64,000 bases of DNA, taken from the NCBI GenBank assembly GCA_021904315.1, contig CM038918.1, positions 2,185,349 through 2,249,348 of the forward strand, read 5' to 3'. A program made the translations under genes and the position numbers. The DNA is from Sphagnum magellanicum. Its lineage: Eukaryota > Streptophyta > Sphagnopsida > Sphagnales > Sphagnaceae. Of this stretch, positions 1 to 64,000 are shown one piece after another. Within the stretch, counting starts at the first letter, position 1; every line of letters begins with the position of its first letter. Below the pieces are notes generated by a model. The model was not told the origin of the DNA, made no database searches, and was given only the letters and a program-made list of their open reading frames with translations.

Positions 1-330
1 ACCCTACTCGTACTTAAGTGGGTTTGAGAAGAAAATTTTAGTTACATGTCTTTGGTCCCAAACAAAGGAAAAGTCAATGATATATTCCAATTTGAACTAT
101 TTGTCATGACGTGTAGTGTCGTGACGTATGGTGTTGTAAAGGTGTAAATCCATAGTAAACTCTATTAAATAAAAAGACTAAAACTAATCAAAGGTAGAAA
201 CTAATCAACTAGAAAAAGAAATGCACTCACATATATATACAATGCACAAGAAGAGGCTGAGATGAAATTCTCATGTATCCCCCCTTGCCAGATTTGAGCC
301 GGGAAAAGCGTGGAATGGTCTAAGTAGAAA

Positions 331-726
331 TCAAGGTGCTGCAAATAAACGTGATGAACAATACCAAATGCTGGTGGGAACTTGAGTGAGCTTCGACTTG
401 AGGCAAAATAGATGGTATCCACCATTATAATTATCGCAAAGCAGCATCTGATCAGCATCGTTTGTCCTTTGACATATTTGACATGGATAGTCAAGTGGAG
501 AAATCCAAGTCGACATGATGATGGTAGGATTTAAGTTCTGTAGGTGGCAGGGCGCACAATTTTTGGAATGATCCTGGATTGTGAATCCGTTAGTTCCTTG
601 CAACTCCAACACACCTAAAGGCCTGATCGCCTTAATCCTCAAAATAGTGCGACCGGAAGAAGTGTCTAGAGTATCATTAGGTTGTTGCTGGAGATACACA
701 AAGTCACCAACATCAAATTGTCTCAC
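331..726 (-). pseudogene. C-terminal PHD finger after the integrase
   Basis: An open frame of 131 codons continues the polyprotein: RQFDVGDFVYLQQQ (integrase C-terminal SH3-like part), then a PHD finger at residues 82-126 (349-483). The Cys4-His-Cys3 ligands are C82, C85, C97, position 100 (Cys to Tyr), H105, C108, C123 and position 126 (Cys to Arg), with the usual Trp (W121) two residues before C7. Six of eight ligands remain. PHD fingers read histone H3 tails, commonly H3K4 methylation state. In this position a reader could guide integration, as chromodomains do in chromoviruses; that role is inference. Confidence 0.8.
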
Positions 727-789
727 CTTAGGTTTGTAACTTCCACCTCGTGTGTGTGCATACCATAAGGTGTCTCAATGTTGTGCAAT

Positions 790-1775
790 GGACAAGTTCT
801 TCATGGCCATGGGCATAACCTTCTTGAATAGGCAGCCTTTTCTATGATGACCCTAGCCCAAGTGGTTGGGAAGTTTAAATCCACAACTTGGTCCATTTGA
901 GAAACAATGAAAGAGGGTGGATGTCTCCCAAAAAGTAGAAAGTAAGGAAAGAAATGAGACAAAGAGGTGTGTTTGAACATCCTATAACCCATGGCGATGT
1001 AAGGTAGAGCCAAATCGTAATCCTTTTTGTTCCTAATGAGGCAAATCTTTCAAAGTCCTTTCTTGTATGTCTAAACCATCCTCTCTGCAAGGCCATGAGC
1101 TTGGGGATGATCCTTTGAAGTTCAACGATGGTCAATGAGAGCATGGTCAAGTAGGTCCTTAAATTCTCCTTTGAATTTTAATCCTTGATCAGTAAGGCAC
1201 TTAGCATAAGCCCCAAACCTATTTAAGACTTGTTGTAAGAAAACATGGTTGGTGCTGTGTGATGACTTGTTCGGCACGCAACAAGCTCAACCCACTTTGA
1301 AAAATGTTCGATTGATAATCATGATGTAGACATTACCCCTGGAGGTCTATGATAACTTTCCAGCTAAATCACATGACCAACAATAGAACATGCCTTGAAT
1401 AGGGAGTGGAGAAAGCGTGAGCTGTCGAAAAGAAAAGGAAGTTTTCACTTTATCACATTGTTCACACCTAGCAATGATTTTTCGGACTTAAACATACATA
1501 CCTCTCCAATGGTAATGAAGAGCGAGAAAGCTATAAGTACGCTTAACTCCAAAGTGTCCAAACTTCGAATATACCTTTTAAATAAAACCAGGCCGTTCAT
1601 GTGGTGGAGGAACCACTTTGTCTCCTTGTGGTAAACATGAGACGAGGTGATTATCCCTCCATGAGTATCGTTTGGACCACTGTTGTATGCGATCCCGATG
1701 ATTTGATGTAACTTGGGGAAGGTATTCCCCATGTTGAAGAAACCTCAAAGTGTCCAAGTCTTCCCATATATCCAC
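790..1775 (-). pseudogene. Integrase domain of the gypsy element
   Basis: The N-terminal HHCC zinc finger is readable at about 1450-1605 (FGHFGVKRTYSFLALHYHW then ARCEQCDK). The catalytic core keeps all three acids: D in WSCDLAG (about 1360-1375), D in LTDQG (about 1180-1195) and E in PQAHGLAE (about 1078-1110). The core end (ALPYIAMGYRMFKHTSLSH, FGRHPPSF) follows at 801-1013. The upstream stretch 1578-1775 is the RNase H-integrase linker. Stops and frameshifts separate the blocks. Confidence 0.85.
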
Positions 1776-1959
1776 AATGGGATGATCAACCAGGTTACAT
1801 TACAATAGTGCAAGATAACTAGATGCATAAGATACATGTACTGTTGGAATCTAGTCAAAGTCTTGCCTAGCTTCTGAAAAATCTTCAGAGGTAGTGAGGG
1901 GTCTCCACGACACGATATTCGCGTTCTGATGTGTAATACCAGGTTGGTGAATAACCTTG

Positions 1960-2494
1960 AACTCATACTCCTAAAGTAGAAACACCCAACAAGCTAATTT
2001 ACCAATAAGTTTGTTATTGGTCATTAACCACTTGATAGGTTGGTGGTCGATATATAAAATGAATTCGATGCCATAAAGATAGGGCCTAAAATGTATGACG
2101 ACCCATACAATAGTAAGACACTCCCCCTCATATGAAAAGTAGTTGCTTTTAGTTTTGTTGTTGCTTCGGAATGCATAGGGGATAACATATTCCTTGCTTT
2201 CTTCATCAAGTTGGCCAAGAATAGCACCAATACCAAGAACATTCCAATGAGTTGTAGAATGAAAACCTTGTTGAAATCATGTCTTCTCAGAATGGGGAAC
2301 TTTGAAAGCTTTTCCTTGAGTGTGTCGAAAGCTTCCTGAGCCTCTTCATTCCATGTCCAAACAACATCCTTTTTTAACAATGCATAGAGAGAATGATCAA
2401 TAGTACTAAAGTCTTGGACATAAATCCTATAGTAATTACATAGTCCGATGAAGTTGTGCAAAGTGTGAACATCAGTAGGATTGGGCATCTCCAA
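1960..2494 (-). pseudogene. RNase H / connection domain of the gypsy element
   Basis: The segment at 2024-2494 reads MEMPNPTDVHTLHNFIGLCN and AFDTLKEKLSKFPILRRHDF, the RT-RNase H connection typical of Ty3/gypsy. A frameshift follows, after which RNase H-like blocks continue, ending at EYEFKVIHQPGITHQNA just past the domain. Too damaged to be active. Confidence 0.8.
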
Positions 2495-3250
2495 AATGGC
2501 TACTACTTTGGCCTAATGAGCCATAATACCATTTGGCAAAATTGTATGTCCAAGGTAAACTACCAAGGTGATAGCAAACTCACAGTTTTTAGGATGGATC
2601 TTCATATTGACTTTGTGGAGCCTCTTGAATAATTCCTCAAGATGAGCCAAATGTTATAGGAATCCTTTGCTATGCACTAGGACGTCATCTATGTAGCACT
2701 TTAGAAAATTTGCCCCCTCGAGAACCTAGTCCATGACTCGTTGAAAAAAGATAGGTGCATTATTCAATCCAAAAGGCATCATAAGCCATTCCCACAACTT
2801 GTTGCTTCCATGGAATGTCCTTTTCTTGTGATTCTTCGCAACGAGCAAAATCTAGTTGAAGCCTTGTCGCAGATCCACAATTGTGAAGATGTTTGAGTCT
2901 CCAATGCTATCAAAAAATTCTTCAGGGATGGACATGGGGTACTTGTCCTGAAGTGTAACCAAGTTCAAAGGCCTATAATCCTTGCACATCCTTTTCTTAG
3001 TCCATAATCCAGTTGAATCCTTCTTTGCTGGCATTTTGTAACGATTGTGAAATCAAAACTTGATGGCTAAATGAGACCAGCCTCATGGAACTCTTTGCAT
3101 CTTTCATCTACCAGTTCCCACTCATGTTTGCTCAACCTATGCTTCCTCTGATAGATGGGTGTCCCATCTATAATGTCTATAGAGAACTGCATGGTCTTAC
3201 ACCTACCTAAGTCTTTCATTGAGAATGTGAACACATTTTCATACTTAATT
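2495..3250 (-). pseudogene. Reverse transcriptase domain of the gypsy element
   Basis: The RT copies element RNA into DNA. The domain begins with the linker DLGRCKTMQFSIDI and the fingers YQRKHRLSKHEWELVDERCK (3067-3200). KRMCKDYRPLNLVT and FTIVDLRQGFN follow at 2852-3034. The catalytic YIDDV lies at 2681-2695. After it come HLAHLEELFKRLHKVNMKIH and the thumb. At least one in-frame stop (Q to stop) follows the YIDD block, and frames shift around 2850-3070. Confidence 0.9.
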
Positions 3251-3627
3251 AGCAAGTCTGTGACCTGGTGTCTTTCCTTCTTGGTGAGTTGGTTCCCCAT
3301 AATGAAAGGGTAGTTGGAAACACATGAAATGGAGTTGGAAAGTGTGTTTGAAGAACCTGGTGTATTGGGTTTTCCATTATCCAACTGCATAGATTTGTAG
3401 AAGGTTGTAATTGTTTCTCCAGAAGCTGATGTACCTCTAGGTGTATCAAAAAAAACTTGAGTCAAATTACATGGTAATTCCTCCTCCCCAACATTAAAAG
3501 TGAAATGTAAAGTGTTAAAGATAGGCAAGTGTACTTGGTCGGCATGCCATGTAGTTGCATCACTAGAACTACAAGTTGATTGAATCAATGCTGGTGTTGT
3601 GTACATTTGAAAGAGTACACATGTTAC

Positions 3628-4576
3628 CAACAACCATGTAAGGGAGTTCAGGTCCATGCTTCTCCCCAGTAGAGTGTTACGCTTTAATCTAGTTACCTTA
3701 ATGTGACTAATAGTGCCAGTTTGGAACCCCACAACCCTTTTTTTTTCTTCTGGGTTTGGTTCATCCCAAGTGGTTGAAATATGACAATACACCAGACCTG
3801 GTCCATCTCCCTACAAGGTGTGTGCTCCTAGGAAGGAAACAAAGGTGGGCCAAGCACCTCTTTCTTTTCCTATTATGTTCGCAAGAAACCAAGGAGGTTT
3901 ATTTTGCCTTGTAATTGGTTGGCAAGAGCTTTAATCATCCAATATGTGAGAAACCTGCAAGTTGGGGTTTCTGATGGTGTATCTCAGAGCTAACTGCAGA
4001 ACTGAGAGTGGTGCAAGGTTGGTCCACCAATTGCATAGCCGATGCGCATATGAACCGCATTGTGTCGCATCAAATAGGAACGACTTTCCAAAGTAATGTT
4101 TAATCGGTGTGTAGTGCTCCTAGCTTTCTCCCTCTAGTGAAACTCAGCAAGGGTGTTTTTAATTACATAACCAAACATAGGAGAAATGGATTAATCCCAT
4201 GTGATCAATCGTACCATGTCCATGAAGAGACTAGATCTTGTGTCATTCAAGCCTTCTCCAAATCTAGTCGCTGAAAATCCTTGACATTCCCAACCTGAAA
4301 TGATGAGGTCCACGGGGCCAAGTAATTCCATATGTTTCCTTTGAATTATTGTATGTTAAAAGGCAAAAAAAAGAAACTAGCCTTCCATGCAGTGGTTGCA
4401 AACTGTTGTGAAAATCTAGTTGTGAGCTCCATCATTCTCAATGCCACCACTTGCCTTGCAACAAGATTAATGTTTACATAGAAAACCCTTCAAACCACCA
4501 TCCTTGACTATGGTAGGGCTTTGAGACTTGTACTAATACCACCAAAGAACTCTAGTAATGTAATCCCTTCTTTAGG
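3628..4576 (-). pseudogene. Cytosine-C5 DNA methyltransferase domain within the pol region
   Basis: About 315 codons carry the C5-methyltransferase motifs in family order. Motif I is TLLEFFGGIS at 4532-4561 (usual form LFDGIG/FGGIGTG). A motif II-like FYVNIN and ARQVVALRMMEL follow. Motif IV is GPVDLIISGWECQGFS at 4271-4318, keeping the catalytic Cys but with Glu in place of Pro in PCQ. Motif VI is VIKNT near 4150-4176 (Glu of ENV now Lys). A motif VIII-like block SYAHRLCNWWTNL lies near 4020-4065. Motifs IX/X, PEEKKRVVGFQTG and LLGRSMDLN, lie in 3628-3755; the LLGRS ending recalls the DNMT3/DRM type. Linear I-to-X order is seen. Several stops and one frameshift make it dead. The domain runs straight into the linker before RT, so it belongs to the element. 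A host gene fragment captured only by this copy is possible but less likely. Confidence 0.8.
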
Positions 4577-5149
4577 CAGTGTCCAGGTGATTAGTTGACG
4601 AAGTATTAGCTTAATCAGTTTGCCATGGCTTTCCATGTTCTCAAAACTAAATAAGCTTTGACCAAGGGCTCATGGGCTGCTTTGAACCTCTGTAAAATCT
4701 CTAGTTTGTGTTAAATGTCAGTAGGAACCACCCTCAAGCTTTTAGTAATTTGGGCATAAGTTGTTTCCTCTTCATCTCCCTCTATCCATTCATGGCTAAC
4801 TTGTTGGATGTAGGAAATAGTGTGTGTTTCCTTGAGCATACAATGGTGAGCCATAGGACTATGGTTCCCATGTAAATTAAGGGGTATGAATCCTAGGTGG
4901 TGGCCACCAATCTCCCAATCCAATCAGTAGTACGCATGCTCGAACTAGTTATCAATTATGAAACCTAGTAGAAACAGGGCTTTTTGCCCAATGAACACAT
5001 CGTAACTAGTGACATTGGTGATCAAACATCTGACATGTAGGCAAAGCTCTTGATCTGTACCTTCATTAAAGTTAAGTGGAATCAAATTCGAGTTCTCCCC
5101 AAGTACCTCCTTTGTGCTCCCACTAGTGGTGCGAATTTGTCATAGATTT

Positions 5150-5464
5150 TCGTAGTTTCAAGTTAAGCATGCCCATCTTCTTGGTGAATTAAACTCTAAG
5201 AATAACTGGTTGGGCACCTATATCAAGAAATACCACTCTGGGTGTATGTCTTCCCACCTAGATTGTTGATTCAATATTGTTGACAATGGCAACTTTAATG
5301 GCGATGGAAGTTCTTTCACTAAACACCACCTTCAGAAATGAATGAGAGACTTTGTGGAGAGAATGGCTATCCATAACGCCTTTGTTGAGTAACAAATCCA
5401 CCAATGACGTGTTCTTAGCTCCCTTTTGATATGTGAATGTAGAATCAGAGGTAGGAGAACCCAC
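5150..5464 (-). pseudogene. Retropepsin-like protease remnant
   Basis: The aspartic protease would cleave the polyprotein. At 5214-5225 the reading gives LDIGAQPVILRV, the retropepsin D-[ST]-G-A site with the middle residue changed to Ile, followed by a hydrophobic strand. It is preceded by the linker VSHSFLKVVFSERTSIAIKV at about 5285-5350. Stops occur before and after the catalytic motif. Order (after the zinc knuckles, before RT) supports the call. Confidence 0.65.
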
Positions 5465-5846
5465 TAATTTAACAATGTTAAAACTAATGGCCAGATTATG
5501 AATGCCATCTGCAACACATGAGCTAATCGAATTTTTTCCAAGGTGTTGGATGGGACCCCTGTAGCATGTGGATGAGGGATTGGTATAGAACCTAATGTAG
5601 TGTTCAGGGTATCTTTTAGTATTGCAATTATGTCCCTGGTGCTTAACTTCAAATCTTGAAAACTAAATAACAGTGTACTCACAAGCTTTTGTGCCATTTC
5701 ACACATTTAAAGTTGGCACTCCATAAGCTAATTAGTGGAAAATTGTGTGTTTTCCTGATGTACATGTACTCTTGGGACACAAGAATTTGATGCCCTAGCA
5801 GCTTGTGGTGTAGTACATCATAAACTTGCCCTCTACAAGGTTTGGT

Positions 5847-6050
5847 GCTTTAACAACACTTTGACAATGTGTTCAAGATTAAGTGCTAACTAAATGTTGA
5901 TATAATCATTAATATGATGTTGTGATTACATTGTAACACATTGTGATGATCAAACATTGTGTTACAATGCCATAATAACATTATTTCAATAATTTATTAA
6001 CACTTAACTAGCACATAACCTTAAACACATTGTTAAAATGTTGTGAAGGC
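5847..6050. mobile_element. Imperfect palindrome (foldback/MITE-like) inside the gypsy element
   Basis: The left arm (from 5847) and the reverse complement of the right arm (to 6050) match at 21 of the first 25 bases, and similarity continues inward for roughly 100 bp per arm, meeting near 5950. No coding content. It splits the gag-protease spacer, so it looks like an insertion into the older retroelement. I could not define a target-site duplication. Confidence 0.6.
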
Positions 6051-6639
6051 ATAAATACATGGTGGGGGGAAGTTTGTGATGTAGTCTCTTCCCCCCTTGC
6101 CAACAAGGTGCGTTTTTTTTCCGTGTTGAGAAGACGAAAAGATTGTGACATGACTATTCTAGCTCCTCTAACCTTGGTAATAGGACTTAAACCAAATGCG
6201 AGTCCATTAGTCTAAATTACCTACTTAGTGGCAGAAACTCTGGGTGCCACACTAGCCTCTTGTGCACGAAGTAAGAAGGGCAAAAATAAGTGGTAAATTT
6301 TGGTGTGAGACTAGAATTGTGTGCACTGGAGAAAACATATTCCCCAACCATGGCATCATGTGGGAGGCCATAGAATGACTTAAGAGGTCCTTCCTATGAT
6401 CCTAAACCTTGTATGGGTTGGGTATGACTAGCTGGTTGGGAAAACTTGCCTTTTAGATTAGCAAGTTGAGCCCTTAATGATTTAAGTTCATTTTGCAAAG
6501 TTTGATCTTGAGCGGCATGGGCTTGAAGCACCTCCCTCTTGTTAACATTGTGTTCCTTCTTCTTAACATTTTTACTGGAATTACCCTTGGTGGGGAAAAC
6601 TTGAGTGGAAGGCTAAGGTGCCTTGGCTTTTGGTTAAGG

Positions 6640-7931
6640 GGCAATGGAAGATGTTGGCAGATTTTGCCGTGGTAATTGGAGTTGCTTTTGTTCCGGAAAC
6701 TTGGCAAAACAAACAACTTCCTGATGACCCTCTTTCCCATAATAATCAAAAAAGAGATCCTCGGAAGGAATGTTGCACTCACTAGCTTTGCGGGCATGAT
6801 TGCCATAATAGTTGCAAGAAGGTAGGATGGGTGCAACTAAGTGCATTACTTTAGCCTTTGAAGAAGACTATGATGATTTGGTTAGCGCAAGTGATGGAGG
6901 CTAAGGCTTTGAACGTGATGGAGGCTTCATACTACTGGCCTCATAGTGTGCATGAGCTAGTTCTAGCTTTTTAAAAATGTTATACACATCCAAGAAAGTG
7001 TACGAATTTCCAAATTTTGCAAAAACCCATTGCAAAACCTACACATGGAGTGTCAGAGTACCTTCCAACAAATGAAGATACCAATGGGCAACTTCCAAGT
7101 CTGTGATGCTCTAAGTATCCTCTTTAAATTGGAGAAGCCTCTTATAGAACATTTTGAGGGTTTCATCCTTTTGCCAAGAGAAGGTGGTGAGCTGCAGATT
7201 TTTTTTAGAACTCTTCACCGAAAATTCCAGTTCAAGAACTCAAAGAATTCCCTGACTCGATTAGTAAAAAATGGTGCATTGATAGGTACCAAATCTGGAT
7301 TATTGGGCATAGTCCCATGATGTGTAATGACAATTTGTAATGCAGCTTAAGAGGCAATGGCGATGGCTATGGCATAAACTAGATTGGGGATCTGGGTGAC
7401 GCCCAAAACTCTCAGAAAATGTTACTCATAGACATCCAATGCCTCATAATGCACATAACGGGCTAGTTGTTTGAATGTGAATGCCTTGGTGTAATTAACG
7501 CCATATTTGAATTCCAGTTCACAAACCACAGTTGAAAAAGTTACCTTGAATTCCCTTAAAGAAATGGTACCTAGCCTTCCATTGAACTTTTCAATTTTCC
7601 CAGAAAGACTCTTGACCTCCATGGTGTATATGGGTGTAAAGGTCATGGCTTTTAGTAGAATATATGGTGATGGTGTGAAAGTAGGTGCGACAACAAGCGT
7701 ACCCTACTAATTAACCCCTTCAAATGGACTCTGATGTACCATTGATGTAATGTAACCTGAACTTGAATTCCTAGTAAAAATTGTGTTGGATGATGGTGAC
7801 GTTATAGACGTTTGATGGTACCGTTGTGAAGATCGTGAGCTCAAAGAAATTGGCTCAAATGATTGTGTGTTACTTTGTAGCTGATACCTTAGCTCTGGCT
7901 GAACGAAAGTGCTCTTTTCATCCAAGGACAT
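6640..7931 (-). pseudogene. gag remnant with two decayed CCHC zinc knuckles
   Basis: Gag coats the RNA in the virus-like particle. The likely start is ATG at 7929-7931 (MSLDEKSTFVQPELRYQ). A typical retrotransposon gag core is read at 7422-7646 (FNGRLGTISLREFKVTF). Two adjacent zinc knuckles lie at 6694-6816. In the first, spacing C-x2-C-x4-H-x4-C is kept but the second Cys is Tyr and the His is Arg. In the second, the Cys residues are Phe and Tyr while His and the last Cys survive. The frame is interrupted between these blocks. Decay is clear; function as gag is confident from order and motifs. Confidence 0.75.
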
Positions 7932-8701
7932 GGTGTTGTCCCATGCCCCAAAATTTTGTAGCAATATAGAACATTAATTATAAAGTTCTAACACAACCAT
8001 GCAATTAAATACAATTGTAATGGAAACTGAAATGTGAAGTGCTTAAAAAAACATACCTTAAGCAGCTTTCAATTTCTCTAATCATAAGTGTTACATGACA
8101 AAGTAGAAAAAAAAGAATTATATATGTATGTATTAATAAGATTACGTAAATGTATGTATTAATACAAAAATAACAAAAATATACATATTAATACTAAATA
8201 CGTAGATGTATGTATTAATACGAGGGTATGTAGATGTATGTATGTATTAATTTTAATTTAAAAAAATAAAAAAAATTCAGTGGACGGAACGGAATTGGAC
8301 AGACAAAACCGTAGATGGAAGTATGTGGATGGAAGTTCATGGATGAGCATTGACTGCGACAGATGTCGCGACACTACAAAGCACCCGTGAATTTTATAAC
8401 AATGGTGGACACAATATTGTAGCGATGGCGGATGTGATGTTGTAGTTCGTGGTGTGGTGTTATAACGATGGCGGACATGGCGTTACAACTCGCGACGTTG
8501 CAATTCACGGCGCTACAAATCACCTGGGAGCTCTAGCGTGCAAAAGTAATGTTTTTTTTTTTTTTTACTGAACTCCAACACCTTCAAGAGTCTTCAAGGC
8601 TCCTCTTATGTCTCTGTGAGAGAGGAAAAAAAAAACTTTGAAACCTCATTTATCCAGGATATGTCACTCCCCCATTTGGTCTTATTCTTCCCAGTTGTTC
8701 T
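7932..8701 (-). other. Retroelement leader between PBS and gag
   Basis: About 770 bp with no credible gene. It contains an AAC/AAT-rich low-complexity tract (about 8753-8820, at the LTR side), a T-run near 8550, a degenerate ~22-bp repeat (8401-8520) and an AT-rich TGTATGTATTAATA-type repeat (about 8125-8245). Confidence 0.5.
8401..8520. repeat. Degenerate ~15-23-bp tandem repeat in the leader
   Basis: Successive units read like gatggcggacatggcgttac, each ending in gttgta, gttata, gttaca, gttgca or gctaca; six to seven diverged copies. A similar phrase (gtcgtgacgtatggtgttgt) occurs at about 118-137, near the other end of the element. Confidence 0.45.
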
Positions 8702-8716
8702 GATCCTGGCTCTATA
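8702..8716 (-). other. Primer-binding-site-like motif (initiator tRNA-Met type)
   Basis: Directly after the LTR the minus strand reads TATAGAGCCAGGATC. The usual plant PBS is TGGTATCAGAGCC. The match is AGAGCC plus TAT with one base missing, so the site is decayed but in the right place. Confidence 0.45.
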
Positions 8717-9227
8717 TGTTGGTAGAGGTGTAATAACACAAATTCTTTCCAACAATAGCAATGGCAACAACAACAACACCAACAATAATAACACCAACAA
8801 CAACATCAGCAACAACAAAAGAAACCCAAGAACTCAAAGCTAAGAAAAATTTGTCGCTTTCAACATTAAGTAATAAGGAGTAGTTTTTCTAGAATTGAAT
8901 TGCAAAGAAGGAAAGAAAACGTATTGTATGGAAATGGTGGTCGTGTAATAGCTGCCGTGAGCATTTAAAAATCCAGTCTGACTATGGAGGAAACTCTCTC
9001 TGACAAAAGAATTTTAGAAAAACTAATAAGAGAAGGGAAGAGCTTGACCTTTTATATAGTTACCAACAAGCTGAAACCCTAAACAAGCCATAACCCTAAA
9101 ACACCTAATAATGTATAGTAACCTAAGAACGTACATTAACTTTAAGAGCATACATTAACCCTAAAAGGCATGATTGGCATGTTCGTAACCGGCCATCATG
9201 TATGAGGCCATGCATACGAGCATGACA
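8717..9227 (-). repeat. Candidate 5' LTR of the gypsy element
   Basis: On the minus strand the segment starts TGTCATG and ends ACCAACA, giving the usual TG...CA ends. It has a TATA-like box near 9055 and a GTT-rich stretch, and abuts a primer-site-like motif. Length is about 511 bp. The second LTR is not in the window, so the exact ends (plus or minus a few bases) cannot be proven. Confidence 0.5.
9050..9060 (-). promoter_or_regulatory. TATA-like box of the LTR
   Basis: The minus strand reads ACTATATAAAAGG here, about 330 bp upstream of the LTR end. Transcription of the retroelement would start roughly 30 bp downstream. This is inferred from the motif and its position only. Confidence 0.45.
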
Positions 9228-11040
9228 TCTTATCTAATTTTAAAAATAGTTTCCTAATTATGATGTCCTTGAAATTTTTTAAGTAAATTTTTTGTCAAAT
9301 ATTCCTTTTAAAAAAAAGAAAATAATTTAATTTAGTTTTTTGAAGAAAAAAAAACTTTTCCAAATAGATTTTTTAGAGCTTTTGACACTCTTTTCTATAA
9401 ACTTGTCCCCAATTGATGCTAAATAACTAACACATATAGTGCTTAGGTGCCACTTATTCAGAGTGAATTTTAATATCCCTGATTCTTAATGGTTGTCCTT
9501 ATATTTAACAAACAAATTATCGAATCCAAGTTATGGAATTTACCTTAACAATTTTCCCACTGGGTTGAAGTTGCATGGGACTTGACCATCTTGGCCAATT
9601 TATATGGATGCTTTTGTTTGTAACATGGCACCAACAAGTTTCACTTAGATTTACCAAACTTAATTGGTCATGGCCAAATTTCATTTTACCATGGTTAACA
9701 TAATATTTAGTAAGAAGTAGTTTAGCCTAACCCATTTGAAGTTTGGAAGTTATTGTGACATTGAACCTACTACACTACAGGCATTCCAAATTTGGCTAAT
9801 GGGATAATTTGCACTCTTGAGATTTGAGAGTATCTTCCTCACTGTATTGAATTTCAGGCTTTTTTAAAAAATTGGCTAAAGTTAGCCAAATTTCCACTTG
9901 TGCAGGTGGGCTGACTACCAGATGTACTTTAACAACAATAAAATATTTTATTTATTTATTTATTTAATCAGCTCATTCCTGTGCCATTTCCATGATATCC
10001 ACGCCCATGATAAAAGTTCAACATACTAAATTGGAAAAAAAAACACATGGTGGTGTTCACATGGTGAAGCCCAAGTGTATCCTAAAGTTATGCTGGAAAT
10101 GCACTTGACCCTAGAATGCAGGGATACCAAACTTTGGCACATCTATGGGTGCATCACAATGCCTCTACCCTGAAGAGCAGAGCCAACAAAGGTGGAAATT
10201 AGAGATAATTTCACCCCAAAGTTCAAGTTTGGTGAAAGGATGAAGCTAGGTTGCTATTTAGGTCATCATCCATTTCGTCGGATGTAACCCTATGAACACA
10301 TCAATTGTAGTCAGATTGCTCTATGGTAAGCTATCAAGTTGTGATTGCTTTTTGTGTTTTTTTATTGGTGATATTTTGTCAAAACACCAAATTCAAAATT
10401 AAAAAAAAAAAGTGATTTTGGAGGTTTCCAATTGCTATATGTGAGAAGGGGGGGGGAGGGATAATTAAATTAAATCACAAGATTTGTATACTTGGTTTTC
10501 AGTGTGTAGCTAAAATATAGAAGGTTGATTGAAGGTTTTTTAAATTTCATATTTGGTTTATAGCCAAATTTGGCTAAATCTTCCTACAGATGATTGCCAC
10601 TTTTTCTACGTCTTCCTATGGATGATAGCCACTTTGGCTATGAACAAAAATTCCTTAGAAAAAACACTGGATTGCTTTGTCAACGTGGCAAATTATGGTG
10701 TAGTTTCATCATGCTATGCATGCACTCATAAACATAGCCATCAAGATAATGCTTGGGATGACACAATTCCTTGCCAAAGATCAAGTAGATGCTTCAGAAC
10801 CCAAATGGCGAACAAACGAAAGAGATTCGACTTTGGGTGGCCAAAAGACCTCTTTCCAAGTGATCGGTTGGTCCCAAGTGAGTTTCATTTGCCTGCTTTA
10901 AGAATCAATATCATAGTTACTGCCACCCATACCCCCAAAATGAGGCGATTCCTTGCGCAAGTGCTGTAAAAGTGCGGCCATTACTTACCATTGGCCCAAA
11001 CTGACAGATGCTCGGGAAGTCACTTGGACAGAGGATGGTT
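9228..11040. other. AT-rich spacer without recognisable gene
   Basis: No ORF with a recognisable family. There is a TTTA run near 9945-9965 and a poly-G run at 10449-10457. A dispersed repeat copy begins near 10,545 and is listed separately. Confidence 0.5.
10545..10690. repeat. Dispersed repeat, copy 1 (tttggctaaatc family)
   Basis: Contains tagccaaatttggctaaatc, then gatgattgccact and aaaaaacactgg. The same ordered phrases recur near 34.7, 36.2 and 37.7 kb. Noncoding; class unknown. Confidence 0.55.
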
Positions 11041-11061
11041 GTAGCACAATGGGGGTCACAA

Positions 11062-11445
11062 AGTGAACCAGCACCCACCAATGCATAATGGAGGATGGAT
11101 GATAAGTGGTCAGGAAACAGTTCTCTGTTATGTTCCAATTAACCCTAGCTAACCATGGTGACTAGCACAGTTTGCTTTTTCTTAAACTACCTACCTACTA
11201 GCAACCCACAAGCAGGTTGTTAGTAGGTAGGTAGTAAAAGAGGCCTTGATCAATGTATAAAGCCTCTACTTACCCTAGGTAGTTACCCATTTCTCTACCT
11301 ATCTACCTAAATATGAGACCTATTTCTTACAGCATTGTTTACCAAGGTGAAACCAAATATTAACTCAGTTGAGGTTCATCCACAAGTGAGTAATAATAAC
11401 AGGCATCCAGTGGATGGTGCGCTGGTGGGTGCTGGTTCATTGTGG
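11062..11445. mobile_element. MITE-like element with terminal inverted repeats and internal hairpin
   Basis: The left terminus reads gtgaaccagcacccacca; the reverse complement of the right end (11,407-11,445) reads atgaaccagcacccacca. Inside is a near-perfect 21-bp hairpin (11,186-11,235). A third copy of the terminus (gtgaaccagcactcaaca) occurs near 13,606. No coding capacity, so non-autonomous. Target duplication not established. Confidence 0.55.
11186..11235. repeat. 21-bp stem, 8-nt loop hairpin
   Basis: Left arm 11,186-11,206 pairs with right arm 11,215-11,235 with one mismatch; the loop is cacaagca. The arms are built from ctac/gtag tetranucleotides, also seen near 13.8 kb and 22.9 kb. 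Confidence 0.75.
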
Positions 11446-13381
11446 CTGCACAATGGGCGCATGAGTTTGAGAATCTCCACGATTTGCATTGAGGTGCATT
11501 CACACTTGGTGTTATGGACTCTAGTAAGGTTGAGTCCCCTAACACCATGCTACCCATTTAGGACTTAAACCTAGTTATCATGAAAATTTTATGTTAAGCT
11601 AACATTCACTTAACATTAAGCTATGGCCCATTTAACATTGGGTGCCATCTAGGATGCCACCTAGATTTTCATTTAACATTGACTTAACAGCAAGTGTGAA
11701 TGCACCATTGGCATCATTGTAGCACCTGGGGGAACATATTATGCATGCAAATAGATGTTAATGATTTATTGTTTGTGAAAAATTTACCAACCCAATCCCT
11801 AACATGTTATTATATTGTACTAACAAGTTATTACATTATACTACCTTCCTTCCCTCTAAGCAAGTCTTGAATGGTGGTAGATTTGAATGGTGGTAGATTG
11901 TGGTGGCAATCGTGGGTAGAACGTTGTCAAACAACCCCATTGAAGTTCACCCCACCAGGGCCTCTCAAAGAGGAACCTGACTCATTACTCAATTTGGTCA
12001 ACATAGTTTGAATTAAAAAAATGAAAAGTCAAAAAATAAAATAAAATTGAAATGATTCTTTTCAACAACAAAAATTCTAGGGGAAAAATAAAAAGTCAAT
12101 CTATTTTAACGTACATCATCATGTTGCTCTAAAAGAAAAATTGTTATGGATTTTTTTTTCATTTTTTAACATCACATTAGTTATAAAGAACGCAAAAAGA
12201 ATCTCACATTAAATGGTGACATGTTCTAAGAACCTACCTAAACATTATAAAAATTGTTACCAAACCAGAGCCAATAGGGAAATGTCGCAACATGATTTTC
12301 AATTGTTTGCAAATTTAATGATATTTTTCTCCAAAAAAAAACAATGATAAAATATTCCCTTTTCATATTTCTTTTTCACATTTGTGCAAGATTTCAAACC
12401 AAAAAAAAAACTTGTCATGAGATGTGTATTTCAATGTTTTCAATCACATTGTCACATTTCAAAAGAATTACATGAAATTTTGTGTATGATAGGTGCCATA
12501 ACCATTTTTGGAAAAAATAGTTTCATTTTTAATTTTGTGAGTTTAGTCAAGGGGGGCTGGGTGCACATTTGAAGAGACAACAGAGAAAACAAAATGTCAA
12601 AAAATGATTGTGAATCGTTTTACATCCAAATTAAGATGAATAATCTCACCGTGTTTCTCGAGGCAAAATCCCTTGAAGGATACTATACTCTATAATGATT
12701 CTCAACACAATATCCCGGCTTTACAAGGCAAGGCCAATAGAAGCTCAGTTCAAAAGCCCAACCAAGCATGACGTTATTATACACCCCTTTCCCCCGCAAA
12801 ACTCTCCCTCTTCAGCAAAGATCTCATTGGAAACATTGAAGCTCAAAATACAAATCCAGATTTAATGCCCTTGTCCTGGGCTTTACCCATGGTAAAGATT
12901 GCAGGTAATAATACCCTTGGCCATGGGCTTTACCCAAGGTAAAGATCACATGACGTTTAATTTAGCTTCTCTCTACAGTGATGGTGCAACATGTAAAGAT
13001 TGCAACTTGTTTCTTTCATTCTTTCTTTCTAGTTTCTTTCTAGAGCAGTGGTGACAAAGTCAAGAGCAGAATACCGCACAGCTTTTTTTGTGTGGTTTAA
13101 ACAACTCATCGGATAAGTCAACTCGTTGAAGTTTCTATGGCCAGTGCCCAGGGGAAGTTGGTTGGATTGCAGTAAGATGACTTTTGAGTCAAAAGATTCA
13201 AAAGGGGTTTCAATGGAGGTGCCAGTCTATAAACCTGCACAAATGTGAAGGAGAATTTGTGAAATTGTGCAAGCAAATGAATGTACTCCTTCGGCACACC
13301 AAATGCAAACACCCTCATTTTCGCATTTTGAGGCCATCCCCGATTTTAGAACCCCAAGCACACTTTCACCACACGCACTCA
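11446..13381. other. Spacer without recognisable gene
   Basis: AT-rich with many short homopolymers. No credible coding region. A short copy of the gggctttacccatgg repeat lies at about 12,860-12,950. Confidence 0.5.
12860..12950. repeat. gggctttaccc-type repeat, copy 1
   Basis: Two phrases, gggctttacccatggtaaag and gggctttacccaaggtaaag, lie about 60 bp apart. The first is nearly self-complementary and recurs inside an intron of the receptor kinase near 29.35 kb. Confidence 0.5.
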
Positions 13382-13560
13382 GAGCATCTGCAGTGGTGCT
13401 CAGTAGCGGTGCTCAGTATGACCCTGCAAAAGTTTTTTTCACATCCAAGTTAAATTATTTACTTTTTTTTTCCAACGCCACCCATAAAACCGAAACTGGG
13501 ACAGCATATGTGAGGGACTACTGTTTGTCCACCTAGACCAATCATTATGATGGACCAATC
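13382..13560. mobile_element. Partial PIF/Harbinger-like MITE, second copy
   Basis: It begins gagcatctgcagtggtgctc and continues with blocks shared with the complete element at 35,502-35,865: ataaaaccgaaactggga versus ataaaactgaaactgc, gggactact, and gaccaatcattatga. The right inverted repeat is missing. The phrase ggtgctcagta is duplicated at the left end. Confidence 0.6.
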
Positions 13561-14019
13561 AGAAACACCGATCACTAGTCTAATCATTATTATTAGGGCC
13601 AGAGTGAACCAGCACTCAACAGTGCACCAACGTACATGGATGATGGTGCACTGATAGGATTCTCTTCTCTTTTCTATCCCTGTGCCATCCCAGGTTGACT
13701 TTTGTTGTGTGCCCTTTCTCAGACCTGATCTCAGTTTTTTTTCTGGAACTAAATTTAAAATGAGCTACTCTCATCTCCACCTACCTGCCCACCTCCCCAT
13801 CTATTTATCTACTTACCTGCCCCTCCACCTTCCTACCTACCAACACTTTAAGTAGGTACCTACCAAACCCCACCTACATGGCTACACCTAACCACATGGC
13901 TGTCACTCCAATAAACCCCCATCGGTTGATAACGATAAGAAAAGAATAAATTGAAAGTATTGCACGAAGCTTGGTCTTGTTCATTCAAACAAATAAATAA
14001 AAAGATGATTAAAATATTT
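13561..14019. other. Spacer with tetranucleotide-rich stretch
   Basis: No gene seen. It holds one terminus of the gtgaaccagcac MITE family near 13,606 and a C/T-rich tacc/tacct stretch at about 13,780-13,870. Confidence 0.45.
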
Positions 14020-14900
14020 GACACACCTTACATAAAGGGTATTACAAGTTATGTTCAAAGAATGTTTTCCATGAGGCTATCACAAACCAAGTGGATAATC
14101 AAAGCAATATGGAGCTCCAATTCAATTTAGACACATTTAATGCATGTTGTACTCAGGTTCATAAAACAAAATGTTCAATGAATGTGCAATACACCATTAT
14201 AGGTAACCCTAAAATAGTTTGGGCTCCATATCATATCTTTTGAAACTTGGAAAGATATTGTGTAACCCTAACAAAACCTAGAAGGAATGCAATACCCTCA
14301 TTGGGTTACACTATAAGATCATGGGCTGAATTTTTTTGGTCCAAGTTATTAAAGGGGTATTGCTCATGCCTAAAAAGATTCACTAAACATGCAATACCTC
14401 TCTTAGGGTATCCCATAAATACATCGGGCTCCATAACATATCTTTTGACACATGGAAGGGTATTACATAACCCTATGAAAACTAACGAGGAAACCTATAC
14501 CCTCATTAGTTGTATTCTATTATTAAACACCATGGGTTTACACTATTGGAGGGGTATTGTTCAAGGCTAAAACTACTCAATACATCTACAATACCCCTTG
14601 TAGGACATCCCATAAATACATTGGGCTCCATAACATATCTTTCAAAACTTGGAGGGGTATTTCATAGCCCTACCAAAACCGACAAGGAAAGTAATACCCT
14701 ACTTGGGGTATTCAATAAACACCATCGGCTAAATTATTTTGGTTTAGATTATCAAAGTGGTATTGCTAATGGCTAGGAATATTCAATGCACATGCAATAC
14801 CTCTTGTAGGGTATCCCAAAAATCCTTTGGGTTCTATAACATATCTTTTGAAATTTGGAGGGGTATCACATTACCATACCAAAATGTAGAAAGGAAATCA
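14020..14900. repeat. Diverged tandem repeat of about 200 bp
   Basis: The anchor gggctccatatcatatct or gggctccataacatatct starts at 14,221, 14,426, 14,623 and (as gggttctata) 14,829, giving spacings of 205, 197 and 206 bp. Each unit also carries a caatacc...gggtat pair. A partial unit precedes the first anchor. Weak ORFs of 88-107 codons in the array follow the repeat and are not genes. Confidence 0.75.
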
Positions 14901-16257
14901 ATATTTACATCATATTGCAATAATATCCTAAACCATGAAACAAAAGGACATTTTAAAAAATTTATTCCATGTTCAATATATCATACTGTACATATTGATT
15001 CGAGTAAATCAAGGTGTTACAAAGTTGGTCACATTCATGGGAGAATGTTATTTAAACAAAGGTATGGAATTTAAATGCAATACATGTATTGTATTGTGAT
15101 AATTCATTAACCATGAAACATAAGAATATTTATAAAATATTTGGTTCCCTACCAAAACATCATGAAATTCATGGTTTCAAAATTATTTGTTCACATTTCA
15201 ATATGATTTAACATATATAAAAATGAATGTAAGATGAAATTGGTCACAATGATGGTACAAGGGTTTAAAGTTTAATGTAAAATTTACTATTTAATGTTAG
15301 AAATTCATAGTTTGTCAAAATCAAAAAATTAAAATTCATGTTTAACATTTTTTCAATGATATACATTTAAAAGTTTTTCCCTCTTAATTTAAAACTCATT
15401 TTTAAAAACAAAAACATAAAGTCTATAATTTAATAAGATTTTAATGTCTATTTAAAAAAATTAAAACACATGTTTTTTTCTTTTTAAAAATTTTCACATA
15501 ATAATAAAAATGATTTTCCCCATATATTCATCATATGTATGATTGAAATTTTATTTTTATGATGTATAATATTTTCTTAAATATTGGTTTAAATATATTG
15601 TTGATTCATTTTAATACATATAATATTTTCATATTATTTAAAATAAAATAGAAATTAATTAAAAAATATATATTAAACTTAAATCATATGTATAAACCCA
15701 TGGTTATGTATAATGTAATTTTTTTATAAACTTTATTTTTAATGAAAATTTTTAAATTCCAAAAAATAAGTTATTAACATCGTCAACTTGATGGGTAGAA
15801 AGGTTTTAGTAGATTGAAAAGTAGGCAATCCTTCTTCCAATAGCTAATCTTGCCTAATAGAATTTATAACTTGTGTGTTGCACCCATTAATTTAACTTGT
15901 CATGAGACTTCTTTTTCAAATTCTTTACAAGTGGATACTCATTTCTTTTTTGCTCAAAAAACTTCTTTTCAAGTTTTTTGCTTAAGAACTCATCTTCTCA
16001 AGTTTTTTACAAATTGGTACCCATGGTTTTTGTTTTCAAGGTCTTTGTGAAATTACAAGTTGCAAATCCAACTCATGAACAAATCAAATCTGTTCAAAGC
16101 TCCATAAAATTAACCCAAGTTTGAAACTCCATGAAAAATTCTTTTCTCTAAACAAATTCATTGCTAGCCAACCCAATTGATTCAAATCAACTAAGTTTGA
16201 AGTTATGGCTTGAAATTAATCATGCATTGGAAGTTTCATGGAAGTATTTGAGTACTC
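14901..16257. other. Very AT-rich spacer
   Basis: No gene seen. About 15,240-15,780 is almost entirely A/T homopolymer-like. 15,909-16,040 has short direct repeats of the form caagttttttgc/caagttttttac. Confidence 0.5.
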
Positions 16258-17300
16258 ATGTGTGACGGTGTTATGTTAAACTGTATTTTGTGTTTTGCTC
16301 ATTTTATTTATGGTTGTCGCAACCCCACTTTGAGGGAGTGTGAAGATGAAACTCACACTCCCAAAATTGGGACTTGGGAGTCCTCTAGGATTCCCAAAAC
16401 TTCAAAGTTCAATTACAGGGGTCAAAACACCTCGCATTGGGGTGTTTTCTATATCATTAGAAAGTTATTGAAGTGTAGATGTCGAAAATGGGCTTGCATG
16501 GGCCATTTGGACATTTGTAGCACAAGTTATGGCAAAAAGAGGGCCGGGAGTCAAACTGGCAATTTGACTCCCGACCACTAAAAGTCGGGAATCGACCCGA
16601 CCCTGGTGTGTGCAGGTGGAGTGCGACATACCATTGGAAAGCTTTCGAGGAGAGCTACAAGTTTGCTTGAGACTTCATCCCGATCTGAGGTCTGAACAAA
16701 GAGTTATGTCTTCGCAAAGTCCCGAAAGTCCAAACTGGGATAGTTTCGGGACTCCTCCTTGGGAGTGCTAAGACAAAAAGCCATTCGGATGTGGGTGCCA
16801 TGGAAAGGCACAAAATATACTATTTGGGGGAAGGTGGTGGCCTCCCCCGAGTCTGGGCCGTGGTGAGTCTTGTGAGTCCAGAGTTGCCCATGGCTTGTCC
16901 TAACATTAAAGGTGCTCCAGAAAATGATTTAGCCAATTCGTTGGTTGGTTTGACGCAAGTTTGAATAAGTAACTAAAGCTTGTCACTATTCCTAATACTC
17001 TTCCTAATCCCATCTTGGAGCTTCAACATGCCCTTCTACCCCTTTTAGTGTTGAGAGCTAGGAATGTGCCTCGAGTTTCGCTATGTGAGCAACCTAGACC
17101 CACTTTGGGTCTAACTAAGAACTTGGGAGCACGTCAATGGTGGATTACTTGGAAGGTATAATGAGAATGGGAGTACCAATAATGTGAAGGTGATGAGTTG
17201 TGTTGACATGCTATTATGGGCTATGGATCATCCCCCACCCACAAAAATGTATGTGATATTGACCTTACATGATGGTGCATTCAGGGATGTGGTACATTAA
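16258..17300. other. G+C-richer block, possible old repeat
   Basis: This stretch is visibly richer in G+C than its flanks and contains a perfect 10-bp stem (cgggagtcaa at 16,545-16,554 with 16,564-16,573) and several cgggac/gggactc phrases. A 107-codon frame at 16,258-16,581 shows no family motif. It may be part of an LTR or other element; I cannot assign it. Confidence 0.4.
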
Positions 17301-19298
17301 TTACATGCTTAGAGGTATGACATCTTGGTGGTTGACATTATTCTTACATATGTCTTCTTTAATTTGTTTCCAAAGCAGTCACAACAACAACAACAATAGC
17401 TCAAATGCTCTGCAACAACAATAATGGCTACAAAAATTAGTAATGAAATGCTTGAAATTCAAACAACAAAGAATATTGTTCTTTTTCCTACTACAATTTC
17501 TTTGAAAAATGTAGCAACATCATCATCAAATGAAAAAAAAAAGAACAATATAAAAAAAAGCTTGACAAAACAAAACCAACTAATTTCTATAGTGTTCCAA
17601 AGTTTCCTCCTATTTTTATAACGATAGTTCAAATTCCCAAATTGTCAAAAGATCATTGTTAGTAGGAAATGGTGAAGACCCACCCAAACACACACTTCTT
17701 CTTTAATCTTCCACTTTATTTTAAGAGCACCCATCATCTTTTTTTAAGGTTTTTGAATTTTGATTGCTTGAATCATTTCAAGCATGCATGTAACACATAG
17801 TTTGTTTCAAGTGACCAATTGACCCATGAGTCTTATTCAAAAACTTGTTTTCATCATTGGTCATGGAAATAATTGACCATTTGAGGAAAACTTTGACAAT
17901 ATCTAATGGCAAAATTATGAATGTTGTTGTGACAGGGGTTTTATTTGCCTAATCAATTGGTTCAAAATTAGGATATTATCACACCATATCCCTTGCAAAT
18001 TTTGTAACAACAAAATTAAGGTAATAACCTCATCAATGGCCATAATAATAAGTAGGTTTTAGTTATAGTTATAGTTTTTAATTTTTTGTTTTTAATTTTA
18101 GTTAATTCTCAAAAATTTTGTGATTTTTGTGATTTTTTATTAATTCTTTGTGAGCATGAAGATTAGATGACCATTAGAGAGGCACATTGAATGTTTGTTA
18201 AAATGAACATTTTTCACACCATATGGATGCAAACATAAACACAAAACAAATTGCCAACTATAACAAAAGTTAATAGCCACAATTGTTTGATTGACTAAAG
18301 TGTTGACATTAACTAAACTAGACAACCTAGCCTAACATAACTAATAGGCTAGTAGGCTAATTATTATGTAACCTAACCCAATATATGTTTAATAATATTA
18401 TAAATTTTTTAAATTCAATTTAATGTATACAATATCTTAATATTTACTCAAAATAAAATAAAATATTACTAAATTTTATATTAAATGTATTTTAATATAT
18501 ATAAACCCATTGTTATGTATAATGTAGTTTTGTTATGATGTTTTTAATTTTCAAAGAATATTAAAAAAATTCCCAAAGATGTAAATTGTGTTTGCGTTTC
18601 ATTTAATTTTTGTTTGAATATTTGGCTTTAATAATGGCCAAATTTTCTCCTTTTCACAACAATTTTTTTTTAATAACAAAAATCTTGAATTCTTTCAATT
18701 AGGGTTTAAGGTTTAAGAATAAGGGTTTTAATTGAATTTTAAAATATAAGTACCTAATATTATGTATGTTTGGTCAATGTAATTTTTTAACTATATGTAA
18801 AATTCAATCTACAATATATGAAATAATGATATATTTAATTAATTGATGTGTGGGTTTATTAATTTTTTTTCATTTTAAAATATATAACATCTTAATAAAA
18901 AATTTATGTTACAAATTTTAAGTAAACATTAAATATAATTGAAAAATATTTTCAAATTCATAAATGATAAATTTTTTTCAATGGACTAATCATTACACCA
19001 AAATGTGTCATAGTTCACTTTGGGTTTTGTTAAATTTTGAGTGAATTTGAACATTTTTATCATGGTGAGATTAATCAACCCCCTAGTGAATGGGGACCAG
19101 TTGGTATGGATAGTGAATTGGTCCACTAGTACTGGGTTATTTTCAAAATAACCAATTTATTATATATATAATAAAATTGTTCAATTTTAAATGTATGAAT
19201 GAAAAGATTTTCAAATATTGTTAGTTGATGAAATGTTTCAATTATATGGAAAAACTTTATAACAACAAATTCTTCCCCCAATTGTTGATTTTATTAAC
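17301..19298. other. AT-rich spacer without recognisable gene
   Basis: A CAA-rich tract lies at about 17,382-17,425; the rest is A/T-rich with no credible coding signal. Confidence 0.5.
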
Positions 19299-20570
19299 TT
19301 ATTCATCTAATGTGTAATCTTTTTCACTTCTTTGGTTGAAATTTGTTGCCATGTAAATCTTTGAAGGTGGAATTTTGTTGTCCATTGCTTTAGGGTTTAG
19401 AGGCCATATACGTGTAATTTTAAATCTAAGCTTGATGTTGTCTTTAGTGAGTGATTGTTGTAAGACTTGATGTATGCACCTAACTAAAGTGATCTTGTTT
19501 AATCCATGCAATTACTTCTCACCATAATTTCATCCATTATTTTTTAATGTTAAGTAAAAAGGTTTTAAACATTTGATACATATATTAAAGATTGTAAAAC
19601 ATGTGATATAATGTGGGAGGGTAATGTGATCATGTCTAAAATGAACTTTGTGGATGTTTTATTAATTTTAAGGCGACATGACTACCATGTTCATTTAAAT
19701 TAATAAACACCAATTGGCTAGAAAAACTCCACCTAAAATAAACTTCTTGAATAAAAAGCAAGTCATCAAAGCTTTTTTTTGCATTGCTGTGCATGTCTTT
19801 AGTTTGTAAAGTTTGATGTAATCATCTTGTAATTTCTCACCTTTCAAATGTTGTAAAAAACCTCCTATTGCATTTATTATATAGTTATTGATTAATCAAC
19901 CATTCTTAAAACGTGTTGATGGTCTTATAAATTGCATTTGATCATTTTTTGGCCAAAACCCTTCCTTTTGATTGTTTACTTGCTTGAATGCCTATTCCAT
20001 TCAAGTTCCACATATTATTTGCATTATAATTACGTTGAATGTACATTGATTACAAGTTGTTGGATAATGAAGTGCAAGAATTGTGTTTAATACCTTGTGT
20101 TATGCAAACTTTGAAGCTTTAACCACTTGTCAAATGCTCAATTTTGGGTGTTTAAATTAGAACTAATATCACCAAGTGTTCCTTGGTATATTTTTTCTTA
20201 GATGGTGTAGCCTTCATTTATGCCTTAAGCAACTTTCATCTTTAGTTGTTACAAGGTTATGAACAAACTATATTTTTGCATGACTAAAGTCCATGCAATC
20301 ATTATTTTTTTCTTACATTTTTCTCAACACACCTCCTAGCCTCATTTTCCTAGATCTTGTCTTGCCATTAACATGGTTAGAATGAAAATTCAAAAGTGTG
20401 TTCCATGACTTGCTTGCCCTCTTCAAGAAACATGTTCTTTTATTCAACAACATTCATGGCTTCCTTTTATACTTCACCTATCCACATGCCTTTCTTGCTT
20501 TTTATAGGGATTCAATTAACTTTTGTTGTCATGTGTCTTGTTATTGATTCAAAATGAGGTGGCTCATTTT
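19299..20570 (-). pseudogene. Tigger/pogo-type DNA transposon transposase relic
   Basis: On the minus strand I can read, in order: GYPLIDKENEPPHFESITRH near 20,530-20,590, the helix-turn-helix end NHVNGKTRSRKMR near 20,340-20,380, a KHPKLSI block, AMQKKALMTCFLF, then INLNEHGSHV near 19,671-19,712 (DDE core; the Asp before GHGSHV-type sequence is now Asn), and the end KITRIWPLNPKAMD at 19,299-19,511. This order matches plant CENP-B/jerky-like (Tigger, pogo superfamily) transposases. Every block is separated by stops or frameshifts, so it is dead. Terminal inverted repeats were not found. Confidence 0.7.
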
Positions 20571-22880
20571 CTTTGTCTATTAATGGGTAGCCTAGCATTT
20601 CACTTTGTTGTTTTTGAGGCATGTCCAAGTTTGTGACTATTGATCTCCTCTTGTCCTTAGGATCTAACAAGTTGGAGGTGTGCAATTTGGCCCACTTGAT
20701 GGTATGCCTTTTTTTCCCTTATACACAAATCAAGAATATAAAAAATAAATTAGGTTTGGATATATTATAAATTCTTGAAATAATGGACTCTTGAGGCCGG
20801 ACACTGATGGCTCGTTATTTCGGTAATGCCGCAACTCAAGCGTGTTGCATAGCGTAAAAATCAAGGGATTTTTGTTGATTTAATTTAATTTAATTTAATT
20901 TTGTTGTTCCTCAGGATAGCTGATGGATACTCACAGGGTATCACACAAAAAAGGGTAAAAATCACCATTTGAAATGGCCCATGGGATGTTACATGATATA
21001 ACCGTTGCTATGACTACACTAAAAATTTCTTTGGAGGTTTTTCCATGTAAGGGGAGGCATTTTCCGGAGGGAATTACGTCATGTGAGGTGAGTAGGACAA
21101 GGGTTGGAGCCGAAGAAGTCTCACTTCGGACTAATCTCACTCAACTGACCACCACAATCGGACATGAGACTCCCGCATGAAAATGCCTCCCCAATCTGAA
21201 TGAAGGACTTTTGAGCATTTTTGAAAACTTTTATTAGTTATGTATCTTTCGGTACCACCTTACAAAAACTATTTCTTATGGAATCTTACGGGATCGTTGC
21301 GCCATGTAACCAACCCCCTTGAAAATGATACGGCCTTTCAGCTCAAAAATCTTTTGGAAGATTGGGTCGTTCACTAATGTCAAACACTTGCACAAATTTC
21401 AAACAAATGTCAAACAAGCTTATCTCGGCCCACCAGCAAACAAGCTTTTCTCGGCCCACCACCATGTTGAGACTTTTAAGTCTGTGCTTGGAACTTAAGC
21501 TTCTTAGTGGGGTGGGGGTGTTTTTTGGGTGTTGAACTAGAAGTGACATAATTTCAACTTATTGATTTGCAATTGGATCCGAAGAAGATTCGTCATAAAA
21601 GTGGAGGACACCCCAAATTGAAAAAAAATAGTGTTGTTTTTCTTGTGTAAATTGGATTAATTTTGCTAGTTATTAGGAAACAATTTTCAAAACTTTTGAC
21701 ATCACAAAATGAACCAAAAAAAAGAAAAAAACTTTTGACCCGTCAACGATTTGGATGAAAAACAAAAAAATGGAGCAAATTAAAAAACTAAAAAAAATTG
21801 AAACACAACAATAGAGATATCCGCAAAATAAAGAAAACACAGCACCAAACACCCCTGTTTGGTCATAAAGGGGATGAGATTTAAAAAAAAAAATTAGGGG
21901 AAAACATACATTGAGGCTTCCAGGAGGATTGAAACTTAGATTAATACCAAATTTGACCAAATTGGAGTTTTTAAAAGTATTGCCTTCAAAACCAATCAGT
22001 CCAATATACCTTGGCCAATTCGACACTTATTATATTATTTTCAGAAATGTTGAAATTTTCGAAAATTATTTCTTCCAAATCAAAAAAATACTGTGAAGGA
22101 TAATAGTGAATATTTGAGAATATTCCATTTGTTGAAATAAAAATTTCAAAATTTCAAAATAAATAATTTGACGGACATGTGTTGAAATGGCCCAAGGTGC
22201 TACGGTATTGGCCTGTCTATTCCAGGCATAAATATTTTTGAATCTCGTGCATTTTATTTTGAGTTTCAGCATTTTATACCCATATTTAATAATAATAATA
22301 TATATATATATTTTCCTCATGGATAACAATGTTCAGAAGTTGAAAGAAAGGTTGAGAGTGAAAGAAGGACCCAAAAGGGGGGGGATCTCTTTACGAATAT
22401 CTCTAATACCATAAATACAACTAATGTTCAATAGTGTGATGTCCAAATATTTATTTCTTTAAAAAAAAAACAGCTCCAAAACGGTCCCAATTTTAGTATT
22501 CCAAAATCCCTGGACTTAAGGAATAAGCATAAAAAAAGAGTATTAAAAAAGAAATGCTTGTTACATTTTCTATTTGTTTATGAAGAGGACGAGGGTTGGA
22601 ATCCCATGGATTTTTGGAAAGAAGCAGATAGATTAATTTTTAAAAAAAATAAAATAAAATAAAATAAAATAATTAATTTTTTGTTTTTTGGTTTTTTTTT
22701 GGGGTGGGAGTGGGCAAAGCTGTTCATGAATTAATTTGCGTGAAACTAATAATTTGTGCCAAACATGAGTAGCTGTAGGTAAGATAATAGGTACATGAAA
22801 AGTCGGTTTTCGTCCTTGTGGGGTCCATTTTTTCATCCGAAAGAGTAGAAATCATCGAAAAAGAGTACAATACGCATGGT
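20571..22880. other. Spacer without recognisable gene
   Basis: About 20,790-21,320 is G+C-richer (with gagactcccgcatg and gttgcgccatgtaacc phrases) and may be an old repeat. 21,600-22,700 is A/T-rich with runs such as ataataatata and taaaataaaa. No convincing ORF. Confidence 0.45.
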
Positions 22881-22898
22881 AAGGAGATACGTATATAG

Positions 22899-22934
22899 GT
22901 TAGGTAGGTAGGTAAGTAGGGAGGTAGGTAGGTA
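22899..22934. repeat. GGTA tetranucleotide tract
   Basis: About nine near-consecutive ggta/agta units, about 1.5 kb upstream of the receptor-kinase start codon. Confidence 0.7.
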
Positions 22935-23003
22935 TTCCCGTTTCGACCGGAAAAGAGCGGAAGCGAAGGAAAGAAGGCCGAAAGAGGAAACCGCGAGAAT
23001 TCT

Positions 23004-23025
23004 TGCGCGCGCGTGCGCGCGCGCG
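23004..23025. repeat. Alternating CG/TG tract
   Basis: Twenty-two bases of strictly alternating pyrimidine and purine, almost all CG steps, in an otherwise CpG-poor neighbourhood. Confidence 0.85.
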
Positions 23026-23261
23026 ACGGAGCAGCGTCGCACCTCAGCACGGAGTTCGGGAGTTTGGCGATGAGAGAGGAGTACGGGGAGAGTACGGGAA
23101 AAACAGGGAGTGTTATTGTTTTTGTTTCTGTTTTGTTTTTTTTTGGGGTTTGGGATCTATCATTTGTTCAGATACAAAAGCAGAGCTGCTTGAATTGATC
23201 ATCGAGGTTTGGTTGTAAGTTTTTTCTTTGAGCTTCAGACTTCTCTAGTTCTACTGTGACC

Positions 23262-23303
23262 CAGAGAGAGAGAGAGCGAGAGAGAGAGAGAGAGAGAGAG
23301 AGA
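23262..23303. repeat. (GA)n microsatellite
   Basis: Nearly pure GA repeats with one interruption (gcga). Similar tracts occur at 31,208-31,250, 33,898-33,941, 59,147-59,167 and 59,355-59,381. Confidence 0.9.
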
Positions 23304-24478
23304 TTGCAGCAGCTTTTCCACGAACTTGGGGGATTTGGAGACGATCATTGTGAACAGGATTTTCTTTTTCTTCTTTTTCTTTTCTTCTGTACTTGACATG
23401 CTTGTTGTGAATTTGGATTTCGGTTGAGTCCCCCAAGAAAGAAAAGAAAAGAAAGAAAATTAGTTGCAGCTCTGCTGATAAGAATGAAGGAAGGAAGCAG
23501 TGGGTGATGAGATGAAGTCGCTGCTCGTGGGGTTGCAGCTTCCAGGCTTCTCTGGTTGATGTTCTTCAGTTAGGTAGCTGTTACAGTAGTGTTATCTCTT
23601 TCATTCTCTCGCTGATTTTAGTGATGGATTTTTGCAGCAAATTCGATTTCATTGCTCATCGGATCATGGGTTTGCACTGTTCATTTGTTTACCGACAATC
23701 TTGAATCTGGAATTCGAGTAGAAACTATTTTATTTCATTTTTATTTTTGGGGTTCTTTTGCTCATCACTCTTTTCACATCACTAGAATGATGCTACACGT
23801 TGCACGCAGGCAGAAATCTGTTTAAGCTTATATGATTCTACTAGACATACTTGCACTAGGATTCTTCCCTAGTACGCCTTGACTCATGAAGCTGTCAAGC
23901 ACTTAAAAGATTGTACATCTTTCCTCTAGAAATTCGCGGTGATTGTGGTGCATTCCTCTCATCAAAGCTAGTGAATTGTATCTAGATGGAGGACTGATTT
24001 ACTTCTCTAGTTTTGACTCAGTCACTTCTGATGCTCTCTCACAGCTACTAGCTTAGAAAAAAAGGTTTGGAAATTTTGGACCAACAAAGGTTTTGAATCT
24101 GTTGTTGATCAGAAGTCTACCGTAATTGGGAGAAATGGATCTTGATCTAAGTTGGTCTAGATGATAATTGATTCAAGAGATGGACATGAGTTCGTGGCAA
24201 GAGAGATTCTGATCAGGTTGTGATTGTGGAATGATGGTATGCAGAATTATTTTCTTCTGATTTATGTACAGCAATAGTTTCAGATCATGTATGAACAACA
24301 TGTCTTTGTGCATGTTACACAGGTGCAGAAGAAGAAGAAGAAGAAGAAGAAGAGGTTCAAGATCAGCAGCTGTTGGTCAACCACCTTGAAACCTGTTATA
24401 GTCAGATCTCTGCAGCAAACCCTCCTCAGCCCTGTTGAGAAAGTAGATCTCTATTCTACTGGCCTGAGTGCTGCAGCT

Positions 24479-27400
24479 ATGATGGAAACATTTGCAAATC
24501 GGATTGGGTCAAAGAGACTTAAGAAGAAGGGGTCCGGCTCAATCTGCTTTGCACCTGGACCTGTACAGCTGCTGGTTCCAGTAGTGTTCTTGCAATGGCT
24601 AAATTTGTTGCTGGCTGGAGCTTTCATCTTTCACAATTTTTCACAAGCAAATGCTCAGCAATCAGGTAGACTTATGTACTATTTTTTCTTCCATGTCTGC
24701 TGCTGCTGCTGCTGAAATTATAGTCAAGACCCGCATTCTGATTTCCACGTGCAGATCTGAGAGTGGGAAGGATTATGATGTGCTCTGGGTTGTGAATTCC
24801 TGCAGGTGGCAGTCTTGTAATTTTTCCAATTTCTGAACCAGCTTCCTAGTTAGGGTTTGTGTTGGATCAAAAGAAAAACTGCACCACATTCATTGCAAAA
24901 ATGTTTCTCTTATACCAGCTCTCTTTCTAACATTGCTGGGTGGGATGTGGGTGGGCGGGAACAACTTTGGTTCTAGGATTTGTAAGCCTTGCATGTGGTG
25001 CTTCACAGAGTTTCACGAGTAGTGGTATTTATTGGATGCCTGATGATGAGTATGCACCTCCAGGAGGACACATTGCCAAAGTTAGTAATCAACTGGGGAC
25101 ATTGCGCTTTTTCCCTGACACGCCCAATCTGTCCACAAGAATCTGTTACAGCCTCCCTATTCCGCAGACTCCCCCACCTCCTCAGGGAATCATGATTCTG
25201 GTGCGGGCTACATTCGATTACCTTGACTATGATGGTCTCAACCAACCACCGATTTTTGAGGTTTATCTTGGAGCTGCACTTTTGAGCAAAGTTGATCTTA
25301 CAATGACAACGGGGGGCAATAATGATACATGGGTTGTAGAGGTCATTTTCAATTCAACCGAAACCCAAGCACTTTGCCTCCTTAGAGAGAAGGGCAATCC
25401 TGTCATCTCATCCCTAGAAGTACGTCCTGTCATCAATGCATCTTATGTGGATGCGGGAGCCTCTGCTACCACAATGTTGCGGACAGTTTATCGGATCAAT
25501 TGTGGTGCATCAACACTTCTCAGGTACTTACAACCACATGTATGGGAAGCACACACATATATTTATATGTATGCTAGTCCAGTTTGGTGGGTTGGTTTTG
25601 TAACTAATGAATTGGGAATGAATTGCAGGTATCCAGATGATCCTTCAGACCGGATCTGGTCCAGTGATGAGTCCTACTTCTCTCCGCTTACAGCAACGGC
25701 GATTAACACCACATCAAATTTGCTCTCAGTATCCCAAGTCTACGACCAAGCTCCTGCTGCAGTTCTGGGTTCTGCACGGGTCAATTATCAAAACCAGTCA
25801 CTCACATATGCATTACCTCTGCCGTCAGATTTGCAAACCTCAAAGATTTTTGAATCTAATGTCTACTTCAGTGAGCTCTACAATAGCTCAGCAAGCCTTC
25901 AGTTATCGGTGGATGATCATTTGGTTATTCCACAAATTACTTTACGTCCATTTGTAGCTCTTGAGTATACGAATCCCGAAAATAGCCAGGGAGCTTGGTG
26001 GAATTTAACCTTGCAACCAATGAATGGTGCACCATCGAATGGCGCACCACTGATTAATGCTCTTGAAGTATTCTCAGTGATCTCTGTCAATGCTACTCCA
26101 ACTGTATCAAGTGATGGTGAGCTCTCTAGATTTTGAAAAAATTGATTAAACCCATCAATGGGACATGTTGTATACTTAGGTATTTTGGGACTGCAACTTA
26201 GAACCATTGCCATTTTTGGATTTTTTGTGAAAAAATTTACATGTTGGGTGGTGTGGTGGTTGGTTGTTGTTGGTGGGGGGAGTAGTCAGTGAATTGCAAG
26301 CTATTCAATCACACTGGAATTTTTCACTGGACTGGGTGAACAATAGTGATCCTTGTCTGCCTGTATCATGGGAGGGCATTACCTGCACTGGAAGCGAGGT
26401 TACATCGCTGTAAGTGAACCCCCTTATTTGATTGAACATGCCAAAAACAAATTGGGGTTTAAGCTGTAGGAATTGCTGGGGCCCAGTGAGTTTGCTGATT
26501 ATAGGTTTGAGTTACCAGGCTACCTCTGATCTTGATTGAACAATTGGGTTATGGAGCTGACTGTGATTTTTGTTTTCTAATTATGTGTTTAAATTACCTG
26601 GCTACCTCTGACCTTGATTGAACAATTAGGTTATGTAGTCAACTAATTATGTCTCTTGCTTGCTGAAAACCATGTACAGGGACCTTTCCAATATGAGCCT
26701 CAAAGGGACCACCCTTGGTGTAAACTGGAACTTTCAGAATTTGCAGATTTTGTGAGTAATATGTTGCGTTTTCACACATGGATTAGCCGTACATATGTCA
26801 TTTACATGTATTTATTTTGTTATTTTCAATGATACTACTATGCTTCCAGTTTGTATTCGCACTCATATGGAGGTGAGGAGGAACTGTGCTGATTTTCAAG
26901 CTTGTTGTTTATGGTATTAATCCATGAATAGCGTTGCTACTTGTAGAGATTTGAGCAACAATGTCTTAGCGGGGAGTCTTACTTTGTTCAGTGAGCTCAA
27001 TAGCTTGGAAACTCTGTAAGCACTTACACTATCCTTAATATTCCTGCCTGGTCTTTTCAGTCTGTACTTTGTGGTGCTGAGTTTTTGCTCCTCAACTACA
27101 CATTGTTTGCTTTAGCTGCCATTTTTGCTAATTACAGTTTGCTTCCTCTCTGCAGAAACCTAAGCAATAATCATTTATCGGGCCCTCTTGTATACTTGGA
27201 AACTTTGCCCTCCTTGAAGTACTTGTAGGTGCTCCTCCCTTTTTTTATGTGACATTTTATTCCAAATCCTGAACACGAATCTTGAACCAGGTTATTTGTA
27301 CATTTGTTGTTGATTTTGAGTCTTGCTTCGATTTGTTGAGTTGGATGGATCTGCACTTATGGAAAGTGGTCAAGAATGTTGGGTAGAGACATTTTGTCAT

Positions 27401-30400
27401 TGGTGGGCAGGATCCATTATACCATTGGGAGCTTGATGTTCTAGTGTTTTCTTGCAAGTGATTTTTTGAACTAATGCATTTATTTCCATGTCCCTTCAAT
27501 AGGAATATCATGAACAACAATTTCTCTGGCAGCATTCCACCGCAGTTCCTTGAACCAGAATTTACGTTCATGTAAGATTCTTTAGCCCTTTATGGTTGGA
27601 AAAAGGGTTGGTTTCCTTTGGGTTGAATTACACCCATTCTCTTTGAACATATCTGCCAAATGTTTCCACCTCTGCATCAAATTTTGATGAACCTCAAACT
27701 TATGGGTTTGGTAAACTGCCACAATGCAATTACCATATTGGATGGTGGGAGTGACATGTATCCTAGCACAATTGGGCAATTGGGCTTTGAAGGACTTAAA
27801 TTCTCAAGTTGCATTTGTGCAGATATACAGGGAACCCATGTCTTAATTCCTCAAATGAGGCCTGTCAAAGCTCAGCACCTCCACCATCACTTCCACCCAG
27901 CAACGTCCCTAGCAACAGCAAAAGCAGTACATCAATTGGTCCAATTGTAGGTGGTGCCGTTGGTGGAGTTCTTGTAGTTGTGGCCATCTTACTTTTGCTG
28001 TTTTTCATTTTTCGACGTCACAGACAGCAACATAAGCCAGTGTTGGTCCCTCAAAATTCCAAACTTGCAGGTATGCAGTTGTTCATTCATTTTCTCTTCA
28101 TAAAATGTACAATGAAACAATAATGTGCATAATTACAGCACTAGGATTCGTGGAATTTTTAATGGTGTTAAAAAATGTTCTGCTGCAGTGCCCATCAAGG
28201 ATCAAGATATAGAACTAGGAAATCATACCTCTGTGAGACTATTCTCCCTCAAGGAGCTTGACCTGGCTACAAATCACTTCAGAGATTTGATTGGTGAAGG
28301 CAGCTTTGGCCCTGTCTTCCTTGGTCGCCTTGCTGACGGGAGTGAAGTGGCAATCAAAAGAAGAGCTGATACTTCAAAAATGGGGACTGATTCATTCCTG
28401 AATGAGGTTAGGTTAATCTTTCCTCCTGCTTTGTTTCCTTTGGTAGGATAGGTACTACTTAGAGTCAGGTATTTCTGTAAACAGATTTCTTAGGGTTGTT
28501 TTCAAATGCATCATTGTCACTGCCAGGGTTTCTTTTTCCCAATTTTGTGAGGTTGAAAAATTGGCAAATAATACCAAAAAAGAAACAGTAAATTTAGTCA
28601 AAATTGCACTGGAGAAGCAGATCTGTCAAAAATTTTCTCAATGAAACAATTGTCAAGGTGTGAAAAATTCGCCAAAGAAACAAATGTTGATCGTCACCTG
28701 TCAATATCTGAATAGCTGCAAGTCTGGGCTACTGGTAGCAGCTTGTGGTTTTTCAACTCATCATGTGCTTCACAATTGAGGCTCCCAGGTTCTTTGAGGA
28801 CAAGAAAATTCCAGAAATTTATCACATTCAGAATTTTAGAATTTCGTCATGAAAACCAAAGAAGCTGACGGGATGATGTATTTTGCATTATTGTCTCAGG
28901 TGAATTTGTTGTCGCAAGTGCATCATCCAAATCTGGTGGAACTCCTTGGGTACCACACAAGCTATGAAAAACGGAATCCAGTGCAAATGCTTGTTTATGA
29001 GTACATGCCTGGTGGCACTCTTATGGACCATCTTTATGGTATGCCACTAATTATTAATACATTTTTATATTCATTTTCTGGCCTTTTATGGTCTAGGATT
29101 CTACCATTTTCATTATGAAAATCTGTAGAAAATGTTTTACTTTCTACCTAACGTGCAAGCATCATTCAGTAGTGTTAACATCTTAATGCCAAACCCAAAA
29201 TCCTTATGTTGAAGTCTCACACAATGGCCAGATGTTTTAAGCATGTAGGTTAAAGCCCCAAGGTGGGGACATCGCAAAATAAGGGGCCTTGGATGAGGCA
29301 GTTGTTGAGTCTGCCCCACATTTTAGGAATGTCCTCACCTTGGGGCTTTACCCATGGTAAAGCACAAAGTAAAGGTTATCATGGACCTAAACATAGGTTG
29401 ATTATGAGGTGTATGAGGGGAAGGGATCTTACACCTATAAGTAGGCATAAGATCCCTCCCCTTTTCTAGGAGGGATATTCATGGATATAAGGTGCCCTCC
29501 AAAATACACTTCAAATTTTTGTCCAAGTGCTTCTCGACTCTACACTGATTTTTGTGCTTTGTCTTTTGGCATTGGCTTTGTTGGACAGGAAAACTGGCTA
29601 AGACAAGACCATTGGAGTGGCGGGATCGACTAAGTCTTGTTGTTGGAGCTGCAGCTGGTATTTAAAAACCTAGCCATTTTGTAGCCACTTTGATACCATG
29701 AAACTGTCCAAGGGGGTGTGTGTGATTCTAACAATGTCCCCATGTTGACTAACATTGAAAGTTACAAGGTAAATTTCATTGAATGGGTTATAGTTTTTTT
29801 TTGACGGTAGTTTTGTTTTTTGCTGTATTTGGATGTGCAGGGATAGAGTACTTGCACAATGGAAGTGACCCAAAGATCATACACCGAGATGTGAAAAGCT
29901 CAAACATTTTGATTTCATCAAGGAATGTAGCAAAAGTCTCAGATTTTGGTCTCTCGAAGCTGGTTGTGGATCTGGATAAAAGCCATTTCACTACGGCTGT
30001 CAAAGGAACAGCAGGCTATCTTGACCCTGAGTAAGCAAAATTAGCTTGAAACCTCTTTGGGTGTTACACTAATGGAATTTACCATTCGCAGTTAGTTACA
30101 ACATTTAGGAGATTTCTAGAAATTAAAAAAAAAGTCTTCCATGCATTTTCTTGTTCCTTCTTCTTTATACTTTCAGTTGCAAAAGAGTTAATTAACATGA
30201 ATCTCGGTCACAGAGGTGAATGCTTGTTGTGGTTTTTGAGGACTGCAGGTATTTCAACAGCCAGCAATTGACAGAGAAGAGCGATGTATACAGTTTTGGT
30301 GTTGTTTTGTTGGAAATTTTGTGTGCACGAGAACCCCTTTCTGGCAACTATGAACCTGATGCGTACAACTTGACTGCATGGGTAAGTAAAAAACCCACCG

Positions 30401-30902
30401 CTACTCTCCTCCCTTCTCCTCCCATCTGATTATATTAGTGTTTCTCCAAAAATTCATACATCCACAGGATGAATTTTTAACACATATAGTAGTTAGTTGG
30501 AATAATTCACCGGATTAATTTTATAAAAAACATATTTGGAATATCTAAGTTGTCCATTTAATTCAAAGTTTCAAATGATTCCAAAATATCTGAAATCTTT
30601 TGAAATTATTTTTCTTCTGCCAGGCACGACCATTCTTGCAGCAAAATGTGCCAAAAGGAGACTATTCCATTCTAGACCCGAGTCTGCTGAACCAGTTCAA
30701 CCCAAAATGTTTAGAAATTGTTTCCAATCTAGCACTCCGCTGCACTGAGAACTATGGGATCAAGAGGCCAATAATGTCCGAAGTTCTACGGGAATTGAAG
30801 CGTGCTTTAGCTGTTGAAGATGGAGCTTCACCAGAAATGGCATATAAGTACAGCCCTAGAGTCTCCGAAGAAATGCCATTTTCAGCAATCACCCCAAGGT
30901 AA
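24479..30902 (+). CDS. Malectin-like LRR receptor-like protein kinase (15 exons, 966 aa)
   Basis: A plasma-membrane receptor kinase. Exons: 24479-24665, 24977-25523, 25629-26116, 26286-26409, 26680-26751, 26947-27015, 27156-27224, 27503-27571, 27823-28070, 28189-28406, 28900-29038, 29589-29657, 29841-30030, 30249-30381, 30624-30902. All introns are GT-AG, phases agree and the total is 2901 nt. Domains: hydrophobic signal region about 32-52; malectin-like domain 63-405 (starts [10 protein letters not shown]); leucine-rich repeats 410-541, with exons 5-8 each one repeat of 69-72 nt; transmembrane helix about 583-605, then RRHRQ; kinase about 655-940. Kinase motifs are GEGSFG 660-665, Lys681 in [12 protein letters not shown] with Asp783, DFG 801-803 and GTAGYLDPE, so it should be an active RD kinase. 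Ligand and pathway are unknown. The ATG at 24,479 was chosen as the first in-frame ATG giving a signal region; an upstream ATG in the same frame exists at 24,287 behind a poly-Lys stretch. The stop codon overlaps a donor-like AAG|gtaagg. Confidence 0.92.
29245..29470. repeat. Inverted-repeat element in a receptor-kinase intron
   Basis: It lies in the intron between exons 11 and 12. taaagccccaaggtgggga near 29,253 faces tcctcaccttggggcttta near 29,330; a second hairpin pairs aggggaagggatctta with taagatccctcccctt near 29,415-29,463. It shares gggctttacccatggtaaag with 12.86 kb. Noncoding, MITE-like. Confidence 0.55.
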
Positions 30903-31203
30903 GGGGTGCAGGGAGGTAAAATAGTTATGGTCCTTGAAAGAGCCTAAGCAAGGTTAGCCCCACCCACACACCCTGTTCCCTGCCTCCCTCCCTCCCCATA
31001 ACCTGACACGACTAAATTACATGATCTAACAATTGTAAGGTGTTCCATCTTCTAGAATTTAGGGCTACACAATTTCATTGAGTTTTCACAACCACTGTAC
31101 ATGCAGCTTTCTTAGCAAAATTTGGATTCAATTTGATTGGTTTTGTGTTGCAGAGTTTAGTATAAAAGGAACTATGGTAGGTACTCAAAAGTTCCATCTA
31201 AAC

Positions 31204-31251
<48 letters not shown>

Positions 31252-32186
31252 AAATCTGACTTCATTAAGTGAAATTTTGAATGTGCAGTACAGCAAATTA
31301 CAAGCTTTTCTTACTTCAGTGTTTTCCTTCGCATGTCTGATGCACTTTGATAGAACTGGATTTATCAAACTGCTGCTCTCTGCAAATGTAACTTGAGAAA
31401 GAAGAAAAATCAGGAAAAGCGAAAAAAAGGAATTAAGTGAGGGCTGAATCTCAATAAGAAATTCTCTTAAGAAGAATGAGAAGATTGCATCAGATTTGGC
31501 CAAGTAGGAAAAATTCAAAATATCTGCAGACTAGTTCAGGAAAATAAGATTTGAAGTATCATACTGACTGAATAGATCAGTATAAGTTATAGCACATGTC
31601 TAGCTACCTCCTCAATCCACACACCAGATTGTTAGGAAGTATGTTTCAACCAGTTATACTAATTGCAATCTTGTATCCAAAGACGAAGCATACATATGGG
31701 GCAGCTGAGATTCTTCACTAACAGAATCAATTTACCAATAAGGTGGCTGCCACAATTGGCTATTAGCAAAAGGAAATCCAACCTCTTTTTTCACACACAT
31801 ACAAGTAGTTTGATAATGTTCCATCTGCCTCAAAAAATTCGCACCAATGTGCATAGAAACCCCACGCTCATCTTTGTACAGCTACAGAGGTTCGGGTATG
31901 TGTCACCCTCAGGGATGAAATCACTCCTAATTCTTTTTTCTCTGGCAGAAATATTAATGGGTATTGGAACCCTAATCTTATCTTCAACTACGTCTACTAA
32001 ATTGACAATGGAGTTTTTTTTGGTCTTGTAGAGTCAGTGTCCACCCCATCATATGTGGTGGTGGGTTCTGTCTCATATAATCTAGTGATGTGTGTCGGAT
32101 TTTACAACAGTAATAAGAGTGGTTTGAAGAAAGAAGGCTTGGTAAAAACTCAAATGGTGGTACTACTTGGAGACATTCTAGTTTTG
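30903..32186. other. 3' flank of the receptor kinase and spacer
   Basis: Contains the 3' untranslated region of the receptor kinase (end not determined) and the GA tract. On the minus strand, 31,840-31,945 follows an acceptor-like tgccag and could be an exon, but I find no family match. Confidence 0.35.
31208..31250. repeat. (GA)n microsatellite
   Basis: Perfect GA repeats about 300 bp downstream of the receptor-kinase stop codon. Confidence 0.9.
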
Positions 32187-32375
32187 CTAATGAGGATGCT
32201 CATGGTTCTTGTTGGCACCTGTGCAAGTTCCATAGTCATTTACAAAAATGAACTCATAAGCAGCTTGATCCGCCTCCACATCAAACTGTGTGGCTGCCAG
32301 TGACACTGGAGGATGATTTCTGCTCCTCTCTTCTTCTCTTTCTCTCTGCATCATAAAATCAAAATCAAGCCACAC
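32187..32375 (-). other. Possible minus-strand exon of unknown gene
   Basis: After an acceptor-like T-rich tract and gatgcag (near 32,348) an open frame reads SLAATQFDVEADQAAYEF and FVNDYGTCTG, then a donor-like CAG|gtgcc. Composition looks protein-like, unlike its surroundings. It could belong to a minus-strand unit starting near 34.2 kb, where G+C is higher and a CT-rich leader-like tract occurs. I do not recognise the protein. Confidence 0.25.
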
Positions 32376-32378
32376 ACC

Positions 32379-32657
32379 ACAAGGTTAGGAAACAATACAC
32401 TTTCAATTGTCAGAACCAGATCATTTCAGAAGATAATTGACATCTACTTGAGAACCTGCAACTTCAATCTCCTAGGGTTAGTGAACAATGCTCTTCAATT
32501 GTCAGAGCCAGACCATTTCTGAAGATGATTGGCATCCACTCAAGAACTTGCAACTTCAATCTCCTAGGGTTAGAGAACATTCTTCAATTGGCAGCAAACA
32601 GATCATCTTTCAGAAGATGATTGGGCATCCACTTGAGAATCTGCAACTTCAATATCT
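32379..32657. repeat. Three tandem copies of a 92-95-bp repeat
   Basis: Units at 32,379-32,470, 32,471-32,562 and 32,563-32,657 share caattgtcag, agatcattt, cagaagat, cttgagaa and ctgcaacttcaat, with cctagggttag at the boundaries. Confidence 0.8.
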
Positions 32658-32699
32658 CCTAGGGTTAGGAAAAACATTCTAAACAGTCAAAAAAAAGAC

Positions 32700-33892
32700 G
32701 TACCAGAAAGTTTAGATGATCTTGAATCGTGAAAGGTGTTAGCGGATCGTCTTCCAAGGGCTCGTCCATTTCTGGTTCCAGCCACATGGCCGTTGTTAGT
32801 ACACACAAGGAGAAGAGCAAGGTCCACAGCGGTTGAGTCTGGGGTCATAATTTACGGCCATAGCTTGGCGACAATTTCTTTCTTCCATTAGGACCAGAGA
32901 CTCCGAAGGCTCACAATAAGTCACAGAACTGGATTCCGAAACATGGCGCCAAGACGACACAGTAACCTGGAAACACTAGAACATTTCCCTAGTAGCCGGG
33001 GTTTCAAGAGCACTTGCAAGGTTGCTCGGTTGACAACGACGGTGAACTTCCTCAGTAAAAACTCTCGCACATTCCTGGCTAAGAGTCTGCTAAGAACAAT
33101 TCGCCAGTGGTCATAGGCCCAACCGCCAGGCTCTTAGACTTGGTGCTCCGAAGAGAAAGATCATCGCACAAACCAAATAAGAAGCAAATCACACACACAC
33201 ACACACAGAGTGTGTAGTTCATGTACACAGGAATGAGATTCAATGTTGACGACAATAGCAACAGCCAACGTCGCGATCCTTAGAGGCACTAGAGAAAGAG
33301 GAGGTCTGGAAGGACGCAATATATCACTTAGCAGACCGCAATTTCACTTAGCAAAACACAGGCACAAACAGTACTTATGGAGTCGAGAACGTCTCAGGAA
33401 GGCGAATTCAAGACTGGAGACTTAGACTAAAACACACAGTAACGAAGGAAATCAGAAACAAGAACAATGATCACAAGACCAAGCTCTCGAGAAGAAACTG
33501 AGAAATGAACACTATTCACAAAAACTTTCACAAGAACGAGCACGAAGGAGTTTTTTAGACGTCGAGAGGAGAGTAATATCACAGCAGAGAAGCTGAATCG
33601 ATCAAACAAAAGTGTCATGACTTGTCATGAGGACCTTGTAATGAGAAAATTCAAACGGAAAAAGAAACAACAAGACAAGATTTGACGACGTAGAGAAAGT
33701 TACACCGGCCTTGACGAACAGGATCGGTTCAAAAGACAACACTAGCACAGACGTATAGCTTGCACACATGAGTAGATAGAGAGGGAGGCTTTGCAAGGGA
33801 GAGTGATGAGTGAGTTATTATTATTATTATCCGGCAAGAGAGATCAAACCAACAGAAGAAGAAGCTCCTGCTGGAGTTGCTGGAAAATGGAC

Positions 33893-33944
<52 letters not shown>

Positions 33945-34250
33945 CGGCACACCTGAGTACTGAATCGGACGAGAAAAACACCCCGATGGAAAGCAGAGCC
34001 ATCCTAGAACCAGAAGCGATAGAAGGCGAAGAAAGTAAGCTCGTCGGAGTACGCAAAGCGCAGCCATGGCATGGGGGTGTTCGGCGACGACCTCTCGTCG
34101 TTCTCCGCCATCGCCTTCCCGAAAGCCGTCCTCAGGCAAAGAGCTTGACGAGAGAGAGAGACGACTACCGGACACGCCGGTCACCCTCTTGTCGAGTGAC
34201 CGCCAGACTCCCGGTAACCCACACGCTTCGTTGACCAACTAACAAGTAAT
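32700..34250 (-). other. Possible 5' region of a minus-strand transcription unit
   Basis: Less AT-rich than its flanks, with a CA tract (about 33,190-33,207), a (GA)n tract (33,898-33,941; CT on the minus strand) and a G+C-rich end at 33,950-34,240. Long frames on both strands over the GA tract are low-complexity artefacts. No recognisable protein. Confidence 0.25.
33898..33941. repeat. (GA)n microsatellite
   Basis: Perfect GA repeats inside a G+C-richer stretch. Confidence 0.9.
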
Positions 34251-35501
34251 TATTGCCTGTCACTGTTACTGTATATGCGCAGTTGTTACTGTTACGTACC
34301 GTCCCACGTTTTTTGGATTGCGAAATCTCGCCAAAATACAAAAAAAAAAAAAGGAGAAAATCGCCAAATTTCGACATTGTTTTTTCGCCACATCTGAACT
34401 CTGCTTTTAGTTTGGTACCAGATTTTAAACTAGATTTAAAAAAAAACTGTTTAGACAAGTGATTTTATTTTATTTTGGGCAAAATTTTGCCAATTTGCTA
34501 AAAACAAAAGTCCTGAACATGGTCGAAGGAACTTTTTGGAAAATTTCCAAAAAAATCATCACATTTTTGAGGAAGAAAGTTATGAAATTGTCAAGATTTT
34601 TGGAGGATTTAGGGAGATTTCTAGCTTTCTTCTTTTTGAAATCGCCAAATTTAGCTAATACAAACTAATGGTTTGTAATAGGATTCCTACATTTTCTATT
34701 TGTCTATTTGTCTTGTAGCAAGATTTGGCTAAATTATCTTGTGGCTGATTGCCACTTTTGGAGCAACATGAGAATTTTTGGAAAAAAACACTGGTTTCGC
34801 CATTTACTGCTAAATCCCTCGTGGGATGCAACCAAATGACACATCTGAAATTTGGAAAACAAATTCACTCCTCCTACTACCATCACTTGCAAAAACCATA
34901 CAATATTTTTCTTTTCAATCTTGAGATGTTGCTCAAGTGGCAATCATCCATAAGTATATTTAGCTAAATTTGGAGATATTAAAAATAAGAAAGTAGAAAA
35001 TCTTAAGGACCTTTTCATATTGTAGCCAATTATGGTGATTTTTGGCGATTCTCATGTGAAAAAATGATCTTTTTGGCTTTTTTCCTGCAAAAAGAGTGAA
35101 GCTGTGGCAAAATAATATTTTCCTAAAACATTTTTCGCCAAATGGCGAGAATTTTCCACAAGAAAAAGTCACTGGAACTATATGGTTACTGTTAGTGGCA
35201 CTCTCAGTTGCAGAAACCATATGGTCAGTAAGCTCCATTTGTTTGTTGATGGTTGTGAAATTTAGTGGAACTTTGTCAATAGCCATTTTGTTTTTACTGG
35301 CGAAATTAAAAGTAGAATGGTTATTATTAATGCTCTGCGTCCACAACAAATAAATGATTGGATATTTGGTTCTAGATGCACCCAGAAAGAAATAGCACCA
35401 GTCTAGAAGGCAAAGGGAGGAACACAAAGAGAGGACCAACATTCCAAGCCAAGACAACAGCAAAAGCGAAGAAGGCTGGGCAAAAAAAATTGTGTTCATA
35501 A
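34251..35501. other. Spacer with dispersed repeat copy 2
   Basis: Holds gatttggctaaattatc, gctgattgccact and aaaaaaacactgg near 34,715-34,800, the same ordered phrases as at 10.55 kb. The rest has no gene signal. Confidence 0.5.
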
Positions 35502-35865
35502 GAGCATCTCCAATGGTGCTCAGTATGTAACTTTGGATAGTAAAATTAAATGTCTAAGTTTAGCTGTTTTTGTTTTTGGGCAATCGCACCAATAAAACTG
35601 AAACTGCATATACGTGGGGGACTACTAATAGCAAACCACCTGGACCAATCATTATGAACGACCAATTAGAAATACTGAGCCTCCGTCAGGTCCAATTTAC
35701 TACACTCGTTTTTGGAGGTGCACAACTGTGTTGCGCCTTTTACCAGCCACGCTGCACGAATTTGGTGCCGAAAACCAATTTCCTGAGCTAAACTGACACA
35801 CTTTGACTTTTTCTCAATGAATTTTACTGTCTGGAGTCACATACTGAGCACCGTTGGAGATGCTC
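35502..35865. mobile_element. PIF/Harbinger-like (Tourist-type) MITE, 364 bp
   Basis: Terminal inverted repeats start gagcatctccaatggtgctc (left) and, reverse-complemented, gagcatctccaacggtgctc (right), and run about 30 bp. The flanks are TAA at 35,499-35,501 and TAA at 35,866-35,868, a 3-bp target duplication as expected for PIF/Harbinger. No coding capacity. A truncated relative lies at 13,382 and a lone right end near 57,090. Confidence 0.8.
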
Positions 35866-36164
35866 TAAGTCATCTTGAGCTTGTTGAATAGTAAGTCAGG
35901 CGGTAGTTTGATTTCTGCGTTGTGTCACAAATGGAATCCAACCGACCACGAGGGTCTTTTTTGGGAAAATTTTATGTTGCCATTTTTTCACCTGAAAATA
36001 TCTGATTTTGATGTATTCAATGGTTTTTAAATGAAAAGAAAATGACCCAAATTCGCCAGGTATCCAAATTATTAAAAGAATTTTTTTGACAGATTTCTAC
36101 AATAGGTTATGGCAGGTAGCCAAAATTATTGAAGGGTGCTTAATGTTTTGAACTTTGATATCTA

Positions 36165-36240
36165 GTAGGTGGTTTATAGCCAAGTTTGGCTTAGTCTTCT
36201 TATGGATGATCATCACTTTGGCTACATCACTACATTGGAA
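36165..36240. repeat. Dispersed repeat, copy 3
   Basis: tatagccaagtttggctta, then gatgatcatcactttggctaca, in the same order as the copies at 10.55, 34.7 and 37.7 kb. Confidence 0.5.
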
Positions 36241-37669
36241 GAAAAAAAAAATGGTTCAACTGACCCTTCACATTTGGATGGATTATAAGAGTGATTTGGA
36301 ATGTCATCTATCTATGATAATTTGTTTTGTTTTATTTTGTTTTGTTTTGTTGGGCCCTGTCCCCACAGGGACGGGGACTATTGCATTGGATCCAACTTTT
36401 GGAAGTTCTTTATTACAACCGGTTTCACATTAGATGAACTGGTTTCTTTGGTGAAAATGTTTAATCTGTTTAGATTGGAATGGTTTGTTTTGGTGTTCAG
36501 AGTGTGGACACAATAAGTAGATGCACAACATCTTATTTATTGGCAGGGCCAGTGTGTTTGTCATGCCTTGTTTTGTTTTGTCACATTGCGATCTCTCAAA
36601 CTATGGTGCTTCACGCTGTGCTCTTGGTATCTTTCGAAAGCTCTCTATGAGTGGAGGTGCACTGACTTGGTTTGATTTGAGACTGTTTGAATCTACAGTG
36701 TGGAAGTTGTCAATGATTATTGAACTATTTTCCCAATGAAAACAAAATGAAATCAAAACTGAAAACTATATTGGAATTTGGGGGTGTTCATGGTGTTATT
36801 GGAAAAGCTTTTGACGAGTCAAATTTAATAGAGTTTATTTCACAACTTTCAGAGCTAAGGTGTGAAAGATTTTTTTAGTGAATTTTGTTGCTAAAAATTC
36901 AAACAAATTACAAAAATTGGATTTGGAAGAAAAAATCACTTATATGTGGTAAGTTAAGCCTTCAGCCATGGGCTTTACTAGAAAAAGGACCCACATGAGG
37001 AAAATTTGGTGATTTTCATGACTTGAGTTTTCCAATCTTTTGTGAATGCATATATAATATGCATATTGCTCTTGAAAGGAAGAAAATTGTTTATATATGT
37101 CCTTGAGTAGGCTCTCCTTCCAAAAGGGAAAAATGGGTCATCCTGAGATTCATGCATGACCAAGTCTGAGGCATTAGTGAAAGGTTGGTGTGTTTGGTGT
37201 TCATATGGATGTACATCATGCACCCACTACCATTCAAGACGTGGTTTGTCTAATAAGGGTGCAAGACATGTGTTGCAATGTTTTGTACCTCTTCAAACCA
37301 TTGATTGAGATGGCCCTTTGTGCAAACATAAACTTCACATGCACGCAAAGTATAAGAGAAGCCCACATTGTCTTGTCGGGCACCATGTCATGTGACAACA
37401 TGAAGCCCCAGTGCCACATTAACCTTATTGCAATTATGAGATGCTAAAAATCTCACATTGAGAAGAGTTTTTTCTGGGGGGGGCGAAATAGTGTCAAATT
37501 TTGACTTGAAAAATCTGATTTTGAGCTATACCAAGGATTTTCTATGGAAAGAATGCCCCAAATTCGCCAGATTTTGAAGAGAACAAATTCCAAATTGTCA
37601 GATTTTTATGGTAATTTCCAGTAGGTAGCCAAGAATATAGAACGATTCTGGGTTTTTTTTCTCCTTTCA
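36241..37669. other. Spacer without recognisable gene
   Basis: Several frames of 60-92 codons on both strands lack family motifs. A ttttgttttgttttg-type tract lies at about 36,325-36,350, and a short inverted phrase around ggccctgtccccaca at 36,350-36,375. Confidence 0.45.
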
Positions 37670-37750
37670 TATCTAGTATGTAGCCAAATCTGGCTAAATC
37701 ATCTTATGGATGATTGCCACTTTAGCTACATCACAAAATTGAAAAAATAA
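37670..37750. repeat. Dispersed repeat, copy 4
   Basis: tagccaaatctggctaaatc, then gatgattgccactttagctaca; closest to copy 3. Confidence 0.55.
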
Positions 37751-37761
37751 TCCTTCTCATT

Positions 37762-37908
37762 AAGGATAACACAACATGCAAGTCATGGGTCCGAAAGGGC
37801 TCAAGGATAACACAACATGCAAGTCATGGGGTCCGAAAGGGCTCAAGGATAACACAACATGCAAGTCATGGGTCCGAAAGGGCTCAAGGATAACACAACA
37901 TGCAAATC
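37762..37908. repeat. 41-42-bp tandem repeat, about 3.6 copies
   Basis: Units start at 37,762, 37,803, 37,845 and 37,886 (partial), each beginning aaggataacacaacatgcaa and ending in gtccgaaagggctc. Copies are almost identical, so the expansion is recent. Confidence 0.9.
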
Positions 37909-38976
37909 TTATAGAACATGTTTACTTTTCTTACTTGCCTGTCAGAACATGCAGAACATGTAGAGTGCAAAAAGGCCACAAAAAAGCACACTCCAAAATG
38001 AGCACCCAACAGAGCTTGATGAGGGGGTATTAAGACTCTCCGATTGCAATTTGCATCTGATTGATGTCTCTCTATTTTGCACAATGTAGAAGTGTTGTTA
38101 TTGTAATTCAATGGAGAATTTTTTGATCAATTGTTCTAGTTAGCAGTAGGGTACATAAGTCAATTCAGATGTGATCATCTTAGTCAGACTCAGAACCTGG
38201 AATGATTGAAGTGTCTGAAAATGTCTTCACAAATTTGACCTCCAACTTAGATGTGGGGTCTGGCACATTTTCTACTACAAAGTCAACTTGATGACATTTT
38301 GAGAATTATTTGCAATCCAAGCAAGCATCTGACCAGACTATAATTCAATCACAATTTTTTTGGCTGCTTGTGTGATGAGGTTGCTTCTCCCTTGTAAATA
38401 ACCCGTGGTCCTTTGTGCTTTTGTAAGGTTAAAATTGGTCTTTTATGATGCTAGATCACTTTTTTTTTCTTGGAAATATTGTGTAAGAAAGATAATTAAA
38501 ATGCTAATCATAGTTAAGATACAGTCAGAAAAAATAAAATAAAATAATAATTATTTTTTCTGAGCATTGTTCTGTAATTGCATCAAGATGAATGCTGCAT
38601 TTAATTCATTGCTTTTGTTTTGCCATTTTGGGGTCCTCATGGACCTAATGCTGCCCCGCTGTCAGGGCGTTCCCCTATGCAAAAGATCCTCAACAGTTAG
38701 CACGGGTCTCTTACAAAATTATTACACCTAACATTCGGTGTTTTGAAAACTTTAGTGCTTACAATATTGCAATAATTCACAATGTACAAAGCATATGTGC
38801 ATATGTGATGTTGTTTTAAAATGAATTTTCATGTAATATTGTCATTCCTCCCAAAGTATTTATTCACTGACATTCAATTAGGCCTTTTAGCAGGCAAACT
38901 TGAGGAAATTGGTGGTTCCTTTGCAATCCTTAGAAACCCCTCACTTGATGGGTCTTCATGAGAAAACATTCAAATG
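37909..38976. other. Spacer and probable 3' UTR of the CAD-type gene
   Basis: No gene seen. The part nearest 38,977 is expected to be the 3' UTR of the minus-strand dehydrogenase; the polyadenylation site is not identified. Confidence 0.4.
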
Positions 38977-41900
38977 TCATTCCTTCAAGCTGTTTTCAAT
39001 ATCAATGACAAAGCGATACTTGACATCTGACTTCATAAGACGGTCCATGGCCGAGTTGGTGTATGTGATGGGGATCTTTTCAATCATACATGTGATGTTA
39101 TGTGCACCACAAAAGTCGAGCATTTCTTGTGTTTCAGCAATACCTCCAATCAAACTTCCACCAACAAAGTGACGACCTACATTTCATCACACCGCTTGTC
39201 ATTTGAACCTACACAAGGAAATGGCCTTGAGGACAAGAGTGAAAGGAAATACAAGGATAACCATATGAGCTCAAACTATGGTTCACTCTTTTTGCCATAC
39301 TAATATATAGAACTCCACTTTTGATGTTGTAAGGATTTGAAGTGGAATAGTATATTAGCATGAAGATTTACATAGAATTACACCTATCTTTTACAATGTA
39401 ATTGTAGAAGCTAATTTCAATATAAGTTTTTTCCCATTGGATGTAGGTTGTTTCTCACTTATGCATGCAGGTGTCAATGCATGATCTATAGCCAATTGGA
39501 TGATGATGCCTTCACATCATTGAGTAGAGGTCTCCGTATCCTACACTTAATTTCAAAACTTAGAAATTTGACCTTACCAAAAATAAGCGAATGTACTGAA
39601 ATTTGTACAGGTTTAGTTGAGACACCAAGGAGCACCATCTTGCCATTTGTTTTGAGAAGAGCAAGATAGGGGTCCAAGGAATGAGCAGATGGTATGGTGT
39701 CTATGATGTAGTCAATACTCTTAGCTGCATTCTGCTCATGCAGAAAAAAAAAATCAGCAATCAGGTTAGTGAAGAACAAAACATATAGTAAGTAGTCTTG
39801 AGACTCTCATGAAGAAGATTGGTTACAAAAGTTGATCCAAACATATGTATATTTATGGTATGTAAATCAAATTAAGTATTGGGTTTGGCAATGGTTTTGG
39901 TTCATAGATGATGATACAAAGCTACATTGAACTCAAACTTTTGTTATTAGAGTGGGGTTGGCACATGAATTTCCAACTTTATTTAGAAACATTTGAAGAA
40001 TCGGGGCAATTCTTTCACCTTCATTTTTTCATTGTCTTTAGTGATGATGAAGTTGTCAGCTCCCAAAATCTCTTGGGCTTCTTTCTCTTTCCCTGGAGAG
40101 GTACTGAAAACTGTTACTTTCATTCCAAACGCCTTTGCAAACTTGATCGCCATGTGGCCTAGGCCACCCAAGCCCACTAAACCCAAGTGTTTCCCTTGTT
40201 CCACCATTCCAAAATACTTCATTGGACTCCACACTGTTATGCCTGCACATAACAAAGGTGCTGAAGCATCCAATGGCAAATTGGGCGGCATTCTCAACAC
40301 AAACCTGTCAGTTAACACAACACCATATATACGAATCTTGAAGCCAGGTTTAGGCAATGATCAATTGCTTGCATTGTGGATCGATTTCAACAGAAATGTA
40401 ACCTTATTTCTGAATTTTCTTCCAACAAATTTTTGAATCTCTACAATTTCTATCCATGTATATATATGCAATAAATACATGGTTAAAGTTGCAAATTCAT
40501 GTCGAGATTTGACTTAAAACATCTAAGTTCTGATAACATGCCTAAGAAATAGCTTCAAAATAGCACTTGAAATCAATACCCGGATTGATAATATCAAGCT
40601 CCAAAATGGTTCACTTGTTAATGTGGACGAAACAAGAAGTGTAAAGCACAATTAGTTGGTTTTTGACAGAAGACTTGTTACCTCTGATTGCAAACCATAA
40701 CAGCAGAGTAGCCACCTTGAGTGAGTGTGCCATCGGCAGTGTCAATGGAATTGTAAGTCCACACCACTTTGGGGCAATATTGTTCAACACCTAACTGACA
40801 TGAATCACAAGCATGGCATGACCGCACCATACAACCAACTCCCACGTGTTGTCCCACTTTGAAGCACTCCACATCCACTCCAATTTCAGTCACCACTCCG
40901 ACAATCTCATGCCTGGCACATGCGCCACCATCCATCCTTGCCACAACTTGGGATTCAAATCTTACAAAAATAATATCCATATAGAAAGTAAAAGCATGTC
41001 AAACTCTATGTATTAACTTTTTCAAATTCTTGAATGAAAATTCACATTACAAGTGGAAGACTGAAGAAAACCTTCAAATAAAAATTAGTTAAAGTTACAT
41101 GCGCAAGTCCCACACTCAAAAGTCGAACCATAGTATATATACAAGGAAAGAATGTTCATTCTTCTTCTGCATTGCATGAACTTAATACTCTAGGCATGTG
41201 TAACTTTTGGGCTCACCCGGGAACCATGGGGAAACTTGAATTTTTCCAGTCGTTTGTAATTTGATGCAAATCAGAGTGGCATATCCCACAATACATGACC
41301 TTGAGTCTTATGTCTTGAGGTCCAGTTGGTCTGTACTAGGTATAATACACAAACCATGTCATGAACTTGGTCAATGATCAGAAAATCTCACATGAAAATT
41401 TACTACTCTATAATAAAGAATCTGCTTGAAAGCTCCAAACCAAATGAGTTTTTTTCAGAGCTCATATTAAATGATGTGAATCTCGAGGCAGAACACTTGC
41501 ACAAATGTTAGTGGCCCTTGGAATTGTAAGGAAATTGGGTTGAATCTCATTTGGGTTCAAGTAGAGTGTCCACAATATGTATCATCAAACTTTAGAGACT
41601 TCGTGTTTGAAGTGCACTGACAACATTGTGGTGCTGTGCACAAAAGGACTTGAACTTATTCAGGTTCTTATTCTTTTCAAGACTTTGAACTTCATTCAGG
41701 TCTACTCACTCAAGATTTGAAAGTTGTTGAGAATTGAACTCAAGAACCAAACAAGTATTGTCTAGAATTGTTCAACTCAAGAATCAAGTGTATGTTGATG
41801 AGAAATGAACTCAAGAATCAAACATAATATGTTGTTGAGAATCGAGTATTAAGAATTGAATTGAACTCCATTGGAGACAATTGTTATGTCAGATGAATCT

Positions 41901-42140
41901 TTTGTGGTTGTAACAAATCGAAGGGCGAATTCTAAGGGGAAAATGGGTTGCAGTTTTGCTCTCAGCGAAGGATTTAGGGATGGAGAAATTGGGAACTTGG
42001 AATAAAATATTTGTGCAATAAAAGAAAATTTTCAACCTGCGAGAGATTTTGAAGGGAGCAAGATGGCCTGACTCATCCTTTGCAGCCCAAGATAAGATTT
42101 CTTCACCAGCTACATGGGACACGATTGTCGGACTCGTCAT
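38977..42140 (-). CDS. Cinnamyl-alcohol-dehydrogenase-type zinc alcohol dehydrogenase (6 exons, 362 aa)
   Basis: An NADP(H)-dependent MDR-family enzyme, usually reducing hydroxycinnamyl or related aldehydes in the cytosol; exact substrate unknown. Exons, in order of translation: 42140-42037, 41330-41217, 40912-40682, 40304-40019, 39731-39578, 39176-38977. All use GT-AG; the total of 1089 nt is in frame and the length is normal for the family. Catalytic zinc ligands: C49 in YCGICHSD, H74-E75 in PGHE and C169 in LLCAG. Structural zinc: C105, C108, C111, C119. Dinucleotide fold: GLGGLG 194-199, followed by FSTS 216-219 as in NADP-preferring CADs. The C-terminal block [19 protein letters not shown] is characteristic. 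ATG at 42,138-42,140 ([20 protein letters not shown]) is the start. The exon 5 acceptor could be 3 bp earlier (at 39,734), adding one Gln. No damage seen. Confidence 0.92.
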
Positions 42141-44740
42141 GTTCCAAGTTTCCTGCATCGCCAAGAACTTTATCATATCAGTCACACGACGATCTTGGGG
42201 TTTCCGACATCTTGGGGTCTCCGCCAAGAGTCTAATGTGCATATGTAGTTTCGCACCGGGTGAAGAAAGAACGGAAAAAGAAAGGAAGTGAATGTGTGAA
42301 AGAAAGTTCTTCATTGCACACAAAAGAATCATGTCGGACCAATATCAAGCTGGTCCAACACCAAACTCGGCGACTATGATGACATTGTGAAACCCATGTC
42401 GCAAACTCAGCTCCGAACACTGTTACTATTTCGTGAATAACTTCTTGTGCACGTTCTTTGGCTTTGATAAAGAGTCAAGTCCTGGACATATCAAGGTCGG
42501 GAGTTTACTAGATAATGGGTTCTGGAGCGAGCTTGCTCTTTCAGAGTCTTGGCTTGTGTGTGGTTCATGCCCAGGCTTGAACTCGATTTTTTTTCAATGA
42601 AGCTCTCAATGCAGTACATTTGACATTGTCTTAAGTGGGGAGTTTGTGAAATGGGGTTTTTCAATTTTGCTTACCAAACAACATTCACACCAAATTGCAA
42701 CAAGTTTAAGCCAGACTGTGCAAACTAGGCTGTAACAATTTCCATTTGTGGCGCAGCGACGATGATCATTGTTTATTACCTTACTAGGTAGACGGACACT
42801 GGTGGGTGGGTGAGCAGCTGCTTTGCGGATGTGATAGTGGTTTGCAACAGCTCCACAGAACAAAGTAAAATCCACCAGCTGCAGCAGCAGCAGAAGGCGT
42901 GCAGAGATCAACGAATCCAAGAAGAAAGAGTGCGTGAGAGGATCGGAAACACAGGTCTGTTGTGCCCGAGGAGTGCGGTTGTCGTGTAGGTTGTTTCGCT
43001 TTCTGTTGCATAACTGCCCGGCTTTTCTGCTCACTCCATTTGCAGTGTTCAACACGATCAAGACGTGTGAGAAAAAAAAAGTTTTAGTTTGAAGCCCTGT
43101 CTGTATGACAGGGTTACAGGATTAGTGTAGAAAATATACACAAATAAACAGGATCTGTGGCTTATGCATAAGGATGAAAAAAATGCCTATATGGCCAAGA
43201 AGATTGTTAGAATGGGAGGTATGAATTGTTTTTTGGAGTTGGCTTCAGTAAACTGGCACTTACATGTTGGAATGGCATCCGTCTCTAGGTGCAAAGAAAA
43301 AAAAAAACTGTAGTCATTGATGAGATTGTTCAAATAGGCATCTTGAATTGTTTTCAAGAGTTGCCTTAATGAACTAGTGCTTACACGATATGTGCAAAAT
43401 GGCAGGCAAATTGCTACGGACCTTTACCAAGAATCCAGAGGTATTAGCAAATCATTCTCTGATTTTGCTCATAGATTTTACTCAAGGTGCTCTGGATGAT
43501 ACTAAGAGACAGGGTTCTGGCACACTACTTGTACTGTTTGTTTTTTGTTTGTGTAGGTAAAGTTCAAGGGGTTACTAAGTTGTTGGGTTTGAAACACTTA
43601 TATTGTTTGGTTCTTGGTTTTGAGGAGAATCTTTGGTTCAATTCCAGCTTTGTTTCTTTGAATTTGACTTCAAACTTTTGTTTCCAGGTAATTTTATCAG
43701 ACCAATCATCAGACCCATCAATCATTTTGTTTCAAAGATTAATCACAAGATATTGGAATGGCCAGTAATAGATTGGTATGCACAAGAGGAGAAGGAGCTG
43801 GATTGACATGTTATAGGATGCATTGTGTTCAACTATGAGATTTTAATATGGATGCTCTAAGCTAAAACCTAACAGGATCCATCTAACAGATGGTGATGAC
43901 TTTTGCATTGAAATTGAAAATTTAAGATCTATGGGATGTGTGATACAATGGAAAAAGCATGACTGATTTGCAACAACAATCTAAGCAGAAATGACTCTGT
44001 TATTTTGGTATCCACCATGCTCCTTGAATCTATGATATCATTAACCTAGGTTTCACAATATCGGTTTTACAAGAAGATGGGGATTGGAAGTAATATCGAC
44101 TGAAAAAAGTGTACATGAAATGGAAGAGGAAGTTGAAGCTGTTCATGAAAAAGAAAAGTAGGAACCTCTAGAGGACTAAGGTTGACAAGCCATAGTTAAT
44201 GGTGGAGTATACTCTCAGTAAAAGGAAAGCACAAGTTTAGTTGATGAAGGAAAGCACAAAGTTTAGTTGAACTTTGAGATTCAGCAAAAGGAAAGCACAA
44301 AGTTTATTTGAACTTTTAAGATTCAGCAAAAGGAAAGCACAAGTTTAGTTGAACTTTGATGTGCTGTGCAAGACAGAGTTCATGGAGCACTTTAGGTTTT
44401 AAACATGGTTGACATGAAATTTGAAGTAAAAGCATTGGGTATGTAGCCAAAGTTGGAAGCCAGAGATTGATTAGAATGAAGCTTGCCAGGACTCAATGCA
44501 GAATTCAAACATGCAGCATAATTATGATGGGGAATGAATACATGACGAATATATGTGAAGTAGATGTCAATTTTTGAATCGATGTGTTCTGTTGCATAAT
44601 TAGCTAAAGTGGAGAAGAGAAATTGACAAGTTGTAAAGAGGAATAGAAGTAATGCACATTGATGTTGAGAGTTGCAAAATTACATAAAATCAATTTCACA
44701 AAGAGGAAGGAACAGTATGAGAGATAGAGAGAGAGATAGT
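42141..44740. other. Promoter side of the CAD gene and spacer
   Basis: 42,141-42,450 should hold the CAD 5' UTR and promoter. Frames at 42,606-43,061 (minus) show no family features. 43,130-44,700 has no gene signal apart from a short repeat at 44,216-44,360 and the psbO 3' flank. Confidence 0.4.
44216..44360. repeat. Short direct repeats (aaaggaaagcacaa...)
   Basis: Four imperfect units of about 30-50 bp carrying ggaaagcacaa(a)gttta(g/t)ttga, three of them followed by actttgag/acttttaag/actttgatg. Confidence 0.65.
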
Positions 44741-45790
44741 TTACTCGAGCTGGCCATACCAGATGCCCTGAATCTTGACCTCCTTTGGAGCTTTGGATCC
44801 CAGATCCGTATCAGAAGGCTGCAAGCTCTCGAAAACGCCTGCAATTTCGCCTGTCTCTGTGTTGCTCTTGGCAATGCTGAGAGTGATGGTGCCCTGTAGT
44901 GCGGCTGTGTTCTTCTGGTTCTCCTTCGACAGTTCCTCTTCGTCTCCGGCACCTCCAGCAGGCAACGCTACGGCGTTGTCATAACCAGTGGAGCCACCTC
45001 TACCTTTAGGATCCAAGAAAGACGAGCCTCTGTAAGATGGAACCAAAAACTTGCCACTAAATGCGTCTGCCTTGCCTGTCGCCTCAAGCTCCTTGATAGT
45101 AAACAGGAATGGAACTCGCTCGCCTCCTGGAAGTTGCACTGTAACTGCGGCGTAGTCAATCCCGTCCTTCTCCGTGAACTTCACAGAACCATCAGAGCCA
45201 ACGGTAAAGGGGCCCTCAATCTCATCAAGAGTATAAGTGAGACGAGTCATAAGCTTCGTGTTCTGGAACTCCTCACCTCCGGACTTGAACGGAGACTCCG
45301 CCTTGACTGTAAACGATGTAGGCTCTAAGCACAACTTCTTGAGATTATAAGACCCGGCCTTGAACGTCAAGCCTTCAGTAGCAGGAGTTGCCACAATAGG
45401 ACATTGATTGGCAGTCCCGGAGCCCTTAACCTCCAGGTAAGTTTGCCCTTGAATCTCATCGAACGTCAACCTCTTGGGCGTCCCTTCTGCTTGAGCAGAG
45501 GAAGCAACGAGTGCAGTGGTAGCCAGCGCCAGAGCCGCCGCCTTACCAAAAGAAACCGCCTTATTCACAACCGAGCACAGCTGTGCCGCAGTGTCCTCCC
45601 CCAAAGAACACGAAACCTTGCCACAACTCCCGGCCACATTCCGCAACCCGAATGCCGAGCTCACAGAAACACTGGACCTCACATCAGAAGAGCTTAGATT
45701 ACTACTACTACCACTGCAACCGGCTCTCTCTAGCGCGGGTTGCACAAAGCTGCCAGTGACTTTGCACACAGCAGCTACAGAGCTGGCCAT
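44741..45790 (-). CDS. psbO: PsbO, 33-kDa oxygen-evolving enhancer protein 1 precursor
   Basis: The manganese-stabilising extrinsic subunit of photosystem II, acting in the thylakoid lumen. A single uninterrupted exon encodes 349 aa from ATG 45,788-45,790 ([13 protein letters not shown]). The same frame is open for seven more codons upstream but only to a TTG, so the ATG is the start. Residues 1-101 form a bipartite transit peptide: a Ser/Ala/Val-rich stroma-targeting part, then the thylakoid signal with hydrophobic core [15 protein letters not shown] and the AQA cleavage site. Mature protein starts [13 protein letters not shown] and is 248 aa, the family length. Conserved landmarks include [43 protein letters not shown] and the final [10 protein letters not shown]. 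No defect. The absence of introns is notable for a plant nuclear gene. A 40-bp minisatellite lies 116-440 bp upstream of the start. Confidence 0.98.
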
Positions 45791-45905
45791 GGCGCTCGAC
45801 GACTGCGACAAAGAAGTGCACTACGGAAACATTGCAACCGTAACAAAATGTGCTTCTTTGCTCTCTTGGAGAGCCAAGGCAGGAGAAACGAGAGAGACGA
45901 AATCG

Positions 45906-46230
45906 TAGCCATTGATTTTTTATCTCAACGATTATTTTATTTTCGTGGCCATTGATTTATTATCTCATTGATTATTGTATTTTAGTGGCCATTGATTTAT
46001 TGCCTCATCAATTGTTTATTATTTCAATGATAATTTGATTTTCGTGGCCATCGATTAATTATCTCATTGATTCTTTTCTTTTCGTGGCCATCGATTTATG
46101 ATCTCATCGATTCTTTTATTTTCGTGGCCATCGATTTATTATCTCATTGATTCTTTTATTTTCGTGGCCATCGATTTATTATCTCATTGATTCTTTTATT
46201 TTCGTGGCCATTGATTTATTGTCTCCTTTT
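45906..46230. repeat. 40-bp minisatellite upstream of psbO (8 units)
   Basis: Units begin with (t)ggccat(c/t)gattta at about 45,906, 45,946, 45,986, 46,045, 46,085, 46,125, 46,165 and 46,205. Spacing is 40 bp except one 59-bp unit. In psbO orientation each typical unit carries AATCAATGAGATAATAAATC and ends in CGATGGCCA, so a GATAA (I-box-like) core repeats every 40 bp. The last four units are nearly identical. Confidence 0.9.
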
Positions 46231-47182
46231 TTTTAAAAATCGCTAGCTGTGGAGATTAGCCTACTTATCTACTATTTGAACGTACCAGATTGCACCACGC
46301 GAATTTCCCTTCGATTGGGGGGGGGGCTGGGCTGGGCTATCACATGTTTTGTGAGGATTTTGTGTGTGATTATGTGTAATTTTGAAGGGTCTATTTGTCT
46401 TTGAATGCATAATTACAATGTATAATTCTTTTTCAAATAAATTGTAGGGTGTATGATATATCAAACATTTTAAAAGTACATATGCCAATGGAATTGAGTC
46501 ATGTTGGATTTATTTATTTATTTATTTATTTATTTTGCAATTATACATTTAGTGATATATGATTTAAGATGTTTGTTACAAGATTAATTTTTTGAAATAC
46601 TTGATTAAAATTACCAATTTCAATCAAAGATTACACTTTGCAATTCCCAACAGTAGTTCTTAAGGAAATCCCTCCCTACATTATATGTGTGATTTGTCCT
46701 AACTTTGAAGAATTTCACAAGTTAGTCATTTGGAGGTGAAACATCAAATGCAATAATATAGGAGTGGCTTCAAGACATACTAGTCGATTAATTAATTAAT
46801 TAATTTGAAGATTTCATTTCAATGAAAGGCTATTCCCAAATATTTTCAAATATTTTTCATTTCTTTTCATAAAAAAATTGTTCTTTGAAAAAAGTAAATT
46901 TTTTGATATTTTGAGTATTAAAAAAATAATATAATTTATGTCAAAGCCACCAAGATATTATCATATTCAACATGTCATCAAATAGTACACAACATGCTTC
47001 AAGCTTGATATACATTGTACATTATGACAAGAATGAATATTGTGAAACTATTCATTGATCGTGGTCATTGTTTTGGGGGATCTTCCAAAATATGTGAATT
47101 ATAAGATCACCAAATAGTAAATACATATATATATATATATTGATGGATACCATGAATGTATGTTACATATATTAGATGAATA
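46231..47182. other. AT-rich spacer
   Basis: No gene seen. A G-run at 46,317-46,326, tatttatttattta at 46,508-46,533, attaattaattaatt near 46,790, and an (AT)n run near 47,126-47,140. Confidence 0.5.
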
Positions 47183-47330
47183 TGTTAGAATCTAAAATGT
47201 ACTAATAATAAATGCCATGGAAGTTATTTGGCAAAATTTTATTTATGTTAATAAATGCCCATATGTATTAATTGACATATGCTAATTTGGCATGCACATT
47301 AGTATATAAGCTATTGATAGAACCACTTGT
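47183..47330 (+). repeat. LTR-like segment, copia remnant A, left
   Basis: Starts tgttagaatctaaaatg and contains a 23-bp block at 47,200-47,222 identical to one at 50,668-50,690, followed by similar gttat(t/g)tgg. A TATA-like tatataagc follows near 47,303. Ends are not defined. Confidence 0.4.
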
Positions 47331-50300
47331 AAGAACTTGTTAATTGCACAAAACGTGGGGTATAATGATTGTTGTATGTGAACCAAATGCTACTAAAAGC
47401 ATGCATATTCTATTGAACAAATTGTACCATCTTACAACAAAAGAACATTATACTAGCATTGCAAGCTACATGCATAAGATAGAGTTTAATATAGTTAGAT
47501 AATTGAATGACTTAGGAGGGAAGATGAGCAAATTAATGATTATGGCAAAAAACAATTTGTACCTTTCTTCCTAGTTATGAAAATATGTTCAATTCATGGG
47601 ATAACGTTCTTGTGCAATGAAAACATTCTTAATAACCTCCTAGCAAGGCTTTTAAGCAAATAATCCATGAGAAAAGTCAAATGATTCATTTAGGATCATG
47701 TTGATTAGGCATTCTTCTCAAACATTTGTAAGAGGTAGGATGGGGTACAAGAATCAATGGGAATAGACTTACACAAGAATAAAGGAAAGAAAAAATAAAG
47801 AAAATTGCCAAGCTAAGGAAGAAAACTATACATCACATGTGTGGGCAATTAGGATACCATGAACATGAATGCACAATGACCATGCTAAGAAAAATGATCG
47901 CAATGTTGAAAAGAAAAAGGGGATTGTTCCTAAGTTGCTAACATAACAAAATGTTGCAAATAAGTGATGCCTACATGTGGTTGAGTTGATAATGATTAGT
48001 GAAGCAAATGTTAGAACTAACATGAATGTAGATGAAAAGGCATGGTATTTTGATATTTCCACAAGTCCACATATGATGAACAAAACACAATGGATAGGTT
48101 GAAAGTACTAACAAGGTTGTTGCTAAAATAAGATGATGATTGTCATTGGGGGAATTCTTGTTGCCCCTAATAAGATGGTTTAGGCTATGAAAATTAACGA
48201 CATTAAAGTGTTTGCTTCTATAGGCGATCAATGTGAAAAGGGCATCTTGCTTGATGTTTTATTTGTAATAGATTTGAGAAAAAATATTTTCTATCTTGGA
48301 AAGGTTGTTGATGAAAGAGTGATTGCATATGATGTACACAAAATCCTATCACAATCTTGTAGTTTTCATTGCATTTAAAAATTTATGTGGCATATTATAT
48401 AATTGGAAATGGATTAATGGTGAAAATGTGTGATTAATGGTGATTCACATTTTAATATATCACAATATTGTGATTTTCAAAAAAAAACATTCAATATCTA
48501 GTTGGAGTAGTTTTTGAAATATATTAAAATTTTGTCACAAAACAACAAATTTCCATAAGCTACAAAATACAAGTGTTAATTGGAAATTTTCCATGAAATT
48601 TTTCACATACAACTATTCAAAGTTCAAACATAATAAACCATTTAAAAATACCTTTGACACAATTTACCTACATTTTTTTGCACAATGTGACATTGACACA
48701 TTTAACTTTCAAGAATACATTTACATGATATAATGTTTTTTGTAAACTTTTTTTTGGGAGTCATATTTTTAATCAAATTACAATTGGGCAAACTATTGAT
48801 TGTATTTATCCAAAAAATTGAAATAAAATTTGAATTAGTGAAAAAATGGTATAATGTTGTCAAATAAGGTGTTTTAAGCAAGTTTTATAATGTGATTAAT
48901 GTACATTTATTTTTGAAAAATAAATGAAGCAATTTGATATTCATGATTTTTTAAATTTATTTTATTTTAAAAGTAGAATTCAAGTAAATTTAATTTTTAG
49001 AAAAATTCAAAGTAATTTTTGTTAAAGTTGTGACACTTTTAGTAATTTATATACATCCACTTTTGACTCCTTTTGTGTAACCATACTATGTAATCACCCA
49101 AAGGTGTTATAGTTGTATATGACAAAACAAGCTACAAAATATTTTTTAACAAGAAACAAGGAGAGCAATAATTCTTCATGATGGGTTTCAAAGAAAGAAA
49201 TCTATGGAGATTGCATAATATCAAGATTATTCCACCAATTAATAGATAAGCAAATGTTGCAGTGAAGACCATTGGAACAACTTAATTTTGGCATGATAGA
49301 CTTGTTATGTGTGGTAATGCACAAATATTATCAAGGTAATGTGGAGGACTAAAGTATTGGAAGGACTATGCATATATTTGATCCACATGTTGAGGCTTGA
49401 CCTTTCTATGAAGCTTATGCAATGGGCAAAAATATTAGCTTGTAGTTCCCATCAACCAAATGTGAGAAAGATTTGAAATACTTGGTGATTTCTACCATGG
49501 GTTGATGTGTGCATGCAATGAATGTGTCATCATTGGGAGCTAGAGCAAAACACTTTGTGTTATTCAATGATGATGATTATAGTTACAAAGTTTTACATTG
49601 TGCCAAAAAAAAGAATGAAATGTTTCAAAAAAATTAAATCAATAGTTATTGATTCCAAGATAGAAATCGGCAATGCTATCAAAAGATTAAAAAGTGACAA
49701 AGGAGATGAATTCATGAGTGGAGGGTTAAATAATTTGTGCAAGAAAGAGGAGTTAAACAAGAATTAACTACACCCTACATGCACTAGAACAAAATGATGT
49801 GATAGAAAAGAATAATAGAAAACTTGTGAAGAATTTTAAGAGTAGATATTAATCATATGTGAATCTTTGGGAAATAACATATCTTCACACTTTGAAATTA
49901 CAAATGCAAAAAAACTTGATTCTAATAATAAGAAATGCATATTCCCAAGATACATATAGTCAAGAATAAAATGCTTACAAGTTGTGAGACGTTGACAAAG
50001 CCATTTATAGTTGTGAACTAGGATGCATTATTCAACAAAGAAGGATTTAAGCCCACAACAACAACAAATGAAGTTGAAAACCCACCAAGTGTAGTTGTAG
50101 TTATTGTTGGTGGTTTTGATAATAAGAAAAATACATTCATGTCTCTAGGTCAAAGTCCTAAATAAAATGTACAGTGTACCAAGAAAAATGAAGTAATATA
50201 TACATATATTATACACCTTGATGTATTTTAGATTTTGATTCCCACCAATATTCATGAATAAAAAAATATTTTACAAGATGATAATTTGAACTAATATCAT

Positions 50301-50595
50301 ATATTAAGAACCATATTTAACATCATCCACTTTATGTCCACATGTATAGTGAAATAAAAAGGGTCCAAATGCAATTTAAAAAAATACATAAGGGTGATGG
50401 TCTAAAACCATTTTCAATACACCTTTTCACACTTTAAAAGATTTTGACCCAATTGACAAGTTCATATTTTTTTGAATTATGCTTGAATTGACATCCACTT
50501 CAAGCAAAGGAACACATTAAAAAAAATTATTGTTCAAGTTCACCAACTTTGTAATCACATATGTTATAAAAAAAAGAAGTACTAGTGAATGGGAG
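47183..50595 (+). mobile_element. Ty1/copia remnant A (gag to integrase)
   Basis: Plus-strand copia blocks appear in the proper order. A gag-like region at about 47,440-47,900 ends in a degraded zinc-knuckle-like MCGQLGYHEHEC. The gag-pre-integrase block at 48,187-48,378 reads LLDVLFVIDLRKNIF and LGKVVDERVIAYDVH. The integrase core at 49,522-49,767 reads IGNAIKRLKSDKGDEFMSGG and LNNLCKKEE, the D-G-E block of copia integrase. Stops and AT-rich insertions break it (48,380-49,160). RT and RNase H are absent before the LTR-like segment at 50,596. Dead. Confidence 0.7.
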
Positions 50596-51000
50596 TGTTG
50601 AAATTTCTTAATGATAGGAGATTAATATGAACCACATGTTCTAGTTGAATAGGTTACCATTTCAATATACTAATAATAAATGCCATGGAATAGTTATGTG
50701 GAAAAGTATGAGGAGCCTACATCAATATTGATAAACTTGTCTTGTGATTTACAACTTGTAGGATTTCTTTCAATTGCATTTCTTATCAACTTGTAAGCTT
50801 GGAACAAAGTTCCATATCTAAGGGCTTGCTAGTTTAATGTATTTTTATTGTAGTAGAAGCCTTTTACACAAATGTGTACTAAAAGATGATGATGATGATG
50901 ATGATGATGATGATATATACGTATATATATGTGTGTGTATGTGTGTGTGTGTGCTTGTATGTACATGATATTAATAACAAGGTATGTTTTCTATTTGTCT
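50596..51000 (+). repeat. LTR-like segment, copia, right
   Basis: Starts tgttgaaatttctta after a purine-rich tgaatgggag, as a polypurine tract/LTR junction would. It shares the 23-bp block with the left segment. Its far end runs into GAT and TG microsatellites (50,885-50,955). Confidence 0.4.
50885..50955. repeat. (GAT)n, (TA)n and (TG)n compound microsatellite
   Basis: gatgatgat... (about 9 units), then tatatacgtatatata, then gtgtgtg. It explains the poly-Ile/Thr-His frame read on the minus strand. Confidence 0.9.
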
Positions 51001-51109
51001 CTACATATCCAATAAACTTAACTTGCATGTAATTTACTTTGGTATCATGGAATTCACAAGAATGAGTAAGAGGTGATTTCATTCATTCTAAACCTCTTAC
51101 TTGCCATTC

Positions 51110-52645
51110 AATGGCATCTTTGGCAAACATCAATTCATGGTGCTACTAAGTATTTTGCTATCTTCATTGATTATTATTGGGGGTTGACCATTATTTATTG
51201 GATTTGCCATAGATTAAATATATTTGATAAATACTAACCCTATAAGGTTTTTGTGGAAAATCAAAATGACAGTCTAATACATAGTGGTGTTTAACTTAGG
51301 ATGGAATCTCTTATAGTCCATTTGTACAAATCCTTACTTTCCACAACAAAATGGAATTTTTGAACAAAAAAATAGAACCTTAATAGAATCAACAATAAGC
51401 ATGTTGGAGTCAACCAAGTTGCAAACATCATTTTAGGGAAAGGCAATTGCTATAACATGTTATTTTCAAAATCAATCTTTCCCCTCTATGTTTAAAAAAA
51501 AAACTCCATATGAATGTTTGAGTGATAACAAGCATGAAGCTTCCATCATTTCAAAGTATTTGGCTACATTGCATATTCATATCATGTACCACACGATAAA
51601 AACTTGAGCTAAAATTGATTTGTTGTGTGTTCATTGGATATGGTGAAAATGCTAGTGTGAGAGTGAATATCTTTCTATTAAATGGAAGGATGTTTGAATA
51701 AGTTTTTTGCATGGGCACCTCAATATGGAGAAATCTAGGAGACCAAAGTGTGAAAACTTATATTGAAACCCATATATGGGTTGAAAGAAAGTCCTTACAT
51801 GTGATATGAATGATTCAACATTCATCTCTTGCATATAGGATCTAATAACTTTTAGGGAGATCTTATGTTTATAACCAAAAAAAAAAGGATGGAACTTTTA
51901 TCCTTCTCAAATTGTATGTTGATAATTTGTGCTTATTTCACTTCACTTGGCATAAACAGTCCAAGACAAAATTGGCAAACGAATTTGCAATGATTGATAG
52001 TGATGATTTATGTTATCACCTTAGTATTCAAGTGGTGTGCAACAAAAAGGCAAAATCCATTTTCCTCACCGAAGAAAAATACATTTTGAATGTCTTTATA
52101 AAGTTTCACATGATCATTGTAAGCATGTTTTTATTCCCATGATTAAATTTATTGTTGAATTCACAAAAACAATTAATCCATTTGCTCCCATAAACCAATT
52201 TGATATGAAATATGTACCATATGCAAATGTCATTGGTAGTTTGATGTACTTGGTCATTAATATTTTGTCAGACTTTGTGAATAGGTTGGTGGTACTCATT
52301 ATGGCCGATCCATGTGGTCCCTTACACTAGGCTACTATTAAACAAATCTTCAATTACTTGAAATATACTCGAGTACATGGGGCATTTTCTACATTGTAGA
52401 TGCTAAACATTGAGAATTAAACCTCAAGGTGAAACAATCAATGCTGATTGGCTTGGAAACCTTTGGAATTTTATAAATCAACCTCCAAGCATGTCTTTTT
52501 ATTTGGTAAGGGGATGTAATATCTTGGAAATTTAGTAGAAAACATGCAACAAATTTTTTTTTCATCTATACAATCAAAACATATATTTGTTGCTTTTAGT
52601 AAAGGAAGTCATGTGACCTTATCATCTATTAAAGGATTTATTGTT
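51110..52645 (+). mobile_element. Ty1/copia remnant B (integrase end, RT, RNase H)
   Basis: Blocks in copia order: YFAIFIDYYWGLTI (integrase core) near 51,150; FKKKTPYECLSDNKHEAS near 51,490 and VFIGYGENASVRV near 51,630; LYVDNLCLFHF (YVDD with the last Asp now Asn) at 51,912; FAMIDSDDLCYHLSIQV and LTEEKYILN near 51,990-52,100; YANVIGSLMYLVINILSDFV near 52,215; and SKHVFLFGKG in the RNase H region near 52,480. All are separated by stops or shifts. It may be the 3' half of the same element as remnant A, split by the LTR-like segment, or another copy. Confidence 0.8.
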
Positions 52646-55600
52646 TCCACAATTTGAAATGATATCATTTCATTGTGATAATTAATTTTTAATTAAACAA
52701 AAATGTGATTCCACAATTGCACAAAATGTATTGAAATTTGATATCATTTTCTTAATTTAGAAAAAATGGAATGCATGGATCTTGAGTTATTTTATTGTTC
52801 CATTAAAAACATGTATGATGTGGGTGGGTGCATTCATAGTAAAAGGAACAAATGGGCCCCAGGTGCAAGTCCTTTTTAAAGACTATGCTTTTTCAAGTTT
52901 GAAACATGGCCTCCATGTTTTGGATAGGGCCCATTATTGGATGATAGTGTCAACTTCAAAAGTTTAATTTACTTGTGTTTCCATGAATTCTCAAACAATA
53001 TGTAATTAAATCTATTTTTTTAATGATAAAATTTCAAGTGAATCAAATGTGTAGGTTTTAACAAAAGTAAACATGGTAATATTTTAAAAATAATATGTGT
53101 TTCAAACTTTCAATGATACATTTTACACTGAGTTTATCAAACATATTTTTCTTTAACATCATTCCAAATGGAGTAAAACATATTCACAAAAAAAACAAGT
53201 AATGTTATATAACACATTCAATATTCATGAAAATGCAACCTTGCTTTTGCTTGTACCAAAATATTTGTTTTTTGTTTGAAGAAGTTTTTCAAATTATGTA
53301 GTTTTAATGATCGAAAACACATTTAAACACTAAAAAAAAACTATTTTGGATAGTTAAAATAAAACACATATTCAAATTTTTAATGATACCATGCCTTCAA
53401 AATCATCAATGTATGGTCATCCACAATTTTTCAAAATTAATGGTTTGGTTTTACATAAAATAAAAGACATTCAAAATTTTAACACTATATACACATTGAA
53501 TTCTCCATTCCTTATTATACACTTTATGGCCAATGAAACATATCAAAATTGCACAAAATTCATTTTGATGAAAATTCATAAGCATACAAACATTTTGAAA
53601 GTGATTTCATTAAATTATAATCATTCCAACTCATGTAATCATTTTTCAAAATCATGGGGATGTAGGATTTTATGCATCTACATGCAATCCTTGGCTCCTT
53701 TTACTATGAACACACCCAGGTTGATGTTTGCACAAAAGTGCTTCCAAGTTTAAACATCACATATGTTGTCATGTAATTGAACTTAAAATAAATTTTTGCA
53801 ATAAGAGGTTGTATATCCATCTACAAATGTATTATAACATTACCTAGGAACAATTGCAACAAATGCATACCTTAACAAGATTGGGGTTATAAAAAAGTTG
53901 TAGGCATCATGAAAAATTAGGTTGGGCTACATAGTTTGGTGGACAAAACGAACATCTAAAGGTCACTTTATAAATGTTGTCAATTGACAATGATTGTTTC
54001 ATCTTGTTTTCATGTGTTTTTTTCCATGAAAGTGTTGTTTTTTCATGAAAGCAAATAAATGTTACAATGATTCACACACAACACATTCATCTTGCTATCT
54101 TGTGTGTTTTTGTGAAAATGTGATTGTATTCATGAAAGTAAACAATTATTGGGGCAATGCAGATAGTGCAATTAGCACTTGTGACAATACATATAGTAGA
54201 CCATTGCACCTAGCACTTTTGGTGATGCACACAACGCATTAACACTTGTGATGATGCATCTTATAGCAATGACACACCCCATCATTTCAATGAACCGACA
54301 TTTGTTTCAAATTTTGTAAACAATTCTAGAAACACAGATGCCAAAATTTAAATAGATTCCATAGTTATTCAAAAACCATTCTCAAGACACAAAGTTTTTT
54401 CAATAAAGTAGAATGCATTCATAAAACTTTGATAGTTGAGGCAATGGAGATTTTTATTTTTATCAAACTAGTTGAGGCCTTTCATGGTTCATAAACATTT
54501 TACTATTTGCTCTTAAATTGTAATGGTTTTTTAATTCTCCAACTCTTTAGTGCCTTCCATGTAACATCTTTGGAAGTCAATCCATGCTTCAAATTGACCT
54601 ACATTTATAGGATCAAACAATGGTTTAGATTATTATCCCTTTTGTTTTTAATGATCATATTGTGCATAATCACACAAGCAATCATGATTTTGTAAATTGT
54701 ATCCATTTGCCATAGTTTGCAAGGGTTTTCAAATTGCAAAACTCCAAAACACCTTTCCACATCTTTCTTCACTCCTTGCATCTTTGCAAAATGTTATTTT
54801 TTTGCATCTTGTGGTTTGTGTATGGTTTGCATGAAATGAAACCACTAGATGCCATCTGTTAGGAGATAGTATTGAATGGTAGGTTGTCCCATTCACCATG
54901 AAATTGAACTCCTTACTTGTTCCACTCAACAAATTATGAATGATAAGTGATTAGTTTAAAACATTGATGTTGTTGTTCCCCTTGAAGAGTCCAAAAAATG
55001 CACACCAAATCTAGAAAGATTGGTTTGCAATTGTTTCCAAGATGATGAATCTCTTTCCATCTTTGTTTGGAAATTGACCTTGCCAACCCAAAGGTAGTGT
55101 CACCGAAAAGAAAGGGGGAATACTTTCCTCATGTGTGAACCCTCAATACTAGTGCAATAGACTTAATGTATATAACTCAGGTCTTACTGAGACTTAAAGA
55201 ATTGCTTTAAGTATTACTCCTTCAACAAGCTCCTTACAAACACCTAAATGCTATTGTCTTATTTTTATGGACCATAAGGGATTAGTTTCTCTCTCGATTT
55301 CCTTTCTAGGAGTCAACAAGTTGCTTCATGAGAGTGGTAGTTCATACCCCAAACAGTAGGAATCCCACAGATACTAACTTGACTACCTCACATGGTTCCT
55401 TTTAGAGACTGGACAAAGATTTAGGGAAGGATTGGTGAGTGTAATCAATTCTACTCTCCAATATCCTTTCGTTCCAAAACCCCTAGAGCTCCCACAATGC
55501 AACAAGTACTCTTTTCAGGATGAAACACATTGTACACTCAGTTCAAAATCCCCAAAGTCATCAAACATGAGTTGCCACAACAACCATTCCAAAAACCTTT

Positions 55601-57087
55601 GACATTTTCATCATCTCCCTTGTGTTGGTCCCTAAAAACATGTGAGACTTCTAGACCTCTTCTTGACTCTCTTGGCATAACAGAAGTTCAAGCGTTAGGG
55701 TTCTTGTGAGTCAACAGTCCTAATCAAGTTCTATCCTTAACTAATTACCATCACCAAAATCCAAATCGATTACACACTTGCTAGTCATTTTGAAAGTCTA
55801 GGAACTTAGCTTCCTTTCTTCCCCAAAATTCACACCCCCTTGTTCTTTTTAGCTAGCATCATATATACTCCTCCAATCCTCATCCCTTCGCTCTCCAAAA
55901 TTTTTCCTACCAATCCCCTTGTAGAACCGTAATTCACACAGTCCATGAAGAGTCTTCATGGAGTAGTCAGGATTGCGCTCCATCATTGAAACCAACTCAC
56001 CAAGATCCCTTCATAATAACCTGCAAAACAACAAAACAAACCAAAAACAGAAACAAATCAGAAAATAAATTCTTTGACGCCCTTGAATCATTGCGCCGCT
56101 AGTAGTTTAGTCACTGAGTTGAATTAGGGTTTGTAGCCTTCATCCATAGAAAACATCTGACTTTGTTTTTAGGTTATAGTAGTTCTTCCACCTATAATGC
56201 ATGTAGTCAAAACTTGCGAACATTTTTAGGAATCCTTGGCTTGTTTTGATCTAGAGTTGCCTTTCTATGTTAGATTTGTTGAGTTCATGCATATACGTTG
56301 GCGAAAAGATTGCCACTATTGCTTGCACAAATTGATTTAGGCACTTAATTGCAATGCTTTTGCCAAGTTTACAATACTTGTTTACAAAGTTGGCTCTTGT
56401 TCCATATGTAAGTTGTTAAGAGTGTAATATTGCATTTTTGATGAGAAAAAAATTCAATTATTTGTAGAATCGAGGTGCTACCAAAAAAATGTGTCATATT
56501 CACAAACACTATTCATAATTCTCAAAAATAGTTTATGGGCCATCTTGTAATGACACTTGAATAATTCCTCACCATACACTAATGAAGGTGCAAAATAGTC
56601 TTTGAAGATCTTGACATGACCTTATGCTAGTCCATTTGCAAATTCCTTGATCACCTAGGCTTGGAACCACCATGTCTATTTTGAAGTTGTGCGACATCAA
56701 ATGCAAGTACCTCCATAGCTCTAGCAAGAAATAGCTCCTTGCCTTCTTCCTTGTCCACATATTCTTGTGAATGTGAGAGCAATTATTGCTCCATGCTCAT
56801 TTTGACAACCTATGTGCAAAGCTTTAGAAAAATCCGAGGAGCATTCTATGTGTGCAAGTTTTTTGCCTTTTGTGTAGAGGCCTCTATGAAAAACCATTAA
56901 GCTGATGTGCATGCGCAAGTTTTTGTGAAAAACATGACAACAACATTAGATTCAATTCTGTTAAAGATGATGATGACGATGATGATGTGGTGATTGTTGG
57001 GGTTCAAAACCCTTCATACACTACTTGAAATACAAGGCCCATCATCTGGGTATCTCTCATTACTCATACAATGCCTGCTTACAGGTC
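52646..57087. other. AT-rich spacer without recognisable gene
   Basis: No credible coding region. 55,100-56,100 is somewhat less AT-rich and has a palindromic phrase (agtccatgaagagtcttcatgga near 55,940-55,965) that may mark an old repeat. A gatgatgatgacgatgatga tract lies at about 56,967-56,987. Confidence 0.45.
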
Positions 57088-57106
57088 CATCATTGGAGAT
57101 GCTCTT
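57088..57106. repeat. Solo right end of the gagcatctccaa MITE family
   Basis: Reads cattggagatgctcttag, the right inverted repeat of the element at 35,502-35,865, without a left partner nearby. Confidence 0.45.
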
Positions 57107-57539
57107 AGACATTCAATAGACTAGTTCTAAATGTTTTCATTTAGGGAGAGTGTTGGATGATAATTCAACAGTTAGACTAAGTGAGACACAACTTTAGGAA
57201 GAGTTCTTGTGAAGAGATTGAATTGTTCATGTTCTGGAACTGTTTCCTTTATCTCTCAATTTGGTGACAATAAAATATGGTTGCTCTGCATATCTCTCTC
57301 TCTCTCACATCATCTTCATGTTTGAGTACACACAAGAATTTTACGCAGAAGGAAATAAGAGACTCAGCCGCACCTGGAATGCAAACACAATCATGACCAA
57401 AAAGACCCAAAGTATGAGAGTCCGAGATTTCTAGATTTGCCTCCTCATGGTCCACCTAAGAGTGCAGGTTTGGTTGATGCTCTAAGAGTTTTAAAAGTTG
57501 GATCCACTTCAAATGACATAATCTACCAGCATCCAAAGC

Positions 57540-58356
57540 AGTAGCACATTGATCAGTCAACCACTGCCTGCACAAACTGCTCCATCTCCAGGTCCAGTCA
57601 TCATCCTCACCCAGATGAAAGTTTACAAGAGATTGCTCCTCCTCCCATCACTCATGATGCAAATGAATTACGATCTGAGACTATAACTAAACAAGTGATT
57701 ACCTCTGGAGTGGGAAGCATACTAGGTTCACCAAGCTATTGATGACACAGGATACAGAGCATCTGATTCTCCTTTACAACAAAAACAGGCACATACCTCA
57801 GCATTGCATGGATCAAAGAGTACATACAATGCAGGATGCCTGCAAGCTGGAACAATTGAGAGCTTTGACTCCTCTACAATGTAGTGCAAGCTCAGAAGCC
57901 GCAAACTGTACAAGTTCTCCTACTTGCGTGGACAGAGTGGAAAAATTGTCACCTCTGCAATCTCCAGGTGCTTCTTTTGTTGATTTGGAGAATCTCAAAG
58001 AGTTGCAGGCAGGAAATTTAGCAGTTGATATGATGTCAGTACCTGGAACTGGTGCAATGGCAGCTGTGAAGACCTAAGGAGGAGTGGGGTCAACGGCTGC
58101 GGACGTTTGGAGATTAGACACATGCTTCTGCTGCTACATCGCCACATGTCAGTGGTGCAGCAGGGTCATCCTTGACCATTGTTCAACAAGATACAAAATT
58201 GGGGTAGTCCCATACATTCTTAGTCCCATCATCAGAGCTGGACCAAGTGACGCTGAGAATGTCCTTGTACAAATGCATGATCTCCATAATTTTCTCTTTT
58301 CCATACAGAAGTTGTCTCAAAAAGTGCATGTAGAAGATAAAAAGTGGAAAGCCTGA
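57540..58356 (+). other. Possible gene relic or noncoding transcript, unknown
   Basis: Less AT-rich than flanks, with partly open plus-strand frames: PHPDESLQEIAPPPITHDAN near 57,610-57,675, a 112-codon frame at 57,739-58,077 (ALTPLQCSASSEAANC, LQSPGASFVDLENLKELQ) and a 90-codon frame at 58,084-58,356 (AENVLVQMHDLHNFLF). Composition is protein-like but stops separate the pieces and I see neither clear splice sites nor a family. It could be a decayed gene. Confidence 0.3.
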
Positions 58357-59589
58357 TTCAATGGGTGTTTGTCATGTTTTTCATGGAAGTTGGTAGAATG
58401 TAGTTACAGAAAGAAGGCTGCATGGAATCAGGGGTTTGAACTCTCTTTCTCTCTGAGTTGTAGCTTGTTTCTAAAATGGGTGGTAATTATTTTTTCTGGC
58501 AATTTCACAGGGTAGCAAAATTTGTGAATCAAAGGAACTGTCTAAGTTATAGTGAACTTCGATATTTGCAGAAAAAACACTGCAACAAGAACAAAGATGG
58601 AGATGAAGTCATGTTGAAGCATGACATGAGCTTCAGAATTTGCATTGTATAATGATACTTTTGGTACATGAGGAGCTGGCCAATCAATGAGAATACAATC
58701 ATGACTTCAGATACACAGTTCCAAATTTCAATTTCAGGTAGGATGTGATGATGCTTCTTCATACTCGGCAAATCATATGGGATTGCCTGTTGACCTCAAG
58801 AGGCTAAATTATGCTTATTTTTACTGCTGCTCTTTTGGAGATCAAAACATCAGTTCCTACTCATGTCACTACTTGACAGGCTTTTCTCCCAAGGAAGTGT
58901 GGTGAACCCACTCTTCTTCTCCTCCTCCTTTGGATCTCACATGTTTTGGGCAACTTACTTCAAAACCTTGGGACACCATTGCTACAGTAGGACTAGTGTA
59001 AGAATCCAAATGGGGATGTATATTATAACTGACAGGTCTACTACCCATTTGCTGATCATTAGGTACTAGTAGTGTTGGACCAATTCCTAGTTCATCTAAG
59101 TAAGAAAGTTTGAGTTTTTCTAACCTGAAAAAGAGGGAGCTTGGAGAGAGAGAGAGAGAGAGAGAGAATCCATGCTAAAAGGGCATGGATTAGAGCTGTT
59201 GTTGTTGGGTGGTCCCAGGAATCTAATGATCTGATTTTGTTTTACTCCTAAGTGTTGGGAGAAGAGAAGAGGATTCTGAGGATTTTTGGTCCTTGGGTGC
59301 TGTGTAATATCATCAGCTTAAATAGATAATACACAAGATGCTAATTGGAGACACAGAGAGAGACACAGAGAGAGAGAGAGTTGAGAGACATGTGTTGTAA
59401 AATTTTGTGGTGAAGAAGATGGTCCAACAACACTCAGGGCTTTTGCAACTCTTTTGTAGAGGAAAAAATTGACTCTTCAGATTTGGTGTTTTCCAATTGC
59501 AACAACCAGACTCAATTCAGTAATTTACTAACTTGAAAGTCTTTCAGGGGTAGAAGCCAATTAATCGAGATGTAGAAAGCATTTTATCA
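58357..59589. other. Spacer with GA tracts
   Basis: No credible gene. (GA)n at 59,147-59,167 and 59,355-59,381. Short frames at 58,547-58,771 and 58,863-59,069 lack family features. Confidence 0.4.
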
Positions 59590-60150
59590 ATGTCAAATGT
59601 ATCATGGAGAAGACAACTATTGTTGGAAATGGGTGTGGGGTGTTGGGCATCCAGTCAATCACTGTGCATCCATCACACATTGTACCTGCACAGCAGCAGA
59701 TGCATTTTCCCCATCCATTTTCTTTTCAGAGGTTTTGGTGCCAATTTTCTCACACTCCTCCTCACAACCCAACTGCAAATTCTCTTGCATTTTGGTGTTA
59801 ACACCTCTAAAACTTGCCTACCTGTGCAATTGTACAAACCAAATCCCAAAATTGTAGTTTTAAATTTCCTAACCCTAAAAACCAAACCTGCTTCATCTTC
59901 AATAATAAAGGAAGAAGAAAAAGAAGGAGAAGATGTACAATCCAATGAAGACGAAAAAGATGAAAAAGAAGAAGAGCTACAATCAAATGCAGAAGAAAAA
60001 GAAGAAGAAGAGCTACAATTCAATGACGAAGAAGAAGAGGAAGGAGAGCTACAATCCAATGAAGAAGAAGAAGAAGAGGAAGAGTACAATCCAATGAAGT
60101 TCAAAGGACCTCTGCCTTTGTTTGTTCACCATAAGTGTTTCCACATGTGA
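59590..60150 (+). CDS. Hypothetical protein with acidic tandem repeats (186 aa), doubtful
   Basis: An ATG-started frame of 186 codons. The first 100 residues are hydrophobic and unremarkable (FGANFLTLLLTTQLQILLHF). Residues about 108-172 are Glu-rich with four imperfect repeats of the type EE(E)LQSN/ELQFN/DVQSN at 12-16-residue spacing, encoded by GAA-rich DNA. No family recognised and no upstream promoter identified. The length may simply reflect the stop-poor repeat. Confidence 0.25.
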   Translation: MSNVSWRRQLLLEMGVGCWASSQSLCIHHTLYLHSSRCIFPIHFLFRGFGANFLTLLLTTQLQILLHFGVNTSKTCLPVQLYKPNPKIVVLNFLTLKTKPASSSIIKEEEKEGEDVQSNEDEKDEKEEELQSNAEEKEEEELQFNDEEEEEGELQSNEEEEEEEEYNPMKFKGPLPLFVHHKCFHM

Positions 60151-60722
60151 ATCTCTCGAATGATCCAAAATCCAGAGTTCAATATCCTGTAACTAGATTC
60201 CCCTGCAGCTGGTCATGGCTGTGAAGATGATCTCAAGACAGCATGAACCCAAATCCATTTTTGCAGCCAATTGATAGACATTCAGACAGACAGAGATTGA
60301 TGGTTACATGTAGACAAGTTGGCTATTAGTCTCTTGAAACTCCATTGGAAGACTTCTTTACAAATGTGGTTGCTGCAAAATCTGGTCTTGCTTTCACTGC
60401 CGCCTTTGAATGCATAATTTGCATAAATTTGCTCATGATGTGCAGCAGCCAGATGATGAACACAGTTTGAGCCTTGAGCAAAGACATGTCTTGGACCAGG
60501 AAGAATCTGATAAATATTCCCAAAAAATTGATAGCCTCAAGACTTGTCTCTGGAAGAATTTCCAATCCAAAAATGATCTTCAGGGCTTGACACGAATATC
60601 ATCAAATTCATTGTCGACTGTGATGACCTGGGCTTGTGAGTCCCTGAATTTGAGCAGGACTGCAACAAAGCACCAGAGATGATCCGAGAGCTGGCTTGTC
60701 CAGTGATTGTACTTAGTACCCA
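60151..60722. other. Probable 3' UTR of the MYB-CC gene and spacer
   Basis: Lies downstream of the minus-strand stop at 60,723. Frames at 60,326-60,682 on both strands have no family features. Confidence 0.35.
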
Positions 60723-63697
60723 TCAATGTGCTCCAGCTGAATCTCTTCTTGCATTCCCAATTGCTGCAGCAGTTACACTAGTACTAGATTTGTGAGCTGC
60801 TGCAGCACTGTTTTCTTCCCATCGGCTGAACATTTGTCGAACAGCATGATCAGCTTCAGAATCAGCTTGCAGATCATGAGAAGTCTTGGCCTGATGATCA
60901 TCAGTGCCTGCTGCTGCAGACTGTAAAGAATTCAAAGAAATCCTCACAGCAGCAGCTTCTTGTTTATCAAGCTCTGCTGCAGGCCACCCCAAAGTTGATG
61001 AACCTTCATGCTGCTGCTGCTGCTGATGTTGTTGCTGTTGTTGTTGTTGTTGGGAACTTGGTTCTTTCTTTACAGTTTGTCCTTGAAAGCTGATCTGCTG
61101 CATGTTTGGAGGTTGGAGATACAAATCTTCAAACCGGCGCATGCGTTTCAAGGATGGTGCAGCATGATCTGCAGACTCATCATGAGTACTGCTGGCGGGC
61201 TCGGAATATGTCCAAGAGCTGGAGCAGCTTGTGAAGACTGTAGAAGATGCACTAGCACCAGTGTTCTTATACTGGAGCTGTATATCAGCTTGCGTTGATT
61301 GTCGTGGTCGCCGCTGCTGACCATCATCATGTGTCTGAAGAGGAGGAGGAGGAGGAGGAGCAGCAGCAGAAGAAGTTTGATCATTTGGGGATTCAGCTAG
61401 TGCAGCTGATCTTGTGATCTCGAAATGAAGTTCCTTGATACTAGGGGGACTTCGAGAGCTCGCGGCATCACCAGCTGCAACAGCTTGTTCTACATCACTG
61501 GATGCATCCCGTGAACAAGAAGCTCCAGGCACAACAGCTGCCGAGCCTTGTTCTTGTTCTTCTAGTTCTTCTTGTACTTCTTCAGCTGCTAGTGAGAGTC
61601 TGAGATCAGGAAGTTGCTGCTCCTCGACCTCCGCCTCCTCCTCCTCCTCCTCCTCCTCTACATTGGCAGCTGCATCATCCCTAGTGTTGGCCTCTGTCGA
61701 TGGCTCCTCCCCCTGAGCTACTGCAAGCCTGAGGGCCGGCCTGGTACTACTTCCTTGTTGCTGCTGTTCTTCGCGGATTTTCCTCAAATACTTCGCTTGC
61801 GCTGCAATCCGCAGCTGTAGATGGCGCTGTACCTGCACAGGCAGCTCTTGCAACAAGACTGTTACAAATTAAGCTGACAAACAGATCGACTATCTTCCGG
61901 AACTCCGCGTGCACACAAACATTGACATCTGAAAAGCTGACAACTTGAGCTTGATCACAGATCAATCGAGGCTGCTCTAAATAATGATTGTACCTCGAGC
62001 TGCTCGTGCAACCGCTTCTGCACTTCCAGCTGCATATTCTGTACTAAAGATGCATCGTCCACTGTGACTCCGCGTGCAGCTGTTGCTGCTGCACCATCCC
62101 TGTGTTCAGAGCAAACCGCAAAAAACTAGAAAAATCATTTCGCGTGAGTGTACTGATTGTACAAACATTCTGCACACTCGCTAGCTACTTGCAGGACTTC
62201 TTCTTCAGATCCGGCACGCAGGAAGAATATATTCAGAACTTAGGACAATCTTAAGGAGATGCTTGCGTGTTGTGCAGACCAGCTGCAGCAGCAGCCTGAT
62301 TGGAAAACCCAGGTCGAGGAATAAAAAAAAGACTTGAACTGAAAAATTCCAGGAAGATCTGATCTTACGAGCTGGTTGCATCTGAAGCTGCAGGTCGTGC
62401 AGCTGCTGGAACAACATGGTCCGAATAAGCAGCTGGCTGCAGCAGGAGATGATTCTTCAGATTCTTACGAGCTGCTGCTGCTGCTGCGGTCAAATTTCAA
62501 CACAAGAAGCCCAGAGCTAGAATTACTTCAGTATGCAGCTTGACTCGCTACTAGCAGCTAGATGTTCTACGAAGGAGCTAGACAACATTGTAGGATTCTT
62601 GCACAAGACCACATGAGCAGAAGAAGCAGCTGCAGCGACTACCTACGAGAAAGTCTAGTCTCTCTAGAAATGATCTGTGCAATCGATGCAGGAAATCACT
62701 CAGTGCTTGTAGTCTAATCTGCGCAGAAGTTTAGAATTGATCAAAAGCGGCGGACTTGAAGCTCACCTGCATCATCAGCTGATGCAGAATCAACAGCAGC
62801 AGCAGCAGCAACAGCAGCTGGGTCGTACTTGGCCAATCGATATTTCTGCAAAACCCTTGCAAAACCCGCATGATCATGATCATGATGATCTGCATGCACA
62901 CAACCCACACTTTTCCTAGATAGTTCTAGAGAAATCAGACAGAATTCATGAATTACTAGACTCTCACTGTTAGATTCATATCGACATTCATAGATTCTGT
63001 TTCAACGCTTCCAGTTAGTAAAGATTTAGCTGCCGGCAAGATCATTGCTGGTGGAAATGCAGATGATCAAACTATATATCTAGAACAAAACGTCTGCATG
63101 TCCAGGGATATATTGTAGTCGCTTTGCTGCAATTCTTGCCTGCAAATGGCTCTTCACATGATAGATCGTAAGACCTTGCACACCCATTAATCGCAGCACC
63201 CCTTTCGGCGTCGCCCCTGCAACCACCCAGCCAAATCAAATCAGTGCCTCATGAACAAGAAGCTCATGAAGCAGCAGCCGGAGCATGCAGCTGGACAAGT
63301 GAGAACACAGAAATAAAGAAAAGGATCTTCGACAAGATAGCTAGAAGATGATGACGATGATGATCAGGACTAGTCAAGCTTGAGCTGCTGGGATCATGTG
63401 AAGGAAGCTCCAGGACAATCAGCTGGGTCAGAATCAAGGAACGTCTTAAGCGCGCTGCCTAGATGAGACTTTCGCTTACGTACTTTCAGGTCCACCGAGC
63501 TGCGCAACTGCCTCTACAAAACGTTCGTGCAGCTCTGGAGACCATCGCAACCGCTGCTTTGCTGCAGAGCCAGCTGAAGAAGAACCGGCTGCTGCAGCTC
63601 CCGCCGGACTAATCTGGGCAGAGTTTGTTGCTGTGCGGAAGCTACTACTGATTGCAGTAAACTTCTTGGTTTGATACATTGTAGCTTCTGCAGATCC

Positions 63698-63730
<33 letters not shown>

Positions 63731-63808
63731 ACGTTGTAATATTATAAGTCTTATTAGACTAGTGTAAGTTCCTGCAAGACTCTCGGTCGACGGTAACAAT
63801 CTGCACAT
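60723..63808 (-). CDS. MYB-CC (GARP) transcription factor, PHR1/APL-like (5 exons, 561 aa)
   Basis: A nuclear transcription factor of the MYB-CC group, whose characterised members include phosphate-starvation regulators (PHR1) and APL; which one this matches is unknown. Exons, in order of translation: 63808-63484, 63216-63140, 62845-62767, 62088-61994, 61832-60723; 1686 nt in frame. The single GARP MYB repeat spans residues 84-141: [18 protein letters not shown], then [16 protein letters not shown] and [11 protein letters not shown]. The coiled coil with the LHEQLE signature spans about 175-220 ([20 protein letters not shown]). The rest is Ala/Gln/Glu/Ser-rich and probably an activation region. 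Exon 2 is followed by a GC donor (CAG|gcaaga). The exon 4 acceptor inside a gcagcagca run was chosen because it alone keeps frame. A CAG/CTG-rich block at 62,390-62,490 might hold an alternative exon. ATG 63,806-63,808 follows an in-frame TAG; a second ATG at residue 44 is possible. Confidence 0.9.
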
Positions 63809-64000
63809 CTAGAATCCTCGCAAACCAAGACGAAGTCTCGGAGCGGCCTTCAAGCTGCAAACAAACCAAGACTTTCCAAAAACTTCAACAAACGACGCTA
63901 TTCATGTGATCTCTAGTAATAACTTCCCGGAGACGACGATCATGTGCAGCAACAGCCCACAGAAAGGATTACCACCCAGCTTTTGATTCGGCTCTTGCAG
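63809..64000 (-). promoter_or_regulatory. 5' leader/promoter side of the MYB-CC gene
   Basis: An in-frame TAG lies immediately upstream of the ATG, so coding does not extend without an intron. The stretch continues past the window edge; no TATA box identified. Confidence 0.35.

Follow-up and report, generated by a model that had tools for sequence, protein, structure and literature searches.

The window, by which we mean the whole 64-kb stretch of Sphagnum magellanicum DNA that was analyzed, positions 2185349-2249348 of contig C12, carries a decayed gypsy-type element of ~9.1 kb on its minus strand (9227-102). It also encodes PsbO, the photosystem II manganese-stabilising protein (PF01716, 3.2e-99), as well as a malectin-like domain (PF12819), both of which fit a plant nuclear segment. 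Two repeat arrays lie elsewhere in the window, one of tandem ~40-bp units (45863-46276) and one of three to four direct repeats with a ~200-bp period and 70-78% identity (14170-14891). Mapping of uninterrupted relatives by tblastn gives the order protease, methyltransferase (MTase), reverse transcriptase (RT), RNase H, integrase and PHD finger along the element, whose features are as follows.

9228..9231, 5′-side target-site duplication; reads AAGA along the element strand, against AATA on the other side (3 of 4 alike)
8892..9227, minus strand, terminal block A, the element's 5′ end, beginning TGTC; 75% identity to block A of genomic copy L006
6397..7973, minus strand, gag region, broken; its counterpart in L006 is a 541-aa open frame
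4975..5262, minus strand, retropepsin-like protease region; tblastn mapping, with PF13975 in relatives
~3604..4567, minus strand, DNMT3-type C5 cytosine MTase, motifs I to X; PF00145, tblastn with P0121 and P0186, and profile comparison with the PDB
4281..4289, minus strand, catalytic ECQ of motif IV, with Glu replacing the usual Pro; EC in 30/30 loci
3070..3603, minus strand, MTase-RT linker and start of the RT; tblastn
2540..3001, minus strand, RT region; tblastn with P0186, of which residues 502-655 are RVT_1
2001..2353, minus strand, RNase H; PF17917, E 7.7e-21 on 2001-2276
850..1775, minus strand, broken integrase region with zinc-binding part and DDE core; mapped by tblastn from P0269 and P0267, with PF17921 and PF00665 in L006
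355..483, minus strand, PHD finger at the pol C-terminus; PF00628, E 1.2e-8 on 331-774
279..284, minus strand, polypurine-tract-like G-run ahead of block B; the same in 17/18 copies
102..278, minus strand, terminal block B, the element's 3′ end, ending GACA; comparison of end pieces
98..101, 3′-side target-site duplication; comparison of flanks
44744-45820, minus strand, PsbO gene, one open frame

A preliminary description of the window, made from its letters, had placed C5-MTase motifs between a retropepsin and an RT on one strand. Its coordinates were right: tblastn puts the domain at ~4567-3604 on the minus strand, with the protease upstream (~5262-4975) and the RT downstream (~3001-2540). 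The copy in the window is dead, and its MTase is spread over three reading frames because of this decay. The profile search proposed in the same description gave a significant match to PF00145 (E 4.7e-7; 30 bits, where the curated cut-off is 22) on a stop-free piece of 54 aa (4194-4355, minus strand), and the PDB matches of this piece include HhaI (0.0022) and DNMT3A (0.046). Among the C5-MTase families the best match is DNMT3, an assignment drawn from profile and fold rankings without a tree. DNMT3A/DNMT3B and plant DRM2 provide the best sequence and structure matches, and in the comparison of profiles with the PDB the DNMT2-type chains are far weaker than DNMT3 and DRM, while none of the 58 rows carries a DNMT1 or CMT label. 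DRM is circularly permuted, whereas the moss MTase is non-permuted, DNMT3-related and situated within the pol ORF. This ranking bears on the idea that the MTase targets RNA, either the genomic RNA or the primer tRNA, and so promotes reverse transcription or stability. RNA methylation has been raised for Symbiodinium LINE elements (de Mendoza et al., PMC5890265), but with DNMT3 and DRM as nearest relatives we consider an RNA substrate improbable.

The most unusual feature of the domain is its catalytic loop, read in the preliminary description as ECQ in place of PCQ. This reading is real (4289-4281) and holds family-wide: Glu precedes the catalytic Cys in all 30 genomic loci fetched, the window copy included, these being the 30 best-scoring loci for a query that begins in the MTase C-terminus. 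Motif IV reads WEC in the query frame in 25 of them (one with a stop after it), the Trp codon has become a stop in two, and three have a shifted frame. At the protein level, 21 of 185 proteins match the motif expression (20 ECQ, 1 KCQ), and GWEC is nearly invariant in the alignment, with P0268 reading GWECS. Two proteins from a liverwort and two divergent ones with another domain order likewise have Glu-Cys at motif IV; the Pro-Cys usual in the DNMT3 family is absent from the MTase of the moss family (EC in 30/30 loci). Our literature search found no tested precedent for Glu replacing the motif IV Pro. We considered fungal RID/Masc1 as one, since these MTase homologues tied to genome defence likewise carry an atypical catalytic motif. 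RID was ruled out, as it retains PCQ and has EQT or EET at motif VI (PMC6709928), whereas the moss family alters motif IV and has ENT at motif VI.

An altered catalytic loop in every fetched copy and in divergent relatives would fit a fold that is kept but catalytically dead, leaving a DNA- or partner-binding module, comparable to DNMT3L or DRM3, that aids integration or acts on host methyltransferases by recruiting or titrating them. This is the main rival to an active enzyme, and we regard it as rather unlikely. Divergent relatives retain the catalytic Cys, the motif VI Glu and the motif VIII Arg, which a pure scaffold would not need; DNMT3L has lost such residues. Most relatives have ENT at motif VI and HRLR at motif VIII, positions at which the window copy, read by eye, has VIKNT and AHRLC.

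A scan of the genome (438,994,042 bases, 439 Mb) with a 247-aa query comprising the MTase C-terminus, the linker and the RT start gave at least 151 matches with E ≤1e-3, a lower bound because scoring covered 150 of the 1038 first-look candidates; ten of the listed matches start no earlier than query residue 10. Open frames across this query reach 2379 aa. The private insertion that the preliminary description had set beforehand as its refutation does not hold, with the segment present in 30/30 of the best-scoring copies fetched. The window copy, broken over three frames, could by itself have suggested chance similarity or a host MTase gene inserted into one copy, but the profile E value of 4.7e-7, these 30 copies, the liverwort relatives and the purifying selection described below already refute both. 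The less decayed copies that had been called for were also found. L006 carries a gag frame (541 aa) upstream of pol, with two CCHC-like knuckles discerned by eye and no Pfam match of note, followed by a native stop-free stretch of 1247 aa in which protease, MTase, RT and RNase H share a single frame (PF13975 at 26.7 bits, below the cut-off of 28.2; PF00145, 1.2e-8; RVT_1, 2.1e-28; RNase H, 2e-38). The next piece of pol contains H2C2 (1.5e-16), rve (2.1e-12) and PHD (2.2e-12), so that L006 holds the gypsy pol domain set with a DDE integrase (RVT_1, RNase H, H2C2, rve). PF13975 exceeds its cut-off in P0184 and falls under it in P0194 and P0213 as well as in L006. Other proteins repeat parts of this arrangement, P0186 with an 820-aa frame that spans MTase, RT and RNase H and P0194 with a protease-like region and MTase in one frame. 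In P0268 the RNase H is followed by the MTase, and in P0269 the MTase is followed by the integrase zinc domain; judged from this domain order, these divergent gypsy-type proteins carry their GWEC MTase after RNase H and ahead of the integrase.

The PHD finger that closes pol, a feature absent from the preliminary description, has a complete C4HC3 set in 15 of 18 copies; L024 and the window copy failed, and the piece from L009 was not positioned for the test. No tyrosine recombinase (PF00589) occurs among the Pfam matches of the pieces scanned, all of them from downstream of the 5′ leader. Searches at the protein level yielded 754, 246 and 310 matches, the last with scoring limited to the 7993 candidates that shared the most words. 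Those with an organism name among the matches listed (the best 120 of each) are P0148 of Sphagnum compactum, P0267 of S. magellanicum, and P0184 and P0253 of the liverwort Calypogeia fissa, and no Klebsormidium-named protein appears among them. Several proteins named by JGI as "site-specific DNA-cytosine methylase" (P0127, P0193, P0199 and others) are fragments of such elements, a labelling that could lead surveys of bacterial methylases astray. A prokaryotic or viral source was also considered and rejected: scans with P0039 and A2 returned 1, 39 and 13 stretches, none of which was confirmed. Neither GWECQGFS nor a GWECQDLS-type pattern was matched in the viral contigs searched, and the single GWECQGFS match in the genome contigs searched lies outside any methyltransferase ORF.

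Selection on the MTase was assessed in 14 of the 30 loci, picked for few stops (≤3 over the MTase to RNase H); the window copy is among the 16 dropped. Across 91 non-independent pairs, of which those with dS >0.05 were used, the median dN/dS is 0.23 for the MTase (83 pairs), 0.30 for RT-RNase H (77) and 0.48 for the linker (62), and seven disjoint pairs drawn 200 times gave pN/pS of 0.24, 0.37 and 0.48, respectively. By these ratios the MTase is under purifying selection and held at least as firmly as the RT, and the altered active-site motif seems to be kept by selection as well. With a multicopy family in moss, relatives in a liverwort and this constraint, the earlier proposal of a land-plant cytosine MTase inside a gypsy-type pol is borne out, while the accompanying suggestion that the element methylates its own or host DNA stays a hypothesis. 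Purifying selection indicates that the MTase is of some use to the element without indicating which; selection by itself is no proof of catalysis and is thus compatible with the binding module considered above.

The ends of the element, whose odd repeats are likewise absent from the preliminary description, were defined by comparing the 5′ and 3′ pieces from two sets of 9 copies, 18 in all. Block A (310 bp, TGTC...) opens all of them except L031, whose left end consists of inverted B and A. At the 3′ end, seven copies have B-A-B, one B-A, nine B, and L031 B-inverted A; a DIRS-like A-coding-B-A-B arrangement is complete in 7/18, lacks the last B in one, is A-coding-B in nine and is rearranged in one. 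The integrated ends read TGTC...GACA and are flanked by an exact 4-bp target duplication in 14 of 18 copies (13 by script, L005 by eye); the duplication is imperfect in the window copy and L015 (3/4) and in L007 (2/4), and C18_1914032 has none at its truncated end. The DIRS order is not known to make target-site duplications, unlike the moss family. The copies that combine B-A-B, target duplications and a DDE integrase are L004, L006, L009, L012, L015, L024 and L025. A G-run precedes B in 17/18 copies, the exception being L005. Because B follows the G-run as U3 follows a polypurine tract (PPT), a classical LTR would be B-GC-A, and the integrated ends fall inside this PPT-defined LTR at the palindrome GACA-GC-TGTC. 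All eight copies that contain a B|A junction have the GC spacer, and L024 and L025 show single changes next to it; none of the 18 copies has two full direct LTRs at its integrated ends. After block A, no site for a tRNA primer could be recognised.

Rotation of the ordinary BA-coding-BA by one block gives A-coding-B-A-B, which is the order that a two-LTR circle cut at B|A should yield. Tandem insertion followed by deletion is disfavoured as its origin by the A2|B2 joins, which fall at identical bases in six of the seven complete copies (L024 is without two of these bases). Split repeats, 4-bp duplications and a DDE integrase suggest integration from circles cut inside the LTR, and we infer that the DDE integrase would act on such circles; recombination between B1 and B2 within the long form could equally explain the A-coding-B copies. 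Blocks A1 and A2 are 96.8-100% identical in seven copies, which implies that the family moved recently. The rearranged L031, together with L046 and L047 (C10:16163636-16176376), has inverted B and A on the left, an inverted partial A on the right and an exact AATT duplication, and is perhaps an autointegration product.

The closest precedent is KnitGypsy-Dnmt3 of the alga Klebsormidium nitens, which carries a Dnmt3 in a gypsy pol with Ka/Ks <0.2 and DIRS-like repeats (de Mendoza et al. 2018, PMC5890265). As published, it is a close match in kind to the moss family, down to the DIRS-type repeats, and both have a non-permuted DNMT3-related MTase in the gypsy pol ORF under purifying selection. 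The moss and liverwort elements differ in their land-plant hosts and, within the moss family, in a PHD finger, a word absent from the main text of that paper (PMC5890265); GWEC is a further feature of the moss family, set beside KnitGypsy-Dnmt3 by published description only. SymbioDIRS-Dnmt3 and SymbioLINE-Dnmt of Symbiodinium are also retrotransposon-borne, and the DIRS type is also A-coding-B-A-B, but these are tyrosine-recombinase or LINE elements (PMC5890265). CG methylation in yeast was shown for the SymbioDIRS type, while the Klebsormidium gypsy MTase had no activity in yeast, a result its authors called inconclusive (PMC5890265). DNMT3A/DNMT3B and DRM2 stand further apart as host genes with Pro-Cys at motif IV, against GWECQ in a pol polyprotein.

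Our preferred explanation, to which we give a probability of about 0.55, is a multicopy, recently active gypsy family whose pol comprises protease, DNMT3-type MTase, RT, RNase H, DDE integrase and PHD finger, and whose MTase methylates the element's cDNA or insertion site. Here, the MTase would travel in the particle together with the RT and would fold as a DNMT3-like catalytic domain; model confidence is low beyond about residue 290, which we count against this explanation. Its substrate would be either the newly made double-stranded cDNA, which is probably circular, or the insertion site, and methylation would make the new copy resemble host chromatin, with the Glu beside the catalytic Cys retuning catalysis and not abolishing it. 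The PHD finger would read the histone H3 tail and steer integrase and MTase to a chromatin type. In DNMT3A, the PHD-like ADD domain is a histone reader paired with an MTase in a steering role, and several fingers of the WSTF, KMT2D, CHD4 and KDM5 kind, to which the moss finger is closest, read unmodified H3K4; the moss finger may steer the MTase. We infer both activity and self-methylation. The observed/expected CpG ratio is 0.36 in the element and 0.37 in the rest of the window, equal values that give no footprint of self-methylation. A role in accessory defence, with the MTase directed against DNA viruses that infect the host, is a published hypothesis for transposon methylases (PMC6338049), but a position in pol with RT and integrase favours a part in the element's own cycle and makes such a role very unlikely. 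The MTase most likely acts on the element's own new DNA, as the 2018 authors argue for the DIRS type (PMC5890265).

A literature search by title and abstract start, with most subscription papers outside its coverage, found no report of a land-plant methyltransferase retrotransposon. Reports of an MTase in a retrotransposon pol were found from algae only, and this combination is now extended to a moss and a liverwort. New, as far as the systems could be compared, are the land-plant hosts, the PHD finger, GWEC, the second pol order (P0268, P0269) and the 4-bp duplications with TGTC...GACA ends. More tentatively, an old green-lineage gypsy clade, spanning algae to mosses and liverworts, might have kept a DNMT3 with a Glu-Cys site and shifted it within pol, so that it would lie before the RT in bryophytes and, in P0268 and P0269, after RNase H and ahead of the integrase. 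Such a clade would integrate from circular cDNA, its DDE integrase cutting the GACA-GC-TGTC palindrome inside the LTR; one-LTR circles would yield A-coding-B and two-LTR circles A-coding-B-A-B, both with 4-bp duplications. An MTase that protects or marks the circle would explain why methyltransferases recur in split-repeat retrotransposons (DIRS, SymbioDIRS, KnitGypsy and the moss family). If read rightly, split-repeat ends together with a DDE integrase would represent an unusual integration route for a gypsy element. A moss with young copies lets one ask whether the Glu-Cys active site works, and why a parasite carries the mark that normally silences it.
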